Shown: one piece after another, positions 1 through 64,000 of the stretch
Layout of the letters: the number at the start of each line of letters is the position of its first letter
Numbering within the stretch: the first letter of the stretch is position 1
NCBI RefSeq assembly: GCF_000336915.1
Contig: NZ_AOMD01000011.1
Span: 36,946 to 100,945, forward strand
Direction: 5' to 3'
Origin: Halococcus saccharolyticus DSM 5350
GTDB taxonomy: Archaea > Halobacteriota > Halobacteria > Halobacteriales > Halococcaceae
Length of the DNA: 64,000 nucleotides
The notes under the pieces: generated by a model
Told to the model about the DNA's origin: nothing
The model's input: only the letters and a program-made list of their open reading frames with translations
Database searches by the model: none
Made by a program: the position numbers and the translations under genes

Positions 1-1200
1 CTCGTTGTCCGGTACCCACACGTCCGGCGCTTCCATCCCCTGCAGGCCGCTCGCGCGATCAACATCTTCTACTACTACGCCGAGAAGGCGATGGACTACG
101 CTGGCGAGGCCAGCAATCCGAGTGCTACCGGCCAAAATCTCTACACCGTCCGGGAGCCGATGGGCGTCGCGGGCCTGATCGTGCCGTGGAACTACCCGAT
201 CGCGATCCCCTCCTGGAAGATGGCCCCCGCGCTTGCGACGGGCAACACCGTGGTCTGTAAGCTCTCGCGGGACGCCCCGACGGTCTTTTTGAAGGTCACG
301 GAGTGTCTCGCCGAGGCTGCCGAGGCGGTCGACGCCCCCGATGGTGTCGTCAACGTCCTGACCGGGAGCGGCAGCGAAATCGGCACCCCGATCGTCGAAC
401 ACGACGAGGTCGACGCAGTCTCCTTCACGGGGAGCCGGTCGGTCGGAGACATGATTTACGAGCAGGCCACCGACGCCCACAAGCGCGTCCAGACCGAACT
501 CGGCTCGAAAAATCCCACCGTCGTGACCGAGAGCGCCGACGTCAAGGAGGCAGCCCAGATCGTCGGCGGCGGTGCATTCGGCGTCACCGGCCAGGCGTGT
601 ACGGCGACCGAGCGAGTGATCGTCCACGAGTCGATCGAAGAGGAGTTCGTCGACGCCCTCTGTGAGTACGCCGAGTCGATCGAGATCGGTCCCGCTCTCG
701 ACGGGGCGGACATGGGTCCCCAGGCGAACGAGGGCGAGCTCGAAGGCACCCTCGACGACGTCGAGACTGCCAAAGAGGAAGGCGCGACCGTCGAGTACGG
801 TGGCAGCCGGCCCGACGGCGACGAGTACGAGAACGGCTACTTCGTCGAACCGACGATCCTCTCTGGCCTCGATTCGGATGCGACCGTGATGCAGGAGGAG
901 GTGTTCGGTCCCTTCGTCGGGATCATGACCGTGAGCGATCTCGACGAGGCAATCGAGCTGGCGAACGACGTCGAGTTCGGACTGGCGGCCGGGATCGTCA
1001 CCAATGACCACACGCAGGCTAACCGCTTCGTCGACGAGGTCGACTTCGGCGTCGTGAAGGTCAACGAGGCCACCACCGGCCTCGAACTCCACGTTCCCTT
1101 CGGCGGGATGAACGCCTCTTCCTCCGAGACCTACCGCGAGCAGGGCGAGGAGGGGATGGACTACTTCACCATCATCAAAACCGTCTACGACAACTATTAA
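1..1200 (+). CDS. NAD(P)-dependent aldehyde dehydrogenase, 5' end missing
   Basis: C-terminal 399 residues or so of an aldehyde dehydrogenase running off the left edge. Visible hallmarks are PWNYP (about residue 62), FTGS, the catalytic Glu in TELG, the nucleophilic Cys in GQACTATERV and EEVFGPF. The HVPFGGM segment and KTVYDNY ending resemble haloarchaeal 2,5-dioxovalerate (alpha-ketoglutarate semialdehyde) dehydrogenases of pentose oxidation; the substrate is only inferred. Two normally conserved spots deviate: CKLS where KPA is usual, and ELGS where ELGG is usual. The first 14 or so codons do not read like the family, although the frame stays open to the edge, so the gene may be rearranged there. 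A 3' repeat element follows directly. Confidence 0.85.
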   Translation, partial: LVVRYPHVRRFHPLQAARAINIFYYYAEKAMDYAGEASNPSATGQNLYTVREPMGVAGLIVPWNYPIAIPSWKMAPALATGNTVVCKLSRDAPTVFLKVTECLAEAAEAVDAPDGVVNVLTGSGSEIGTPIVEHDEVDAVSFTGSRSVGDMIYEQATDAHKRVQTELGSKNPTVVTESADVKEAAQIVGGGAFGVTGQACTATERVIVHESIEEEFVDALCEYAESIEIGPALDGADMGPQANEGELEGTLDDVETAKEEGATVEYGGSRPDGDEYENGYFVEPTILSGLDSDATVMQEEVFGPFVGIMTVSDLDEAIELANDVEFGLAAGIVTNDHTQANRFVDEVDFGVVKVNEATTGLELHVPFGGMNASSSETYREQGEEGMDYFTIIKTVYDNY

Positions 1201-1466
1201 GACCCACTTTTTTGGACGGGGGAATCGCGCTCGCTGCGCTCGCGCTCAACCCCCGTCCAAAAACCTGGACTAAAAACACCTGCTCACTCCCTCGCTCCGC
1301 TCGGTCGCTTCGCGGTAGAACTGCTGGCGCTCTCCGCGACCGCCCCGCAACCGTACAGCACCGCAGAAGCCCTCACTCGCTTCGCTCGTTCGCCCTTCAT
1401 CCACCAGGCTCGCACCGCGGCTGCACCGCCACCGCGCCGCCGCCGCAACCGCCTGCGGCGGTCGCG
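1201..1466 (+). repeat. Dispersed gene-end repeat element, copy 1
   Basis: Noncoding stretch starting one base after the aldehyde dehydrogenase stop. A T-tract (1208-1213) leads into an inverted repeat whose 14-base arms are TTTTTGGACGGGGG (1209-1222) and CCCCCGTCCAAAAA (1250-1263). Then come CTGGACTAAAAACACC and a tail with GAAGCCCTC (about 1365) and TCGCCCTTCATCCACCAGG (1390-1408). The same blocks in the same order recur at 62926-63283, and a shortened copy lies at 16768-16870. The T-tract could terminate transcription of the gene upstream. ORFs across it look spurious (Arg/Ser/Pro-rich). Confidence 0.75.
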
Positions 1467-1934
1467 TCAGTCGTCACCGAGGGTGGCTCTGCCAGACCCG
1501 GGTCCCGAGCACAGAACAGGGACGACCCGGATCACGACGTACAGCCCCGCGGTCGCGATCGCTGTCTGGACGAAGGCGGCGACGAGAAACGAGGGGATGG
1601 TCAAAATCCTGAAGACGCTGAACGGCAGCGCAACGAGGGTAGCGAGACCGACCCAGGCGAGAACCGGAACCGCGACCACGGTACTCTCGTCGAGGAGCCC
1701 TCGGAGGTCACCCGACAAGCGGATCGGTCGGGTTTCGCGGGCGAGGGCGACACCGCGGGAGACCACGAACACCGCCGCCGTGGCGGTTCCGACGATCCGA
1801 AACCCGGTCGAGAGCGTCCCGAGAAACGACCCACTCGCGATCGCTGCGACGAGCGCACCCAGCACGTACCACGCAGACAGCAGTCCACCGAGGGGAACAC
1901 TCTCTTTGAGCAGGCGACGGGAGTCGAGTGACAT
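1467..1934 (-). CDS. Small polytopic membrane protein of unknown function
   Basis: 155 residues, not recognised. Four or so hydrophobic segments are visible (around SAWYVLGALVAAIA, VGTATAAVFVV, VAVPVLAWVGLATLVAL and FLVAAFVQTAIATAGLYVV). They are joined by a charged loop (SRGVALARETRPIRLSGD). I chose the ATG at 1934 because an AT-rich box (GGATTATTTTTC on the minus strand, about 1956-1967) sits about 27 bases upstream, the haloarchaeal TATA spacing. A longer start at 1988 would lie upstream of that box. It converges on the aldehyde dehydrogenase with repeat copy 1 between them. Confidence 0.7.
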   Translation of the reverse strand: MSLDSRRLLKESVPLGGLLSAWYVLGALVAAIASGSFLGTLSTGFRIVGTATAAVFVVSRGVALARETRPIRLSGDLRGLLDESTVVAVPVLAWVGLATLVALPFSVFRILTIPSFLVAAFVQTAIATAGLYVVIRVVPVLCSGPGSGRATLGDD

Positions 1935-2053
1935 ACACCTCCATGCTGTCAGAGAAAAATAATCCCATCGATCAAGCGACGGTTCCAACGTCGGTTCCGG
2001 GTTTCGAGTGCAGGCAACAGCGGTGAGATGGCTGCGGACGATAGTACCGTGCC

Positions 2054-2182
2054 ATGACCACGAACAGCGAGGAAATCGGCTGCCGGCAGTCCGCTACCGA
2101 CCGCGCCCGCGGGTCGGTCGTCCTGCTTTCCGGGATGACCGACGCCGGGAGTGCGCCGATGGTCGGGGAGGGTTGGCGATGA
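2054..2182 (+). CDS. Possible 42-residue upstream ORF coupled to the next gene
   Basis: A short ORF beginning MTTNSEEIGCRQ whose TGA stop overlaps the ATG of the following membrane protein gene (ATGA at 2179-2182). That arrangement is typical of translationally coupled archaeal pairs. I recognise no motif, and nothing but the overlap supports it. The alternative is that the following gene starts upstream at the GTG at 2008 in another frame, or that this ORF is chance. Confidence 0.25.
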   Translation: MTTNSEEIGCRQSATDRARGSVVLLSGMTDAGSAPMVGEGWR

Positions 2183-3210
2183 GCGACGCAGCATCGAACG
2201 GGTCGATCCGCGACCGGAGTGGCGGCGACCGGCTTCGGCTGTGGCTCCTGCTCGATGCGGATCGGCGGTTGCTCACGGGACTGCTCACGTTCGGGCTCTT
2301 CCTCACGATCATGATCGTCGGCGCGATCAACACGACGCCACTCCGAGTGATGGTGCGCGAGGGAACCCATCTCGAACGCCTGTTCCAGTCGTTCACGATG
2401 TCGCTGATCACGGGGATCACCATCGTCGTCGGGCTCAATCAGCTCGTCCTCTCACAGGAAATGGGATCGCTCGACGAACAGCGCGACCGGATGGCCGGGG
2501 CGATGGAGTTCCGTCTCGACGCCGAGGAGCTGATCGGCTCGGTCACGTCCCCCGAACCCGGCTCGTTCATGCGAACGTTCGTCACCTCGTGCACCGACCA
2601 CGGGACGAAGCTTCAAAGCGTGACGGACGGAAACACGGACCGCGAGCTTCGGGACGACATCGCGGACCTCGTCGACCGACTCCACGCACAATCAGCCGCA
2701 GTCGACGACCGGCTGGACGACGCTCAGTTCGGCCGTTTCGAGGTCGTGCGGGCAATCCTGAACTACAACTACTCGTGGCTGGTGTATCGAACGCGCTCGA
2801 TTCGGGCGGAGCACGCGGAGTCGCTCGACGAGGACGAACGCGCCGCGTTCGACGACCTCGTCGAGGTGCTGGAGCTGTTCGGGCCCGCCCGCCAGCACTT
2901 CAAGGCGCTGTACTTCCGATGGGAGTTGGTGAACTTCTCGCGAACGATCCTCTACATCGGGGTTCCTGCGCTCGCCATCTCGATCCTGTCGCTCGTGTAT
3001 CTGGACCCGAACTCGTTTCCCGGCACGACGGCCGGCGTCGACAACCTCGTTCTGGTCGTCAGCGCCGCCACCGCAGTCGCCGCGACGCCGTTCTTCCTCG
3101 TCGTGGCGTACATCGTTCGACTCGGAACAATCGCGAAGCGAACACTGACTGTCGGACCGTTCGTCCTCCGCGACGCACAGCAGTCCGGGGACCTCGACTT
3201 GGAGGGCTGA
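2179..3210 (+). CDS. Haloarchaeal membrane protein, unknown function
   Basis: 343 residues. Two transmembrane segments lie near the N-terminus (LLTGLLTFGLFLTIMIVGAI; MSLITGITIVVGLNQLVLS). A roughly 150-residue acidic, helical, probably cytoplasmic domain rich in Asp/Glu/Arg follows. Two C-terminal transmembrane segments come after it (ILYIGVPALAISILSLVYL; VVSAATAVAATPFFLVVAYIV). I do not recognise a named family. The start at MSDAASNG removes an Arg/Pro-rich stretch unlike the rest, and its ATG overlaps the TGA of the upstream short ORF. It ends one base before the lipoprotein gene, so the two are probably co-transcribed. Confidence 0.75.
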   Translation: MSDAASNGSIRDRSGGDRLRLWLLLDADRRLLTGLLTFGLFLTIMIVGAINTTPLRVMVREGTHLERLFQSFTMSLITGITIVVGLNQLVLSQEMGSLDEQRDRMAGAMEFRLDAEELIGSVTSPEPGSFMRTFVTSCTDHGTKLQSVTDGNTDRELRDDIADLVDRLHAQSAAVDDRLDDAQFGRFEVVRAILNYNYSWLVYRTRSIRAEHAESLDEDERAAFDDLVEVLELFGPARQHFKALYFRWELVNFSRTILYIGVPALAISILSLVYLDPNSFPGTTAGVDNLVLVVSAATAVAATPFFLVVAYIVRLGTIAKRTLTVGPFVLRDAQQSGDLDLEG

Positions 3211-3211
3211 G

Positions 3212-3730
3212 ATGGGTCGAACCGCCCCCGATACGAAACCGATCGACCGGCGACGGGCACTGTCCCTCCTCGGTAGCGGGCTCGCGGTCGCCGTCGTCGG
3301 CTGTAGCGGACGGAGCACACAGTCGATCGAGTACGAGGAGAACGCCACCGTCGGCGACCTCCCGACCCCGGCCGCGAACGCGTCCGATCCGAGCGTGGCG
3401 ATCGCGGCGAGTGCACGGGCCGAACGCCACGGCGACAGCTACGCCGCCGACCTCGACGCGCTCTCGCTCCGCAGCCACGAACCCGGCGTCACGGACGACT
3501 ACCGGGGTCTGGTGATCGAGGGAATCGTCGAGAACACCGGGAGCGTCACGGTTAGACGCGCCGAAGTCCGGGCCCGGGTTTTTGACACTGACGGCGCGCA
3601 GCTCGGGGTCTATCTCGACAGCACGTCGGACCTCACTGCCGGTACTCGGTGGCGTTTCGATGTCGTCGTGCTTGAAGACCCCGAAACCGTCGGCTCGTAC
3701 GACATCGTGGCGCTCGGATCGCTCGGGTAG
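3212..3730 (+). CDS. Secreted lipoprotein with FxLyD-like domain
   Basis: 172 residues. The N-terminus carries a twin-arginine signal (DRRRALSLLGSG) ending in a lipobox-like VVGC, so it is probably Tat-exported and lipid-anchored at the outer membrane face. The mature part contains GLVIEGIVENTGSVTVRRAEV followed by RWRFDVVV. This is the pattern of FxLyD-type beta-sandwich domains found in many haloarchaeal surface lipoproteins. The ligand is unknown. It starts one base after the membrane protein upstream, suggesting a two-gene unit. Confidence 0.75.
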   Translation: MGRTAPDTKPIDRRRALSLLGSGLAVAVVGCSGRSTQSIEYEENATVGDLPTPAANASDPSVAIAASARAERHGDSYAADLDALSLRSHEPGVTDDYRGLVIEGIVENTGSVTVRRAEVRARVFDTDGAQLGVYLDSTSDLTAGTRWRFDVVVLEDPETVGSYDIVALGSLG

Positions 3731-3795
3731 TCCCCGCCGCGCCGACACGCGGGATGGGACGATGTCCTTTTCACCCACCCACGGCACGAGAGCGC

Positions 3796-4602
3796 ATGAA
3801 GGCAGTCACGCTCGGTCCCGAAGGAACCTACTCCCATCGGGCGGCAGGGGCGATCGCCGACGAGGTCGAGTTCCGCGAATCGGTCACGGGGATCGTGGCG
3901 GCGGTCGCCGACGGCGCGGCCCCGCGGGGCGTGCTCCCGGTCGAGAACAGCATCGAGGGTTCCGTCACCGAGAGCCTCGACGCGCTCACCGAGTACGAGG
4001 TCGCGGTCGTCCGCGAACTCGTCACCCCGATCCGCCACGCGCTGCTCGCCCAGGGCTCCGACTTCGACACCGTAGCGAGTCACTCCCAGGCGCTCGCGCA
4101 GTGTCGGGCGTTCCTCGATGTCGAGTATCCCGACGTCGCGCTCGAAGCGGTCGCCTCCACCGCCCAGGGAGTCGAGCGCGCCCGCGAGGACCCGACGATA
4201 GCGGCGATCGCCCACCCCGACACCGCCGGCGACGACCTCTCGGTGCTCGCCGAGGGGATTCAGGACCAGGCCTCGAACGCCACGCGGTTCGTCGCGATCG
4301 CCCCGCGCGCCGAACGCTCCGAAGCCGGCGGGAAGACCTCGCTCGTCGTCTACCCGAACGACGACTATCCAGGACTTCTGCTCGATCTGCTCGAACCGTT
4401 CGCCGATCGAGGGATCAACCTCACCCGGGCCGAGTCGCGCCCGAGCGGCGAGCGCCTCGGAGATTACGTCTTCCACATCGATGTCGCCGCAGGGCTCTAC
4501 GAGGAGCGCACTCAGGAGGCGGTCGAGGCCATCGAAGCCATCGCTGAGGAGGGCTGGGTCTGCCGGCTCGGCTCCTACGACACCGAACACGTCGTAGCGT
4601 GA
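3796..4602 (+). CDS. pheA: Prephenate dehydratase
   Basis: 268 residues. It converts prephenate to phenylpyruvate in phenylalanine synthesis. The catalytic half starts MKAVTLGPEGTYSHRAA and contains LPVENSIEGSV, SHSQALAQC and the NATRF motif with the catalytic Thr. The C-terminal ACT domain (about residue 185 on) has LLDLLEPFADRGINLTRAES followed by RP, the ESRP motif for feedback binding of phenylalanine. I chose the ATG at 3796 rather than 3754 because homologues begin exactly at MKAVTLGPEG. The free-standing, monofunctional form is usual in archaea. Confidence 0.95.
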   Translation: MKAVTLGPEGTYSHRAAGAIADEVEFRESVTGIVAAVADGAAPRGVLPVENSIEGSVTESLDALTEYEVAVVRELVTPIRHALLAQGSDFDTVASHSQALAQCRAFLDVEYPDVALEAVASTAQGVERAREDPTIAAIAHPDTAGDDLSVLAEGIQDQASNATRFVAIAPRAERSEAGGKTSLVVYPNDDYPGLLLDLLEPFADRGINLTRAESRPSGERLGDYVFHIDVAAGLYEERTQEAVEAIEAIAEEGWVCRLGSYDTEHVVA

Positions 4603-4670
4603 GCGTGTCGTGGGTGCACACTCGGCTACCTGTCAAAGTTAAGTCCATCGCGGGCCTATACGGAACCGCC

Positions 4671-5090
4671 ATGTCACGACGCAACCCCTTCGAGGAGATC
4701 GAGCAAATGTTCGAACGGATGAACCAGCAGCTCGGCCAGTTCAACGACATGCCGGTTCCCGGAACCCAGCAGCTCTCGGTCGACCTCGCCGATCGCGACG
4801 ACGCGTTTGAGGTCACCGCCGACCTGCCCGGCTACGACCGCGAGGACATTGATCTCTCGGTGGCCGACCGCACCCTCCGGATCACCGCCGAGCGCGACGA
4901 ATCCACCGAGGAGGGTGAGGGGAACTACCTCCGGCGCGAGCGCCGCCGTCACTCGGTCAGCCGCACCCTGTCGCTACCCGAGGACGTCGAGGAAGAGGAA
5001 GCGAACGCCACCTATACCAACGGTGTCCTGACGGTGACGCTGCCGAAGGCCACGGATCTCGACGACTCGCGCAGCATCAATATCGACTGA
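4671..5090 (+). CDS. hsp20: Hsp20/alpha-crystallin small heat-shock protein
   Basis: 139 residues. An N-terminal arm (NPFEEIEQMFERMNQQ) is followed by an alpha-crystallin domain with YDREDIDLSVADRTLRITAE. The C-terminal beta-strand (YTNGVLTVTLPKA) completes the fold. It is an ATP-independent chaperone holding unfolded proteins in the cytoplasm. The start at 4671 is set by MSRRNPFEEIEQ homology and by an AT-rich box (AAGTTAAG, about 4637-4644) roughly 30 bases upstream. The longer upstream start adds residues unlike the family. A peroxiredoxin follows, so this is a small stress-protein neighbourhood. Confidence 0.93.
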   Translation: MSRRNPFEEIEQMFERMNQQLGQFNDMPVPGTQQLSVDLADRDDAFEVTADLPGYDREDIDLSVADRTLRITAERDESTEEGEGNYLRRERRRHSVSRTLSLPEDVEEEEANATYTNGVLTVTLPKATDLDDSRSINID

Positions 5091-5127
5091 CCGAGGAAGA
5101 TTTCAGCCTCGACATCGGATCGGGGGT

Positions 5128-5583
5128 ATGACGCTCGCAGCCGGTGACGCCGCGCCAGACGTAACAGCATTCAATCAGGACGGCGACCGCGTCGCGCCCG
5201 CCTTCGACGAGCCCACGGTCGTCTACTTTTACCCGCGCGACGACACCCCTGGCTGTACCATCGAAGCGAACCAATTCGAGCAGGAGTACGAGAGCTACCG
5301 CGAGGCCGGCGTCACGGTCTACGGCGTCTCGACCGATGACGTCGACTCCCACCGCGCGTTCGCCGACCAGGAGGACCTCGATTTCGACCTGCTCGCCGAC
5401 CCCGACGGCGAGGTCGCCGACGCGTTCGGCGTCGACACGTCCAGCGGCGCGGCCGCACGGACGACGTTCGTCATCGACGACGGCGAGATCCAGCGGGTCT
5501 ACACCGGCGTCGATCCCGATGGCCACGCCCGGACGGTGCTCGGGGACACGCTCGATGCGGGCCTCGCGACGCTCGACGACTGA
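5128..5583 (+). CDS. bcp: Peroxiredoxin, Bcp/PrxQ type
   Basis: 151 residues, thioredoxin fold. It reduces hydrogen peroxide and organic peroxides in the cytoplasm using a thiol donor. The signature YFYPRDDTPGCTIEANQF holds the peroxidatic Cys43. The resolving Cys that many PrxQ proteins have five residues later is Asn here, so this is probably a 1-Cys or intermolecular type. Length is normal. It lies 37 bases after hsp20 on the same strand. Confidence 0.93.
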   Translation: MTLAAGDAAPDVTAFNQDGDRVAPAFDEPTVVYFYPRDDTPGCTIEANQFEQEYESYREAGVTVYGVSTDDVDSHRAFADQEDLDFDLLADPDGEVADAFGVDTSSGAAARTTFVIDDGEIQRVYTGVDPDGHARTVLGDTLDAGLATLDD

Positions 5584-5610
5584 GACGGGAAGCGGAGCAA
5601 CGACGTCAAA

Positions 5611-6111
5611 TCAGAGATCAGATGCGATCGTCCGAGCGGTCGCATCGGCGACGGCCCGCCAGTCGTCCGGGCGTTCACCGCCGCGTTTCGGCGGCTCGAG
5701 TTCGAACTCGATCGGCGTGTAGGTGAACCGATCGAGCGCGCCGCTCGCGACCCGACCGACGAACTCGGCGTTTTCCCGTTTCGCGGAGACACCGCCGCTC
5801 GTGAGGTCGTAGTAGCTAGTGAACGCCTGAAAGACGGCAACACGATCGGCGTCGGGTGTGTCGCTTGCGTCGGAAACGTTGTCCCTATCAAGCGCGCCCT
5901 CGGCGAGATGACGAAACAGTTTCGCGGTGTTGTCGGCGGGGTCGGCGCGTCGCCATTCGAGTTCGACGAGTACCCATTCCGCCGAACGGCGGCCGGCGAT
6001 GTCGACCGGCGTTCCCGCGATCCGGCGTTCCGTTTCCCACTTGTAGCTGACGCACCGCTCCGCGAGCATATCACACAGCCGATTCTGGACCGCGGTGGCG
6101 AACGTACCCAC
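5611..6111 (-). CDS. Uncharacterised protein with weak PD-(D/E)XK nuclease-like pattern
   Basis: 166 residues, no firm family. The N-terminal half reads WETERRIAGTPVDIAGRR followed by WVLVELEWRRADPADN. This layout of an early Glu, an Asp, and a beta-strand with E-x-E recalls the PD-(D/E)XK nuclease core, but the expected Lys is absent (ELEW), so it could be inactive or unrelated. KLFRHLAEGAL after it resembles the helix that follows such cores. The C-terminal half mentions no known motif. It is convergent with bcp and followed by leuS on its upstream side. Confidence 0.6.
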   Translation of the reverse strand: MGTFATAVQNRLCDMLAERCVSYKWETERRIAGTPVDIAGRRSAEWVLVELEWRRADPADNTAKLFRHLAEGALDRDNVSDASDTPDADRVAVFQAFTSYYDLTSGGVSAKRENAEFVGRVASGALDRFTYTPIEFELEPPKRGGERPDDWRAVADATARTIASDL

Positions 6112-6164
6112 GAGCTCGTGCAGTCGCCCATCACTCCTTTATTTTTTGGCGGCCACTGTGCGGA

Positions 6165-8864
6165 CTATCCTTCGTGGATTTCGATCGCGGGTCGGCCCGG
6201 TCGGGCCTTGTTTGCGAGGTCGTCGGGAGCCTCCTCAGCTCGTTCGAGGACGATTTCGGCGTCAAACTCCCGATCGAGCAGCCACGACGCGCGGTCGAGT
6301 GCGTCGTACTCGCGCTCGGGGGCGAGCGTCGCCGAGAGCGCCTGTGGATTCGCGGCGAGATCCTTCGCGTAGTCGGCTGCGTCCTCGCCGTGCGTCCGGA
6401 GTTCCTCGTCGGTCATCACCGTTCCCACGACGTCGTCGTCGGCCTCGATCGCGACTCCGAGCGCACGATGTTTCCACTCGGGGGCGACGGCGACCTCGAT
6501 CCGTTCGGGGTTCTCGATCCCGGCGACATCGAGGATGTCACGGACGTCTTCGCGGGTGTTCTCGACGAGGCGGCGCTCGGCGGTGTAGTCCTCGACACCG
6601 CCGTCGGGATCGGGCCACGCGGCCTCGGCCACGAACCCTTCGTTGTCAAGCGTCGCCCACGACTCCTCGGTGACGTGGGGCGCGACGGGCGCGAGCAGCC
6701 TGACCGCCGTCCGGAGCCCTCGCTCGAACGTTGCCGTGTCGGGGGTCGTGTACTCGCGGTACTGGCCGAGCAGCGAGACTAGGCCGCGCGCCTCCCGGAG
6801 TGCCTCGTTGAATCGGAACGCCTCGTACCCCTCGGTCGCCTCCGTGATCGTCGCATCGATCTCGCGGGCGACGTACGCATCGATCGGCCGATCGCCCGCG
6901 TCGGCCGTCGGGAAATCGCCGTCAGCGAACCCGCGGATCGTCTCGTATAGCCGGCGGATGAACTCGTTGCTCGACCGGACGCCGCGCTCGGTCCAGTCGA
7001 AGTCCTTGGAGGGACGAGCCGCACCCATCATGAACAGTCGGGCCGTGTCCGCGCCGTACTCTTCCATGATCTCGACGGGCGAAACCACGTTGCCCTTGCT
7101 GGACGACATTGCCGCCCCGTCGAGTTGGACCATCCCTTGGGGGAGGTAGTGCTCGAACGGCTCGTCGATGTCGAGTAGCTCCATGTCCGCAATCGCGCGG
7201 GTCACGAACCGTGAGTACAGCAGATGCATGACCGCGTGCTCGATCCCGCCGACGTACTCGTCGACCGGCAGCCAGTCGTTCGCGCGCTCGGTGTCGAACG
7301 GCACGTCCGCGCGGTCGGGCGAGGTGAATCGGAGGAAGTACCACGACGAGTCTACGAACGTGTCCATCGTGTCGGTCTCGCGCTCGGCCGGCGTACCACA
7401 CTCGGGACACTCGGTTTCGACGAACGACTCGACCTCCTCGATCGGGTTGCCCGTCGGCGTCGGGACGAACTCCGGCAGCTCCACAGGAAGATCCTCGTCG
7501 GGGACCATGACCGGGCCGCACTCCTCGCAGTGGATCACCGGGATCGGCGTGCCCCAGTACCGCTGCCGACTGATGAGCCAGTCGCGCAGCCGGTATTGGG
7601 TGTGGTGAGCGGCAGAATCGACCGCCTCAATCAGCTGCTCGCGCGCCTCGGCGCTCGGCACGCCGTCGTACTTGCCGCTGTCGACCAGCACGCCGTCATC
7701 GGTGTAGGCCCCCTCTGAGATCTCCGCAGTGTCGCTTTCGCCCTCGTCCTCGGGTACGACGACCTGGCGAATCTCGATGTCGTACTCGGTCGCGAACTCG
7801 TGGTCACGCTCGTCGTGGCCCGGGACGCCCATCAGCGCGCCCGTCCCTACGTCGGCGAGCACGAAGTCGGCGACGTAGATCGGGATCTCCTCGCCAGTCG
7901 CGGGGTTCGTGGCGTACTCGCCGGTGAACACGCCGTTCTTCTCGTCGGTGTCGGCCTCGGGATCGAGCTCGTCGACCGCTGCGGCGAGGTCCGGGTCGTC
8001 GGCGACGATCTCCCGCGTCACCTCGTGATCCGGTGCGAGCGCGAAGAAGGTCGCGCCGTAGAGGGTATCGAGCCGCGTGGTAAAGACCTCGACAGGACCG
8101 TAGTCGGTGCCGAACTCCACGGTTGCACCGTCCTGACGGCCGATCCAGTTGCGCTGCATCCCCCGGACGCTCTCGGGCCACTGCTCCAAACTATCGATCC
8201 CGTCGAGCAGGTCGTCGGCGTACTCCGTGATCTTCAGGAACCACTGATCGAGCGTCCTGGTCTCGACGGGGGTGTCACACCGCCAGCAGACTTCGACGGC
8301 TCCGCCGTCTCCGTGAGGCCCCTCGGGGGTCTCTCCGGCCTCGGTCTCGACCTGCTCGTCGGCGAGCACGGTCTCGCAGGAGGGACACCAGTTAACCTCG
8401 CCGCCCTTGCGCTCGGCGAGGCCCTCCTCGTAAAAGCGCTTGAACAGCCACTGGTTCCAGCGGTAGTAGTCGGGTTCGCAGGTCGTGACTTCGCGCTCCC
8501 AGTCGTAGCCAAAGCCCATCGATTTCATCTGGCTGCGCATGGTGTCGATGCAGTCCATCGTCCACTCCCGGGGATGGATCTCGCGCTCGATCGCGGCGTT
8601 CTCCGCAGGGAGCCCGAACGAATCCCACCCCATCGGGTGAAGCACGCTTTCGCCCTGCATCCGCTTGTAGCGGGCGTAGGCGTCCGTAATGGTGTAGTTG
8701 CGGACGTGGCCCATGTGGAGGTCGCCCGACGGGTAGGGAAACATACTGAGGACGTAGCTCGGATCGGTGGCGTCGTCGGGGATGCGGAAGACGTCCGACT
8801 CCTCCCAGCGGGCCTGCCACTTCTGTTCGACGTCAGCGTGGTCGTAGGTGTCCTGTTGTTGCAT
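6165..8864 (-). CDS. leuS: Leucyl-tRNA synthetase, bacterial type
   Basis: 899 residues. A class I synthetase charging tRNA-Leu. The HIGH signature is HMGHVRNYTI (about residue 50) and the KMSKS loop is MSSSKGN (about 610). A zinc-binding pair of CxxC motifs (WCPSC, CWRC) lies near residue 155, and the CP1 editing domain between about 230 and 430 contains GTGALMGVPGHDERD. The FPYPSGDLHMGH start is bacterial style. Halobacteria are known to carry bacterial-type LeuRS acquired by transfer. The ATG at 8864 begins MQQQDTYDHADVEQKWQ, as in homologues. Confidence 0.96.
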   Translation of the reverse strand: MQQQDTYDHADVEQKWQARWEESDVFRIPDDATDPSYVLSMFPYPSGDLHMGHVRNYTITDAYARYKRMQGESVLHPMGWDSFGLPAENAAIEREIHPREWTMDCIDTMRSQMKSMGFGYDWEREVTTCEPDYYRWNQWLFKRFYEEGLAERKGGEVNWCPSCETVLADEQVETEAGETPEGPHGDGGAVEVCWRCDTPVETRTLDQWFLKITEYADDLLDGIDSLEQWPESVRGMQRNWIGRQDGATVEFGTDYGPVEVFTTRLDTLYGATFFALAPDHEVTREIVADDPDLAAAVDELDPEADTDEKNGVFTGEYATNPATGEEIPIYVADFVLADVGTGALMGVPGHDERDHEFATEYDIEIRQVVVPEDEGESDTAEISEGAYTDDGVLVDSGKYDGVPSAEAREQLIEAVDSAAHHTQYRLRDWLISRQRYWGTPIPVIHCEECGPVMVPDEDLPVELPEFVPTPTGNPIEEVESFVETECPECGTPAERETDTMDTFVDSSWYFLRFTSPDRADVPFDTERANDWLPVDEYVGGIEHAVMHLLYSRFVTRAIADMELLDIDEPFEHYLPQGMVQLDGAAMSSSKGNVVSPVEIMEEYGADTARLFMMGAARPSKDFDWTERGVRSSNEFIRRLYETIRGFADGDFPTADAGDRPIDAYVAREIDATITEATEGYEAFRFNEALREARGLVSLLGQYREYTTPDTATFERGLRTAVRLLAPVAPHVTEESWATLDNEGFVAEAAWPDPDGGVEDYTAERRLVENTREDVRDILDVAGIENPERIEVAVAPEWKHRALGVAIEADDDVVGTVMTDEELRTHGEDAADYAKDLAANPQALSATLAPEREYDALDRASWLLDREFDAEIVLERAEEAPDDLANKARPGRPAIEIHEG

Positions 8865-8981
8865 GAGAGAGCCGCGTTGTCCGTCGTAACCGACGCATCC
8901 ATCTATAGGTTGTCATCGACCACCGGAGAACCACCCGCTCCGGCCGCGACGTTCTTTATCACGCGACGCGTAGACGACGAC

Positions 8982-9200
8982 ATGAGCCAGGACGAATCCG
9001 ACGATCCATCACTCCCGCGGAAAGCACTACGAACGGTCACTCCCCCGTCTCAGGGCCACCGCGACACCGAAATGGACGTCATCGGGTGGTCGATCCTCGT
9101 CGGCCTCCTGATCGTCGCGCTGCCGTTGCTGCCGGTGCTCGTGATCGTCTGGGTGCTGACGAGACTCTTTGATCGAGGCGCGGATCGAGCTACTGACTGA
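8982..9200 (+). CDS. Small single-span membrane protein
   Basis: 72 residues. An acidic polar N-terminus (MSQDESDDPSLPRKAL) is followed by a long hydrophobic stretch (VIGWSILVGLLIVALPLLPVLVIVWVLTRLF) able to cross the membrane once or twice, then a short charged tail. No family recognised. The sequence TTCTTTATC (about 8951-8959) lies about 27 bases upstream of the ATG, which fits a leaderless promoter. Its last 11 bases overlap the convergent cyclodeaminase gene. Confidence 0.65.
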   Translation: MSQDESDDPSLPRKALRTVTPPSQGHRDTEMDVIGWSILVGLLIVALPLLPVLVIVWVLTRLFDRGADRATD

Positions 9201-10176
9201 CGAACGCGAACGACTCACCGTTGTCGTTCTCGCGGGCGTGCTCGTAGACCACGTGAGCGGTCGCTACGTCCTGGATCGCGAGGCCGGTGCTGTCGAACAC
9301 CGAGATGCCGTCTTCGGGGGTGCGACCCGACGCTTCGCCGACGACGATCTCGCCGACCGCGCCGTCGATGTCGGCGTCGTCAATCACGCCGTCGGCGTAC
9401 GGGATACTGATCTCGCCGGAGTGTGTCGTCTGAGCGTGGTCGTCGATCACGAGGCGGGCGTCGCGGAGGATTGCGGGATCGAGCTCCTGTTTGTCGGCGG
9501 CGTCGGCTCCCATCGCGTTGACGTGGGTGTGCTCGCCGAGGTCGTCCCGCGAGACGAGCGGTTCGGTGCTCGGGGTCACCGTAGAAAGCACGTCGCAGGC
9601 GGCAGCCTCCGGGATCGAGCCGCCGTGGACGTCGAACCGGTCGTCGAAATACTCGACGAACGCCGCGACCGCCTCGTCGTCGAGGTCCGCGACGACGATC
9701 TCCTCGATGTCCCGGACGGCGGCGATGGCTTCGACCTGGGTGTACGACTGGACGCCGGCTCCGACGAGGCCCAGCGTTCGAGCGTCCTCGCGGGCGAGGT
9801 AATCGGTCGCGACCGCGGCCGCCGCGCCGGTGCGCTGCATCGTGAGTTCGGTGCCGTCCATGATCGCGAGCGGGCGTGCGGTCTCAGGATCGGAGTAGAT
9901 CATCGTCCCGAGCACTGTGGGAAGGTCGAACTTCTCGGGATTGTCGGGGTGGACGTTGACCCATTTGATGCCGGCGGCGTCCCACTCGCCAGCGTCGAGA
10001 TAGGCGGGCATCGACCGGAAGTCGCCGTTGTACTCGGGAAGATCGATGTAGGATTTGGCCGGCATCTGGGCGTCGCCGCGCTCGTAGGCCGCGAACGCGT
10101 CCTCGACCGCCCGGATGACCTCGTCCATCCGTGCGTTCGCGTCGACTGCTGTCTGGTCCAACAGGAGCGTTTCCAT
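9190..10176 (-). CDS. Ornithine cyclodeaminase / archaeal alanine dehydrogenase family enzyme
   Basis: 328 residues, complete for the family. The N-terminal part contains MPAKSYIDLPEYNGDFRSMP and AAGIKWVNVHPDNP, substrate-side motifs of the ornithine cyclodeaminase/mu-crystallin family. The Rossmann NAD(P) motif is GLVGAGVQSYTQVEA (about residue 135). The archaeal members tested include alanine dehydrogenase (Archaeoglobus), so either reaction is possible. A TTAATT box at 10201-10206 sits about 27 bases upstream of the ATG at 10176 and is shared with the divergent lipoprotein promoter region. Confidence 0.9.
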   Translation of the reverse strand: METLLLDQTAVDANARMDEVIRAVEDAFAAYERGDAQMPAKSYIDLPEYNGDFRSMPAYLDAGEWDAAGIKWVNVHPDNPEKFDLPTVLGTMIYSDPETARPLAIMDGTELTMQRTGAAAAVATDYLAREDARTLGLVGAGVQSYTQVEAIAAVRDIEEIVVADLDDEAVAAFVEYFDDRFDVHGGSIPEAAACDVLSTVTPSTEPLVSRDDLGEHTHVNAMGADAADKQELDPAILRDARLVIDDHAQTTHSGEISIPYADGVIDDADIDGAVGEIVVGEASGRTPEDGISVFDSTGLAIQDVATAHVVYEHARENDNGESFAFVSQ

Positions 10177-10284
10177 ACCGGCGATATCTGCGCGGCAGCC
10201 TTAATTCTACCACTCTCGGGGTCGCCACACCGATCGTGACCAATGAACGAAAAGACATTTTGCACGATGTGTCCGAAAGGCAGC

Positions 10285-11241
10285 ATGCAGCGTGCCGTGG
10301 GAACGGTTCTTGTCGTCGTGCTGATCGTGCTTGCCGGCTGTAGTGGGGTGTTCGGTGGCGACGGTGGCGGCGAATCGACACCGACGGTCACGCCGATGAC
10401 GGTTCCAACCGACGAGCCCACCCCGACGCCGGTACCACAGCTCGCGCCTGGACTTACGGGTCAGGGTATCGAGAACGCGAGCGCGCTCGTGGCAGCGCAT
10501 AGCTCGTTTCTCCAGAATCGATCGTTCACCACGAGGACGAACGTGACTGGGCTGGCGACGAACGGCTCGGTCGTCATTCAACGAACGGATACGCTTCGTG
10601 CAGGACCACGGGGTGAGGGGGTGTATTCGGTCTCCGTAACGAACGGTAGTTATCGGTATGTGTCTCCGGAGACCGTTCCCGTTCGTACCGCAATTTGGAC
10701 GAACGGCGAACGACTGCTGTTGAATCGAACGTACGCAAATGGAACCACGACGTACGAACGATACAGGGATAGTACAGAAGAACGGTATGGTGCTGCGGGA
10801 GCCGGACTCCGATACCGTCTCGAACCGTTCGATACCACTACCACTTCGGTAACGGAACGAGACCGCAACGGAACTACCCTGTATCTCGTTCGCGGGAAAA
10901 TACGAAGCAATCAGACGTTCGGGCGAGAGAGTATGAGTCTCCGAATGCTCGTCGATCCCCAGGGTGTCATCCATAGCTATCGGATCGTCCAGCAGCCACA
11001 GAACAGCGAAAATCTCTCGCGTGTCGTCAGTACGACCCGATTTTCGTCCATCGGTGCGACCGATACGCCTACCCGACCGTCGTGGATCAACGAAGCGACG
11101 AACCGAACGACTCCGGTACCGAATCGGCTGTCCCCCTCGCCGAACGCGACGACCACCACAGCCACGACCACATCGGAACCGACGGCTAATCGGAACACGA
11201 CGACAGCGGGCGATGTGACGACCCTCAATATTAGTAGCTGA
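10285..11241 (+). CDS. Haloarchaeal surface lipoprotein, Thr- and sequon-rich
   Basis: 318 residues from MQRAVGTVLVVVLIVLAGCSG, a compact Sec-type signal with lipobox LAGC. The earlier ATG at 10243 would add a Cys-containing stretch before the signal and is less likely. The mature region has a Thr/Pro-rich stalk (TPTVTPMTVPTDEPTPTPVP). A middle domain with QRTDTLRAGPRGEGVYSV and LRYRLEPFDTT resembles the large haloarchaeal DUF7537-like lipoprotein family (memory only). Its C-terminal tail is low-complexity Thr/Asn. More than a dozen N-x-S/T sequons are present, so heavy N-glycosylation at the cell surface is likely. Confidence 0.75.
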   Translation: MQRAVGTVLVVVLIVLAGCSGVFGGDGGGESTPTVTPMTVPTDEPTPTPVPQLAPGLTGQGIENASALVAAHSSFLQNRSFTTRTNVTGLATNGSVVIQRTDTLRAGPRGEGVYSVSVTNGSYRYVSPETVPVRTAIWTNGERLLLNRTYANGTTTYERYRDSTEERYGAAGAGLRYRLEPFDTTTTSVTERDRNGTTLYLVRGKIRSNQTFGRESMSLRMLVDPQGVIHSYRIVQQPQNSENLSRVVSTTRFSSIGATDTPTRPSWINEATNRTTPVPNRLSPSPNATTTTATTTSEPTANRNTTTAGDVTTLNISS

Positions 11242-11371
11242 CGACACGGTTCTCTCAGCCAGACGCTCGACCCACAACAGCGGTGGTCCACGCCCAACGG
11301 ACGCGCCAAAGTGGTGACTGGGACGATGAGATGACGCATATCGCGTCGCGGCGTGGTGTGTCGTCTTCACC

Positions 11372-12550
11372 TCAGAAACCGAGGTCGAGCACCTGATTAC
11401 CGACGAGCGACACACAGATCACGGCGAGAAACACGACGAAGATCCCGAACGCAACCGCCCAGCCCGCAGCGTCCGCAACCGTTCCCACGACGACGCTTCC
11501 CGTCGCACTCAGCATCATGTACGTCGTCCGCACGAGACCGAACCCGGCACCGCGTTCGGCGGCCGAGAGATTGTCGACGAAGCGGGGTAAGAGTGCCGCA
11601 CTCCAGCCCATCGCGATGCCGACACAGAAGATACCGGCGAGGAGGACACTCAATCGCGAGCCGAGGAGAAGCAGCATATAGCCACCGATCCCGAAGACTG
11701 CACAGAGGCCTGCGATCTCTTCGCGACCGTACCGGTCCGAGAGCGACCCGATACCGGGTTGTGTGAGCCCTTGGATGACGAAATACGCCGAGAACAGTGT
11801 ACTGGCGAACGTCACCGAGTAGCCGTGATACGTGATCAGAAACGTCGGGAGAAACGACGCCGTCGCCTGCCAGATAAACTCGAACAGAAACGCGAGCACG
11901 GCAGTGAAGGCGATCTTCCGCCGGGAGAGGAGTTCGAGAACCGGTTCGAGCGCGAACCGGTCCGTCATCGACTGTTCGGGACGTGCGGGCTCCGTTGGAC
12001 GCACCTTCCAGCGGAAGAGAACGAACACCGGTAACGCAGCGGCGGCTCCGAGCGCGATCGCCGCCCGCCAACCGAACCACTGACTGACGGCGGCCGCCGC
12101 GATCGGCGCTAGCAATCCCGCCAACGGTGCCCCGGAGTTGTGAAGCCCGATCGCGGTGCCGATGTTGTTCAACTCCCGGCTCAGCAGCGTCGTCGCAACG
12201 CTGTAATGCAACCCTGCAACGCCACCCAAAACCAGCGTGAGGACGAGAAAGACCGGCATCGATGGCGAGAGCGCGAGCAGCGCGCTGGCGACCGTTGTTA
12301 GCCCAACTGCTGCGAGGATGACGCGCCGCTCACCGTACCGATCGGCCAGGATGCCGCTCGGGAACTGTGCGAACGCGTACGCCATCCAGAGACCCGTCAG
12401 CGCGAGCCCGAGAATTCCCGTCGACGAATCGAACGTATCGACGATCTCCGGGACGACTGGACTGATGACCAATCGAGCAACCATCGTCGCGAAGAACGCG
12501 AGCGTACAGAGGACGACGAGCGTCACCCGATAGCCCCATACTCGACTCAC
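11372..12550 (-). CDS. Major facilitator superfamily transporter
   Basis: 392 residues with about twelve hydrophobic segments in two halves. The MFS motif A version GILADRYGERRVILA lies after TM2, and its counterpart IGSLSDRYGREEIAG in the second half. A basic/acidic central loop (WKVRPTEPARPEQSMTDRF) separates the halves. The substrate is not predictable; the architecture suits an exporter or an organic-anion carrier. It is monocistronic as far as seen, converging on the lipoprotein gene. Confidence 0.88.
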   Translation of the reverse strand: MSRVWGYRVTLVVLCTLAFFATMVARLVISPVVPEIVDTFDSSTGILGLALTGLWMAYAFAQFPSGILADRYGERRVILAAVGLTTVASALLALSPSMPVFLVLTLVLGGVAGLHYSVATTLLSRELNNIGTAIGLHNSGAPLAGLLAPIAAAAVSQWFGWRAAIALGAAAALPVFVLFRWKVRPTEPARPEQSMTDRFALEPVLELLSRRKIAFTAVLAFLFEFIWQATASFLPTFLITYHGYSVTFASTLFSAYFVIQGLTQPGIGSLSDRYGREEIAGLCAVFGIGGYMLLLLGSRLSVLLAGIFCVGIAMGWSAALLPRFVDNLSAAERGAGFGLVRTTYMMLSATGSVVVGTVADAAGWAVAFGIFVVFLAVICVSLVGNQVLDLGF

Positions 12551-12778
12551 TACTCGTAGTATCCACGTGGTCTGGTAAAACGTACTGACTCGCTACAGAA
12601 CTTTTCGGGATGGTTACCAGAGAGAAGACCGCTCTCTCGGTGTGGATCGGTCCGCCCGACAACGAAAACTGCCGTCGGATCGATTGCCTCGAAACGCCGT
12701 TCGGATCTCTCTCGACGGTCTTTGAGCCGCCGGAGACGTTCGATGACTGTTTAGTGGAGAGTGGTGGTCGGGCCGAGC

Positions 12779-14449
12779 TTACATCATGCCGCCCATGCCA
12801 CCCATACCGCCCATACCACCCATGCCGCCGGGTGCGCCACCGGGGCCGCCGGCGTCATCGCCGCCCTCGGTGGTGAGGTCGCCGGCGGAGATGATGTCGT
12901 CGATCTTGAGCACGAGGTTCGCGGCCTCGGTCGCACTCGACAGGGCTTGCTCCTTGGCGTGGGCGGGCTCGACGACGCCGGCCTCGTAGGTGTCCTCGAC
13001 CTCGCCGTCGTAGACGTTCAGGCCCGCGTGCTCGTCGCCGGATTCGTGGGCCGAGCGGAGGTCGACGAGGGTGTCGATCGGATCGAGACCGGCGTTCTCC
13101 GAGAGCACCCGTGGAACGAGTTCGAGTGAGTCGGCGAACGCTTCGACTGCGAGCTGTTCGCGGCCACTCACGGAGTCGGCGTACTCGCGAAGCCGGGAGG
13201 CGAGCTCGACCTCGATTGCGCCGCCGCCGGCGAGCACGCGCCCGTCCGAAACCGTCTGGGCGACGACTTCGAGCGCGTCCGTAATGCCGCGTTCGAGTTC
13301 GTCGACCACGTGGTCGGTCGAGCCGCGGAGGAGGATCGTGACGCCGTGGGAGTCCTCGCCCTCGACGTAGAACAGCCCGGCGTCCTCGTCGCGGGTGACC
13401 GAGCCAGTACCGAGGTTGTCGGCGCGCGCGCTGTCGAGATCGGAGACGATGTTCGCCCCGAGAACCTCCTTCAGGAACTCGATGTCGGACTTCTTCGCCC
13501 GGCGGACGGCCAGAATGCCCTCTTTCGCGAGGTAGTGCTGGGCGAGGTCGTCGATGCCCTTCTGGCAGAAGACGACGTCGGCACCGGTCTCTTTGATCTG
13601 CTCGACCTTGGCTTTGAGCTGCTCGTCCTCCTGGTCGAGGAACTGCTGGAGCTGGTTCGGATCGGAGAGGCTGACCTGGGAGTCGACGTTCGCCTCCTCG
13701 ACCTCGACGGCCTCGCTCAACAGGAGCACCGAGGCGTCCTCGGCCTCGGATGGCATGTTGTCGTGAACCGGGTCCTTGCTGATGACCGCGCCGTCGAGGA
13801 GCGTGGAATCGCCCACCGACTGGCCGGTCTGGGTCTCGATGTTGACGTACTCGAGGTCGACGACGTTCTCGCCGGTCTCGGTCTCGACGGTCACATTTTG
13901 AACCGCGTCGACGATGAGGTTCGCGAGCTGTTCCTTGTTCGATTCGGCTCCCTTGCCGGTCATCGAGGTCTCGGCGACCTTGCGGACCCGCTCGGTGTCG
14001 TCAGCGTCGATCTCCTCGGCGAGCTCGCCGATCTCCGCGCGAGCCTGCTCGCTCGCCATCTGGAGGCCCTTGATGATCGCCGTCGGGTGGATGTCCTGTT
14101 CGAGGAGCCCCTCGGCGTTCTTGAGGAGTTCGCCCGCGACCGCGACCGCCGTCGTGGTGCCATCGCCCGCCTCGTCCTCCTGGGTCTCGGCGACCTCGAC
14201 GATCATCTCGGCGGTCGGGTTGTTGATGTCCATCTCGGTCAGGATGGTGACGCCGTCGTTCGTCACGGTGACGTCGCCCATCGAGGAGACGAGCATCTTG
14301 TCCATCCCCTTCGGTCCGAGTGTCGACCGGACCGAATCCGATACTGCTCGTGCTGCGTTGATGTTGTGGGACTGTGCGTCCTCGTCCTGGACGCGCTGGG
14401 AGTCGTCGCCCATGATGATCATGGGTTGGCCCTGCATTCGCTGACTCAT
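12779..14449 (-). CDS. ths: Thermosome (group II chaperonin) subunit
   Basis: 556 residues. ATP-driven folding chamber subunit. Motifs in order: [11 protein letters not shown] and VTNDGVTIL near the N-terminus, [15 protein letters not shown] for ATP binding, and the [10 protein letters not shown] region of the C-terminal equatorial domain. The protein ends in the Gly-Gly-Met repeat tail typical of archaeal chaperonins, which projects into the cavity. Haloarchaea have several paralogues; which one this is cannot be decided here. The start [12 protein letters not shown] matches the family. A strong TATA box is annotated separately. Confidence 0.97.
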
Positions 14450-14472
14450 GATTCACCGACCGATTGAATGTG

Positions 14473-14485
14473 CTTCTATAAAAAA
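14473..14485 (-). promoter_or_regulatory. Thermosome promoter, TATA box
   Basis: On the minus strand the sequence TTTTTTATAGAAG lies about 30 bases upstream of the thermosome ATG, ideal for an archaeal TATA box with a very short leader. The bases just upstream (GATAGATAG) may be the BRE or a heat-shock control element; that part is a guess. Confidence 0.65.
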
Positions 14486-14625
14486 CTATCTATCGCTACC
14501 GAAGCGAGCCCGAGGACGCTCACGAATAGGAGAGACGCAAACCGCCCGATGGTGTGCTCACGAACGACGGATCATGTGAAGTGTTATCAGTAGATGTGAC
14601 CCGAGCCACGCTCTCGGCGACCGGA

Positions 14626-14635
14626 ATTTAAATAC
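14626..14635 (+). promoter_or_regulatory. TATA box of the nucleoside phosphorylase gene
   Basis: TTTAAATAC at 14627-14635 is centred 27 bases before the ATG at 14658 but only about 9 bases before the ATG at 14640. The spacing decides for the downstream start and a leaderless message. Confidence 0.6.
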
Positions 14636-14657
14636 ATCCATGACGTTCCTCGGACGA

Positions 14658-15410
14658 ATGCCGTACCCGAACAGTCCGGGCAAACACGACTGGGAGGCGC
14701 TGATCACGCCGCGAGCGAGTCTCGACTACTTCCACGACGAGCCGGACCCGGTACCGAAATCGCTCGTCCTGTGTTTCCACGACGGACTTCTCGACCACGT
14801 TGCCGAGAGCTACGCCGTCACCGGGTTCGAGACGTGGGATACGGGGTACGCACTTGACACCACCGATGGGCGGGTCGGGATCGTTCGCGTGCCTGGCGTC
14901 GGCGCGCCGGTGACCCCCCTCGTGATGGAGAAACTGATCGCCCGCGGGGCCGATCGGTTCCTCGCGCTCGGACACGTCGGCAGCCTCCGGCCGGACGTGG
15001 TGCTCGGCGATCTGGTTATCGTCGATCGCGCGCTGCGCGACGAGGGAACCTCGCATCACTACCTCGATGCTGGGACGTACGTCGACGCGACACCCGCGCT
15101 GTGTGGCCAACTCGAAGCCGCACTCGATGCGGTCGACGACACCTACCACACCGGCCCGACGTGGACCACGGACGCGATCTACCGGGAAACGGTTCCCGAA
15201 ATCGAACGCTATCGTGAGGACGGGATCGTGACGGTGGACATGGAGGCCGCGGCGGTGTTTGCGATCGCGGAGCGTCGCGGCGTCGATGCGAGCGCACTGT
15301 TCACCATCAGCGACCATCTCGACCCATCGGGCTGGGAGCCCCGGTTCGCCGAGACGGACGAACACCTCGAACGCGCGTTCGCGCGGGCCGTCGCGGCGCT
15401 CACTGGGTGA
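14658..15410 (+). CDS. Nucleoside phosphorylase (PNP/UDP family)
   Basis: 250 residues from MPYPNSPGKHDWE. It splits nucleosides with phosphate to base and ribose-1-phosphate in salvage. Family signs are GIVRVPGVGAPVTPLVMEKL (phosphate and ribose site), ALGHVGSL (Gly-rich strand) and VDMEAAAVFAIAE, where the Glu binds the ribose. Uridine and purine phosphorylases share these, and the base specificity is not clear. The start is fixed by the TATA spacing. Confidence 0.88.
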   Translation: MPYPNSPGKHDWEALITPRASLDYFHDEPDPVPKSLVLCFHDGLLDHVAESYAVTGFETWDTGYALDTTDGRVGIVRVPGVGAPVTPLVMEKLIARGADRFLALGHVGSLRPDVVLGDLVIVDRALRDEGTSHHYLDAGTYVDATPALCGQLEAALDAVDDTYHTGPTWTTDAIYRETVPEIERYREDGIVTVDMEAAAVFAIAERRGVDASALFTISDHLDPSGWEPRFAETDEHLERAFARAVAALTG

Positions 15411-15411
15411 C

Positions 15412-15810
15412 TCACTCGACGGGTTCCTTCCAGTGGATAGTCACAGTCCCGATCACGAAGTCGTCGCCCGTGCTGGCGTCGCGGACGAACCGGAGCGTGT
15501 TGGTGCCCTCCACGAGGTCCGCGCCGGTGATCGGATCCATCCAGTACTGCCAGCCGTCGGCGGGCGGGATGTCGAAGCCCGTGAGCGCGTCGCCATTGAC
15601 GAGGATTTCGTGATCGTACGCCGAGATATCGAAGATCTGGAGCTCGAGGTACGGGTCGATGACCGGCTCGGTGGGAACGGTGAACTCGAACTCCGAGGAG
15701 CGGTGGTTACCGACGAACTCCGCCCACGACACGTCGAGTCCGTCCGCGCTGTCGCCGAGGTGTTCTTGGACGGTGAGGAGCGCGTAGTTCGCGCGGGTGG
15801 GCTGATCCAT
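15412..15810 (-). CDS. Conserved haloarchaeal protein, possibly DUF7383
   Basis: 132 residues from MDQPTRANYALLTVQEHLGD. The sequence looks like an all-beta, probably soluble domain: PYLELQIFDIS, HEILVNGDALTGFDIPP, and EGTNTLRFVRD then TVTIHWKE at the end. From memory this matches a haloarchaea-only family called DUF7383; no function is known. The longer ORF to 15909 adds a basic, non-conserved N-terminus and is rejected. It is convergent with the phosphorylase gene, two bases apart. Confidence 0.75.
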   Translation of the reverse strand: MDQPTRANYALLTVQEHLGDSADGLDVSWAEFVGNHRSSEFEFTVPTEPVIDPYLELQIFDISAYDHEILVNGDALTGFDIPPADGWQYWMDPITGADLVEGTNTLRFVRDASTGDDFVIGTVTIHWKEPVE

Positions 15811-15886
15811 CGTGTGCGTTCTCGCCTGCTGGGGACCTAAATCCGCCGTCTCCACTCGGGACGGGACGTCATCGACCTTCGATCCA

Positions 15887-16393
15887 TCACCGAAACGTCT
15901 CCCGCGCACGCCGGACGTAGCTGTTGTTCGCCCAGCTACGGGCGTCGCTCATCCCGTCGAGTAGCGTTGCTGCATCGGTTTCGGTGAGCACGCCGTTCCG
16001 GACGAACACCGCCAGCAGCTTCGGCGTCGTCACCAGGCGAGTGTCGATCAGCGACGCGTGGACCAGGCCGAGCCGATTGAACTCGTCGCACAGAAACATC
16101 GCCGCATCCGTGTCGTTCGCGAGCGTGACCGCAGCGTTCTCCCCGTCGTCGAGCGGGAAGTCCGCATCGAGCTCGCTCTGCCGGACATCGAGTTCGTCGC
16201 GTCGATCGAGTACCGCTTCCGCAGCCTGGCCCTGCGCGTCCGCGTACGACGCGACGTCTTCGAGTTCGCTCACGACCGCTCTTGGAACGAGAAGCTCGTA
16301 CTCGCGGTAGAGACAGTCGAGCGGCGACGGATCGTGGTCGGCGACGGTCCCGAGGCTGACGAGGGCCGACGTGTCGGCAACGACGCGCGCCAT
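15887..16393 (-). CDS. PIN-domain toxin (VapC-like ribonuclease)
   Basis: 168 residues. PIN nucleases cut RNA using a metal held by acidic residues: DTSALVSLG at the N-terminus, a Glu in SELEDV, and DAAMFLCDEFNR with Asp near residue 100. ENAAVTLAND is the helix before it. It starts immediately after the antitoxin stop (TAG then ATG with no gap), the usual toxin-antitoxin layout. It resembles the DUF3368-type PIN proteins that pair with UPF0175 partners rather than classical VapC. Confidence 0.8.
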   Translation of the reverse strand: MARVVADTSALVSLGTVADHDPSPLDCLYREYELLVPRAVVSELEDVASYADAQGQAAEAVLDRRDELDVRQSELDADFPLDDGENAAVTLANDTDAAMFLCDEFNRLGLVHASLIDTRLVTTPKLLAVFVRNGVLTETDAATLLDGMSDARSWANNSYVRRARETFR

Positions 16394-16696
16394 CTACAGG
16401 TCGGCCAGCTCCTCTGTGAGAGAGTCGTCGAGCTGGCGCTTTAGCACCCGGAAGTTCGCCGCCTCTTCGGGGCCAACGAGCGCCTTCAACTGCTCGAATG
16501 TGATCTCGTCGTCGTAGTACGCACCCGCAATTTCCTGGGTCAGCCGGTCGTCGTGGGCGGCGTCCCGGAGGTACTCGCGGAGCGCGTCGGTCAGCACGTC
16601 GGTGCGGTCGGTCCCGAGGACCGTCGCCAGCGCGTCCGCGCGCTCGACGAGCTTCTCGGAGGCGCGGAACTGGACGCGGCGTTTGTCGCTGCTCAT
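16394..16696 (-). CDS. Antitoxin, RHH/UPF0175-like
   Basis: 100 residues from MSSDKRRVQFRAS. The N-terminal half has a ribbon-helix-helix look (VQFRASEKLVERADALA then TDRTDVLTDALREYLRD), able to bind DNA. The C-terminal half (YYDDEITFEQLKALVGPEEA) resembles UPF0175 proteins. It would neutralise the adjacent PIN toxin and repress the pair. The longer start at 16750 is unlike the family. The tRNA-Pro and a repeat copy lie just upstream. Confidence 0.75.
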   Translation of the reverse strand: MSSDKRRVQFRASEKLVERADALATVLGTDRTDVLTDALREYLRDAAHDDRLTQEIAGAYYDDEITFEQLKALVGPEEAANFRVLKRQLDDSLTEELADL

Positions 16697-16767
16697 CTGT
16701 GTGCTGGTTGGCAGCCGGCTGCAAAGAGGTTTGTGTACGATGTGAGCCAAGTCTTGTAGTGTCCGTG

Positions 16768-16870
16768 AGCGAGCGAAGCGAGCGCCGGAGGGAGTACGCG
16801 GTATTTTTGGTCCAGATTTTTGCCCGAACGAGGGAGCGTAGCGACCGAGTGAGGTGCAAAAAGGTGGGGT
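16768..16870 (-). repeat. Dispersed gene-end repeat element, short copy 2
   Basis: Read on the minus strand, the order is CCCCACCTTTTTGC, a CTCGGTCGCTACGCTC core, GCAAAAATCTGGACC, AAAAATACC and a CGCTCGCTTCGCTCGCTC tail. The T-tract/A-tract pair and the CTGGAC box match copies 1 and 3. It lies directly 3' of the tRNA-Pro gene in the same orientation and lacks the far tail of the long copies. Confidence 0.65.
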
Positions 16871-16874
16871 TGAA

Positions 16875-16947
16875 TGGGCCGGCGCGAATTCGAATCGCGG
16901 TTACGGCCACCCGAAGGCCGAAGGATACCAAGCTACCCCACCGGCCC
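16875..16947 (-). tRNA. tRNA-Pro (CGG)
   Basis: 73 bases folding into a full cloverleaf. The acceptor stem is GGGCCGG with CCGGCCC. The anticodon stem CGGCC/GGCCG carries a loop TTCGGGT, so the anticodon is CGG. The T-stem CGCGA/TCGCG carries a loop TTCGAAT, and the discriminator is A. No intron is present and CCA is not encoded. GTTAACAC about 27 bases upstream (about 16973-16980) may be its TATA box. Confidence 0.95.
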
Positions 16948-17013
16948 GCGGCCGAAACCACGAGCACGAGCGTGTTAACCCTTCCGTCTCAGCGTGGTCT
17001 CGACTCGGAGCAG

Positions 17014-17388
17014 CTACTCGACGGCGAAGTAGCGATCCCAGTGATGCCGACAGCCGGGATTGAACCCGCCGTCACACTGCGGGCAGCGATGGTCGCAGTC
17101 GAGATACGCCGCTATCGAGAGCTGCGCGCCACACCGTCCGCAGAGCACGGCCGGTTCGTCGAAGCGCGCCGGCGGCCATCGGCTGGCCTCGTGATCGGCG
17201 AGCGCCTCGTGGCACTCGATGCAGGGGTAGAACGTTTCACAGCACGGGAGCGCGATGGCGACCACGTCGCGATCGGTCCGGTAGTGCCGACAGCGCGTTT
17301 CGGCGTCAACCTCGACGCCGCGGAGCGGCACGTCGAGTGCGTGGTCGTCGGTCGCGGTGGAATCGCCCGCGTCGGCACGATCGGTCAT
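17014..17388 (-). CDS. CHY zinc-finger protein
   Basis: 124 residues. The Cys/His pattern is CRHYRTDRDVVAIALPCC, then CIECHEAL, CGRCGAQL, and CPQCDGGFNPGCRHHW. This is the CHY zinc-finger arrangement, which in eukaryotes occurs in ubiquitin ligases and in archaea stands alone; its role here is unknown. The ATG overlaps the trmY stop by one base (TGATG), so the two are translationally coupled. Confidence 0.88.
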   Translation of the reverse strand: MTDRADAGDSTATDDHALDVPLRGVEVDAETRCRHYRTDRDVVAIALPCCETFYPCIECHEALADHEASRWPPARFDEPAVLCGRCGAQLSIAAYLDCDHRCPQCDGGFNPGCRHHWDRYFAVE

Positions 17389-17984
17389 CAGTACTGCGTG
17401 TACCCTGCGGTGTCGAGCCAGTTGTGTGCGATCGTGATAGCGTGGTCGGCGTGGAGTCGTTCGGGACCGAGGCGCACCCGCGTGTCCGCGACTCCTTCCA
17501 GAAGGCCGGTCTCGTCGTCGGCGAAATCGCGGTGATCCGACAGCACGAACGCCGGTTCCTCCGGTGGGTCGATCTCTCCGACGGGGTCACCGTCTTCGTG
17601 GAGCGCGACGACGGTGCTCTCCTCAGCGACCTTCTCCAACACCGGTTCGAACCCCCGCCGTGAGAGGAAGACGCCCGGCGAACTCTCGACTTCCATGTGG
17701 CCGATGGCCTCCTCGCGCGAATCGAGCGCGTTCCGGATCAGCGCGGCCGTCGAGCGCTCGTCGGGATTCAGCCGACGGAGCTCGCCCCCCTCGAAGCGCA
17801 CCGCGAACTCGTCGGCGAGCACGAGCCACACCCGAACGTTCTCGCGGAGGTCGTGCGAGAGGAAGAACGCCGAGTTCACACACCGACAGAGCACGTCGAG
17901 CCGCCCCGCACCACCGGCGAGATCGTCGAGCGAGAAGTCGGCGGTCGTGGGGGCGTCGTGACCCGAGACGACGAACTGGCGCAT
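17388..17984 (-). CDS. trmY: tRNA (pseudouridine(54)-N1)-methyltransferase
   Basis: 198 residues. TrmY methylates N1 of pseudouridine-54 in the tRNA T-loop, making the archaeal substitute for ribothymidine. The N-terminus [19 protein letters not shown] and the block [17 protein letters not shown] are near-diagnostic. The C-terminus [13 protein letters not shown] belongs to the SPOUT knot that binds S-adenosylmethionine. It heads a pair with the CHY-finger gene. Confidence 0.95.
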
Positions 17985-18021
17985 ATTCCTCCTGACGACC
18001 GGGAACGAATAGCCCCGTCGA

Positions 18022-19326
18022 TCACCACGTCAGGCCTTCGTAGGTGAGCCCCTCACGCGGCTCGACGATCCGCCGACCGTCGACCACTATCTGACTACTC
18101 ATCTCTCCGAACGCGTCGTCGAGCGCCGCAAACTCGTCCCAATCGGTGACCACGAGCGCTCCCTCTGCATCTCGGAGCGCGTCGGCCGCCGAATCGGCGT
18201 ACTCGATGTCGGGGTACTTCTCGGCCATCGCGCCCGCAGCGACCGGATCGTAGGCCGCCACGTCAGCGCCGCGCTCCAGCAGCCCCGCGATGATCGGCGT
18301 CGCGCGCGACCCGCGGATGTCGTCGGTGCCGGGCTTGAACGCCAATCCGAGCACCGCGATCCGCTTGCCCGCGGGATCGACGTGGCGCTCGAGCAGTTCG
18401 AGCATCCGCTCTGGCTGGCGATCGTTGACGTCGACGATCGCGTTGAGCAGCGTCGGGTCGTAGCCCACCGAGCGCGCGGCGGCCCGCAGCGCGTCGGTGT
18501 CCTTCGGGAAGCACGAGCCGCCCCACCCCACACCGGAGCGGAGGAACCGCTCGCCGATCCGGTCGTCGAGCCCGATCGCGTCGGCGACCTCGTACGAGTC
18601 GACGCCGAACTCCTTGCAGACGTTGCCGAGCTCGTTGATGAGGCTGATCTTCCCCGCGAGGAAGACGTTGTTCGCGTACTTTACCATCGCGGCCTCGCGC
18701 CGACCGGTCTCGACGATCGGCACATCCTCATCGTTCGCAGCGACCAGCGGCTCGTATACCCCGTGCAGTCGTTCGAGCGCGCGATCATCGCCGTCCTCGG
18801 TACCGAAAACGAGCTTGTCGGGTTCGAGGAAGTCCGTGACTGCCGAGCCCTGGCTCTGGAATTCGGGATTGACCGCGACGCCGAACTCCTCGCCCGCACG
18901 CTTGCCCGAGGTCTCTTCGAGAATCGGCACGAGCCGTTCCTCGACCATCCCCGGAATCACGGTGCTTTTGACCACGACGAGGTGGTAGCCCTCGGTCGCG
19001 GCAAGCTCCTCGCCGATGTCTTGCATGCCCGCCTCAACCACCGAGAGATCGATGCTGCCGTCCTCGCGGGTCGGGGTCTGGAGCGCAACGAACGTGACGT
19101 CGGTCTCGCGGAGGGCGGCGTGATCGGTGGTCGCGTGGAGCCGGTCACCGGCGTGGGCCGCAACGCGCTCGTCGAGCCCCGGCTCGTGGATCGGTGTCTC
19201 GCCTGCGTCGAGCGCTGCCACGATGTCTTCGTCGATGTCGATCGCGACCACGCGGTGCCCGAGATCGGCGAGACAGGCTGCGACGCTCGTGCCGACGTAA
19301 CCGCTGCCGACGACTGAGATGTCCAT
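18022..19326 (-). CDS. aglM: UDP-glucose 6-dehydrogenase (AglM-like)
   Basis: 434 residues. It oxidises UDP-glucose to UDP-glucuronate with two NAD. The start [20 protein letters not shown] has the NAD fold Gly motif; [11 protein letters not shown] and [12 protein letters not shown] (catalytic Cys272) are the active site. [14 protein letters not shown] belongs to the UDP-binding C-terminal domain. In Haloferax this role is AglM of S-layer N-glycosylation. The ATG at 19326 is certain; the long extension upstream in the same frame is a mirror of aglF. It is divergent from the nucleotidyltransferase gene. Confidence 0.92.
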
Positions 19327-19452
19327 GCTGGCTCGTTCACCACCTCCTGCCTTGAGCGTTCGGATGGATGCCGATTCAGCCAATACAATCCATTCCAAAG
19401 GCCGATCGAACCGATGAACAGATTTTTGCGACCCGGCGCTGGACGGGAAGAC

Positions 19453-20241
19453 ATGAAAGCTGTCGTGCTGGCTGCCGGCGAGGGAACCCGTCTCCGGCCG
19501 CTCACCGAGGACAAGCCGAAGGGAATGGTCGAGATCGACGGAAAACCTATCCTGACGCACTGTTTCGAACAGCTCGTCGAGCTGGGCGCGAGCGAACTCC
19601 TCGTGGTGGTGGGCTACCAGAAGGAGGTCATCATCAGCCACTACGGCGACGAGTTCGAGGGCGTCCCGATCACGTACGCCCACCAGCGCGAGCAGGCGGG
19701 GCTCGCCCACGCCCTCCTCACCGTCGAGGAGCATATCGACGACGACTTCATGCTCATCCTCGGCGACAACATCTTCGATGCGAACCTCGCGGACGTCATC
19801 AACCGTCAGCGCGAGGACCGCGCCGACGCGGCCTTCCTCGTCGAGGAGGTCCCGATGGAGGAGGCCAACAGGTATGGTGTCTGTGACACCAACGACTACG
19901 GCGAGGTCACCGACGTCGTCGAAAAGCCCGAGAACCCGCCGACGAACCTCGTCCTCACCGGTTTTTACACGTTCACGCCAGCGATCTTCCACGCCTGCCA
20001 TCTCGTCCAGCCCTCCGCGCGCGGCGAGTACGAAATCTCCGAGGCGGTCGACCTCCTGCTCCGCTCCGGACGGACTATCGACGCGATCCGGATGGACGGC
20101 TGGCGGATCGACGTGGGCTATCCCGAAGACAGGGACGAAGCCGAACGACGCCTCCAGGAACAACGTGGCGAGGCCAGTGCGGATGCGGACGCTGAGTCCG
20201 ATTCAGAAGCCGAGACGGCGGACGCGACTGGGAACGAGTAA
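19453..20241 (+). CDS. aglF: Sugar-1-phosphate nucleotidyltransferase (AglF-like)
   Basis: 262 residues. It joins a sugar-1-phosphate to UTP or d[27 protein letters not shown] is the nucleotide motif; [10 protein letters not shown] holds the metal-binding Asp, and [17 protein letters not shown] is typical of glucose-1-phosphate uridylyl- and thymidylyltransferases. The tail after residue 235 is an acidic low-complexity extension ([13 protein letters not shown]). It would supply UDP-sugar for the divergent dehydrogenase. The start is by family alignment; the 13 extra upstream codons are dropped. Confidence 0.9.
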
Positions 20242-20253
20242 CGAACGATAGAA

Positions 20254-21255
20254 CTACGCGCTACGGAGCCGCTCGCGGATCGTCTCCTCGACGGTGTGTT
20301 CGGCCGACCACCCCAGGTCAGCAGCCGTGCGTGACGTGTCGACTGGGAACGAGTCGACGAGCGTCTCGCCCGACCGTGGGTTCGAGATGATTTCGACGTC
20401 GGTGTCGATGTCGCGCTCGTCGGCCGCCACGTCGGCGATCAACTGGGCGAGTTCCTGTACGCTCGGGTCCTCGTCGCTTGCGAGTTCGTACTTCGTGGTG
20501 CCGGTGTCGCCGCGATCGAGTGCCTCGACCATCGCCTCTGCGCTGTCGACGTAGGCCCGTGCGACGTCCTCGACGTGGACGTAGTTGCGCGATTGGGTGC
20601 CCGGCTCGTACACGGTAAGCGTCTCGCCCGCGAGCGCACGATCGAGGAAGAAGTTCGTCACCGTCCCTTTCGAGACCCGATCGCCGTCGATCGTGTGATC
20701 GCCGTAGAGGTTCGCGATCATGAACTGGTGGGCCGGGAACGCTCCCTCGGAAAAGGATTCGATCGCCCGCTCGTTCAGGAGCTTGGTCCGGCCGTACCAG
20801 TTGAGCGGATCCCGGGGATGGTCGACCGTGATCGGGAACTCTTGTGGATCGCCGATGACGCCCATGCTGAACGGGAAGATCAGCCCCGCCCTGTGCTTCC
20901 GGCAAAACCACGCCACGTTCTCGGTGCCCTGAACGTTGACCTCGTAGGCGAGGTCCGAGTGGTCCGCACAGTCGTCGACGCCGCTGAGGGCGGCGAGATG
21001 CATCACGATGTCCGCGCCGGCGAGCGCGTCTTCGAGTCGATCGCGGTCGCGGACGTCGACGTGTTCGACCGCGACGTCCCCGATCTGGCGGATGTCGCCG
21101 AGATAGAAGTTGTCGAACGCCCTGATCTCCCACGCCGGGTAGGCGGCTTGGAGCTGTTTGACGACACAGCTTCCGATGTACCCCGCCGCGCCGGTGATCG
21201 CGACGGTCATGGTTTCCTCGCTCTCGCTGCCGACCTCGGTGTCGGTCCCGCTCAT
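20254..21255 (-). CDS. NAD-dependent sugar epimerase/dehydratase (third gene of operon)
   Basis: 333 residues of the extended SDR family. GAAGYIGSCVVKQL binds NAD; YGRTK is the catalytic YxxxK; GVDDCADHSDLAYEVN and YELASDEDPSVQELAQLI are family segments. An acidic leader (MSGTDTEVGSESEE) precedes the fold. Start ATG and upstream stop overlap as ATGA at 21252-21255, so it is coupled to the epimerase before it. The product sugar is not predictable; a UDP-hexose or hexuronate is likely given the neighbours. Confidence 0.88.
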   Translation of the reverse strand: MSGTDTEVGSESEETMTVAITGAAGYIGSCVVKQLQAAYPAWEIRAFDNFYLGDIRQIGDVAVEHVDVRDRDRLEDALAGADIVMHLAALSGVDDCADHSDLAYEVNVQGTENVAWFCRKHRAGLIFPFSMGVIGDPQEFPITVDHPRDPLNWYGRTKLLNERAIESFSEGAFPAHQFMIANLYGDHTIDGDRVSKGTVTNFFLDRALAGETLTVYEPGTQSRNYVHVEDVARAYVDSAEAMVEALDRGDTGTTKYELASDEDPSVQELAQLIADVAADERDIDTDVEIISNPRSGETLVDSFPVDTSRTAADLGWSAEHTVEETIRERLRSA

Positions 21256-22175
21256 CCCGTGAACCTCCCTGCGAGTTCGCGAACGCCCTCGCGGAGCGTG
21301 TATTCGGGTTCGAAACCGGTCTCGTCGAGCCGGTCGAAGTTCACGTGGTAGGAGGGGCCGGGGTGTTCGTCTTCGAGGTATGTCACGTCCACCGTGTCGA
21401 TTTCCTCGCTGATGAGTGTAGCGACATCCGCTATCCGATAGTTCCCGTCGTTCGTGCCCACGTTGTAGACGGGTTTCGACCACTCGCCCGGGCGGAGCAC
21501 GGCGTCGCGGTAGGCCCGCGCGGCGTCACGAACGTGGATGAACGGCCGCCAGTTCGAGCCATCCCCGTACACGGTGAGTGGGCGGCCGGTGAGCGCCCGG
21601 AAGACGAACTGGTTCACCACGAGGTTGAACCGGATGCCTGGCGCGTCGCCGTACACCGTGCTCAGCCGGATCGCGGTCCCGTCCATGTCGTACTCGGCCG
21701 TGTACTCGCGGAGCAGTTGCTCGGACTCGTGTTTGGTTTCGGCGTAGGGGTTTATCGGATCGGGGTCGACCGTCTCGTCGATATCCGTGCTGGTCGCTCG
21801 GCCGTAGATGTTACACGAGGAGGCCACGACGACCCGCCCGACGCCGATCTTCCCGGCGGCGGTGAGCACGTTCCGGGTTCCCTCCAAGTTGGTCGCGTAG
21901 GTCTCCTCCCGGCGGTCGTGGGTGCTGTCCGCGCCGGTGATCGCCGCGAGATGGACGATCCCGTCGACGCCTCGGACCGAGCTCTCGACGTCGCCGTACT
22001 CCCGGACATCGCCCTGTCGGAAGTCGATGGCCTCGACACAGCCCAACAGGTTCCGCGGCGACCCCGTCGATAGGTCGTCGAGCACGACGACTCGGTCGAC
22101 ACGATCGTCTTCGCACAGCAGCGGCACCAGCGCGCTCCCGATGTAGCCACAGCCGCCGGTGACGAGGAGATCCAT
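21252..22175 (-). CDS. NAD-dependent sugar epimerase (second gene of operon)
   Basis: 307 residues. VTGGCGYIGSALVPLL is the NAD motif, SSCNIYGRA and YAETK carry the catalytic Ser/Tyr/Lys, and FNLVVNQFVFRALTGRPLTVYG is the nucleotide-sugar region of UDP-glucose 4-epimerase-type proteins. Its ATG overlaps the TGA of the upstream gene (TGATG at 22173-22177). Together the three genes read as one translationally coupled nucleotide-sugar unit. Confidence 0.9.
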   Translation of the reverse strand: MDLLVTGGCGYIGSALVPLLCEDDRVDRVVVLDDLSTGSPRNLLGCVEAIDFRQGDVREYGDVESSVRGVDGIVHLAAITGADSTHDRREETYATNLEGTRNVLTAAGKIGVGRVVVASSCNIYGRATSTDIDETVDPDPINPYAETKHESEQLLREYTAEYDMDGTAIRLSTVYGDAPGIRFNLVVNQFVFRALTGRPLTVYGDGSNWRPFIHVRDAARAYRDAVLRPGEWSKPVYNVGTNDGNYRIADVATLISEEIDTVDVTYLEDEHPGPSYHVNFDRLDETGFEPEYTLREGVRELAGRFTG

Positions 22176-23350
22176 CAGTCCTCCCGGTCTTCGAGCACGT
22201 CCGGCAGGAACCGGTCCTCGTGGGACGTGATGATCTCTGCCTGGTCGGTCATCGCCCTGAGCACCTCGTCCATCCCGGTCTCGAAGTCTACCGACTGACC
22301 GTCGATCAGGTCGTCGTAGCGGTCGTTCTCGATCTCCATCTTGTGGGTTTCGTCCTCCTCACGGGGGTTCTCGACGTGCTCGACCGCAACATCGAGATCG
22401 TACTCCGCACCCACGTCGGCGATGGTTTCGGCGATCTCGACGATGCTGATCGCGCGCGTGACCTGGTTGTAAACGGTGTGGGGCGCGGGCCGGTCGTCGG
22501 GATCACACAGCGCGAGGCGTGCGAGCCCCTCGACCGCGTCCTCCAGGCTCACGAACGGCTTTCGCTGCTCACCCTTGCCGTACACCGTCAGCGGGTAGCC
22601 CGCGACCGCTTGGGCCGCGAAACGATGAGCGACCACCCCGAAGTAGTAATCGAAGTCGAGGCGAGTTGCGAGTCGGTCGTCCGCACGGGTCTCGTCGGTA
22701 CCCGACCCGTAGACGATCGCGGTCCGCACATCACTAATCGGGAGATCGAACTGGGTGTTCGCGAGCCGGAGGTTCGCCGCGTCGTGGCTCTTGGTGAGGT
22801 GGTACCACGAGCCCGCCATCGCGGGGAACGGGACCTCGTCGCGGTCGCCGTCGTTCTCCATCGTCGCACCACCCTCCGGGATCGGGAACTCGGGCGCACC
22901 GTAGACGCCCGTGGTGGTGGTCTCGACGAAGTGGGTGTCGTCGAGTCCTGCCTCGTGGAGTCCCCACAGGAGGTTTCGAGTGGCCTGCATGTTGTTGTGC
23001 TGGGTCTCGTTCGCGTGTTCGCCGTTGATCTGTGAGTACGGCGCGGAGGGCTGGGCAGCGGTGTGTACCACCGTGTCCGGCTCGTGGACTGCGAACAATT
23101 GATCGACGAACGCTCGATCCGTGAGGTCGCCCTCGACGAACGAAAGGTTCGTGAGCCCCTGCTCTTCGGCGGCCGCGACGCGCTCCTCGATCGAGACGAC
23201 TGGTGTAGCGCTTTTCGCGCCGACCGACGCTACCCACTCGCGGCGCGCACCGTTGTCCACGCCGAGTACGCGCTCGCCGGTCCGCTTCGCGATCCTGAGG
23301 GCCGTTGGCCAGCCGACGTAGCCGTCCGCTCCAGTGACGATGATCGACAT
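22175..23350 (-). CDS. UDP-sulfoquinovose synthase (SQD1/Agl3) family protein
   Basis: 391 residues, first gene of the operon. SQD1 in plants and Agl3 in Sulfolobus make UDP-sulfoquinovose from UDP-glucose and sulfite. Shared features are GADGYVGWPTALRIA, AQPSAPYSQING, the TTTTGVYG strand, WYHLTKSHD with catalytic Tyr/Lys, and FGVVAHRFAAQAVAGYPLTV. The Trp after GYVG is an SQD1 hallmark. Sulfite use is inferred from the family only. A perfect palindrome abuts the ATG. Confidence 0.85.
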   Translation of the reverse strand: MSIIVTGADGYVGWPTALRIAKRTGERVLGVDNGARREWVASVGAKSATPVVSIEERVAAAEEQGLTNLSFVEGDLTDRAFVDQLFAVHEPDTVVHTAAQPSAPYSQINGEHANETQHNNMQATRNLLWGLHEAGLDDTHFVETTTTGVYGAPEFPIPEGGATMENDGDRDEVPFPAMAGSWYHLTKSHDAANLRLANTQFDLPISDVRTAIVYGSGTDETRADDRLATRLDFDYYFGVVAHRFAAQAVAGYPLTVYGKGEQRKPFVSLEDAVEGLARLALCDPDDRPAPHTVYNQVTRAISIVEIAETIADVGAEYDLDVAVEHVENPREEDETHKMEIENDRYDDLIDGQSVDFETGMDEVLRAMTDQAEIITSHEDRFLPDVLEDRED

Positions 23351-23352
23351 TG

Positions 23353-23373
23353 GTTACTCAGTTTCTGAGTAAC
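23353..23373. promoter_or_regulatory. Perfect palindrome at the epimerase operon start
   Basis: GTTACTCAG (23353-23361), TTT, CTGAGTAAC (23365-23373): 9-base arms with a 3-base centre, beginning two bases upstream of the ATG of the SQD1-like gene. GGAATAGTTA at its far edge could be the TATA box. A bound regulator would cover the transcription start, so an operator is likely. Confidence 0.6.
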
Positions 23374-23464
23374 TATTCCACCAACAAAACGCTTTCCCCT
23401 CGGGTATGGGTGATGTTCACACGAACAGACCTAGCGAAAAGTAGATCCCGGGTTCGATCGTGGC

Positions 23465-23902
23465 TCACGTCAGCCGGTCGGCGATCCCTGCAGCGATGGG
23501 CAGCCGAGGGGATTCGCCCTGGTAGGCTTTGATCATGAGGTAGGCCCACGCGACGAACCCGCCGACCGCGGCCACGAGCCAGACCAGTCCGAGGATCAGC
23601 GAGAACAGGCTCCCGACGAGAAACCCGCCGGTGGACCCGCTGAACGTCGCTACCGACACTGCCGTGCCGAGGAACGTCAGCGCGATGTACGCCACGAGGA
23701 GCACGCCAGTGAACGCGATGCTCTGGGCGGCGTGCCACCGCACGAACGGGTCATCTTTCTCGATCAGATAGAAGATCAGCCCCGAGACCATCCCAAACAG
23801 GTACGACAGCGCGCCTGCAGTGTTGCTGTCGAGTCCCGAGTCGCTCTCTACGGCCGCTGTGGGTTCGTTCTCTATGTCGATGTCTTGTGTGCTGCTTGCC
23901 AT
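23465..23902 (-). CDS. DUF4870 family membrane protein
   Basis: 145 residues. After an acidic leader (ESDSGLDSNTAGALSYLFG) come GLIFYLIEKDDPFVRWHAAQS, the DUF4870 signature with the Arg-Trp-His-Ala core, and about four transmembrane segments in all. The function of the family is unknown; it is widespread in archaea and bacteria. It lies downstream of a palindrome-rich intergenic region but on the opposite side from the DtxR gene. Confidence 0.85.
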   Translation of the reverse strand: MASSTQDIDIENEPTAAVESDSGLDSNTAGALSYLFGMVSGLIFYLIEKDDPFVRWHAAQSIAFTGVLLVAYIALTFLGTAVSVATFSGSTGGFLVGSLFSLILGLVWLVAAVGGFVAWAYLMIKAYQGESPRLPIAAGIADRLT

Positions 23903-24309
23903 TGGTTGCTCCGCTGTATGGTGGGTGTTCGTCCGCCCGTACGAACCGCCGGCGGGATCGCCGCCAACGGGTATGTTGAGGCGTGTTGAGGGGTTATACT
24001 CACCGAACGAGATCGTCTCATGCCGTGAGACGATCTCATCACGTGAGACAGATTCACTCGATGTGTACGTTCTCGCACACGTCCTCCGGCCGTGGTTACC
24101 GTGCTCGGGAACACAAATGGATCTCGACGCAGTCGTGGACGCGTACGGACCAATCGAGTGTGCTGGCAGTGCTGTACTCTCACGTTATTCCGCCGCAGCG
24201 AGGGATCACCGGAAATCCCATTCCGGACTCGGTTATCACGGTCCCCACGCGGAGACGTACTTAGACACGCTACAACAACGATTTAGTAGCTAGACAACTA
24301 GGCGTTGGT
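23903..24309. other. 407-base intergenic region with palindromes and direct repeats
   Basis: Between the DUF4870 gene and the DtxR gene, which point away from each other. It holds TGTTGAGG twice (23974-23981, 23984-23991), a long perfect palindrome (24009-24037) and a further half-site (24043-24055). An ORF from 24119 starting MDLDAVVDAYGP ends at TAG near 24294; I cannot support it as a gene. AT-rich TTTAGTAGC at 24282-24290 lies about 25 bases before the DtxR ATG and may be its TATA box. Confidence 0.5.
24009..24037. promoter_or_regulatory. Perfect 12+5+12 palindrome, probable operator
   Basis: Arms GAGATCGTCTCA (24009-24020) and TGAGACGATCTC (24026-24037) flank the centre TGCCG. The right arm with its preceding G recurs imperfectly as GTGAGACAGATTC at 24043-24055, 18 bases on, giving three related half-sites. 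It lies 107 bases upstream of the DUF4870 start and 273 upstream of the DtxR start. The bound factor is unknown. Confidence 0.6.
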
Positions 24310-25005
24310 ATGCCGAGCGCGAAGGCAGAGGATTACATCAAAGCGGTGTACCAGCTCCAAGACGGTGACGAGCCGGTCGCCACGTCGGACGTCGCCGATG
24401 CGCTTGGCGTCACAGCACCGACGGTGACAGCGACGATGAAGCGGCTCCAAGAACAGGGGCTCGTCGAGCGCGAGGAGTACAAAGGCGTGCGACTGACCGC
24501 TGAGGGGGAGCTGGTCGCGCTCGAAACTATCCGCCATCACCGACTGCTCGAACTGTTTCTCACTGAGCATCTCGGGTACGACTGGACCGAGGTTCATGAC
24601 GAGGCCGACCAGCTCGAACATCACATCAGCGAGCGGCTCGAAACCGAACTCGCAGCCGTCCTCGAGAACCCGAGCGCCGACCCTCACGGCGCGCCGATTC
24701 CGACCGAAGACCTCGAACCCACCGACGCCGACGACGATCCGCTCTCGGAGTACGACGAGGGTGAGACGGTGATCGTCACACAAGTGGCCGACAGCGACGC
24801 GGAGGTGCTCGACTACCTCGCCGACGCCGGCATCACGCCCGGTACACGTCTCGATATCACCGAGATCGCGCCGTTCGGGATGCTTACTGTCGCGTCCGAC
24901 GACGCCGACGATACAGTCTCGCTCCCCAAAGAAATCGCGACCGCCATCCGCGTTCGCGATACCGATTCCGAGGCTCCCGATAACGGGATGACGCTGACCA
25001 GCTGA
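24310..25005 (+). CDS. DtxR/MntR/SirR-family metal-dependent repressor
   Basis: 231 residues. The N-terminal winged helix is AEDYIKAVYQLQDGD then VADALGVTAPTVTATMKRLQ. The dimerisation and metal-binding helices are RHHRLLELFLTEHLGYDW and HDEADQLEHHIS. The C-terminal FeoA/SH3-like domain starts near residue 150 (EGETVIVTQVAD...). Members sense Fe2+ or Mn2+ and repress uptake genes. Its setting beside nickel, metal and zinc transporters fits metal control. Its own promoter carries a TTTAGTAGC box, possibly autoregulated. Confidence 0.9.
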   Translation: MPSAKAEDYIKAVYQLQDGDEPVATSDVADALGVTAPTVTATMKRLQEQGLVEREEYKGVRLTAEGELVALETIRHHRLLELFLTEHLGYDWTEVHDEADQLEHHISERLETELAAVLENPSADPHGAPIPTEDLEPTDADDDPLSEYDEGETVIVTQVADSDAEVLDYLADAGITPGTRLDITEIAPFGMLTVASDDADDTVSLPKEIATAIRVRDTDSEAPDNGMTLTS

Positions 25006-25052
25006 TCCCATCGTCATCCCGACGCGACCGATCTCTGCACCGACGGTCGGCA

Positions 25053-25868
25053 TCAGAGAACCCCGAGAACGAATCCCACGCCCATGGTGACGAGGACGAC
25101 GGCGGAAAACAGCGGGAAGTACTCTGCAACGCCTTCCATCCGCTCCTCGTACTGCTGGTACCCCGCGATCAACACCATCGTGAGCCCGACGAGGGCGACG
25201 AGAACGGCGAGCGCATAGGTCATCATCAGTTCGAGACACCGGTCGGAGCCCAAACAGAGACCGATGATCTCGAACTCCTCTTCGTGGGCGAACCCGAGCA
25301 CGAACGCCGTCCAGACGATTCCGGACAGATTCTGTGCCCCATCTCCTTCGATCGAGGAGCGGTCGTGGGAGTGTCCGCCGCCCCGGAAGACGCGCTTCAC
25401 TCGTTCGGTCACTCCCGACGTTTCTGCGTCCCCGTGATCGTGACGATCGTCCTCGTGGTGGTGGTGATCCTCGTGGTGCTCGTGCTGGTCGTGGTTATGA
25501 CCGTGATCGTGGGTGTGGTCGTGTCCGTGACCGGAGCTGTACTCACGAATTCCGAGAAGGATGAGCAAACATCCCGCGACGAGACTGACGGGCCCGCCGA
25601 TCTGGACACCGAGAACCGAAACGGGATCGTTGATCTGGGTCAGATCGAAATACGATTTGGCGAGGAAGAACACGGCGACCACGGCGAGCGAACTCACGAG
25701 ATGTCCGAGTCCCAACAACGAGCTCGCGACGAAACCGCTCCACCACTTGTTCGAGCGGTTGAGGGCGTGGGCTGCGGCGATCGGCCACCCGTGTCCGGGT
25801 TCGGCTCCGTGGATCAGGCCGAGAACGGTCGCCCCGAGAAAGAGGGCGAAGGGTTCGCCTCCGGCCAT
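25053..25868 (-). CDS. NicO/RcnA-like nickel-cobalt permease
   Basis: 271 residues with about six transmembrane segments. HGAEPGHGWPIAAAHALN carries the metal-binding His motif of NicO-type proteins, and the FAHEEEFEI segment is its second-half counterpart. A cytoplasmic loop from about residue 112 to 148 is extremely rich in His and Asp (DHHHHEDDRHDHGD), as in RcnA-type metal exporters. Import or export cannot be told from sequence. It is divergent from nikR, which probably controls it. Confidence 0.85.
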   Translation of the reverse strand: MAGGEPFALFLGATVLGLIHGAEPGHGWPIAAAHALNRSNKWWSGFVASSLLGLGHLVSSLAVVAVFFLAKSYFDLTQINDPVSVLGVQIGGPVSLVAGCLLILLGIREYSSGHGHDHTHDHGHNHDQHEHHEDHHHHEDDRHDHGDAETSGVTERVKRVFRGGGHSHDRSSIEGDGAQNLSGIVWTAFVLGFAHEEEFEIIGLCLGSDRCLELMMTYALAVLVALVGLTMVLIAGYQQYEERMEGVAEYFPLFSAVVLVTMGVGFVLGVL

Positions 25869-25904
25869 TTCATCGGTAGATGTGGATCTCCGTGTAAAGC
25901 GATT

Positions 25905-25935
25905 GTTATGGTCGATTCGGAGAGATCGTAATAAC
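25905..25935. promoter_or_regulatory. Candidate NikR operator between permease and nikR
   Basis: GTTAT (25905-25909) and ATAAC (25931-25935) flank 21 bases that contain imperfectly mirrored TCGAT and ATCGT. The classical NikR operator is GTATGA-N16-TCATAC, so only the layout and dyad symmetry agree. It sits 36 bases upstream of both divergent starts and could serve both. Confidence 0.4.
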
Positions 25936-25970
25936 GGAGGCTAAAGACCGCGGAGTCCGAACGGCGATCT

Positions 25971-26363
25971 ATGCGGACGAGTGTGAACATCCCCGAGGAA
26001 GTTCTGGGAACGTTCGACGAGACGTGGCAAACCCAAGGGATGGAATCACGATCGCGTGCGGTCAGGGAAGCGATCCACGAGTACGTGGAGCGACACACCA
26101 CTCTCGAAGAGATCGACGGTGACGCCGTCGCTGCCATTGCGTTCGACTACGAACATACGCTGATCATCGAGGAACTCCACACACTCCAACACGAGTTTGA
26201 GGACGTGATCGCGACGACCCATCACCTCCACCAGGGGGAGTGGTGTCTCGAATCGGTTTTCTGTCACGGGCCGGCCGACCGAATCCGCGAACTCGTCTAC
26301 CAACTGCGGGATTTCGATGCCGTCGGTCGCGTCAACGTCACGTTCCTACAGCCGACACAATAA
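25971..26363 (+). CDS. nikR: Nickel-responsive regulator NikR
   Basis: 130 residues. The N-terminal ribbon-helix-helix (MRTSVNIPEEVLGTF; SRSRAVREAIHEYV) binds DNA. The C-terminal ACT-like domain (from about residue 50) carries nickel ligands in the family order: His74 (LQH), His85 and His87 (HHLH), and Cys92 (EWCLE). The His87-to-Cys spacing is one residue shorter than in E. coli NikR. With nickel it would repress the divergent permease. Confidence 0.88.
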   Translation: MRTSVNIPEEVLGTFDETWQTQGMESRSRAVREAIHEYVERHTTLEEIDGDAVAAIAFDYEHTLIIEELHTLQHEFEDVIATTHHLHQGEWCLESVFCHGPADRIRELVYQLRDFDAVGRVNVTFLQPTQ

Positions 26364-26670
26364 CACACGCTCGTTGGTCCCGGAAACGGTTTCGGACGCG
26401 TTTCCAGGGGGGAAGGAGGTACTCCGTCTTTCCCGATCCCTCGGAAGTTAGATGGTCCACGACAGCGAATCGTTACCGAAGCGTACCGCTCTGTCAGTGG
26501 GTTTACTAACTATCCTCGATCCACTGTTCCGGTAGCGGTCGTGTCAGCATTCGCGTGGATAACTCCCAGCAGCCGTTGGAGCTTCCAGTCGATCGGCAGC
26601 GTTTAGCCTAATCTAATTCAATACTTAGTGCGGAACCTTTATTGCCTTTGCAGCTACACTCTCGTGTGAG
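26364..26670. other. Intergenic region before the metal transporter
   Basis: Noncoding. It holds TTTAGCCTAATCTAA (26602-26616), which resembles one half of a DtxR-type operator, and ACCTTTATTGCC (26635-26646), a TATA-like box placed 27-30 bases before the ATG of the leader ORF at 26671. Nothing else recognisable. Confidence 0.45.
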
Positions 26671-26754
26671 ATGAACGGTATACTTCGTGTTAGCTCACGT
26701 TTCGGTTCCAGCTTCGAGGGCTGGAACCGTCGTGAAGGAGTGGCGGAGCGGTGA
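26671..26754 (+). CDS. 27-codon leader ORF with internal hairpin
   Basis: The ORF MNGILRVSSRFGSSFEGWNR continues to a TGA at 26752-26754 that overlaps the GTG start of the transporter (GTGA). A TATA box about 28 bases upstream predicts a message beginning at or near its ATG. Within it CGGTTCCAGC (26703-26712) pairs with GCTGGAACCG (26720-26729) around a 7-base loop. The layout suggests translational coupling or attenuation. No motif in the peptide. Confidence 0.5.
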   Translation: MNGILRVSSRFGSSFEGWNRREGVAER

Positions 26755-28004
26755 TCGCCCTCCAACTCGGCCTACCGGAGGGCCTCGGTATCCTCGTCGG
26801 TTCCTGGCGCGAAGCATTCGTCCAGGTCTCGGCGTTCGTCGGCGCGACGATTCTCCTGTTCAGTCTCGTCCAGTATCGGTTCGATGGCCAACTTACCGAA
26901 TGGCTCGAGGCGAACGAACGCGCCCAACCGCTCACCGGTGCGCTGCTCGGGCTGACGCCGGGCTGTGGCGGTGCCATCATCGCGATGCCGCTGTACATCC
27001 GTGGGACGGTTAGCTTCGGGACCGTCGTCGCAGCCCTTGCAGCAACCGCGGGCGACTCGGCGTTCATCATCCTCGCGCTCGCTCCCGAAGCGGCACTGTA
27101 CGCCTACGGGCTCGCGTTCGTCGCGGCGGTCCTGTTCGGCTACGCCATCGACATCTTCGGGCTCGGTGTCGGCTACGTCGACAACGCGGTCGAGCGCATC
27201 GGTCGTCCGATGACTGACGGCGGGTTTTCGACAACGAGTGTCGCTCAGGGCGGCCCGAGCATTGCCGACTACGACGGTCCTGACCACCACGACCACGATC
27301 ACGGCAGCGATATGCCGAGCTATCTGCCGAACTCCCGGCTGCTCGAACGCGCGAGTCATGCCGTCCACGTCCTATGGTGGACGGTCCTCGCGGGCGCGCT
27401 CGTCGCCGGTGTGCTCTATCTCGCGAAAGGTGCACAGGAGCCCGCATGGGAGATCGCGCCCACGTACGACGGTCTGTTCACGATGGCTGGCCTCCTCGGT
27501 ACCACGCTGTCGTTCTATCTCTACTTCATCGGCCGCCACTACATCGGCGAGGGCGAGACCGGCCGCGTCATGGATTCGTTCGACAGCCTCTACAAGACCT
27601 TCCAGCACTCCGCGATGGAGACCGCGATGGTGACCGTCTGGGTCGTTGCCGGCTACTTGCTCTACGAGTACGGGCTCTTACTTACGGGGCTGGATATCGC
27701 CGGGCTCGCGGCAGCCGCGGGTATTCTTGCCCCGATCGCGGGCGCGGCCCTCGGCCTCATCCCCGGCTGTGCGGCCCACATCGTGTTCGCACAGCTGTAC
27801 GCCCTCGAAGAGGCGATCCCCTTCTCGGCGCTCGTCGCCAACGCCATCAGTCAGGACGGCGACGCGCTGTTCCCGCTGATGGCGATCGATATGAAGGCCG
27901 CCATCATCGCGACCATCTACACCACGATCCCAGGGGTCATCGTCGGCGTCCTCGTCTACTACTTCTGGCCATATGCTCAGTTCGGCTTCGGGGTGATCGG
28001 ATGA
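26751..28004 (+). CDS. Putative manganese/heavy-metal transporter (PF11449, ArsP_2-like)
   Basis: 417 residues, ten or so transmembrane segments in two internally related halves, each with a GLxPGC motif (GLTPGCGGAIIAMPLYI and GLIPGCAAHIVFAQLY). A His-rich loop (DHHDHDHGSD) lies between them. The family is annotated as putative manganese transporter or 10TM heavy-metal exporter; the direction and metal are unproven. The start is GTG with GGAG at 26737-26740. A 23-codon ORF and uspA follow. Confidence 0.85.
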   Translation: MIALQLGLPEGLGILVGSWREAFVQVSAFVGATILLFSLVQYRFDGQLTEWLEANERAQPLTGALLGLTPGCGGAIIAMPLYIRGTVSFGTVVAALAATAGDSAFIILALAPEAALYAYGLAFVAAVLFGYAIDIFGLGVGYVDNAVERIGRPMTDGGFSTTSVAQGGPSIADYDGPDHHDHDHGSDMPSYLPNSRLLERASHAVHVLWWTVLAGALVAGVLYLAKGAQEPAWEIAPTYDGLFTMAGLLGTTLSFYLYFIGRHYIGEGETGRVMDSFDSLYKTFQHSAMETAMVTVWVVAGYLLYEYGLLLTGLDIAGLAAAAGILAPIAGAALGLIPGCAAHIVFAQLYALEEAIPFSALVANAISQDGDALFPLMAIDMKAAIIATIYTTIPGVIVGVLVYYFWPYAQFGFGVIG

Positions 28005-28072
28005 CGGTCGTTCCGATTCACGACACCGGCGATGGAAGACCGGCGCGAACGAACTGTGTGAGGGGTGACTGA
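28001..28072 (+). CDS. Possible 23-residue micro-ORF bridging transporter and UspA
   Basis: Starts ATGA overlapping the transporter stop (28001-28004), reads MTVVPIHDTGDGRPAR and onwards, and ends TGA 28070-28072 inside the uspA start region. It would keep ribosomes coupled from the transporter to uspA. No motif. May be chance. Confidence 0.25.
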   Translation: MTVVPIHDTGDGRPARTNCVRGD

Positions 28073-28523
28073 CGTGTACGAGCGTATCCTCGTCCCGACC
28101 GATGGGAGCGATCCCGCAACCGCTGCGGTCCAGCACGCGCTCGAGCTCGCCACCCAGCACGATGCGATCCTCCACGCCCTGTTCGTCATCGACACCGACA
28201 AGAGCTGGTTGATGGTCTCGCGAACCGAGGTCGACGACGCGATCAGGGACATCGGGCAGGAGACCAGCAAACAAGTCCTCGGCGAGGTCGAAGCCACGGC
28301 TGCGGACGCTGGTGTCGAACTTGTCACGGAGGTTCTCGAGGGAACGACCGACGAGCGAATTCTCACGTGTGCCGCCGACGACGGCGCGGATCTCATCGTG
28401 ATGGGGACGCATGGCCACTCGGGGCTCCAACGCCGTCTCCTCGGGAGCGTCACCGAGCGGGTCATTCGAGGAGCCGATGTCCCCGTCATGGCGGTCAGTA
28501 CTGACGACGGAGACGCCACCTGA
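28065..28523 (+). CDS. Universal stress protein (UspA family)
   Basis: 152 residues. The Rossmann-like fold starts ERILVPTDGSDPATAAVQHA and contains the ATP-binding GTHGHSGLQRRLLGSVTERV with final DVPVMAV. USPs bind ATP and modulate stress responses or partner transporters. The start is GTG at 28065, with a second in-frame GTG at 28074 also possible. It is probably co-transcribed with the metal transporter, as USPs next to transporters often are. Confidence 0.9.
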   Translation: MTDVYERILVPTDGSDPATAAVQHALELATQHDAILHALFVIDTDKSWLMVSRTEVDDAIRDIGQETSKQVLGEVEATAADAGVELVTEVLEGTTDERILTCAADDGADLIVMGTHGHSGLQRRLLGSVTERVIRGADVPVMAVSTDDGDAT

Positions 28524-28599
28524 AACGACCTGATTACTATCTCAGAGGCAATCTATTAACAATTACTACCATCAAAGCCGACTATCTTGGCAGTTAAGT

Positions 28600-28608
28600 T
28601 CATAAAAA
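28600..28608 (+). promoter_or_regulatory. TATA box of the metal ATPase gene
   Basis: TTCATAAAAA (28599-28608) is centred about 24 bases before the ATG at 28629, choosing that start over the longer in-frame one at 28587, which lies upstream of the box. Confidence 0.55.
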
Positions 28609-28628
28609 TGCGGTTCGTAGCGTCGGTA

Positions 28629-30971
28629 ATGGACTCGGGCGAAACGACCACGAAACTCTCCGTTCCGCGGATGGACTGTCCCTCGTGTGCGGGCAAAGTC
28701 GAGAACGCCCTCGACCGACTCGCCGGCGTCTCGACGTACGAAACCCAACCGACAACTGGCAAGGTAGCCGTCACCTACGACGTAACGTCCGTTGAGGAAA
28801 CGGATGTCGTAACTGCCATCGAGAGCGCCGGCTACGACGTCACCGATACGACGAGCGAGGGAACGACCGGCGGCGACGCGGCCGATTCGAACGACAGTAT
28901 CTGGACGAGTTCGCGCGCACTCAAGACGTGGATCAGTGGGGGTTTTCTCGCGCTCGGTCTCCTCTTCGAGTTCTTTCTGACGGCACAGAACGCCGCGGTC
29001 GGGATGATATTCGGGAGTGAGCTCCTCGTCGCAGATCTCCTGTTTCTGATCGGCGTTGCGGTCGGGGGCCAGGAAATCCTTCGTAATGGCTACTACTCGG
29101 CGCGAAATCTCAATCTCGACATCGATTTCCTGATGTCGATCGCCATCCTCGGCGCGTTGATCGCGAGTCTCGCGTTCGGCGAGGCGCTCTACTTCGAGGC
29201 CGCGACGCTCGCGTTCCTGTTCAGCGTCGCCGAGTTGCTCGAACGCTCCTCGATGGACCAGGCCCGTAACTCGCTTCAGGAACTCATGGATCTCTCGCCG
29301 AACGAGGCGACCGTCAAACGCGACACCGGGGCGTCGGAGACGCCCCGAGCAGACGGCGAAGCCGTCGACGACGGCGAGGAGACGGTCCTGGTCGAAGACG
29401 TCTCGGTCGGCGATGTCGTGGTGGTACGACCTGGCGAAAAAATCCCGATGGACGGCGACGTGATCGACGGAGAGAGCGCGGTCAACCAGGCCCCGATCAC
29501 CGGTGAGAGCGTCCCAGTCGACAAGACCACCGACGACGAGGTCTACGCCGGCACAATCAATGAGGAGGGCTACCTCGAGATCCAGGTCACGTCGGAAGCC
29601 GCGGACAATACCCTCTCGCGAATCGTCGAAATGGTCGAGGATGCCCAGTCGAACAAGACCGAGCGCGAGCAGTTCGTTGAGCGGTTCTCGGCGTGGTACA
29701 CGCCTGTGGTCGTCGCCTTTGCCGTCCTCGTTACGCTCGGGAGCCCGTTCGTTCTCGGAACCGCGTGGTCGACCGCCGTGGTCTACGGCCTGACGCTCCT
29801 CGTCCTTGCGTGTCCGTGCGCGTTCGTGATCTCGACGCCCGTTTCGGTGGTGTCGGGGATCACGAGCGCGGCCGACAACGGCGTGCTCATCAAGGGTGGC
29901 AACCACCTCGAAGCGATGGGCGCGGTCGACGTCGTCGCGTTCGACAAAACCGGCACACTCACGAAGGGTGAACTCACCGTGACCGACATCGTCCCGCTCC
30001 ACGGCAACTCCGAGGAGGACGTCCTCCGATGCGCTCGCGGTCTCGAAGCGCGCAGCGAGCACCCGATCGGCGAGGCAATCGTCGCCGAGGCCGGGAGCGC
30101 GGACGTCACCGAGCGCGAGATCGACGACTTCGAGGCCATCACGGGCAAGGGAGTGCGGGCGGAGCTCGACGGCACGCCACACTTTGCCGGGAAACCCGGC
30201 TTGTTCGACGACCTCGGTTTCGATCTCTCACATGTCCACACGACGACCGACGGTGGCGTCGTGACCCGGACGACACGCCGACTCTGTGAGCAGAACAACT
30301 GCCTCGACTTACTGGAGGAGACGGTGCCCGAACTCCAGTCCGAGGGCAAGACCGTGGTGCTCGTCGGTACGGAGGACGAGATCGAGGGCGTCGTCGCCGT
30401 CGCGGACGAAGTGCGCCCTGCGGCGAAGCGGACCATCGCGCGCCTCCACGAGCTCGGTGTCGAGCGGACGGTGATGCTCACGGGTGACAACGACCGCACT
30501 GCGCGGGCGATCGCCGACGAAGTCAGTGTCGACGAGCACCGCGCGGAGCTTCTCCCCGACGAGAAAGTCGAAGTTATCGAGAAACTTGTCGAAGAACATG
30601 ACGGCGTCGCGATGGTGGGCGACGGCATCAACGACGCGCCGGCGCTCGCGACCGCGACGGTCGGGGTCGCAATGGGCGCGGCCGGCACCGATACGGCGCT
30701 CGAAACTGCCGACATCGCGCTGATGGGCGACGATCTCGCGAAACTCCCCTACCTCTACGAACTCGCGAACGACGCGAACGCCGTCATCCGCCAGAACATC
30801 GTTGGCAGCCTCCTCGTCAAGGCCGGACTCGCGGTCGCGGTTCCGTTCGGCTATGTTCCGATCTGGTTGGCGGTGCTCGCTGGTGACGCCGGAATGACTG
30901 TCGGCGTGACTGGCAACGCGATGCGGCTCTCACGGATTCGGCCGGACACCGCGACCGATACAGTCGAATAG
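28629..30971 (+). CDS. P1B-type heavy-metal ATPase, Zn/Cd/Pb class (ZntA-like)
   Basis: 780 residues. One N-terminal HMA domain has MDCPSC (Cys17, Cys20). The core has TGES, the membrane motif CPC, the phosphorylated Asp439 in DKTGTLT, SEHPIGE for ATP binding, and GDGINDAPA. Near the end AGDAGMTVGVT has the Asp of the P1B-2 (Zn/Cd/Pb) class, so it would pump divalent metals out. An unusual CEQNNC lies in the nucleotide-binding domain. It is the last metal gene of the block. Confidence 0.93.
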   Translation: MDSGETTTKLSVPRMDCPSCAGKVENALDRLAGVSTYETQPTTGKVAVTYDVTSVEETDVVTAIESAGYDVTDTTSEGTTGGDAADSNDSIWTSSRALKTWISGGFLALGLLFEFFLTAQNAAVGMIFGSELLVADLLFLIGVAVGGQEILRNGYYSARNLNLDIDFLMSIAILGALIASLAFGEALYFEAATLAFLFSVAELLERSSMDQARNSLQELMDLSPNEATVKRDTGASETPRADGEAVDDGEETVLVEDVSVGDVVVVRPGEKIPMDGDVIDGESAVNQAPITGESVPVDKTTDDEVYAGTINEEGYLEIQVTSEAADNTLSRIVEMVEDAQSNKTEREQFVERFSAWYTPVVVAFAVLVTLGSPFVLGTAWSTAVVYGLTLLVLACPCAFVISTPVSVVSGITSAADNGVLIKGGNHLEAMGAVDVVAFDKTGTLTKGELTVTDIVPLHGNSEEDVLRCARGLEARSEHPIGEAIVAEAGSADVTEREIDDFEAITGKGVRAELDGTPHFAGKPGLFDDLGFDLSHVHTTTDGGVVTRTTRRLCEQNNCLDLLEETVPELQSEGKTVVLVGTEDEIEGVVAVADEVRPAAKRTIARLHELGVERTVMLTGDNDRTARAIADEVSVDEHRAELLPDEKVEVIEKLVEEHDGVAMVGDGINDAPALATATVGVAMGAAGTDTALETADIALMGDDLAKLPYLYELANDANAVIRQNIVGSLLVKAGLAVAVPFGYVPIWLAVLAGDAGMTVGVTGNAMRLSRIRPDTATDTVE

Positions 30972-30988
30972 AGCGAGTGACGTCGGGG

Positions 30989-31807
30989 CTACCCATTGTT
31001 CTCCGACTCGGATTCGGCACCGAATCGGTCACCGCCGCGGACGACGTGGCTGTACTTCAGCAACGCGACGAAGGTCGTTCCGCCGATCGCATTGCCAGCG
31101 GTTGCGACAGCGAGGAACCTGCCGTACTCGGCCAAACCGACGGTCGTCGTGCCGAAGAGACCAAGCAGGACCTCGATGTTTCCGGCGATGCTGTGTGGAA
31201 GATGCGTGAACCCGATGACGAACGTGATGAGCCAGACGAAAAACACCCGGCTGATGGTCTCTTGGGCGGCGGCGACGAGCCACGAAACCAACCCCATGAG
31301 CCAGCCAGCCAACAGCGCGCCACCGAACAGCGTCACCGACGCGGGCGCGATCAGCGGCGTGGCTATCGCGCCGAACGCAGCCGGCTCCGTGATACCGAAC
31401 GCGGGCCCGACTACGACGGCAACCGCGGCGAAGACGAGGCCGCCGATCAGGTTGGCGAGGTAGACGATCCCCCACAGGCGACCGAGTCGTGTGACCGCTG
31501 CTCGTCGGTCGAGCACCGGTAGGACCGCGAGCGTCGTGTATTCGGTGAACAGCTCCGTTCGCCCGAGGATCACGAACACGAATCCGATGGTGTACGCGTT
31601 CGCCACGAGCAACTGCTCGACGAGCGCCGAACCACTCCCCCCGAGGAGGGTCAGTGCCGCCGCGGCAACCAGGGGTCCGAACCCGAGATCCAACCCGGCA
31701 GAGAGGCCCGACAGAAACAGTCCATCGGCCGATCGTTGCAGTTGGGTGAGTCCCTCCTCGATCTGCTGTCGCAGAATGTGCTTCGAACTGGTTTGTGTGT
31801 GCTCCAT
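30989..31807 (-). CDS. Formate/nitrite transporter (FNT) family channel
   Basis: 272 residues with about six transmembrane segments. LFLSGLSAGLDLGFGPL and TYTIGFVFVILGRTELFTEYT-type blocks match FNT helices; NAIGGTTFVALLKYSHVV is the last one. FNT proteins are pentameric channels for formate, nitrite or hydrosulfide, and this subtype is not determined. The start is MEHTQTSSKH; a 70-residue upstream extension is basic and non-conserved. It converges on the ATPase gene. Confidence 0.88.
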   Translation of the reverse strand: MEHTQTSSKHILRQQIEEGLTQLQRSADGLFLSGLSAGLDLGFGPLVAAAALTLLGGSGSALVEQLLVANAYTIGFVFVILGRTELFTEYTTLAVLPVLDRRAAVTRLGRLWGIVYLANLIGGLVFAAVAVVVGPAFGITEPAAFGAIATPLIAPASVTLFGGALLAGWLMGLVSWLVAAAQETISRVFFVWLITFVIGFTHLPHSIAGNIEVLLGLFGTTTVGLAEYGRFLAVATAGNAIGGTTFVALLKYSHVVRGGDRFGAESESENNG

Positions 31808-32080
31808 GTGTGGTGTACCTGCATTCCGGAATCGGCATCGGCCGCTGCCATCGGTATCGCGGTGGCTGATGGCGCAGTTTCGCTGCCGGTCGAGGATCGT
31901 GGCGACGACGGACTCGCCGCTCTCCGGTCCGGGAATCATCCACGCCCACTCGGCGGACGCGTCGTCCGGACCCGCGCTTCGTCTCGATCGTGTGACTCCG
32001 GGCGGAAAGACGGTCACACCGTTGTCGAAAAATTCAGTATCCCTCTGGAAATTTTGGTTCGGCGGCGAGGGCTCTCGGGG

Positions 32081-32494
32081 TCAGAACGAGATGTGTGACG
32101 TCGAACTCGGGTCGTCGTCGCCGACGCCGCCGTCGTGCAGATACGTGTAGTTGTCGTCGGTCAGGAACGCACTGCCGTCGGCGACGGTGATCTCGACCGA
32201 CGGGAGCGTCGTCCCGGCGGCCTCCCCGTTGTCACACTCGCCGGAACAGGCGTCGAACATCGAGCCGTGTTTCGGGCAGATGATCTCCCCGTCGCGCATC
32301 GCTGCCCCCGCTCCGCGGTCGAGACGCTGGTTCTCGTGGGTACAGTTGTTGACCCAGCCTTCGATACCGGGCTCGTCGTCACAGCGGACGAGGATGAGTT
32401 CCTGCTCGTTGGTGAACGCATCCTCCGCCGTGAACAGATAGGAACCGACGTCGGGTACGTCGGCGATGTCGGCGATGTGTGCTCCATCGGGCAT
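32081..32494 (-). CDS. Rieske [2Fe-2S] domain protein
   Basis: 137 residues, a single Rieske ferredoxin-type domain. CTHENQRLDRG and CPKHGSMFD give the cluster ligands Cys51, His53, Cys73 and His76. Such small proteins act as electron carriers or nitrite-reductase-like small subunits; no oxygenase partner is nearby. The ATG at 32494 has ACTTTACAG about 27 bases upstream, so the longer start at 32536 is unlikely. The FNT gene is downstream on the same strand. Confidence 0.9.
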   Translation of the reverse strand: MPDGAHIADIADVPDVGSYLFTAEDAFTNEQELILVRCDDEPGIEGWVNNCTHENQRLDRGAGAAMRDGEIICPKHGSMFDACSGECDNGEAAGTTLPSVEITVADGSAFLTDDNYTYLHDGGVGDDDPSSTSHISF

Positions 32495-32563
32495 TGCCCG
32501 AGAGACGTGCGTTCGCTGTAAAGTTGTGGCGCTCACCGGCCATCCAGTGCCGGCGAGGGCGTT

Positions 32564-33706
32564 CTACAGGAAGCGCAGCAGCGAGTGATTCGCCGCCACG
32601 AACCCGAGGAGGAGGGTCACTCCGTAGAACCCTGCCACCAGCGTGACGTGACTCCGACGGTGGTTCACGAGTCCGAACACGGGCGTCAGGAGTATCGGAT
32701 ACCAGGGCGACCACTGCGTGAGAACGAACATCGACACGATCGCTAGTGTTACTGTCGCGAGCGTGACCGGGTTCGATTCGTACCGATAGACGACCATGAG
32801 AACGAGCGCTCCACAGACGAGCGTGGCCGCGACGAGCGGCGTGATTCCAGCCGTCACTGCGATGGGGCTCGCGTTGAACTGTGGCGTTTCGCTCAGTCGT
32901 GTGAACCCGGGAATCGACAGCACGAACGACGCTACCGATGCACCACCGAGCACACCGACGAGTCCCAACCGCCAATCTACGGCCCAGTTTCGCGCCTGCA
33001 CGTACCGAACGGTGACCACAACCGCCAGTGGACCGAGATACCAGAGCCGATAATGCAACGAGAGCGCACTGACGAGCGCCAGCATGGCGACGCCGTCCCG
33101 CCCCTGTCTGTACGCGAGGATTCCGTACAACGCTACTGCGGCAGCGACTGAATCGAAAAAGCCGTTCAGTCCCCAGAACACGTAGAGGGGCGCAGCGACG
33201 AGGAGGACACCCCCTACGAGAACGGGACGATAGCTCTCACGCAGCGTCCGGGCGAGCAGCCACGTCGCACCCACACCGCCGAGCCCGAAAGTTATCACCA
33301 TCGCGAGATTGACCACCGACGCAGGGAGTAGCCCGAGGTTGTTCACCACGCCGAACGGCAAAAACAGCAGTAACGACCCGAACGGATAGAGATACGGGAG
33401 GGCCGCCCAGTTTACGAACGGCCGCAGCGCACCGAAGTCCCACTGATCGATCGGTGTCGTGAAGACTTCCGGACCGATGTTGAGGAGTGCCCACGCGGCG
33501 TAGGCGTGATGCAGATGGTCGGTGTACAGCGAGTCGAGCGAGTAGGTAGGCGGCGCGCCCAGAACGACGGCGACGACACAAACAGCCACCGTGAGCCAGG
33601 CACAGACGCGTTTGAGCGGGTCGGCTGCGAGAAACCATCGACGGAACAGCCGATCGAGCGACCGATAGGCGGTGGCGATCACGACGGTAGTGCGTCGGGG
33701 GGTCAC
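32564..33706 (-). CDS. Polytopic membrane protein, GT-C-like
   Basis: 380 residues with about ten transmembrane segments. Early in the protein is YTDHLHHAYAAWALLNIG, with acidic/His residues in the first outer loop as in GT-C glycosyltransferases, and later FALRPFVN-like and SLHYRLWYLGPLA regions. No donor-specific motif. Lipid-linked sugar transfer at the outer face is the likely role. It is divergent from another large membrane glycosyltransferase, suggesting a shared pathway. Confidence 0.65.
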   Translation of the reverse strand: MTPRRTTVVIATAYRSLDRLFRRWFLAADPLKRVCAWLTVAVCVVAVVLGAPPTYSLDSLYTDHLHHAYAAWALLNIGPEVFTTPIDQWDFGALRPFVNWAALPYLYPFGSLLLFLPFGVVNNLGLLPASVVNLAMVITFGLGGVGATWLLARTLRESYRPVLVGGVLLVAAPLYVFWGLNGFFDSVAAAVALYGILAYRQGRDGVAMLALVSALSLHYRLWYLGPLAVVVTVRYVQARNWAVDWRLGLVGVLGGASVASFVLSIPGFTRLSETPQFNASPIAVTAGITPLVAATLVCGALVLMVVYRYESNPVTLATVTLAIVSMFVLTQWSPWYPILLTPVFGLVNHRRSHVTLVAGFYGVTLLLGFVAANHSLLRFL

Positions 33707-33875
33707 GTGAGAATTATGGCCGGATCGCCAGCGGTGCCCTCTGCCGGTGTACCCACATGGTCCAGAAATACCCGTTTGCGGCGTCGAGCGCGACTACAGT
33801 CCGTCCAGCAGTCCGGATCTTGTGTCGGTCGGTGTTCGCGTTGCTTATCAACCATCGACTGGAAGTTCTAGGCGG

Positions 33876-35696
33876 ATGGGATCGCGACTCGACGCCCGAT
33901 TGCTCTTCCCGATCGCACTGTTTGCGGTTCTCGTTCACGCCGAGTCTCTCGACCTGTGGTTCGTGGCCACCGATACGTTGCCGCTCATCGAGACGAGTCG
34001 AGTGACGAATCTGGCAGCGATCGGCACGCTGTTCACGCAGCCGCTCATGGCCGGCTCGGATTTCGTTTCCACGGCGCTGTTCTATCGACCGGTAGCCAGC
34101 CTGACGTACGCGATCGATCACGCGCTCTGGGGACTCGCTCCATTCGGATATCACCTCACGAACGTCGCTCTTCACGCCGTTGGGACCGTTCTCGTGGTGA
34201 TCACGATCACGGAAATAACCGATCGTCCCCGCGTCGGCTACCTGACGGGGCTCCTGTTTACCGTTCATCCCGTGACCGTCGAAGTCGTGCCCGTGATCGC
34301 CCGGCGACAGGACATCCTCCTGGCGATCTTCGTGTTGGGAACGATCTCGCTGTTCGTGCGCTGGCATCGTCGGTGGCAGCGACACCGGAATCGTAAGTGG
34401 ACGCTGCAGCCCCATCGTCCGCTCGTCGCCGCACTCGTTGCGTACACGTTGGCGCTCGGATCGAAGGAAACCGCACTCATCCTGCCGGGTTTACTGCTAG
34501 TCTGGACTGTTCTCCAGCAAGACGAGGGATCAACGCAACGACTCCGCGCCGGTCTCACTGCGATGGGGCCGTTCGCGGTGGTCACGCTTCTCTACGCCGT
34601 GGTCAGAGTGGCGGTTCTCGGCGATCTCGGTGGCTACCACTCGCCGTTCGGAGGGTTGCCGTCCTATACGCTCGAAAACGTGGTGCTGACCGGTGGAAAA
34701 TACGTCCTCTGGACCGTGCTGCCGTTTCAGTTCAGTGCAACGGGAACGGGCGCGGCGACTCTGCCGGTCGGTCTGATCTTCGTCGGCGTGGTGGCGCTCG
34801 GCGTCGTCGGTTTCGTCGTGCTTGCCGGACGTGGCTGGTTCACCCGTGGTCGACACACCGTCTCGCGGACGATCACGGCGATCGGCTGCATCGTCTCCTT
34901 TGCGGCGATTCCGTACGTCTTGGGGGTGGGAGTGGAGACACCTACTCGCCTCGGTCCGCCGGCGCTCGTCGATATCGTCGTCCCGGTCCTGTTCGTCGGT
35001 GGGTGTGGCGCGGCGATCCTGACGGCGATGCTGAGCCGTGAACCGCTCACCGCCGCCACGCGTCGACAACTGCTCTTCTTCGGATGCTGGTTCGTGGGCC
35101 CGCTCGTGGGCCTGCTTTCGGCCAAGCAGATCCTTCTTCAGCCGCTGTCGTTCGGGTTCGGGATTCGCAACGCATACAGCGTCCTCGTCCCGGTGTTGGC
35201 CGGGCTCTCGATGCTCGTGGTGGGGTGTGTCAGCCGACTCCGCGCCCATCTCGAACACACGACCGCGATCGGCGACCGTCGTGGGAACCTCACAGCCGTG
35301 TCTGTGTTATTGGTGGTTCTCGTGTCGATGGGTGTTGCCTCTCCGGCACTCTCCGCAGACCATGGCTGGGAAGCGGCGGGCGAACTCAACCAGCGCTCGC
35401 TCAACGCGGTCAGCGACGATCTCGAGGACACACCGAACGCGACCGTCGTCTACCTCGTCGACTATCCGAACAAGTTCGACGCCCGAAACGCGTCCGGACG
35501 GAACGCACACTCGGTGACCCCACTCCTGTCCTACTCGGTCGAAGCCTGGCTCTCTCTCCAGCAGTCATCGTCGTCCACTCACGTTCGTCTGGTCCGGCCA
35601 CGGACCGTCGAGTCGGTTCCACCGCAGCTATCGTCCACAACCCAGGTCCGCGGCGACGTCGTCGTCGTTCGTCTAACCGATGACGAACGCAGTTGA
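33876..35696 (+). CDS. GT-C membrane glycosyltransferase, TMTC-like N-terminus
   Basis: 606 residues from MGSRLDARLLFPIAL. About ten to twelve transmembrane segments follow. FYRPVASLTYAIDHALWGLAP and YHLTNVALHAVGTVLVV, then LLFTVHPVTVEVV and RRQDIL, strongly recall the TMTC/PMT-like glycosyltransferase core, which uses dolichol-linked sugars. A soluble C-terminal domain of about 120 residues would be extracellular. Three 17-base repeats straddle its stop codon. Confidence 0.75.
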   Translation: MGSRLDARLLFPIALFAVLVHAESLDLWFVATDTLPLIETSRVTNLAAIGTLFTQPLMAGSDFVSTALFYRPVASLTYAIDHALWGLAPFGYHLTNVALHAVGTVLVVITITEITDRPRVGYLTGLLFTVHPVTVEVVPVIARRQDILLAIFVLGTISLFVRWHRRWQRHRNRKWTLQPHRPLVAALVAYTLALGSKETALILPGLLLVWTVLQQDEGSTQRLRAGLTAMGPFAVVTLLYAVVRVAVLGDLGGYHSPFGGLPSYTLENVVLTGGKYVLWTVLPFQFSATGTGAATLPVGLIFVGVVALGVVGFVVLAGRGWFTRGRHTVSRTITAIGCIVSFAAIPYVLGVGVETPTRLGPPALVDIVVPVLFVGGCGAAILTAMLSREPLTAATRRQLLFFGCWFVGPLVGLLSAKQILLQPLSFGFGIRNAYSVLVPVLAGLSMLVVGCVSRLRAHLEHTTAIGDRRGNLTAVSVLLVVLVSMGVASPALSADHGWEAAGELNQRSLNAVSDDLEDTPNATVVYLVDYPNKFDARNASGRNAHSVTPLLSYSVEAWLSLQQSSSSTHVRLVRPRTVESVPPQLSSTTQVRGDVVVVRLTDDERS

Positions 35697-35732
35697 CCGA
35701 CGGACACAGTTGACTGACGAACGCAGTTTCCC
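35682..35732 (+). repeat. Three tandem 17-base repeats across a stop codon
   Basis: GACGAACGCAGTTGACC (35682-35698), GACGGACACAGTTGACT (35699-35715) and GACGAACGCAGTTTCCC (35716-35732). The first contains the TGA (35694-35696) of the glycosyltransferase gene, so the array could move the stop by changing unit number. Confidence 0.75.
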
Positions 35733-36041
35733 ACCGACAGCCGTGTTCCGAGAGCGTTGACGCAGGGCGATCGGCTCTGTCTGATGGAAAACAATCGACA
35801 GTCCACAGACCGATGATCGTTCGAGATGGTGGTCTTCGAGCTCGTGGCCGTCCTCGATCGCTGACCAAGCCACCGAAGATGGTCATGCAACGTCACGAGC
35901 CCCCAGGTCGGGCCAGTCCGGTCGCCGATGAACGCCGTGCGACGAAGCGACTGGAGGACGAAATAGTTCTCGAAACAATCAAAAAATCTACTGAAGCACG
36001 GTTCAGAAAACGTTTATTCCCCTCCTGGGCGCGCTACCGGT
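35733..36041. other. Intergenic region, no gene seen
   Basis: ORFs here are short and Arg-rich and look spurious. Near the right end CGTTTATTCC (36011-36020) is a likely TATA box about 26 bases before the acetyltransferase ATG. Confidence 0.4.
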
Positions 36042-36644
36042 ATGCCTGGTCCCGTTTTCACGAGCGGCGAGCGAATCACTCTCCGGACCATCGAAGAAGC
36101 GGACCTCGAGTTCATCCAGCGGTGGCGCAACCACGCCGACGTTCGCGTTCCGCTCACTGATACCGACATCCGCAACGGCGAACAGATGGACGAGTACTTG
36201 GAGGAACAAGTCTCCGAGACGGGTTCGATCAACCTTCTCGTCTGTGCCGACGCAGCAAGCACCACCGACGAATCGAGTCGGTCTGCGGACGAGCGGTCGG
36301 AGGCCGACCGCGAGAACGCCGCCGACGAACCGGAGCCGGTCGGTGAGATCGCGATCCCCTGGGTGCGGGACACCCACGGCAGCGGGATGCTCATGTACTG
36401 GATCGCACCCGCTCACCAGGGCCACGGGTACGCGACCGAGGCGGCCGAACTCGTCGTGGACCACGCCTTCCGCGAGCGACGGCTCAACAAGGTCTGGGCC
36501 CACGTCCTCGAATCGAACACCGGCTCTCAGCGGGTGCTCGAAAAGCTCGGCTTCACTCAGGAGGGACGACTCCGGCAGAACTGCTTCATCGACGGCGATT
36601 TCGAGGACGTCTATCACTACGGACTCCTCGCCGAGGAATGGTAG
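36042..36644 (+). CDS. GNAT acetyltransferase, RimJ/RimL type
   Basis: 200 residues. The start LRTIEEADLEFIQRWRNH is typical of RimJ/RimL N-acetyltransferases; the acetyl-CoA loop is QGHGYATEAAELVVDHAF and the last strand RVLEKLGFTQEGRLR. An acidic insert of about 30 residues (SRSADERSEADRENAADEP) lies before the central strand. Substrate unknown: a ribosomal protein N-terminus or an amino acid. TATA spacing supports a leaderless start. Confidence 0.88.
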   Translation: MPGPVFTSGERITLRTIEEADLEFIQRWRNHADVRVPLTDTDIRNGEQMDEYLEEQVSETGSINLLVCADAASTTDESSRSADERSEADRENAADEPEPVGEIAIPWVRDTHGSGMLMYWIAPAHQGHGYATEAAELVVDHAFRERRLNKVWAHVLESNTGSQRVLEKLGFTQEGRLRQNCFIDGDFEDVYHYGLLAEEW

Positions 36645-36769
36645 GGGCGACCACCCGACCCAAGGACGCTTGCGAACCAACTGGTTTCCGAACCGACGAC
36701 GCCGCCGAGAGGACTCACTCGTACGGAGATCGGACGGGAGTCGACGCATGACCGGAAGGGAGCGATACG

Positions 36770-38104
36770 ATGGAGTTCACTGACCGGCCCTCGGCGGTCT
36801 GGCGGTACTACCTCTACCGTGCGACCAGCCACGTCGGGTTCCAGTATCCGATCTACATCCTCTTCCTCCAAGCGAACGGACTCTCGTTCACCGCGATCGG
36901 GGCGATCGCCAGTATCCAGTCGCTCGTGGTGATCGCCGGTGAGGTCCCGTCCGGCTACGTCGGCGACCGTATCGGTCGGCGCAACAGCCTCGTCATCGCC
37001 TCCATTATGTTCCTCATCTCGGGGGCGAGCTATCTCGTGGCGACCGACTTTATCGGGTTCACGTTCACGTTCGTCGCCCTCTCGTTCGGTCAGACGTTCG
37101 TCTCCGGCAGCGGCAGCGCGTGGCTCTACGACACGCTCGACGAGCACGGCCTCGAAGACGAGTTTACCCACATCAGCGGGCGTGCGAGCGCGATCAGCAG
37201 TGGTGCCCAGACCATCGCGATGCTGACTGGCGGCGTCTTCTACGTCGTCGATCCGTACTATCCCTTCATCGCGGCCGTCGTTCTCAATAGTGTGAACGTC
37301 GTGAGTGCGCTCTCGTTACCGAAGAACACGCTGTACGCCGATCGGTCGGCCGAAACTGATTCGTCCACGACAGAGACCGATTCACCTTCTGAGGCGGAGG
37401 ATTCGGAGGAGGCGGACGGTGAGGGAGACGAAACGGACGAGGAGGAGCACCTCTCGGTGTTGGAGGCGCTGCCGGTCATCCGCGAGCAGTTGTCCCAGCC
37501 AGCGCTGCGATCGTTCATCGTCTACATGGCGCTGTTCGGCGGGGCGCTCATGACGGCCGATATTTACGTCCAGCCCATCGCCCAAGAGGCGCTCCGGACG
37601 AGTCTCGGGCCGTTGCTCGACGCGTGGGGCGTGCCGGAAGCCGCCACCCTCGGTGTCCTCTACGCCGCGTTCACTGGCGTTTCGGCGATAGCGTCGGATT
37701 ACGCCGGCGATATCGAGGATCGCTTCGGCGTCGGCCGCGCCCTCCTGTTTGCCCCGGTCGCGATGGCCGTGATCTACCTCCTGCCGGTGGTCGCCCCGTT
37801 GCTCGCCTTCCCGATGTTCTTCGTCATGCGGGGTGGCTTCTCGATCGTGTTCCCGATCTCGGGTCGGTACCTGAACGACCGGATTGAGTCGGTCGGGCGG
37901 GCGACCGTGCTGAGTGCGGTGGCGATGGTCCGGGCGGTCGCCGGCGTCCCCTTCCGGGTGGGGAGCGGCGTGGTGGCCGATTACGCGTCGCCGCTCGTCG
38001 CCGTGGCTGCGCTGGGAGCGGTGTTTCTCGTCGGTGCGGCCGCGCTATCGCTCTGGGCACCACCGATCCACACCGGCACCGACACGGCCGCACCTGCTGA
38101 CTGA
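36770..38104 (+). CDS. MFS transporter
   Basis: 444 residues, twelve probable transmembrane segments. Motif A appears as SGYVGDRIGRRNSLV. The two halves are joined by a long cytoplasmic loop (about residues 190-225) made largely of Asp, Glu, Ser and Thr. Substrate unknown. It is convergent with another MFS gene. Confidence 0.85.
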   Translation: MEFTDRPSAVWRYYLYRATSHVGFQYPIYILFLQANGLSFTAIGAIASIQSLVVIAGEVPSGYVGDRIGRRNSLVIASIMFLISGASYLVATDFIGFTFTFVALSFGQTFVSGSGSAWLYDTLDEHGLEDEFTHISGRASAISSGAQTIAMLTGGVFYVVDPYYPFIAAVVLNSVNVVSALSLPKNTLYADRSAETDSSTTETDSPSEAEDSEEADGEGDETDEEEHLSVLEALPVIREQLSQPALRSFIVYMALFGGALMTADIYVQPIAQEALRTSLGPLLDAWGVPEAATLGVLYAAFTGVSAIASDYAGDIEDRFGVGRALLFAPVAMAVIYLLPVVAPLLAFPMFFVMRGGFSIVFPISGRYLNDRIESVGRATVLSAVAMVRAVAGVPFRVGSGVVADYASPLVAVAALGAVFLVGAAALSLWAPPIHTGTDTAAPAD

Positions 38105-38180
38105 TCGGGTTGCGCTTCGAAACCGATGCCCGCCCACGCCGATGGTCGACCGATCTCGACCGGGCGTGGTTCCGTGACGA

Positions 38181-39434
38181 TCAGAGCCGGTACATTCCGA
38201 GGAAGGCGACGGCACCGGCCGCACTCACCACCGCGACGAGCGGGAACGCAGCGCCGAGACCGAACCGTTCGGCGGCGACGCCGAACAGCAGGGGCCCGAT
38301 CGCGCCGCCGAGCGACCCCGCCGTCAACATCACCCCGAACAGGCTCCCACTGAACCCGCGTTCTGAGTACTGGGAGGTGATCGCGTTCATCGCGGGCAGG
38401 GCGGCCCACATCGCAACGCCGAGGAGGAAGAACCAGACGAACAGCACGACCGGCACCAGCGGCACGACCGCGGTCGCCCCCAGTACGACCGTCGAAGTCG
38501 CGAGCGCCCCGAAACCGAGCGTTCGCCGATCCATGCTGTCGGCGAGGGACCCCGCGGCGAGCGAGGAGATCCCGGCACCGACGAGCATCACGAAGAAGAT
38601 CCCGTTGGCGACACCGGCGGTCGTGCCGGCGTGTTCGACGAGGAAGGACGTAACGAACGTCCGGACTGCGCCGAGTTCGGTGGCGATCGCGAGGTTGGCG
38701 AGAAACAACACTGCGACCCAGGGTTCGAGTGGCACCGAAACGAGCCCGGAGAGACCGGACCATCGACCCCCGGTGTTCTCGGTCGTTCGTGAGGACGCTC
38801 CCCCGTCGGTCCCGCCGTCGGCTTCGACCGGGGGTGCGTCGTCGGAGCGGTGTCGAGGCCGGAACACGGCCAGGAACACCACCGCGTAGACGACACCGAC
38901 TGCCGCGCTGACCGTGAGCGCGAACCGCCAGTCGAAAACCGCCGCCAAGCCCCCGACGAGCGCCGGAGCGAGAGCGGTGCCCACGACCCCGCCGAGCCCG
39001 TGGATCCCCATTGCCTTGCCTTCGGTAGCGCCGGTTTCGAGATCGCTGATGATCGACATGCCCGAAGGGTGGTAGGTGCTGCCCCCGATGCCGGCGATCA
39101 CCTCGGCAGCGACGAGCGTCCAGTATCCCTGTGCACCCGCCGCGACGAGGATGCCGGCCGCGAGCACGACCATGCCGCCGGCGAGGAGCCACCGCTGGCC
39201 GATCCGATCCGCGAGCATGCCTGCGGGCAACTGAAAGATCGAGTACGTGGCGAAAAAGACGGTCAGCAACGCGCCGGCCTCGCCGTAGGTGATCGCGAAA
39301 TCGTTCACCAACAGCGGCAAGATCGGGGGGAGTGCGACGCTGTAGAACTCGTTGACGGCGTGTGCGACCGTAATGAGCCACACCTCACGCGGGTTCGAAA
39401 CCGAGACCAGTCGCGAGGTGAACGGCCGCGACAT
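38181..39434 (-). CDS. MFS transporter, fosmidomycin-resistance-like
   Basis: 417 residues. HAVNEFYSVALPPILPLLVND, LPAGMLADRIGQRWLLAGG and GGSTYHPSGMSII match the FSR-type exporters. A hydrophilic loop (about residues 200-235) with PPVEADGGTDGGASS joins the halves. The ATG at 39434 is set by MSRPFTSRL; longer starts add a stretch unlike the family. Substrate unknown. Confidence 0.85.
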   Translation of the reverse strand: MSRPFTSRLVSVSNPREVWLITVAHAVNEFYSVALPPILPLLVNDFAITYGEAGALLTVFFATYSIFQLPAGMLADRIGQRWLLAGGMVVLAAGILVAAGAQGYWTLVAAEVIAGIGGSTYHPSGMSIISDLETGATEGKAMGIHGLGGVVGTALAPALVGGLAAVFDWRFALTVSAAVGVVYAVVFLAVFRPRHRSDDAPPVEADGGTDGGASSRTTENTGGRWSGLSGLVSVPLEPWVAVLFLANLAIATELGAVRTFVTSFLVEHAGTTAGVANGIFFVMLVGAGISSLAAGSLADSMDRRTLGFGALATSTVVLGATAVVPLVPVVLFVWFFLLGVAMWAALPAMNAITSQYSERGFSGSLFGVMLTAGSLGGAIGPLLFGVAAERFGLGAAFPLVAVVSAAGAVAFLGMYRL

Positions 39435-39576
39435 GTGATCGCTCCTCCGTCGTGTCCAATGAGCGTTGGCTTTCCGGGGCGGGTGGATCGGAGATTCGAC
39501 AGGGGCAGCGGTGATCGGGACGCAGACTTCAATCTGCACCAGTAGTGTTAACATCCTACAACCGTATCGACAGACG

Positions 39577-39882
39577 ATGGAGCGGGGAACGGAGCGCGAA
39601 CGGGAGGCGGTGCGGGAGGCCTGGGACGCGATTGCGGCACGGCGGGCCAGAACGGATGCTCTCCTGCTTGGCGGCGTGCTCGTCGGTAGTGGCCTCTTGA
39701 TCGTTGCGTTCGCCCTGTTGGTGCCGCTGGAACTGTGCGTCCACGGTGCCGGGATCGATGGATCGATCTGTACGACCCAACAGCTCAGCCGCGAAGCCAT
39801 GCTCCTCGCACTGATCGTCGGGAGCATCATGACAGGCGGTGGTGGGCACATGTTCTGGCAGAACCTTCATCACCCGAGCTGA
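39577..39882 (+). CDS. Small two-span membrane protein
   Basis: 101 residues. A charged helix (ERGTEREREAVREAWDAIAAR) is followed by two hydrophobic segments (LLLGGVLVGSGLLIVAFALL; AMLLALIVGSIMTGGGG) joined by a loop with two Cys (LCVHGAGIDGSICTT) that could form a disulfide outside. No family recognised. It ends 17 bases before the MATE gene and may be co-transcribed. Confidence 0.65.
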   Translation: MERGTEREREAVREAWDAIAARRARTDALLLGGVLVGSGLLIVAFALLVPLELCVHGAGIDGSICTTQQLSREAMLLALIVGSIMTGGGGHMFWQNLHHPS

Positions 39883-39899
39883 CGTTTCGAACGAACCTG

Positions 39900-41429
39900 A
39901 TGGACGCGGGATTGCCGATCGATTATCGGGAACCAGCCCGCTCTGCCGCCTGCGGAAGCTGCTTTGACGTCCATCGACAACGCCGAGATGACTTCGTGGA
40001 ACGCCCTCCAAACCCGATCCGGCTGGTCGTGTACTGGGTCGGTCTCGCGCTCGTCCGCGCGGGGCTGATCGACCGAGAGCGAGCGCGCCGAACGACCGAC
40101 CTCGCGTGGCCGCGGATTGTCACCGGTCTCGCGCGAATGTCGAAAAACGCCATCGACGTTGCGATGGTCGGCATCGCTATCGGCACGAGCGCGATCACGG
40201 GCGTCGGATTCGCAGCTTCGTTCTGGGGCATCGCGTTCGCGCTCGGTGGTGGCGTCGCCAGCGGCACCATCGCACTCGTTTCGCAGGCATACGGTGCTGA
40301 CGAGAGCGGTGGGCAGGCCGTCCGATCAAGTGTCGTACTCGTACTCGCGCTCACGATCCCCGTTGCCGCGCTCTTCTGGTCGCTGCCAACCGAACTCATC
40401 GGCCTGCTCAGCAACGATCCGACCGTCGTGGCCCTCGGTGGGGACTACCTCCGCGTCGTCGGGTTGGGGATCCCCTTCGCCGGGTTGAACCTCATCGGGA
40501 GTCGGACGCTCGTCGGCACCGACGACGCGTGGACGCCGATGGTGATCCGGGCCGGCGGAGCCGTGGTGAACATCGCGCTCAACGCCGTGTTGATCTTCGG
40601 CGTCGGGCTCGGCGTCGTCGGTGCGGCGATCGGCACCGTGGTCGCAAACGTCGTCGTCACCACGACGTTCGCGCTCGGTCTCACGCACGGTCGCGTCCCG
40701 TTCGTTGGATTGTTTGCGGTGACGCTCGATCCGCTCGGGACGTACGTCGATCGCGACACCATCCGTCAACTGGTCGAGATCGGTACGCCGATGATCGGGA
40801 AGAATTTGGCATGGCGACTGGGCGAGTTTCCGCTGCTCGCGATCGTCGACATCTTCGGGACGGCGGTCGCGGCGGCGTTCGTGATCGCGCTGCGGGTACG
40901 AGACCTGATGAACACGCCGGGCTGGGGGTTCAGTCTCGCGTCGTCGAGCCTCGTGGGACAGGAACTCGGGATCGGCGACGAGGCGAGCGCCGAAGCGTAC
41001 GGCCGCGACGTCATGCGGTTCGCGGTCGTGGTGTACTTCGTCTCGGCGGGACTCGTGTTCGTGCTCGCCGAACCGATCGCGCTCGCGTTCGTCGGCGATC
41101 CGACCGCGCCCGCGCTACCGATCACGGTGACGCTGATCTACGCCACCTGTATCGGAATCGTGTTCCGCGGGCTCTCACGGACGGCGAGTGGCCCGCTCCG
41201 CGCGAGCGGCGATACCCGCTGGCCGTTCTACGGACAGGTGTTGGGGTATGCGGTCGCCATCCCGGTCGCTTACCTGGGAGCAGTCACGCCGCTCGGTCTC
41301 GCCGGGCTGGGGCTTGCGATCGTCATCGAGATGGTGGCTCCCGCGATCGTCAACTACTACCGGTTTTCGACCGGCAAGTGGAAAGCGATCAGTCGGTCGT
41401 ATCGACCGGCAGCGAGCGCCGGCGACTGA
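39900..41429 (+). CDS. MATE family efflux protein
   Basis: 509 residues from the ATG at 39900. Twelve transmembrane segments in two halves: ASFWGIAFALGGGVASGTIAL, NLIGSRTLVGTDDAWTPMVI and the mirrored LVGQELGIGDE are MATE features. Na+ or H+ would drive export of organic cations. The first 30 residues are basic and not hydrophobic; a GTG at 39996 would start nearer the conserved region and is a real alternative. Confidence 0.85.
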   Translation: MDAGLPIDYREPARSAACGSCFDVHRQRRDDFVERPPNPIRLVVYWVGLALVRAGLIDRERARRTTDLAWPRIVTGLARMSKNAIDVAMVGIAIGTSAITGVGFAASFWGIAFALGGGVASGTIALVSQAYGADESGGQAVRSSVVLVLALTIPVAALFWSLPTELIGLLSNDPTVVALGGDYLRVVGLGIPFAGLNLIGSRTLVGTDDAWTPMVIRAGGAVVNIALNAVLIFGVGLGVVGAAIGTVVANVVVTTTFALGLTHGRVPFVGLFAVTLDPLGTYVDRDTIRQLVEIGTPMIGKNLAWRLGEFPLLAIVDIFGTAVAAAFVIALRVRDLMNTPGWGFSLASSSLVGQELGIGDEASAEAYGRDVMRFAVVVYFVSAGLVFVLAEPIALAFVGDPTAPALPITVTLIYATCIGIVFRGLSRTASGPLRASGDTRWPFYGQVLGYAVAIPVAYLGAVTPLGLAGLGLAIVIEMVAPAIVNYYRFSTGKWKAISRSYRPAASAGD

Positions 41430-41471
41430 CGCCGTCGGTCAGCCGAGCGGTCGACCCCGACAAGCGCGTCG

Positions 41472-42209
41472 TTACAGGTCCTTGCCACCGTTGACGTCGA
41501 TCACTTCGCCGGTGATGAACGACGATTTCTCGCCCGCGAGGAAGCCGACGACCTCGGCGACCTCTTCGACGGTGCCGAGCCGTCCGAGTGGCGTGTCGTC
41601 CTCGATGCCCGCTTTCAGCTTTTCCGGAACGCCGTCGAGCATTCGGGTCGCGATGAACCCCGGGGCGACACAGTTCGACGTCGACCCCTCGTCCGCGAGC
41701 TCCAACGCCAGCGTCCGGGTGAACCCGAAGATCCCGCTTTTCGCCGTCGCGTAGTTGGCCTGTCCCATGTTGCCACCTTTGCCCACGATGCTCGAGATGT
41801 TGATCAGTCGGCCCTCCTCCGCCGCCGCGATGTCGTCGTAAAACGCCTGCGTGCAGTGAAATGCGCCATCGAGGTGAATATCGAGTACCGTGTCCCACTC
41901 CTCGTGGCTCATCTCGGTAAACAGCACGTCTTGGTTGATTCCCGCGTTGTTGACCACGACGTCCGCACGACCGAACGCGTCGTGGGTCGCCTCTCGCATC
42001 GCCTCTACCTCCTCTTGATCGGTGACATCCGCTTGGACCGCGAGTGCACGCCCACCGGCCGCTTCGATCTGGTCGACGACCTCGTTGGCTTCCGTTTCCG
42101 ACCGACGGTAGTTGACGACGACGTTCGCCCCCTGCGTTCCGAAGCACTCGGCGATTCCCCGTCCGATCCCGCGCGACGAGCCGGTCACCACACATGTTCG
42201 ATCCTCCAT
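41472..42209 (-). CDS. SDR reductase, FabG/PhaB-like 3-oxoacyl(-ACP/CoA) reductase
   Basis: 245 residues. VVTGSSRGIGRGIAECF is the NADPH motif; NNAG and NISSIVGKGGNMGQANYATAK hold the catalytic Asn, Ser, Tyr and Lys. C-terminal VAPGFIATRML and SSFITGEVIDVNGG are typical FabG/PhaB. In haloarchaea PhaB-type enzymes supply 3-hydroxybutyryl-CoA for PHA; whether this one does is open as no PHA synthase is near. The start at 42209 follows the motif distance. Confidence 0.88.
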   Translation of the reverse strand: MEDRTCVVTGSSRGIGRGIAECFGTQGANVVVNYRRSETEANEVVDQIEAAGGRALAVQADVTDQEEVEAMREATHDAFGRADVVVNNAGINQDVLFTEMSHEEWDTVLDIHLDGAFHCTQAFYDDIAAAEEGRLINISSIVGKGGNMGQANYATAKSGIFGFTRTLALELADEGSTSNCVAPGFIATRMLDGVPEKLKAGIEDDTPLGRLGTVEEVAEVVGFLAGEKSSFITGEVIDVNGGKDL

Positions 42210-42381
42210 ATGATATGGATAGAGATGCAGTCGGTATGAAGATTGGGCTGCGGTCATCCACAGCGGCTGTGGACAGGTGACTGCCGATGGCGTACGTGTC
42301 CGTCACCAACTCGGATAGTGAGCGAGGAGCCGTCCCAACGGCCATCTGTAGGATTAAGTTCATCGACGACGACGCCAGTCT

Positions 42382-43176
42382 ATGGATGTTTTTCGCACGG
42401 ACACGCCGATCATCGGAATGGTTCACTTGCCGCCGCTCCCGGGATCGCCCAGGTTCGAGGGCGACCGAGACGCGATCCGCGAGCGATTACAGCAGGACGC
42501 GTCGGCGCTCGAAGCGGGCGGCGTCGACGGGATCATGCTTGAAAACTTCGGCGATGCGCCGTTCTATCCCGACCGCGTGCCTCGCCACGTCGTCGCCGAC
42601 ATCGCAGCGCTCGCTGCCACGCTTCGCGACCACGTCTCGATCCCGTTCGGCGTGAACGTTCTCAGGAACGACGTCCATAGCGCGCTCGCTATTGCGGCCG
42701 CCACAGGTGGAGCGTTCGTTCGCGTGAACGTTCACACCGGCGCGCGCCTCACCGATCAGGGCGTCGTCGAGGGTATGGCCCACGAGACGTTGCGGCTCCG
42801 CGAGCGGCTCGACGCCGATGTCGCGATCCTCGCCGACCTCGACGTGAAACACTCCGCACCGCTTGCCGAGCGTCCTCTTGCCGAGGAACTCGCCGATCTC
42901 GTCGAACGCGGGGGTGCCGACGCCGTGGTCGTGAGCGGGGCCGGAACGGGCGCGACCGTCGATACCCAACTCCTCGATCGCGTGGTCGAGTGCCGCGACG
43001 CTCGCGGGCTCGACGCACCAGTCTTCCTCGGGAGCGGCGTCACGCCCGAGACGGCCCCCGATCTGCTCTCGGTTGCCGATGGGGCGATCGTCGGCACAGC
43101 ACTCAAACAGGGCACTGAGACGACCAACCCGGTGGATGAAGCGGCAGTCGAGCGTGTCGCTGAAGCCGTTCCGTAG
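42382..43176 (+). CDS. btpA: BtpA family protein
   Basis: 264 residues, TIM-barrel. The start TPIIGMVHLPPLPGSPRFEG and GVDGIMLENFGDAPF are BtpA signatures; VFLGSGVTPE and GAIVGTALKQ are the phosphate-type loops. BtpA was named for stabilising photosystem I in cyanobacteria, but archaeal members are probably enzymes of unknown reaction. GGATTAAGTT (42351-42360) is a fair TATA box about 25 bases upstream, giving a leaderless start. Confidence 0.92.
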   Translation: MDVFRTDTPIIGMVHLPPLPGSPRFEGDRDAIRERLQQDASALEAGGVDGIMLENFGDAPFYPDRVPRHVVADIAALAATLRDHVSIPFGVNVLRNDVHSALAIAAATGGAFVRVNVHTGARLTDQGVVEGMAHETLRLRERLDADVAILADLDVKHSAPLAERPLAEELADLVERGGADAVVVSGAGTGATVDTQLLDRVVECRDARGLDAPVFLGSGVTPETAPDLLSVADGAIVGTALKQGTETTNPVDEAAVERVAEAVP

Positions 43177-43247
43177 CATCTCAGAGAATTCCCGATACCG
43201 GCTCATACACTCGTTCTTTACTCTCCTAATGGCACAATGCAGAAGCA

Positions 43248-43493
43248 CTATTCCTCGGGGTTCGACGGGTCGAGACCGTATTCCTCAGGGTCATATTCGT
43301 CGATCACGGACAGTACCAGTAGCGCCCCGAACCCAGCTACTGCAATATAGAAAGCGTCCAGACGTAGTGGTCCCACAGCAACCGGATGGGTTCCAGGAGT
43401 ATACAGTACCATTGTCGCTATCAGGCCACAAAGCCCGATCACTGGATGGTGGTAGTGGTGTATTTTCGTCAATACCCGAAGCCACTTCGCCAT
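43248..43493 (-). CDS. Small two-span membrane protein
   Basis: 81 residues. Two hydrophobic segments (VIGLCGLIATMVLY; AFYIAVAGFGALLVLSVI) are preceded by a His-rich IHHYHH and followed by an acidic tail (DEYDPEEYGLDPSNPEE). No family recognised. It stands alone between btpA and the PfkB gene. Confidence 0.6.
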   Translation of the reverse strand: MAKWLRVLTKIHHYHHPVIGLCGLIATMVLYTPGTHPVAVGPLRLDAFYIAVAGFGALLVLSVIDEYDPEEYGLDPSNPEE

Positions 43494-43602
43494 ACTCTAT
43501 CCGACGGGTGCCGTTCGTATAATCGCTTGCACGCCCCGTTGGACAGGCGAGTTGTTCCTGACGGTCCTGTCTCAATCGCTCTGTGAACTGTTCTCTGACA
43601 AC

Positions 43603-44526
43603 CTATTCCTTCAGGAACGCCCGAATCTCGGATTCGGTCGGGAGGCGGCCGCGCGCACCTTCGACGGTACAGTTGAGCGCGGCCGCACCAGCGGCGAACC
43701 GTCCCGCTTCCCTCGCCGATAGCCCGTTTAGTAGCCATGCGTGGATCAGCCCCGCAGTGAAGACGTCACCGGCCCCCGTCGTGTCCGCGACAGCCACCTC
43801 GATAGCCGGAACGTCGACCGTCGTCCGTCCATCGAGCACCACTGCGCCCGCGTCACCGCGAGTCACGGCGGCACGACCGACATCCCGTCGTTCGAGCGCT
43901 GTGATGGCTTCGTCGTGCCCGCCGAAATACGACTGTGCGGCGACCGCACCGACCACGAAGAGGTCGGCGGCGTCGAGGAGGCGATCGATGGTCGCGGGCG
44001 ACGTCCCTCGTCCTTCGAGCTCCGAGAGCGGGCCAGCGAGATCGAACACGAGTGTCGAGAGTGCACCGCGTTCACGGGCCGAGACAAGTCTGGAAACGAC
44101 TGCATCCGGTGCGTAGGCGCTCGTGAAGACCACGCTTGCGTCGCTGACGTAGCGCATATCGGCGCTGTCGAGTCGGAGATTCGGGACACTCTGGCCGCCG
44201 GCGATGACCATCCGTTCGCCATCCGGTCCTCGCAGGATCAGGGTGTACGACGACGTTTCGGGGCCGGAACGCACCCGAGTGCAGTCGAGACCGCGTTCCC
44301 GCAGGTCCGCCTCGATTCGCTCGGCAGCGTCCGTCCCGAGCCGTGTGACGATCCCGGTTTCGTGTCCGAGTTCGACGAGTCCGGACGCGACGTTCGCGGC
44401 GACACCGCCAACGGCGGTAGTGTGGTCTCGGACGAACGCCCCACCGTCGGGTTGGGGAAGGTTCGACAGCGTGTAGATCCGGTCGACGACCGCACTGCCG
44501 ACCGTGACGACCTCCGGCAACGACAT
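43603..44526 (-). CDS. PfkB-family carbohydrate/nucleoside kinase
   Basis: 307 residues. GSAVVDRIYTLSNLPQPDGG and AVGGVAANVASGL at the N-terminus, and DTTGAGDVFTAGLIHAWL with the catalytic Asp near residue 245, are the two PfkB signatures. Members phosphorylate ribose, fructose or nucleosides; the sugar here is not decided. Complete length. Not linked to an obvious sugar operon. Confidence 0.9.
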   Translation of the reverse strand: MSLPEVVTVGSAVVDRIYTLSNLPQPDGGAFVRDHTTAVGGVAANVASGLVELGHETGIVTRLGTDAAERIEADLRERGLDCTRVRSGPETSSYTLILRGPDGERMVIAGGQSVPNLRLDSADMRYVSDASVVFTSAYAPDAVVSRLVSARERGALSTLVFDLAGPLSELEGRGTSPATIDRLLDAADLFVVGAVAAQSYFGGHDEAITALERRDVGRAAVTRGDAGAVVLDGRTTVDVPAIEVAVADTTGAGDVFTAGLIHAWLLNGLSAREAGRFAAGAAALNCTVEGARGRLPTESEIRAFLKE

Positions 44527-44668
44527 CGACCCTACTCATGTGGCTGGATCACTTGAACGTGCGGGAACGAACCGTCCGCAGTTCTGAAAACTGGGTGATA
44601 TTTGATGTGTAGCTGTGCTCCCGAAAGGATAAAGATGCGGTTGCTTGGATACGGTAACTGAGTCGGCG

Positions 44669-45082
44669 ATGAACGAAGATGGACAGCTGACGTCATCGAA
44701 CGGCGATCGTCGCATCCTGCCGGTGATCGTCCTCGGGGTTCTCGTCGCTATCGTTCCACTGTTCGCCATTCACCCTCCGAGTGAAAGCAGACGGATCGCG
44801 ATCGCGGTTCGCGTTTTTCAAGCGATTTCAGTAGCAGTCGGTCTCGGGGTGATCACCGCGGGTGTCCACTCCTACCGGACACGGAACCTCCGACCGGCTG
44901 TGACTGCAACCACCACCGTCCTCGGACTGATCGGCGTTATCGTGACCGGCAGTCTGATAGAGTTAACCGGTGGACCGTTGATTCCGATCTGGGGATGGGT
45001 TCTGGCAGCACTGCTCGCCGTCGGTATCGCCCTTGCGGTGACGAACCGGATCGTTGCAGCGGATACAGCTTCCTCCAACTGA
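44669..45082 (+). CDS. Small polytopic membrane protein
   Basis: 137 residues from MNEDGQLTSSNGD, with four probable transmembrane segments (ILPVIVLGVLVAIVPLFAI and three later ones). No family recognised. AGGATAAAG near 44627-44635 is about 35 bases upstream and may be the TATA box; a TTG at 44645 is possible but less likely. Confidence 0.6.
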   Translation: MNEDGQLTSSNGDRRILPVIVLGVLVAIVPLFAIHPPSESRRIAIAVRVFQAISVAVGLGVITAGVHSYRTRNLRPAVTATTTVLGLIGVIVTGSLIELTGGPLIPIWGWVLAALLAVGIALAVTNRIVAADTASSN

Positions 45083-45279
45083 ACGAGAGCGGTGTCCATT
45101 CGGGATCGCTACCCCTGCAGCCGGTCGCTATCGATCGGTCAGCCACTGGCCGTTCGGGGAACTAGCGCCTCTGGGACGACATCTCGGAGAAACGCGGTTT
45201 TCGAGGCCCGTCTCGTTCAGCCTCGTTCTCCGAGGATGGGCTCCACACTACCGATCAGCCGATCACCGGGTGTCCACCG

Positions 45280-45915
45280 TTACTCGACGACGCCGACCGC
45301 ACGAACCGGCGCGCCATCGCCACCGAGTGCCAGCGGATACGCACGGAGTTCGAAGCGTTCGCTGACCGCCCCGAGGTTACAGAGGTTTTCGACGATGAGC
45401 TCGTCGGCACCGAGGAGCGTCCGATGTGCCCGAAACCCGTCCGGCTCGTTCTCGACAACGTTTTCGGTAGGCGTTGGGTCGGGATTCAGCGTATCTACAC
45501 CGACTGCATAGCCCTGTTCGGCACACGCCGCGGCAGCGTCGGGTGTCAGATAGGGGTGATCGAGATACCGCTCGGTGTTCCAGTGTGAGCTCCAGCCGGT
45601 CCAGAAGACGACGAGCTCCGCCTCACAGTCGGGAACGTATTCGATCGAAATAGGGTCGCGATCGTCCAGAGCCGTACAGTCCACCCGAACGGCCTCGAAC
45701 GTGAACTCGTCGAGCGAATAAGTACCGAGGGCTCGCCCGTCCGGCGCGATATGCAGCGGTGCGTCGACGTGGGTTCCTGTATGGCTTCCCAGTTCCACGC
45801 TGTCGACGTGGCAACCGTCGGGAACGTGCGTCGCATGCGGGTCGACGGAGACCGATGGATCGCCCGGATAGATCGTCATTCCGGTCTCGATCCGGTGACT
45901 GAGATCGATCTGCAT
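45280..45915 (-). CDS. Cyclase family protein (kynurenine formamidase-like hydrolase)
   Basis: 211 residues from MQIDLSHRIETGMTIYPGDP. The motif HTGTHVDAPLH supplies the metal-binding His/Asp of the cyclase/KynB family, and GYAVGVDTLNPDP is the later conserved strand. Such enzymes hydrolyse N-formylkynurenine or related amides; the substrate is not shown. Longer upstream starts are not conserved. Confidence 0.9.
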   Translation of the reverse strand: MQIDLSHRIETGMTIYPGDPSVSVDPHATHVPDGCHVDSVELGSHTGTHVDAPLHIAPDGRALGTYSLDEFTFEAVRVDCTALDDRDPISIEYVPDCEAELVVFWTGWSSHWNTERYLDHPYLTPDAAAACAEQGYAVGVDTLNPDPTPTENVVENEPDGFRAHRTLLGADELIVENLCNLGAVSERFELRAYPLALGGDGAPVRAVGVVE

Positions 45916-46235
45916 GCTCTCTCCTTGACCTCGATCGCCAAATACTGTGTCTACACTGGGAGGAAGCGAGATGTCGTGGGCTCGTGTGAAGTTTTCCCGA
46001 GCGCGCCTGTGTCCCTTCGGACGATACGTCGTACCGTCATTCGGGTTCATCGGGATCATGTGCGCCTACATGGGCGGGTTCCGTGACGCAGGCAGGACGG
46101 TGATCGATGAACGGGAGTATTCACTCCCTACTCGATCGATACCGTACACCGACCGCAAAAACGTGCTCCCTTCCTTATAATCCGTCGTGCTATCTCCCCC
46201 GGAGTGGATAGCCACCGAGAGCTACCCGGGACCGC
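45916..46235. other. 320-base intergenic region
   Basis: Upstream of the cyclase and downstream of the HdeD gene. It holds GGGAGT (46113-46118) and ACTCCC (46123-46128) around ATTC, a small hairpin, and TTATAATCC near 46175. No gene supported. Confidence 0.4.
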
Positions 46236-46841
46236 TCACGCGCCGCGCGGCTTCGTGCCGGGTTGGCTGATGTCCTCTGTCTCACGAACGTGGCTGCGTC
46301 CGCCCATGGCGAGCATGAGCATCGAGAGTCCGGTGCTGAGGAGATTGATGCCGAACAGGAGGCCGACCACCCAGAGGGCGGTGCTTGGCCATCCGATCCA
46401 GATCGCAGCGCCGACGACGATGCCGAGCACCCCGCTGGCGAGCAGCCACGCCCAGCCGCTCTCACCCCGAAGCCGGAGACCCATGATCGTCTCGATGATC
46501 CCGTCGGCGAAGAAAAACGCCGCGAGGATGAGCGTTAGCGTCGCCAGCGTGAACAGTGGGTTCACCAGCAGGGCGATCCCCGCCACTCCGTAGAGCCCTG
46601 CGAGTAGGACCTGCCAAAGCCTTCCTTTCCAGCCCTGTGCGGTGAACGCGTGAGCGACGTGCATGAAGCCGCCGGCCACGAGCAACACACCCAGCAGGAC
46701 CGAGAGCGACACGCCGGTCACGAACGGGAACACGATCGCTAACACGCCGAGCAGCGCGGTCAGGACGCCGACAATCGCGAGCGAACGCCAGCTCATCGCT
46801 AATGACTGTTCGTTGCCAGTAGTTGTTGTTTCTGTACTCAT
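46236..46841 (-). CDS. HdeD/DUF308 family membrane protein
   Basis: 201 residues with six transmembrane segments in three repeated pairs: WRSLAIVGVLTALLGVLAIV, LLGVLLVAGGFMHVAHAF, LLAGLYGVAGIALLVNP and AAFFFADGIIETIMGLRL are HdeD-like. The family is linked to acid or general stress in bacteria, with unknown mechanism. Ends with a charged tail. Confidence 0.88.
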   Translation of the reverse strand: MSTETTTTGNEQSLAMSWRSLAIVGVLTALLGVLAIVFPFVTGVSLSVLLGVLLVAGGFMHVAHAFTAQGWKGRLWQVLLAGLYGVAGIALLVNPLFTLATLTLILAAFFFADGIIETIMGLRLRGESGWAWLLASGVLGIVVGAAIWIGWPSTALWVVGLLFGINLLSTGLSMLMLAMGGRSHVRETEDISQPGTKPRGA

Positions 46842-47047
46842 GATATTTCAATACCGACTATAATATAGGGCCTACAACAGCATAAACTAGACGCTCATAA
46901 CAAACTGGTCTCGTAGTCTTCCCATGTAGCCTGCGGACGATCCGATCAAGGCCAATATCGATGGAGAGTCGCAACCGGATCGGTTTGCAGCGGAAGACGG
47001 ATTCGGCCTCTATACTTACCGTGATGGAGGATGATATCAGCTTGATA

Positions 47048-47485
47048 ATGGTCTCCCCTTCGACTTATGATCACGTCCTCTCGACCGACTCTGACTCTCT
47101 TGACGGTGTTTACCGTGTGGTCGGAACCGGCGACGAGCGTGTGACGCTCCTCAGAGTCGGGGCTGCCGATGGTCGGCGGATCCACACTGGCGAAATCATC
47201 ACTGTCAGTTACGACGCCTTCGACGAGTTCGAACCTGCCGAAAACCCGGATGGAAACCGTTCGTTCGGGGCCGCCATCGTCGCCATGCTGGAGACGAGCT
47301 ACTGGTCGTTCCGCGTTTTCGCTCGGCAACTGGTCATCCATCCGCTGCTGACCGTTCTCGCCATCGCAGCCATCGTTGCCGGTGCTCTGGGTGACGGGAC
47401 TGTGCCGCTTCCGGATGTCGTGTTCGCGAGTCTGCTACTCGTCGGAAGTCTCGGGCTTGCCGTCATCGGAAGTGGTCGCCTCTAG
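47048..47485 (+). CDS. Uncharacterised protein with two C-terminal membrane segments
   Basis: 145 residues from MVSPSTYDHVLSTDSDS. A soluble, probably beta-rich half (GVYRVVGTGDERVTLLRV; RRIHTGEIITVSYDAFD) is followed by two hydrophobic segments (HPLLTVLAIAAIVAGAL; VVFASLLLVGSLGLAVI). TATACTTA (47011-47018) lies about 33 bases before this ATG; an ATG at 47024 in the same frame is the alternative. No family recognised. Confidence 0.6.
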   Translation: MVSPSTYDHVLSTDSDSLDGVYRVVGTGDERVTLLRVGAADGRRIHTGEIITVSYDAFDEFEPAENPDGNRSFGAAIVAMLETSYWSFRVFARQLVIHPLLTVLAIAAIVAGALGDGTVPLPDVVFASLLLVGSLGLAVIGSGRL

Positions 47486-47645
47486 CGTCGGACTCTTCCA
47501 CCGGAGTGCTCACCGTCACACATTCCCGTTGAGCCGTCTGCCCGACTGAAGCGTCGTTCTCGAACACCACCGACCCGATTGCCGTGATCGGCGTCAGACG
47601 ACCGTCTGACTGAACGTTTTCTTGTACCCCCGATTGAGGTGGATT

Positions 47646-47948
47646 ATGGCCAGTTCCGCCGTCGGATCGGCGAACACGAGAGCGTTCGTGGAGGCGCTCT
47701 CCTACGAACACTCGCCGCTGAACAAGACACGCACTCGCGACGACGCCGTGCTCGCGGCGTACAAGTACCTCATCACCCACCGGACCGCCTCGCGGCTGAG
47801 TCTCGTGGCGAACGTCTACCCGCGGCGCGACGCAGGGCTCGATTCGGAGGAGTGGTACGACAAGCTCGTCGCACCGCTGTTGAACGAACTGCCTGGCGTC
47901 TCACCGCCCGGACCTGGGACCGCGACGTGGCGGTACGCGCCGAAGTAA
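47646..47948 (+). CDS. Conserved haloarchaeal hypothetical protein
   Basis: 100 residues from MASSAVGSANTRAFVEALSY. The block LNKTRTRDDAVLAAYKYLITHR is strongly patterned, with mixed helix and no Cys or signal. It looks like a haloarchaea-specific family of unknown role; I cannot name it. A preceding TTG extension is unlikely. Confidence 0.65.
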   Translation: MASSAVGSANTRAFVEALSYEHSPLNKTRTRDDAVLAAYKYLITHRTASRLSLVANVYPRRDAGLDSEEWYDKLVAPLLNELPGVSPPGPGTATWRYAPK

Positions 47949-48064
47949 GTCCGATCACCGCTCCACGAAGGATGATTTCGGTGGACCGCTCGTTGGCCAG
48001 CCATTGTTAGTTAATTCCTATGACAGAGACTGGCTCCGTTGCCGTTCCCATTCTCGTTGCCGCA

Positions 48065-49681
48065 TCATTGCCCGATGGCGACAGCGTACGTCGCTGCGGT
48101 CGTTTCTGTTTCGCCGTCCTGCGTGTATTCATATTGAACGGTTATAATGAGGAAGCCCCCTTTTACAGACTTCTGTGTATTGGGATCGAAACTCACAGAT
48201 GTACTATCGCCAGCCGTGATCGGATACTCATCAGATCCGAGCGAGGTTAAGTTACCGTTCAGTTCGATATTCTTTCCGGCGAATGAGACGGTTTCGGGGG
48301 GAGATCCACCGCTGTTACCCTGTCTTCGGAAGTCACCACTAACCCGAACAGCGGTTGCGGTGACGTCCTTGCTTCCGATGTTTTCGAAAACGACTTCGTC
48401 CGCCGAAGCGCTCTTGACGATCACACCGAGCTGGTACCCATTGGTGAGATCTCCGGGAGAGAAGGCGGGCGCGGTACCATCACCGTTCCCGTCGCTACCG
48501 TCACTGACGTTGAGTTCATAGGTGACGCTTTCGTAGTCTTCGCCTCCGCCATTGATCGAAAGTTCAATTTCGACCGTTCCAGCGTCCGTGTCAGCAGGTT
48601 TGTAGGTGAAAGTAGCACGCCCCTCATCGTTCGGAGATTGACTATTCGAGGACAAATTGCCAGCAGCACCGTTTTTGTCGGCTGATATCATGACATCATC
48701 CGAGGTGTAGAGGTTTCCAAACTTGTCACGAACACTCACGGTGAACGTCTCCGATTCACCTACCGTCGTATCGATGGTTTCGCTGGGGTCGAAAGGACTC
48801 TCGCTCTTGAGATACGTCGCACTAGGTTCAGTACTAGTTCTGAGACTCACCTTCGTCAAACGGAGTTCGTACTCCTGATCTTTCAGATTCAGCGTTGCTA
48901 CCCCTTCACTGACTGTCACGGACTGAATCCCGGCTGCACCATCTACGATTTCGTTTTGCCAGACATCCTCGGAGAGGGAGGTCGGAACTCGGATCATACC
49001 GCTGTTCGATTCCAGTTGGTGGTACTCTGTGGAAGTACTCACAGGCGTTGCAGTAACGCTGCTCGTGATGGAACTCTCCTGATACTCCCCGCCGACGAGA
49101 ACGAGGTTGATTTGTTCTCCGTTTTCGGAGATCATCGTTCCATCTGACCCGAGAGCAAAGTCATCACTCGTGGCGTCCTCCGGACTGTAATCTTTCACCA
49201 GCAACCCGTTCTCAACTGTGTATTCGGTTTCCTGCTGCATCTGGTTGTAGTTCGACTGATAGCTGACCAGTCGGGTCTCGAATGGATCGCGACTACTGCT
49301 GCTCCAATACCCGCTACTGCCGCTTAGACCCGAAATCTCCACCTGTTGTGTACCACTCGTTTCGAGCGCTCCAGAAGGATTGCCGGGATTGATCGCTAAT
49401 GCACGACTCGGATACTGCAGGCCGGTAGCAACAGTTGCCGATTGTGGGAGGCCACTCGTGCTGGCTTCTTGTATCGCGTCGTTCAATTGGCCCATGTCCG
49501 CTTCGACGACCTGGCTGTGTTCGAACTCGACCTCCTTGTTCTGGGCTGGAACCACGTCGGCTTGGTAGATGGTGAACACCAGCATGATCAGCGCGAAGAT
49601 CAGCACGAACCCCACGACCGGGGAGACACCTCGCTCGTCCTCTTGCAACCGTTCCAATCGCTGTGTGAGTGGTTCGAACAT
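48065..49681 (-). CDS. Large type IV pilin-like protein with Ig-like domain
   Basis: 538 residues. The N-terminus DERGVSPVVGFVLIFALIML has the shape of archaeal class III signals and pilin hydrophobic helices. A long extracellular Ser/Thr/Gln-rich region follows. At about residue 300-385, ESETFTVSVRDKFGNLYTSD and EGRATFTYKPADTDAGTV resemble invasin/intimin-type Ig (Big-1) domains. It starts 4 bases after pilC, so it is the third gene of the pilus operon. Ordinary pilins are 150-200 residues. Confidence 0.8.
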   Translation of the reverse strand: MFEPLTQRLERLQEDERGVSPVVGFVLIFALIMLVFTIYQADVVPAQNKEVEFEHSQVVEADMGQLNDAIQEASTSGLPQSATVATGLQYPSRALAINPGNPSGALETSGTQQVEISGLSGSSGYWSSSSRDPFETRLVSYQSNYNQMQQETEYTVENGLLVKDYSPEDATSDDFALGSDGTMISENGEQINLVLVGGEYQESSITSSVTATPVSTSTEYHQLESNSGMIRVPTSLSEDVWQNEIVDGAAGIQSVTVSEGVATLNLKDQEYELRLTKVSLRTSTEPSATYLKSESPFDPSETIDTTVGESETFTVSVRDKFGNLYTSDDVMISADKNGAAGNLSSNSQSPNDEGRATFTYKPADTDAGTVEIELSINGGGEDYESVTYELNVSDGSDGNGDGTAPAFSPGDLTNGYQLGVIVKSASADEVVFENIGSKDVTATAVRVSGDFRRQGNSGGSPPETVSFAGKNIELNGNLTSLGSDEYPITAGDSTSVSFDPNTQKSVKGGFLIITVQYEYTQDGETETTAATYAVAIGQ

Positions 49682-49685
49682 GGTC

Positions 49686-51737
49686 TTAGATCACCGCGAA
49701 CACGAGCAGCGAAGCAGTCGGAAGGATCACTGCGAACTTGGTGCCGGTCAGCAGGTCGCCGCTCCGGATGTAGCCCGCGATGAACCCCGACATGATCCCC
49801 TGGATCGTCACCGCGTGGAAGAACAGCATCCCCATCAGATCGACGTCGACGTTACTCCCGAAACTCGCCGGTCCGCTCGCACCGCTCGCTGCACCCCCGC
49901 TCGCGCCGCTCGTACTTGCCTCCTGGCCGGTGCTCGCCATCGTGCCGAGGAAGTTGACCTCCAACATGGCCATCACCCCGAGCAGCGTGAGGAAAGTCAT
50001 CACGATGATCGCGACCTGCATCCTCGCGCGCGACCGGCGCTCGCGTTCGAGATCGTCCTGATTCTCGCTCGCCCGCGCCGCGGTGGTGAGCACCTCCGTA
50101 ATCTGGCTGGAGGCCTCCTGGGCGTGGGTGATCACGTTCACCGTCCGGGCGAGTCGCGGGATGTGATAGGTGTTGTTGAACTCGACCAGCGCCGCGGTCA
50201 GGCTCGTCCCGTAGTTCACCTTCGCGTACATCGTTCGGAACTCGTCGGCGAGCCGTCCCGAGGAGGTGTCGGCGACCAGACGCAACGACTCCAGCAGGGT
50301 GAGTCCTGTACTATTCGCGCTCGACAGTTTGCGAAGGCTCTCTGAGAGTTTGCCGGTGATCCGTCGGCGCGACCTGACGTTCCACTCGTAGAACACCGCG
50401 AGCGGCAAGAGATTCAGATACAGCGGCACGTAGATCCACAGCACCGTGCTTCCGATCGGATTCGCGACGAACCCATCGATCGAGAGCGGCGCGGCACCCG
50501 AGACGAGCGCGAACCCGAGCAGTACGATCGTGGCTGGGATCGTGAGCGCGAGCACCGCGAGCGGATGATCCCGGAAGAACAGGTGGGGCCGTTCGAGCAG
50601 CTTCGCCGTCTGATACGTCCCCTCGCGGTCGCGGATCCTATCGAACACGGCGTGTGTGCCGGCGTAGCGCTCGACAGCTCCGAGATCCGTGATCCGGCCG
50701 AGCCCCGATTTCCCGGTCCACTCGCCCTCGACGTCGTCCGGCCGGAGATAGCCGTCGCCGACCTCGTCCTGCTGGACCGTCGAGACCAAGATCATGAACC
50801 CGATCGCGATCAACGGAATCAGCGCGTAGACGGTGACGAAAAGTAGCGTGGTCTGTGAGCCGCCGATCATGCTCATCACGACGAGAATGATAATGAGCAG
50901 CAGCGGGAACACCGAGAGTGTGATGTACATCTCCCCGAAGAGTTCGAGGGTTTCGAGCACCAGCGACTGTTCCTGTTTCGCGGTCCGGAGGTGTTTGTCC
51001 TTCTTGTCCTTCAGAAAGTCGGTCATATCCCCGCCGGAGTCGATGATCGAGAGCATGTCGGTCAGAAACTGACTCAGCTCCTCGCTCGGCGTCCGCGCGG
51101 TCTGCTTTCTGATCGCCGTTCGATAGTCGGTGTCGAAATACTCGGTTTCGAGATAGATACTCTCGAACTCCTTTGCGACCTCGCCGTAGGTGTCGTCGGC
51201 CTCGGCCATCGCCTCGAAGATCTCGAGTTGGTTCAGCCCGCCGATCGAGAGCGCGTACATAAACGAGACCGAGTCTGCGAGCAGCATGTTGATCTCGCGC
51301 TTTCGCGAGTTCGCCCGGAAGTACGGGATCGCGATCAGCGTCCCGAACCCGAACGCGAAGCCGACGAGTCCGAACACCAGACCCGAAACCGCGACGAGCA
51401 GCGGGATTTTGATCGCCTCGAAGACTTCGAGCGCGGTGCCGTAGAGGATACGGAGATCGGTCAGTTTCGGTACTTCGGTGACGTAGAGCTCCACGACGGC
51501 GTAGCCGGCCAGCGTGGCGACGAACCACAGCAACGCGCCAGCGATGACGCCGATCGCGAGTGCCCGCGAGAGGTACATCTCGACGGTGTCGCCCATCCGC
51601 GCCTCGGCGATCTTCCGCTCCATGTCGTCGACGAAGTCGCCGTCGGCGTCGAACAGCCATCGATAGAGCGGGTAGAATCGATCGCCGAGTGTGCTCGATC
51701 CCCCTTCGTAGCCCGCCCCTGCGATCTCGTGGCTCAC
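49686..51737 (-). CDS. pilC: Type II/IV secretion F-domain membrane protein (PilC/TadC-like)
   Basis: 683 residues: two T2SSF domains, each a cytoplasmic helical bundle (LNQLEIFEAMAEADDTYGEV; TGLTLLESLRLVADTSSG) followed by transmembrane pairs. Total about eight membrane segments. It forms the inner membrane platform for pilus assembly with the ATPase upstream. Its ATG overlaps the pilB stop by four bases. A Gly/Ala/Ser-rich loop (GASGGAASGASGPASFG) sits near the C-terminus. Confidence 0.92.
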   Translation of the reverse strand: MSHEIAGAGYEGGSSTLGDRFYPLYRWLFDADGDFVDDMERKIAEARMGDTVEMYLSRALAIGVIAGALLWFVATLAGYAVVELYVTEVPKLTDLRILYGTALEVFEAIKIPLLVAVSGLVFGLVGFAFGFGTLIAIPYFRANSRKREINMLLADSVSFMYALSIGGLNQLEIFEAMAEADDTYGEVAKEFESIYLETEYFDTDYRTAIRKQTARTPSEELSQFLTDMLSIIDSGGDMTDFLKDKKDKHLRTAKQEQSLVLETLELFGEMYITLSVFPLLLIIILVVMSMIGGSQTTLLFVTVYALIPLIAIGFMILVSTVQQDEVGDGYLRPDDVEGEWTGKSGLGRITDLGAVERYAGTHAVFDRIRDREGTYQTAKLLERPHLFFRDHPLAVLALTIPATIVLLGFALVSGAAPLSIDGFVANPIGSTVLWIYVPLYLNLLPLAVFYEWNVRSRRRITGKLSESLRKLSSANSTGLTLLESLRLVADTSSGRLADEFRTMYAKVNYGTSLTAALVEFNNTYHIPRLARTVNVITHAQEASSQITEVLTTAARASENQDDLERERRSRARMQVAIIVMTFLTLLGVMAMLEVNFLGTMASTGQEASTSGASGGAASGASGPASFGSNVDVDLMGMLFFHAVTIQGIMSGFIAGYIRSGDLLTGTKFAVILPTASLLVFAVI

Positions 51738-53908
51738 TCCTCGTCCTCCGCACCACGGCCAGTTTCGTCCGTATCACGCCCACCGTCAGCGAGCGCGGCG
51801 GTGAGATGCGGCGTCGCTTGCTGGCGGTACTCGTCGAACAGCCGATCGTCGGCCTCGTCGAGGATCGAACCCGTCAGATCCTCCAACTCCTCATCGGGAT
51901 CGGGTCGGGGCACCATTGCCTCCGCCGCCGGGTCGGTGTCGATCAGGACGCTTTCCATTCCACGGAGATCGTCGAGACTCTCGTCCAGCCGATCGTTCGC
52001 GATCAGCCCGAGGATCGTCTCGGGATCGTTGATGAACGCCTGGAGCGTCGCGGCGGCCTCGGTGTAGGTGTTGAGCCCGTTGTCGATCAGATAGGCGAGC
52101 ACGACCTTCCGTTTGAACAGCTCCGACGAGAGACGCTCCTGACCCCAGCCGCGATCGAACTTGATCTCCTCCAGAGTGGTCGATGTGCCCATCCGAAGGA
52201 ATTCGTCGGTTTCAGCCTGCCACTGGAACACGTCCTGGACGTTGATCTCGTCGTTCTCGGCGTCGTAGTAGTTGATCTCCGTGAGGACTTTGTTCCGACG
52301 GACCTTCTGCCCCCGCACGCGAGTCGCTGTCTGGATACTCACGAGATCCAAGGCGGTGAACAGCGTCTTCGAGACGTTGATCGGATCGGTCGTGAAGCGC
52401 TTGATGACCTCGCCGACGTTGTCGGCGTGGAACGTCGTGAGCGTGGTGTGACCTGTGCTCATCACCTGGAACAGCGTCCGGCCCTCCTCGCCCCGAACCT
52501 CGCCCATCAGGATGTAGTCGGGACGCTGGCGGAGCCCCGCTTCGAGGAGTTTGAACTCGTCGACATCCCCGGCGTCGTCAGCGCTGAACGATGGCCTGGT
52601 AACCGAGGCGACCCAGTTGCGCTGGGGAATCTCGAGCTCCCTCGTGTCCTCGATCGAGACGATCTTCGCCTTGCTCGGAATAAAGAGCGAGACCGCGTTC
52701 AGACTGGTGGTCTTGCCCGACGCGGTGCCGCCCGCGAACAGCATCGACTTGTTGTTCTCGATGCAGAGCCAGACGTACGCCATCTCCTCCAGGCTGAAGG
52801 TTCCCCAGTTGATGAGGTCGATCGGCGTGAACGGGACGTCCTTGAACTGCCGGATGGTGTAGTTGGTCCCGTGGTCCGACACCTCGTAGCCGAGGGTAAG
52901 TTGGGCGCGCGACCCATCCGGAAGGGTGGCGTCGACCTGGGGCTGGCGCTTCGAGATCCCCTTGCCCGAGCGCTGGGCGAGTTTGACGACGAAATCGTCG
53001 AGTTCGTCCTCGCCGTGGTGGACGTTGGATATCAGCTGTTCGCGATCGGAGTGATAGACGAACACCGGGCTGTTGTACCCGTCACACGAGATATCCTCGA
53101 CGTTGACGTCGTGCTTGATGCCGTCGATCCGGCCGTAGCCGATGAAATCACGCTTGAGTCGGTAGAGGAGTTTCTCGACCTGATATTCCGAGAGGTTCTT
53201 TGCATCTTCGTCGAGCACCGCGGCCTCGGGACGAGCCGCGATCCCGTCGAGATTGCCGTCGCGTTCTTCGTCGTCGCCGTCGGCCCCCATCCCGAGTGCG
53301 CGTTTCAGTCGGGCGATTACCCCCGACTCGCCGGCCCCTGCGATCGGACCGTCGTACAACCCATAGCGATCGAGCAGTCGGGCGGTCTCGGTCTCGATGA
53401 CCCGCCCGCGGTCGGCGTCGCTCCCCTCGACCACGACCTCGTCGCTCGAATACTTGATCGCCGTCTTGAGCTTCCGGGTCAGGAACCCCTCTAAGTCCGC
53501 CTCGATTTCCGTGACGTGGGGTTCGACGAGGTAGTACTTCTCCTCGTTTTCCTTCGCGGAGTGGAAGATCACCACGAACGAGTATGGTTTGTTGACCCAG
53601 TACCGCGTGACTTCCCGAAAGTGGGCACGCTTTTCGATCGGGACTGCCTTCGCGAGGTCGTAACGGTTGGCGACCGTCGTCCGTCCGTCGGCGGTCGCAA
53701 AAAACGAATCCTCGTCAACAGATGGGTCGGTGTCGACCGTTCGCCGATCGACTACTCGGGCAAGCGTGCTCGCGGTCTCGACCGCGGCCGCGATCCGTTC
53801 CGTAGGCTCCGACTCCGTGTCACCCACGTCCGCTCCGTCTTCCGATTTCCCTCGTGTCGTATCTCCTTCGTTTTCGTTTTCAGAGCTCCTTAAACCACCG
53901 AATTTCAT
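51734..53908 (-). CDS. pilB: Type IV pilus assembly ATPase (PilB/VirB11 family)
   Basis: 724 residues. An acidic N-terminal region is followed by the secretion-ATPase core: Walker A GGTASGKTT near residue 395, the Walker B region YILMGEVRGEEG, and a His-box STGHTTLTTFHADN. It powers pilin polymerisation in the cytoplasm. The start MKFGGLRSSENEN is chosen because the extension to 54001 is unlike the rest. It is first of three genes in one operon. Confidence 0.93.
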   Translation of the reverse strand: MKFGGLRSSENENEGDTTRGKSEDGADVGDTESEPTERIAAAVETASTLARVVDRRTVDTDPSVDEDSFFATADGRTTVANRYDLAKAVPIEKRAHFREVTRYWVNKPYSFVVIFHSAKENEEKYYLVEPHVTEIEADLEGFLTRKLKTAIKYSSDEVVVEGSDADRGRVIETETARLLDRYGLYDGPIAGAGESGVIARLKRALGMGADGDDEERDGNLDGIAARPEAAVLDEDAKNLSEYQVEKLLYRLKRDFIGYGRIDGIKHDVNVEDISCDGYNSPVFVYHSDREQLISNVHHGEDELDDFVVKLAQRSGKGISKRQPQVDATLPDGSRAQLTLGYEVSDHGTNYTIRQFKDVPFTPIDLINWGTFSLEEMAYVWLCIENNKSMLFAGGTASGKTTSLNAVSLFIPSKAKIVSIEDTRELEIPQRNWVASVTRPSFSADDAGDVDEFKLLEAGLRQRPDYILMGEVRGEEGRTLFQVMSTGHTTLTTFHADNVGEVIKRFTTDPINVSKTLFTALDLVSIQTATRVRGQKVRRNKVLTEINYYDAENDEINVQDVFQWQAETDEFLRMGTSTTLEEIKFDRGWGQERLSSELFKRKVVLAYLIDNGLNTYTEAAATLQAFINDPETILGLIANDRLDESLDDLRGMESVLIDTDPAAEAMVPRPDPDEELEDLTGSILDEADDRLFDEYRQQATPHLTAALADGGRDTDETGRGAEDEE

Positions 53909-54037
53909 CACTAATAGTCGCCTGCCAATGGTACAAAAACTTTGTCCCACTCGCAGCGTGTTCGTGGGTTTCGGACGACCGGTCCACGGCTCGACCGACA
54001 CCGGGCTGTTCCGCTAGTGTGAACCGCTCTCGACGGG

Positions 54038-55186
54038 CTACTCGACGAACGCCTCGATCCGGGCCATCGCCTCGCGGAGATCCTCGAGACCGGTGGCGTA
54101 CGACACCCGGAGATGGCCTTCGCCGCCCGCACCGAAGACGTCGCCGGGAACGACCGCCACGCCCGTCTCGTCGAGCAGCGCCTCCGCGAACGCCTCGGCG
54201 TCGGGCCACGGGCTCTCGGGGAAGACGTAGAACGCTCCCTCGGCCTCGAAACAGTCGATTCCCATCTCCGCAAACCGCGAGAGCACGAACCGGCGGCGGC
54301 GGTCGTACTGGGTGCGCATCTCCGCCACCGCATCGTCGGCGTGTTCGAGCGCGTCGAGTGCGGCGTACTGGGCGGTCGTCGGGGCCGAAAGCAAGGAATA
54401 CTGGTGGATCCGGTTCATCGCCCGGATCGTTTCGGGTGGTGCGAGCGCGTAGCCAAGCCGGAGGCCAGTCATCGCGTAGGCTTTCGAAAAGCCGTTGAAC
54501 ACGACCGTCCGTTCGCGCATTCCCGGCAACGTCGCGATCGACGTGTGATCCCGTCCGTACGTGAGCTCGGCGTAGATCTCGTCCGAGAGAACCGTGAGGT
54601 CGTTCTCGCGGGCGAACGCCGCGATCGGGGCGAGCTCTTCGCGAGTCATGATCGCGCCGGTGGGGTTGTTGGGATAGCAGAGCACCAGCACGTCGGCCTC
54701 CCCCGCATCGTGTGCTTCCAGGGTGTCGACGGTGAGCTTGAACGCGTCTTCCTCGCGGGTCGGTACTCGAACTGGGTCGCCGCCTGCGAAGATCACGCCG
54801 GGCACGTACGAGATGTAGGCGGGCTGAGCGACCGCGACGCGATCGCCGGGGTCGAGCAGTGCGCGGAAGGCGACGTCGATCGCCTCCGATGCGCCCGCGG
54901 TCACGATGATCTCCTCGTCGGGATCGTAGTCGAGATCGTACTGCTCGTCGACGGTCGTCGCGATCGCCTCGCGGAGTTCGGCCATCCCGCGGTTCGCAGT
55001 GTAGGAGGTCCGGCCCCGTTCGAGGGAGTCGATGGCGGCCTCGCGTGCGCTCCAGGGTGCGGTGAAATCGGGCTCTCCCACCCCGAGCGAGATCACGTCG
55101 TCCATCTCCTCGGCGAGTTCGAAGAACCGTCGAATCCCCGAGGGAGGAACGCGTTGGGTGCGCTCCGAGGGGTTCACGTGAGCCAC
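54038..55186 (-). CDS. Class I/II aminotransferase (aspartate aminotransferase-like)
   Basis: 382 residues. It uses PLP: LGVGEPDFTAP, TAGASEAIDVAF, CYPNNPTGAIM, SDEIYAELTYG, and the Lys-bearing NGFSKAYAMTGLRLGY (PLP Lys near residue 230). Substrate may be aspartate, branched-chain or aromatic amino acids. The predicted start is GTG at 55184-55186; another GTG lies two codons further. An Lrp-family gene precedes it, probably controlling it, with hairpins between them. Confidence 0.9.
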   Translation of the reverse strand: MAHVNPSERTQRVPPSGIRRFFELAEEMDDVISLGVGEPDFTAPWSAREAAIDSLERGRTSYTANRGMAELREAIATTVDEQYDLDYDPDEEIIVTAGASEAIDVAFRALLDPGDRVAVAQPAYISYVPGVIFAGGDPVRVPTREEDAFKLTVDTLEAHDAGEADVLVLCYPNNPTGAIMTREELAPIAAFARENDLTVLSDEIYAELTYGRDHTSIATLPGMRERTVVFNGFSKAYAMTGLRLGYALAPPETIRAMNRIHQYSLLSAPTTAQYAALDALEHADDAVAEMRTQYDRRRRFVLSRFAEMGIDCFEAEGAFYVFPESPWPDAEAFAEALLDETGVAVVPGDVFGAGGEGHLRVSYATGLEDLREAMARIEAFVE

Positions 55187-55288
55187 CTCCGGTGGCGAGT
55201 AGCGCGGAACCGACGGTTCCGCGGACCATGCGAACGGCGGCGAAGCCGCCGTGAGCAGAGGTGAGCTCGAAACGGCTCTGCCGTTTCG
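55182..55288. repeat. Cluster of four hairpins with 3-base loops
   Basis: In 107 bases: GCCACC-TCC-GGTGGC (55182-55196), GCGGAACC-GAC-GGTTCCGC (55204-55222), CGGCGGC-GAA-GCCGCCG (55235-55251) and CGAAACGGC-TCT-GCCGTTTCG (55268-55288). All stems are perfect, arms 6-9 bases, loops always 3. The cluster fills the gap between the Lrp stop and the aminotransferase start. Confidence 0.85.
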
Positions 55289-55292
55289 GCGT

Positions 55293-55781
55293 TCATGGAG
55301 AGACCGACAGCCGATCGTCGTCGTGGCCGTCGTCGAACTCGACCCCGCGCTCCTTGTAGGTCGTCATCAGATAGTGGGTCACGGTCTGGGTGATCTCGGG
55401 CACCGGCGCGACCTTCTCGGAGACGAACCGCGAGACTGCACTCATCGAGTCGGCACGGACCCCCATCGAGAAGTCGTACTCGCCGGAGACCAGCCGGAGC
55501 GACTCGACCTCGGGGAACTTCGCGAGCCGGTCGGCGATGTCGTCGTAGCCCGTCTCGCGGTCGAGCGTGACGTTGCACTCGACCAGCGCGCGCACCGGTT
55601 CGTCGTCGATCCGCCGCCAGTCGACGACCGCCTGGTATCCCCGGATCACGCCCTCGTCTTCGAGCGCCTCGATGGTGGCCTCGATCTCGTCCTCATCGGC
55701 ACCGGTCTGCCGGGCGAGGTCGGCGGTCGAGTAGCGTGCGTTCTCGCCGAGTAGCGAAAGCACTTCCTCACGAACGCTCAT
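55293..55781 (-). CDS. Lrp/AsnC family regulator
   Basis: 162 residues. The winged helix is EEVLSLLGENARYSTADLAR then IEATIEALEDEGVIRGY; the RAM effector domain follows with FPEVESLRLVSGEYDFS. Such regulators sense amino acids and form octamers. Start MSVREEV at 55781. It is 42 bases after the response regulator gene on the same strand, and it precedes the aminotransferase. Confidence 0.9.
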   Translation of the reverse strand: MSVREEVLSLLGENARYSTADLARQTGADEDEIEATIEALEDEGVIRGYQAVVDWRRIDDEPVRALVECNVTLDRETGYDDIADRLAKFPEVESLRLVSGEYDFSMGVRADSMSAVSRFVSEKVAPVPEITQTVTHYLMTTYKERGVEFDDGHDDDRLSVSP

Positions 55782-55823
55782 ACTACCGAGGCCACCAGCC
55801 CGGGGCAAAAGACTTCCGCCCGG

Positions 55824-57473
55824 CTACGCGTCGGGGTCGTTTTCGAGGAACGCCGCCGCCAGCTCGCGCTGGGCTTTCCGGAGGTGGTTGTGGAGGGTGG
55901 GCGAGGTGATCCCCATCGAACTCGCGACCTGCTCGGCGGTGGAGTCTCGGGGCCAGTCGTAGTACCCGGCGAAGTACGCCGCCCGGAGTGCGGAGCGCTG
56001 CTTCTGGGTGAGGCGCTCGTCGAGGGACTGCCGGAACGTGCCTTCGGTCCGGAGTGGGAGCTCGACGGTGCGTTTCGACAGCAGCTCCGCGCCCGGGTAC
56101 GCCGCCTCGAACGCGTCGACCACGGTGCGAACGTCGGCGTCGGTGGCGATCTCCGCCACCACCCGCGCCTCGCCGTCCTCGGCCGTGAACTCCTGCACCG
56201 TTCCTCCGACCTCGACCAGTGTGCTCACGGGCGAGTCCGTGATGGCGAGTTCGAACACGCCGCCCGCCTCGCGCTCGGTGACGAGTCTCGCCTCCGCCAC
56301 GAGGTCCGATTCGTCGGCAACGTCGAGCACGCGATCGGGTGCGACGCCGTCGACGACGACGTACTGGAGGAGCGTTCCGTCGGCACCGGGAACGACGCCG
56401 TCGAGGCTGTACTGACAGTCGAGGCGCTCGGTGAGGTTGGTAGCGAACGCCGATCCGTCGGGGACGTGGAGTTCGAGCGCGACTGCGGTGTCCGAAAGTA
56501 GGAGCTGCATGTTCTGGGCGGCGTTGATCGCGAACCCGGCGATCTCGCCGAGCACCGCGAATCCGGACTGTTCGCGCTCGCTGAAGGCGTCCCGCCGCGT
56601 GGAGTACACCGCGAGCACGCCGTACACCACGTTCTCGTAGGAAAGCGGGATGGCCGCCGCCGATCGGTGCTCGTGATCGGTCGCGGCCTCGTGCTCTTCT
56701 GCGATCGATCCATCGGTGGCCTCGAGCACCTGTACACCACCCGTCTCCAGCGCGCGCTCCGCCGGTTCCGCGACTGCCCCGCCGTCGGTCGCGACGTGAA
56801 CGTCGTCGGTATCGTCGATCCCGGCTCCGGTCCGGATCGCGAGGTCGCCGCCCGTGCCGCGTTCGGCGATCCACGCGAACTCGTAGAGCTCCGAGGCGGC
56901 GAGGCGCTCGCAGATCGTGTGTTCGATCTCCTCACGCGTCGCCGCGGCGACGAGGTTGCGAATGATCCCCTGGATGACTGCGTTGATCCGATCGAGCGTC
57001 GCGAGCTCGTCGCGCTGGGCGGCTAGCCGGCGTTCGCGCTCGGCCAACGCCCGCTCCGCCCGGCGCTGGGCCACCGCGTTCTCGATCCGGTTCGCGAGCA
57101 CCGCGTACTGGTCGGTGCCGGTATCCTTCCGGAGGTAGTCCGTGACACCCGCCGAGATCGCCTCGCTCGCCACCTCCTCGCTCCCTTTCCCCGTCGAAAG
57201 GACGAACGGAACCTTCGAGTGCTCCTCGCGAACCGTTTCGAGGAACTCCAGCCCATCGATCCCCGGCATCCGGTAATCGCTGACGATGCAGTCGGGGGCC
57301 CCCTCGCGGTCGAGCCGATCGAGGGCGGCCTCGGCGCTGGTTTCAGTAACGACGACAAACGCCTCCCGAAGGTCCTCGAGGAAGCGCGCGGCGAACTCGA
57401 CGAGGCGCTCCTCGTCGTCCACGAACAGCACGCGAATCGGCTCGGTCACGCTCTCCTCGTCGTCCGACGACAT
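55824..57473 (-). CDS. Response regulator with GAF and HTH_10 (Bat-type) DNA-binding domain
   Basis: 549 residues. REC domain: RVLFVDDEERLVEFAARFL with phosphorylatable Asp in DCIVSDYRMPGIDGLEF. A coiled linker (RAERALAERERRLAAQRDEL) leads to a GAF domain (about 165-320), a Bat-like region, and a C-terminal HTH_10 (LTQKQRSALRAAYFAGYYDW, TAEQVASSMGITSPTLHNHL). It would regulate transcription on signals from the large kinase just upstream. A TATA box at 57501-57510 fits. Confidence 0.9.
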   Translation of the reverse strand: MSSDDEESVTEPIRVLFVDDEERLVEFAARFLEDLREAFVVVTETSAEAALDRLDREGAPDCIVSDYRMPGIDGLEFLETVREEHSKVPFVLSTGKGSEEVASEAISAGVTDYLRKDTGTDQYAVLANRIENAVAQRRAERALAERERRLAAQRDELATLDRINAVIQGIIRNLVAAATREEIEHTICERLAASELYEFAWIAERGTGGDLAIRTGAGIDDTDDVHVATDGGAVAEPAERALETGGVQVLEATDGSIAEEHEAATDHEHRSAAAIPLSYENVVYGVLAVYSTRRDAFSEREQSGFAVLGEIAGFAINAAQNMQLLLSDTAVALELHVPDGSAFATNLTERLDCQYSLDGVVPGADGTLLQYVVVDGVAPDRVLDVADESDLVAEARLVTEREAGGVFELAITDSPVSTLVEVGGTVQEFTAEDGEARVVAEIATDADVRTVVDAFEAAYPGAELLSKRTVELPLRTEGTFRQSLDERLTQKQRSALRAAYFAGYYDWPRDSTAEQVASSMGITSPTLHNHLRKAQRELAAAFLENDPDA

Positions 57474-57499
57474 CCTTCTCAAATCTATTCCGCTCGACG

Positions 57500-57511
57500 T
57501 ATTAATATATC
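57500..57511 (-). promoter_or_regulatory. TATA box of the response regulator gene
   Basis: ATATATTAATA on the minus strand, 28-38 bases upstream of the ATG at 57473, in the 210-base gap between kinase and regulator. Confidence 0.5.
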
Positions 57512-57683
57512 GCCCGTCAGCTCGCACCCAGATTTTCGGTGTTCACCGCCGCACAGCCGACGGATTCGATCGCTTCCGCCTGTCGACCTCCGCAGCGGTT
57601 CGAGCGGTGCCGTCGATTCTCGAACTGGCCACGAGTGGCCGTGTGTTTGTCGAGTGTAGCGACGAAACCGTAGCGAGGAGCGG

Positions 57684-60600
57684 TCACTTTCGTTTCTCCT
57701 CGGCCGTCTGCGTCCGGACCTCGAAGCGTGCGCCGCCAGTGTCGCTTTCGACGGCGGTCACCGTCCAGTCGTGGGCCTCGACGATAGATCGGACGATCGA
57801 GAGCCCCAACCCCGTGCCGTCGTCGGCGGTGGAGTACCCGCCTTCGAAGACGTTCTCGCGCTCTCCGTCGGGGATTCCGGGTCCATCGTCGGCCACGAAG
57901 AACCCTCCGTCGTCGAGCCTGCCGACGGTCACGGCGACGTCGCGAGCGTGTTCGGTTGCGTCGTCAGGCGAAGTCCGATCGCTTGTGGAACCGTGTTCCA
58001 CAGCGTCGCTGGCCTCCGGCCGGCTGCTCGTGGAGCCATGCTCCACGGCGTCCCCCTGAGCGTGCAGAGGAGGGTTTCTGGAGCCGTGCTCTACGGCATT
58101 CCGAAACAGGTTCTCGAACAGCCGCGCGAGCCGGTCGGGGTCGGCCTCGACTTCACCAGGATCGTCGATCGTGAGTTCTGCGCTCTCGGTACCTGCGGTG
58201 TGCCACGCTCGCTCGGCGACCGCCGCGAGCGAGACGCGCTCGGTTGCGCCGATCACCCGTCCCTGGCGTGCGAGCGTGAGCACGTCCTCGATCAGCTCGT
58301 TCATCCGTATGAGCGCCGCGTCGATCCCTTCGTGGTGTTCCGAGTCGTGCTCCTCGCGCGCGAGTTCGAGCCGCCCGCGCGCGACGCTCAACGGGTTCCG
58401 GAGGTCGTGGCTGATGACACTCGCGAACTCCTCCAACAGCTCGTTCTGGCGTTCGAGCTCGCGCTGGCGGCGTTGCTGATCGGTGATGTCGGTGTAGATC
58501 GAGTACCCCTCGGCGTTGCGCTCGTTGAGCTCGATCGGTACCACGTGCAACAGGAAATCCCGGACGCCGTCGACCGTCTGCCGGCGTGCAGTCGTTCGGA
58601 GGCGTTCGCCGGTCAGTAACCGTTCGTTGAGGTCGTCGGCCTCGGCCCTCGCGTCGTCGCCTGCGGGAACGATGAACTCGTCGATGTTCTCGCCGGTCAC
58701 TGCGTCGGCCGCGTAGCCGAAGACTTCCTCGAACGCCGTGTTGACGTCCCGGACGATCGGCTCGCCGTCGACGAGGTCGTAGCGGAGCGCGGCGTCCGGA
58801 ACGTTCTCGAACAGCGCACCGAGTCGGTCGTGCTCGTCGACGAGCTGTCGCTCGCGATCCGCGCGGGAGAGCGCCGCCTCGGTGTTGGTGGCGAGGAGCT
58901 TCGCGAGCGAGACGTCGTCGTCGTCGAACGCCGCCGGCTCGGTCGAGCCGATGTTCAACACGCCGAACTCGCCGATCGGGACCACGATCTCGCTGCGGAG
59001 CGGCGTTTCGGGATCGTAGACGTCCGCTTCGCGGTCGACGCGATCGTACCGACGCGTCTCGCCGTCCTCGAACGCCTGCCACGACAGGCTCTCGCCCCCG
59101 GTGTAGGTCGGGGCCGTCCCGAACAGGTCTGCGCCGCGCTCGGAGATCGCCGCCGGGCGGAGCACCGCGTCGCTCTCGTCGTGGAACCAGACCCCGCACA
59201 TCGGCATGTCGAGCACGCGCTCGACCGTCGCGACGGCGATCTCGGCGATCTCGTCGCGATCGGCCGCGTCGATCATCGCCCGCGTCGCGTTGTGGAGCGT
59301 CTCGATCGCCGCTTCGTGGCGTTTCCGGGCGGTGATGTCACGGATCGTGGCGGTGAAGCGATGCTCGCCCTCAGCGACGTGCTCGCCGAACGAGACGCCG
59401 AGCTGGATCTCGCGCCCGTCTCGGTGTCGACCGGGGAGTTCGATCCACTCCCAGTCGAGATGTTTGTCTCCCTCCCGGAGATATCTGTCGAGTCCCGTGA
59501 AGTGAGGATCGTGGAGCCGTTCGGGCATGACCGTCGTGAGCGACTCGCCCTTGAGTTCGGCGGCGGCGTAGCCGAAGACGTCCTGCACCGCCTCGTTCGC
59601 GTACCGAATCGTACTGTTCTCGTCGATGGTGACGACCGCGAGCGTCGTGTTCTCCGCCAGCGCCCGGAACCGCGCTCGTGCCGCCTCGAGTTCGTGCTCA
59701 CGCTGTTTGCGCTCGGTGACGTCCTCACAGATCATGACCGTCCCTTCGAACTCCGTCTCGTACGGGAGCAACGAAACCCGGATTCTGAGCGTGCGTCGGT
59801 CCCCGTTGGGCGGAGTGATGGTGAGTTCGTACGTCCCGGTCGTGCGCTCGGTATCCGCCGAGAGCAGGTCTCGCACTGCCGCGACGTATTTCTCGATGCT
59901 TTCCGGCGGAACGATTCCGTTCTCGACGAGCGTCCGGAACGGTTTCCCGCGGAGCTTCGCCATCGGGTAGCCCGCCATCGATCCCGCCCGCTCGTTCCCC
60001 CCGACGACCGTCCCGTCGGGATTGACCACGAACATCCCGACCGGCGCGGTTTCGACCATCGTCTCGTAGCGTTCCAGCTCACGCTCGCGCTGTTTGCGCT
60101 CGGTACTGTCGCGGATCACCCCGACGGTCCCCCGGAACGCCTCTGTCTCCGTCGTCGGGAGCAGTGCGACCTGGATCTCACACGGGAACGTACTGCCGTC
60201 GGCGGGATGCACGGTGGCCTCGAAGGACTCGCTGACGCTCCCGAACGAGTCCCGTGAGAGGAGATCGCGGATCAGGTCCCGGCCGTGTTCGATGTCCGCC
60301 GCTTCGAGGAACGTCGAGACGTGCTCGCCGAGCAACTCCTCGCGCGCGTAGCCCGTTTTCTCGACGATGGTATCGTTGACGCTCGTGAATCGTCCCTCGG
60401 TATCGAGCGCGTAGATGCCGTCGCCGGCGGCATCGAGCATGCGTTCGTGGCGTTGCAGCCGTGCCTCGCGGTCGACCCGATCGAGCGCGACCGCCGCGTT
60501 CGCCGCGAGCACCTGTGTCAGTCTGATATCGGCGTCGTCGAAGGTGTCGTCGGACAGGCCGATACTCAACGTTCCGTGGTCGCCGAGCGGTACGTACATC

Positions 60601-62231
60601 GCGCTCCCGAACGGGAGGTCGTCCGCACCGTACTCGGCGACGCTCCCCGCGGTCAGGACGGGCTCTCCCGAGTCGAGCGCGCGCCACGGGAGCGCCTCGC
60701 CGTGAGCGTAGCTGGGTCGTTCGCCGAGCACCCGTCTCGCGGCATCGGACACCGCGAAGGGTTCGAGCGTGTCGGTGTCCGGGTCGTGCAGTCTGACGGT
60801 CGTCACCGAGAAACCGAGCACCTCCGCCGCGGCCTCGATGGTCGCCGTCGCGACGCCCGCCCGATCGTCCGCGCGGACGAGATCACGGGTCGATTCGTGG
60901 AGTGCCGTGATCGCCGCCTCGCGACGTTTCCGACCGGTGATGTCGCGCCCGGAGCCGATCACTCCGTACACCGACTCGCTGTCGGTGAGCGGTGCGCCGT
61001 TGAACTCGTGGGGGATCGTCTCGCCGTCCGAAGTCACGAACGCCGACTCGACGGTGACGGTTTCGCCGCGCTCGACGACCGCCGCGATCCGGTCTTCGAT
61101 CAGATCACGGTCGGCCTCGGGAACGAACTCGAGGGCGTTCATCCCCGCGATGGTCTCGTCGTCGTAGCCGACCGTTGCGGCGAACGCGTCGTTCCACCGG
61201 AGCATCTGCCCCGCAGGATCGAACGCGTAGATCGCATCGGGCATCGCATCGAAGATCCCCTCCGCGACCGCACGCTCCTCGCGGAGTTCGCGCTCGCGGC
61301 GTTCGAGTTCGGTGCGGGTCTCGGCCGCGTGGATCGCCTGCCCGATCGTTCCCGCGAGCTCCGCGAGCGCGGTTCGCTCTTCCTCCCCGAAGGCGTACTG
61401 CCGGCTCGAATAGACCACCAGCACGCCGTATGCGACCCCGTCGTACGAGAGCGGTAGCGCGATCACCGACTCGTGGCCGTAGCGCTCGGCGGTTGCGGCC
61501 CACGGCTCCATCGTCTCGTCCTCGATAAGGTTCCGCGTGGTCTGCACCGTTCCGGTGCGGAGCGCTCGTCCGGCGGGGCCGCGACCACGGGGTGTGTCGT
61601 CGGCCCGGACCGTGATCTCGTCGAGATACCCCGTCCCCGATCCCGCACGCTCGTTGATCACGACCCGGTCGCCGTCGCCGGGCTCGCCGATCCACGCGAG
61701 CGTGTACGGCGTCGACTGGGCGAGACGCGCACAGACCTGCTCCTCGATTCCTTCACGGGTCGATTCGCGGACGAGTTCGCGCTGGACATCGCTGATCACG
61801 CCGTTGATGCGGGCGAGTTCGTCCGCCCGGCGCTCGGCACGGTGGGCCTCGACCGCGTTCTCGATCCGGTTGGCCAACAGCTCGTACTGCTCCGTTCCGG
61901 TCTCTTTCTGGAGATAGTCGGTGACACCCGCCGAGACGGCCTCGCTCGCGATCTCCTCGCTCCCTTTGCCGGTGAACAGCACGAACGGCCGATCCGCATC
62001 GATTTCCCGCACCGCGGCGAGGAGATCGAGCCCGTTCATCGCGGGCATCGTGTAGTCGCTCACGATGCAGTCGAACGCCGTCGGATCCCGTTCGAACGTC
62101 GCGAGCGCGGCCTTACCGCCCTCGACGACCGTCACGTCGAAGCCGTCGCGAAGCCGTTCGAGGTGTGTCGCCGCGAGGTCCGCAACTGCCGGCTCGTCGT
62201 CGACCAACAGTACCGCGATCTCGCCGTTCAT
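57684..62231 (-). CDS. Multi-domain sensor histidine kinase with repeated N-box
   Basis: 1515 residues. Order: REC (Asp in DCIVSDYTMPAMNGLDLL), GAF (about 150-310), PAS (325-440), GAF (450-590), three PAS (600-985), GAF (990-1120), PAS (1125-1250), HisKA (His1275 in ISHDLRNPL) and HATPase. There is no membrane segment, so it senses cytoplasmic ligands or redox. In the HATPase the N-box NAVEHGS (1378) is followed by DAVEHGS at 1394 and 1409 and a decayed DATEHAR at 1424. G boxes ADDGPGIPDG and GTGLGLSIV remain intact. Confidence 0.92.
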   Translation of the reverse strand: MNGEIAVLLVDDEPAVADLAATHLERLRDGFDVTVVEGGKAALATFERDPTAFDCIVSDYTMPAMNGLDLLAAVREIDADRPFVLFTGKGSEEIASEAVSAGVTDYLQKETGTEQYELLANRIENAVEAHRAERRADELARINGVISDVQRELVRESTREGIEEQVCARLAQSTPYTLAWIGEPGDGDRVVINERAGSGTGYLDEITVRADDTPRGRGPAGRALRTGTVQTTRNLIEDETMEPWAATAERYGHESVIALPLSYDGVAYGVLVVYSSRQYAFGEEERTALAELAGTIGQAIHAAETRTELERRERELREERAVAEGIFDAMPDAIYAFDPAGQMLRWNDAFAATVGYDDETIAGMNALEFVPEADRDLIEDRIAAVVERGETVTVESAFVTSDGETIPHEFNGAPLTDSESVYGVIGSGRDITGRKRREAAITALHESTRDLVRADDRAGVATATIEAAAEVLGFSVTTVRLHDPDTDTLEPFAVSDAARRVLGERPSYAHGEALPWRALDSGEPVLTAGSVAEYGADDLPFGSAMYVPLGDHGTLSIGLSDDTFDDADIRLTQVLAANAAVALDRVDREARLQRHERMLDAAGDGIYALDTEGRFTSVNDTIVEKTGYAREELLGEHVSTFLEAADIEHGRDLIRDLLSRDSFGSVSESFEATVHPADGSTFPCEIQVALLPTTETEAFRGTVGVIRDSTERKQRERELERYETMVETAPVGMFVVNPDGTVVGGNERAGSMAGYPMAKLRGKPFRTLVENGIVPPESIEKYVAAVRDLLSADTERTTGTYELTITPPNGDRRTLRIRVSLLPYETEFEGTVMICEDVTERKQREHELEAARARFRALAENTTLAVVTIDENSTIRYANEAVQDVFGYAAAELKGESLTTVMPERLHDPHFTGLDRYLREGDKHLDWEWIELPGRHRDGREIQLGVSFGEHVAEGEHRFTATIRDITARKRHEAAIETLHNATRAMIDAADRDEIAEIAVATVERVLDMPMCGVWFHDESDAVLRPAAISERGADLFGTAPTYTGGESLSWQAFEDGETRRYDRVDREADVYDPETPLRSEIVVPIGEFGVLNIGSTEPAAFDDDDVSLAKLLATNTEAALSRADRERQLVDEHDRLGALFENVPDAALRYDLVDGEPIVRDVNTAFEEVFGYAADAVTGENIDEFIVPAGDDARAEADDLNERLLTGERLRTTARRQTVDGVRDFLLHVVPIELNERNAEGYSIYTDITDQQRRQRELERQNELLEEFASVISHDLRNPLSVARGRLELAREEHDSEHHEGIDAALIRMNELIEDVLTLARQGRVIGATERVSLAAVAERAWHTAGTESAELTIDDPGEVEADPDRLARLFENLFRNAVEHGSRNPPLHAQGDAVEHGSTSSRPEASDAVEHGSTSDRTSPDDATEHARDVAVTVGRLDDGGFFVADDGPGIPDGERENVFEGGYSTADDGTGLGLSIVRSIVEAHDWTVTAVESDTGGARFEVRTQTAEEKRK
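57984..58093. repeat. In-gene repeats with 3-base-loop hairpins (kinase N-box)
   Basis: TGTGGAAC-CGT-GTTCCACA (57984-58002), GGCC-TCC-GGCC (58011-58021), CGTGGAGC-CAT-GCTCCACG (58029-58047), and TGGAGC-CGT-GCTCTA (58079-58093, one G-T pair). They encode the DAVEHGS/NAVEHGS copies on the minus strand. Spacing is 45 and about 48 bases, keeping the reading frame. Confidence 0.8.
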
Positions 62232-62354
62232 ACTCGTTGCTGTCGAGTGCACCGCCGCTGGGAAAAACCTATCTGCACCGCTTCGCCGCCGATCACCGTC
62301 GAGCGGTTCCGTGCGGTTCGAGTCACCTTTGGTCCTCGCGCACGTGGGTCAGCC

Positions 62355-62921
62355 GTGACTCTCGAAGAATCCGCACGCGAACTCGAACGCGGGGATCTCG
62401 CTCCCGGCTTCGAACTCCCCGACACCGATGGTGACACCCGCTCGATCGATGACTTCGCCGACAACAAAGCACTGCTGGTGACGTTCACCTGCAACCACTG
62501 TCCCTACGCCCAGGCGAAGTTCGATACCCTCAATCGACTCGCCGACGACTACGGCAACGTCGCGGTCGTCGGGATCAACCCCAACGACGCCGACGAGTAT
62601 CCCGACGACTCCTTCGAGCGGATGCAGGCACTCGTCGATGAGGGCACGATCGAGTACGACGCCTACCTCCGCGACGAGTCCCAGGACGTCGCGCGGGCCT
62701 ACGGCGCGGTCTGCACCCCCGATCCGTTCCTGTTCAAAAGTACCGACGACGGGTTCGAACTCGCCTATCACGGCCGGCTCGACGACGCCCACGGCCCCGA
62801 CGAACAGCCCTCCGGTGAGCCTGGCTTCGAGATGGCGGGCGCGATCGAGTCGGTGCTCGCGGGCGTCCCGGTCGACCACGAGTTCCGACCGTCGCGTGGC
62901 TGTTCGATAAAATGGCACTAA
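62355..62921 (+). CDS. Thioredoxin-fold protein (AhpC/TSA-like)
   Basis: 188 residues from a GTG. APGFELPDTDGDTRSIDDF and VTFTCNHCPYAQ give a thioredoxin fold with Cys46 and Cys49 (CxxC), so it probably works as a thiol oxidoreductase or peroxidase. The ending RGCSIKWH is a feature of this thioredoxin/peroxiredoxin subfamily. The start is limited by divergence from the kinase gene. A long repeat element follows directly. Confidence 0.88.
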   Translation: MTLEESARELERGDLAPGFELPDTDGDTRSIDDFADNKALLVTFTCNHCPYAQAKFDTLNRLADDYGNVAVVGINPNDADEYPDDSFERMQALVDEGTIEYDAYLRDESQDVARAYGAVCTPDPFLFKSTDDGFELAYHGRLDDAHGPDEQPSGEPGFEMAGAIESVLAGVPVDHEFRPSRGCSIKWH

Positions 62922-62925
62922 AGAC

Positions 62926-63283
62926 ACCCACTTTTTTACACGGGGTCCTCTCTCGCTCCCTTCGGTCGGTCGAACCCCGTCCAAAAACTGGACTAAAAGC
63001 ACCCGCTCACTCGCCTGCGGCTCGTTCGCGGTGAACCGCGCTCGCTTCGCTCGCACGGACGGTCATGCTGTCCGCTCTGCACAGCATCGCCCGAACCCTC
63101 GCGCCCTGACCGGCGCTCGCCCTCGATCCACCGAGGGACCGCACCGCCCGCCGAAGCCCTCGACGCACGCTCACTTCGTTCGCTCGCGCGTCTCGCCCTT
63201 CATCCGCCAGGACCGCCCCGTACCGCCAACCGCCACCACTCCGCTGACCGCCACCGCACTGCAACCGCGCCGCAGCCGCAATC
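62926..63283 (+). repeat. Dispersed gene-end repeat element, copy 3
   Basis: T-tract at 62932-62937, an imperfect inverted repeat (ACACGGGGT with ACCCCGTCC), A-tract, then CTGGACTAAAAGCACCCGCTCACTC, GAAGCCCTC near 63150 and TCGCCCTTCATCCGCCAGG (63193-63211). Blocks and order match copy 1, with one mismatch in the last. It separates two convergent genes and is noncoding. Confidence 0.75.
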
Positions 63284-64000
63284 TCACCCCTCGCCAACGA
63301 GATCGTCGTAGCGCGCGCCGGTCTGTTTCAGCGTCTCGGTCGAGTAGAGGCGCTCGTGGTCGTACGGCAGATGTTCGGTGGCGAGTTCGTCAACTTTCGC
63401 GTCGACCGCGGCGGCCTCGCGGCCGTGGATCATCGTGAAGAGGTTGTACGGCCAGTCCTGTTCGGGCCGGCGCGGACGGTGATAGCACAAGGTTACGTAG
63501 GGTAGCGCGCCCGCCGCCGTCCCGCGGGCGTCGAGTTCGTCGTCAGGGACGTCCCAGACCACCATGCAGTTCGCGTCGAACCCGGTGACGACGTGGTTCA
63601 CGATGCAGCCGATCCGCTTGATGCAGCCCGCCTCGCGCAGCCGATCCACGGCGGCGAGCACGTCCTCCACCGGGGCATCGATCTCCTCGGCGACATCGCG
63701 ATACGGCGTCGCGGTGAGCGGGAAGCCCTCCTGAATCGCGAGTAGCAAGCGCGCGGCGAGGCCCGAGAGGTCGCCGGCGGCGTCCTCGCCGATTCGGGTC
63801 GGCGAAACGTCGGTTTCGTCGACTCCCTCTCTGGCGAACCGATCGGCGTTGACCACCGGGAACTCGAGATCGATGTAGAAGTCGGTCAGCATCGGGAGCC
63901 GCAGCACCGCCTGTCCCGTGCGCTCCTCGATCTCGTCGAGGATCGAGTCGCGCGTGTCGCGCGAGCCCGCAGTAACGACGAACCACATGTTCCAGTCGTG
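63284..64000 (-). CDS. ahbB: Siroheme decarboxylase subunit AhbB-like, 5' end missing
   Basis: 238 residues visible; the frame stays open past the right edge (HDWNMWFVVTAGS). Lrp/AsnC-like fold with the signature CYHRPRRPEQDWPYNLFTMI and HG. AhbA/AhbB decarboxylate siroheme to didecarboxysiroheme in the alternative heme pathway of archaea. The second HTH (LLLAIQEGFPLTATPYRDVA) and GCIKRIGCIVNHV match too. The first half of the protein is outside the window. Confidence 0.85.
   Translation of the reverse strand, partial: HDWNMWFVVTAGSRDTRDSILDEIEERTGQAVLRLPMLTDFYIDLEFPVVNADRFAREGVDETDVSPTRIGEDAAGDLSGLAARLLLAIQEGFPLTATPYRDVAEEIDAPVEDVLAAVDRLREAGCIKRIGCIVNHVVTGFDANCMVVWDVPDDELDARGTAAGALPYVTLCYHRPRRPEQDWPYNLFTMIHGREAAAVDAKVDELATEHLPYDHERLYSTETLKQTGARYDDLVGEG

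Follow-up and report, generated by a model that had tools for sequence, protein, structure and literature searches.

The array of repeated N-boxes in a sensor histidine kinase of Halococcus saccharolyticus DSM 5350 is more than an amplified N-box: it is a run of a translated double-hairpin element with units of 45, 48 or 51 nt (and composites near 90-102 nt), and comparison of genomes indicates that the unit behaves like a mobile coding element. In the window (the whole 64,000-nt stretch of DNA that was analysed), the host gene lies on the minus strand at 57684..62252 (from the ORF and Pfam) and encodes a hybrid sensor histidine kinase of 1522 aa with the Pfam domain order REC-GAF-PAS repeats-HisKA-HATPase_c; residue numbers in the earlier note on this DNA fit if translation of the listed ORF begins at Met-8. 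The adjoining ORF on the same strand (55824-57527) has, by eye, a receiver-like start and an HTH_10-like end, and is possibly the kinase's partner regulator.

The array, delimited by the sequence, the ORF and a covariance model, occupies 57942..58100 on the minus strand, from the native N-box to a decayed fourth copy. As the earlier note had described, NAVEHGS (N codon at 58100-58098) is followed by two DAVEHGS copies, with DAVEHGST starting at 58052 and 58007, and by a decayed DATEHAR starting at 57962; the steps are 48, 45 and 45 nt, i.e. 16, 15 and 15 residues. Unit 1 (48 nt, minus strand, 58053..58100, NAVEHGSRNPPLHAQG; covariance model 41.9 bits, E 3.7e-8) begins at the native N-box and holds a first hairpin, HP1, that is imperfect (58078..58094, 5/7 bp) and a second, HP2, with 4/5 bp and a 10-nt loop (58053..58072). 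Unit 2 (45 nt, minus strand, 58008..58052, DAVEHGSTSSRPEAS; covariance-model match 58015-58052, E 1.5e-6) has a perfect HP1, GTGGAGC-ATG-GCTCCAC (58030..58046), and an HP2 of 6/7 bp (58008..58024), and unit 3 (45 nt, minus strand, 57963..58007, DAVEHGSTSDRTSPD; covariance-model match 57981-58007, E 9.7e-6) a perfect HP1, GTGGAAC-ACG-GTTCCAC (57985..58001), and a decayed HP2 of 4/7 bp (57963..57979). The fourth N-box-like copy (57942..57962, minus strand) has lost the hairpin. The claim that each full copy is a hairpin therefore applies to the two D copies, in which the 7-bp stem and 3-nt loop of HP1 are perfect, and not to the native N-box or the fourth copy. HP1 of unit 3 differs from that of unit 2 by one compensated pair, synonymous on both sides.

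A covariance model trained on other units places the unit starts at exactly 58100, 58052 and 58007 (E 4e-8 to 1e-5); its other matches in the window are weak (E >= 0.03) and were treated as chance. The HP1 pattern with at most 3 mismatches has 5 matches versus 0.41 expected, a number reached in 0 of 100 dinucleotide shuffles; among these 5, a palindrome is scored twice, once per strand, and another match is an unrelated site. The 161-nt array stretch folds with z = -4.2 relative to dinucleotide shuffles. The array is not an assembly artefact, since orthologues in separate assemblies also have arrays.

Alignment of units from many kinases defines the anatomy. HP1 has the consensus DNA GTNGARC-AYG-GYTCNAC, encoding VEHGST, and the apparent spacer between N-box copies is the second hairpin; the description of the unit as an N-box palindrome thus captures HP1 and is incomplete, as HP2 belongs to the unit as well. 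A blind scan for complementary columns located HP2 at 29-33/44-48 in 48-mers, 29-35/39-45 in 45-mers and 29-37/43-51 in 51-mers, and RNAalifold, unprompted, predicts the same two hairpins. Both stems covary across ~270 units from ~170 kinases, HP2 through amino-acid-changing substitutions. HP1 is perfect in 198 of 246 VEHGST copies (50 expected); in HP2, all five pairs form in 98 of 145 distinct 48-nt units (11.7 expected, maximum of 26 in 1000 shuffles), and 45-nt units are complementary in 60 of 97 (7 expected), with the reservation that units are related, so that shuffles overstate significance, an effect held in check by the 7 to 19 different stem types, which come from several families. 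The 48-nt units alone have 19 HP2 stem sequences, and their codon 31-33 complements 44-46 in 13 peptide-changing ways (R..PE, P..QE, D..RQ and A..QQ among them). With one unit per locus and a protein-preserving codon shuffle, HP1 is paired in 83/103 (19 expected) and HP2 in 72/105 (26 expected), while an independent count over 33 units gave 94.4% paired cells versus 76.5% after shuffling and 31-40% with slid partners. Native N-boxes of repeat-bearing kinases are paired in 145 of 154 cases (77 expected), whereas those of repeat-less kinases have no excess pairing (11/19 vs 9.1 expected), and the pairing therefore belongs to the element. Since the stems covary, HP2 despite amino-acid changes, it is the DNA (or RNA) structure that is kept and not the peptide.

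Covariation this strong and independent of protein sequence, together with the stable predicted fold, is what would be expected if the kinase mRNA carried a regulatory fold, with pairing under selection because it slows ribosomes or determines how stable the message is. We consider this quite unlikely: among stem mismatches of all units, G.T is rarer than A.C on the coding strand (35 vs 75), so that there is no G.U preference and nothing to suggest that selection acts on pairing in the mRNA; kinases differ widely in copy number (0 to 8); unrelated enzymes contain the unit too; and Rfam gives no match above gathering score in 57000-59000. A translational bypass element, whose length need not be a multiple of 3, appears unlikely as well, as hairpin spacings are multiples of 3 in 228 of 228 cases. 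The segments GAGC and GCTC of the 48-nt unit, conceivable pseudoknot partners, are both nearly invariant. In four loci (L055, L184, L185 and L207) usual units take turns with units of a second, GSENASEPSVANAPED-like type, whose DNA likewise resembles two hairpins.

In a class-wide sample with one genome per species, the strict DAVEHGST DNA pattern is found in 84 of 391 Halobacteria genomes and 34 of 86 genera; the reversed control gave 0. A separate family-level search with too tight a pattern gives numbers that are too low for that family. The window's own genome has two further unit-bearing kinases, on contigs C14 (at least 4 copies) and C15 (one unit). The fetched loci have a common layout, in which the native NAVEHG is followed by n units ending in DAVEHG and then by the next strand. 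Downstream copies number one in 62 of the 170 repeat-bearing kinases, two in 76 and three in 23, with a maximum of eight, and near-identical tandem runs reach 5 units in L034 and 8 in L220. Some draft contigs begin at arrays (G097:C3:5, G097:C38:26, G111:C21:53); this suggests that short-read assemblies break at arrays, leaving copy numbers undercounted. Phage records contain no match to the element, and plasmids a single weak one (47% identity), in a Salinigranum kinase.

Copy number changes between orthologues. The window kinase and its orthologues have 3, 3, 2 and 0 units: within the genus, G323 has three in a different order and G072 two, and in six congeners the orthologue has no units and an N-box reading NAIDHAG or NALDHAG. 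Likewise, orthologous kinases of genus g65 differ by at least two units (L192/L214 vs L193). Also in the window's genus, the kinase match L242 (G072:C3:122329-123048) has a variant N-box, NAMEHGST, together with a TGA in frame, and is possibly a pseudogene, unless the TGA is its terminal stop. The earlier note had mentioned similar stretches in other haloarchaeal kinases and suggested a length-variable insert; genome searches bear out the former and orthologue comparison the latter, and the homologues, with varying copies and hairpins present, are the opposite of the fixed, hairpin-free copies that it named as counter-evidence.

The near-identical tandem runs and the differences between orthologues would also follow from an ordinary minisatellite, i.e. 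slippage of a quasi-palindromic N-box plus gene conversion among paralogous kinases with nothing mobile, an account made highly improbable by HP2, which covaries as well and comes in many sequences, and weakened further by five independent insertions in unrelated genes, four of which have empty sites in relatives. The host domains of these insertions were assigned by Pfam. In an AMP-binding enzyme, G171 reads GAAGAC[..]GAGGAC where five congeners have an empty GAGGAC; a VLRF1-like release factor has the unit in G060, a decayed one in G017 and an empty site in G097; a precorrin methylase carries two units in G263, a single unit in each of three related species and none in five; and a protein without a Pfam hit has two in G025, one in G090 and none in G106. 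In G212 an AI-2E transporter has the fifth insertion in its C-terminal tail, with CTCGCGAGGAC on both sides and no alignable empty site. Because the VLRF1-like, precorrin-methylase and no-Pfam insertions are each common to several species, assembly error is ruled out for them. The non-kinase copies, which were not in the training set of the covariance model, match it over its full length at 43-75 bits, and none of the sampled empty sites matches. The repeat is thus a feature of kinase N-boxes, as had been proposed, and in addition an apparently mobile unit of unrelated genes.

Dispersal to unrelated genes and a two-hairpin architecture are also hallmarks to be expected of a non-autonomous transposable element (REP/REPIN- or MITE-like), with hairpins recognised by a transposase acting in trans. 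Such an element would account for the HP2 loop of 48-nt units (columns 34-43, 10 nt, TCGCANGCTC), which is more conserved than its variable stem; pure neutral drift does not predict this, and it could mean recognition by a protein. Transposition nevertheless appears unlikely. The flanks of the insertions resemble the element itself, and the flanking repeats vary in length rather than having the fixed length of a target duplication. The empty precorrin-methylase site, GACGCCGTCGAACG, comes close to the opening half of HP1 plus flank, the 5' end of the element. Two of the insertion points have homology of 12-13 nt, whereas the match is ~6-7 nt long in the AMP-binding enzyme and patchy in the protein without a Pfam hit. 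Furthermore, stem sequences are free, almost every copy is found at the kinase N-box, a single homologous site, and all five stray insertions have the same strand and frame as in kinases, though two of three consensus units are stop-free in all six frames.

What the array does to the protein was assessed with an AlphaFold model (47 sequences), in which the domain is confident (mean pLDDT 84) and the array (residues 137-185) has pLDDT ~51-54, lying after the N-box helix (118-136) and before the strand that comes next (186-191); the G1 (DDGPG) and G2 (GTGLGL) boxes are intact downstream. In this predicted structure the array is a flexible or disordered loop after the N-box helix and outside the ATP lid, so that the proposed in-frame expansion of a palindrome does lie inside the HATPase domain and not, as had been thought, in the lid. 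A functional N-box of a GHKL ATPase has an invariant Asn in the N-box helix. The native copy keeps this Asn, but at the same position 284 downstream copies have Asp in 273 cases and Asn in 8, and the preceding helix is absent; they do not have the Asn-in-helix arrangement, which makes the suggestion that they serve as alternative N-boxes unlikely, and binding of ATP is probably not a role of the repeated 'N-boxes' in these kinases. A device acting at the protein level, in which a length-variable loop or spare N-boxes would tune ATP binding and the hairpins would be a by-product, could draw on the position of the loop next to the N-box helix and on the exact repetition of AVEHGST in many units. 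This reading seems very unlikely to us given the replaced Asn, the low confidence of the loop, the HP2 codons that change amino acid freely while pairing holds, and the occurrence of the same peptide in unrelated proteins. The array would be a hydrophilic loop that the kinase probably tolerates and does not need.

Sequence comparison establishes the anatomy of the unit, its covariation, its changes in copy number, the seeding of other genes and the homology at insertion points; anatomy and mobility are well supported and the mechanism moderately so. The best model, which we regard as reasonably probable, is that a coding element which forms hairpins and is close to neutral is copied by template switching, with homology as the guide; that switching, the neutrality and action at the level of DNA are what we infer from the end states of related genomes, which are the evidence for copying. 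HP1 derives from, or matches, kinase N-box DNA, and HP2 is a second hairpin whose stem sequence is nearly free while its pairing is kept. A polymerase stalled at a hairpin would switch template between sites that share ~6-15 nt with the unit ends, the homology being supplied by N-boxes of paralogous kinases and by genes with in-frame GACGCCGTCGAR (Asp-Ala-Val-Glu) words. A switch out of register by one unit would yield tandem gain or loss, and a switch to another gene a new seed copy; units that are multiples of 3 nt and joined in register would keep the frame, and if one arm templates the other during replication, the stems would stay paired while their sequence drifts. Judging by composition, acidic, GC-rich haloarchaeal genes may well hold in-frame GACGCCGTCGAR words, which would make in-frame insertion the default.

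The flank homology, lengths in multiples of 3, same-strand insertion and one inverted loop all fit template switching at hairpins. That loop is in L080 (G244), where a single copy, DAVEPCST, has an HP1 with the 3-nt loop reverse-complemented (GTCGAAC-CGT-GTTCGAC), the expected product of one template switch inside the hairpin and thus weak support for the model. Template switching homogenises hairpin arms and inverts loops (PMC8604942), compensatory change by template switching maintains hairpins (PMC8794818), and microhomology-mediated joining is documented in Haloferax (PMC7521656). Counting against the model, the homology is short in the AMP-binding enzyme and patchy in the no-Pfam protein, and the AI-2E case is without an empty site. 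More tentatively, and as a reading less likely than not, one may picture a mobile element born from a host catalytic motif, for which paralogue N-boxes and DAVE codons are the landing sites, homology ensures the frame, and structure is what is inherited, possibly with a factor that binds the HP2 loop.

By analogy, the closest kind of known system is the coding palindromes of Rickettsia (RPE), Wolbachia and Methanocaldococcus jannaschii, together with PARCELs (PMC2996958). As with RPE-type palindromes, the haloarchaeal palindrome lies inside an ORF and is translated in frame, and its unrelated host genes have empty orthologues (four of five); the likeness is one of description, and the haloarchaeal unit differs in its 45-51 nt, two hairpins and tandem arrays, its resemblance to the native kinase N-box, its concentration in one gene family and its insertion at element-like targets. 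PARCELs, too, are palindromic coding repeats that stand in tandem, vary in number and have been moved within genomes, but they are 25-residue amphipathic repeats with conserved hydrophobic residues, frequently found in proteins targeted to membranes, and archaeal genomes were reported to lack them (PMC2996958); the haloarchaeal units, with 15-17 hydrophilic residues and located in kinases, do not belong to them. Compensatory stem changes and loop inversion are shared with template-switch-maintained hairpins (PMC8794818, PMC8604942), which are single loci, whereas the haloarchaeal hairpin is also multiplied and dispersed. Perfect inverted repeats in coding sequence are found in nematomorph mitochondria too (PMC6649704), where they reach 284 bp, in contrast to 7-bp stems in repeated units here. 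The descriptions consulted for RPE and PARCEL (PMC2996958) include neither a double hairpin nor a likeness to a host catalytic motif nor landing sites matched by homology. A literature search of incomplete coverage, so that an earlier mention is possible, gave no prior report of the element, no match to DAVEHGS and, among the results listed, no haloarchaeal paper for shorter motifs, and the archaeal two-component census mentions neither 'repeat' nor 'N-box'; the element resembles a coding 'selfish' repeat of a type not described before.

For annotators, these results call for caution with repeated 'N-boxes' in these kinases and with short-read assemblies, which may break at arrays. More broadly, the element is a naturally occurring example of DNA secondary structure taking precedence over the encoded peptide, seen as compensatory, amino-acid-changing substitutions inside an ORF. 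Filled and empty sites in related species make the spread of coding palindromes without gene breakage testable, and culturable, genetically tractable haloarchaea such as Haloferax provide the test systems. In Halobacteria, the unit has been multiplied beside the ATP-binding motif of many sensor kinases and sometimes inserted in frame elsewhere.
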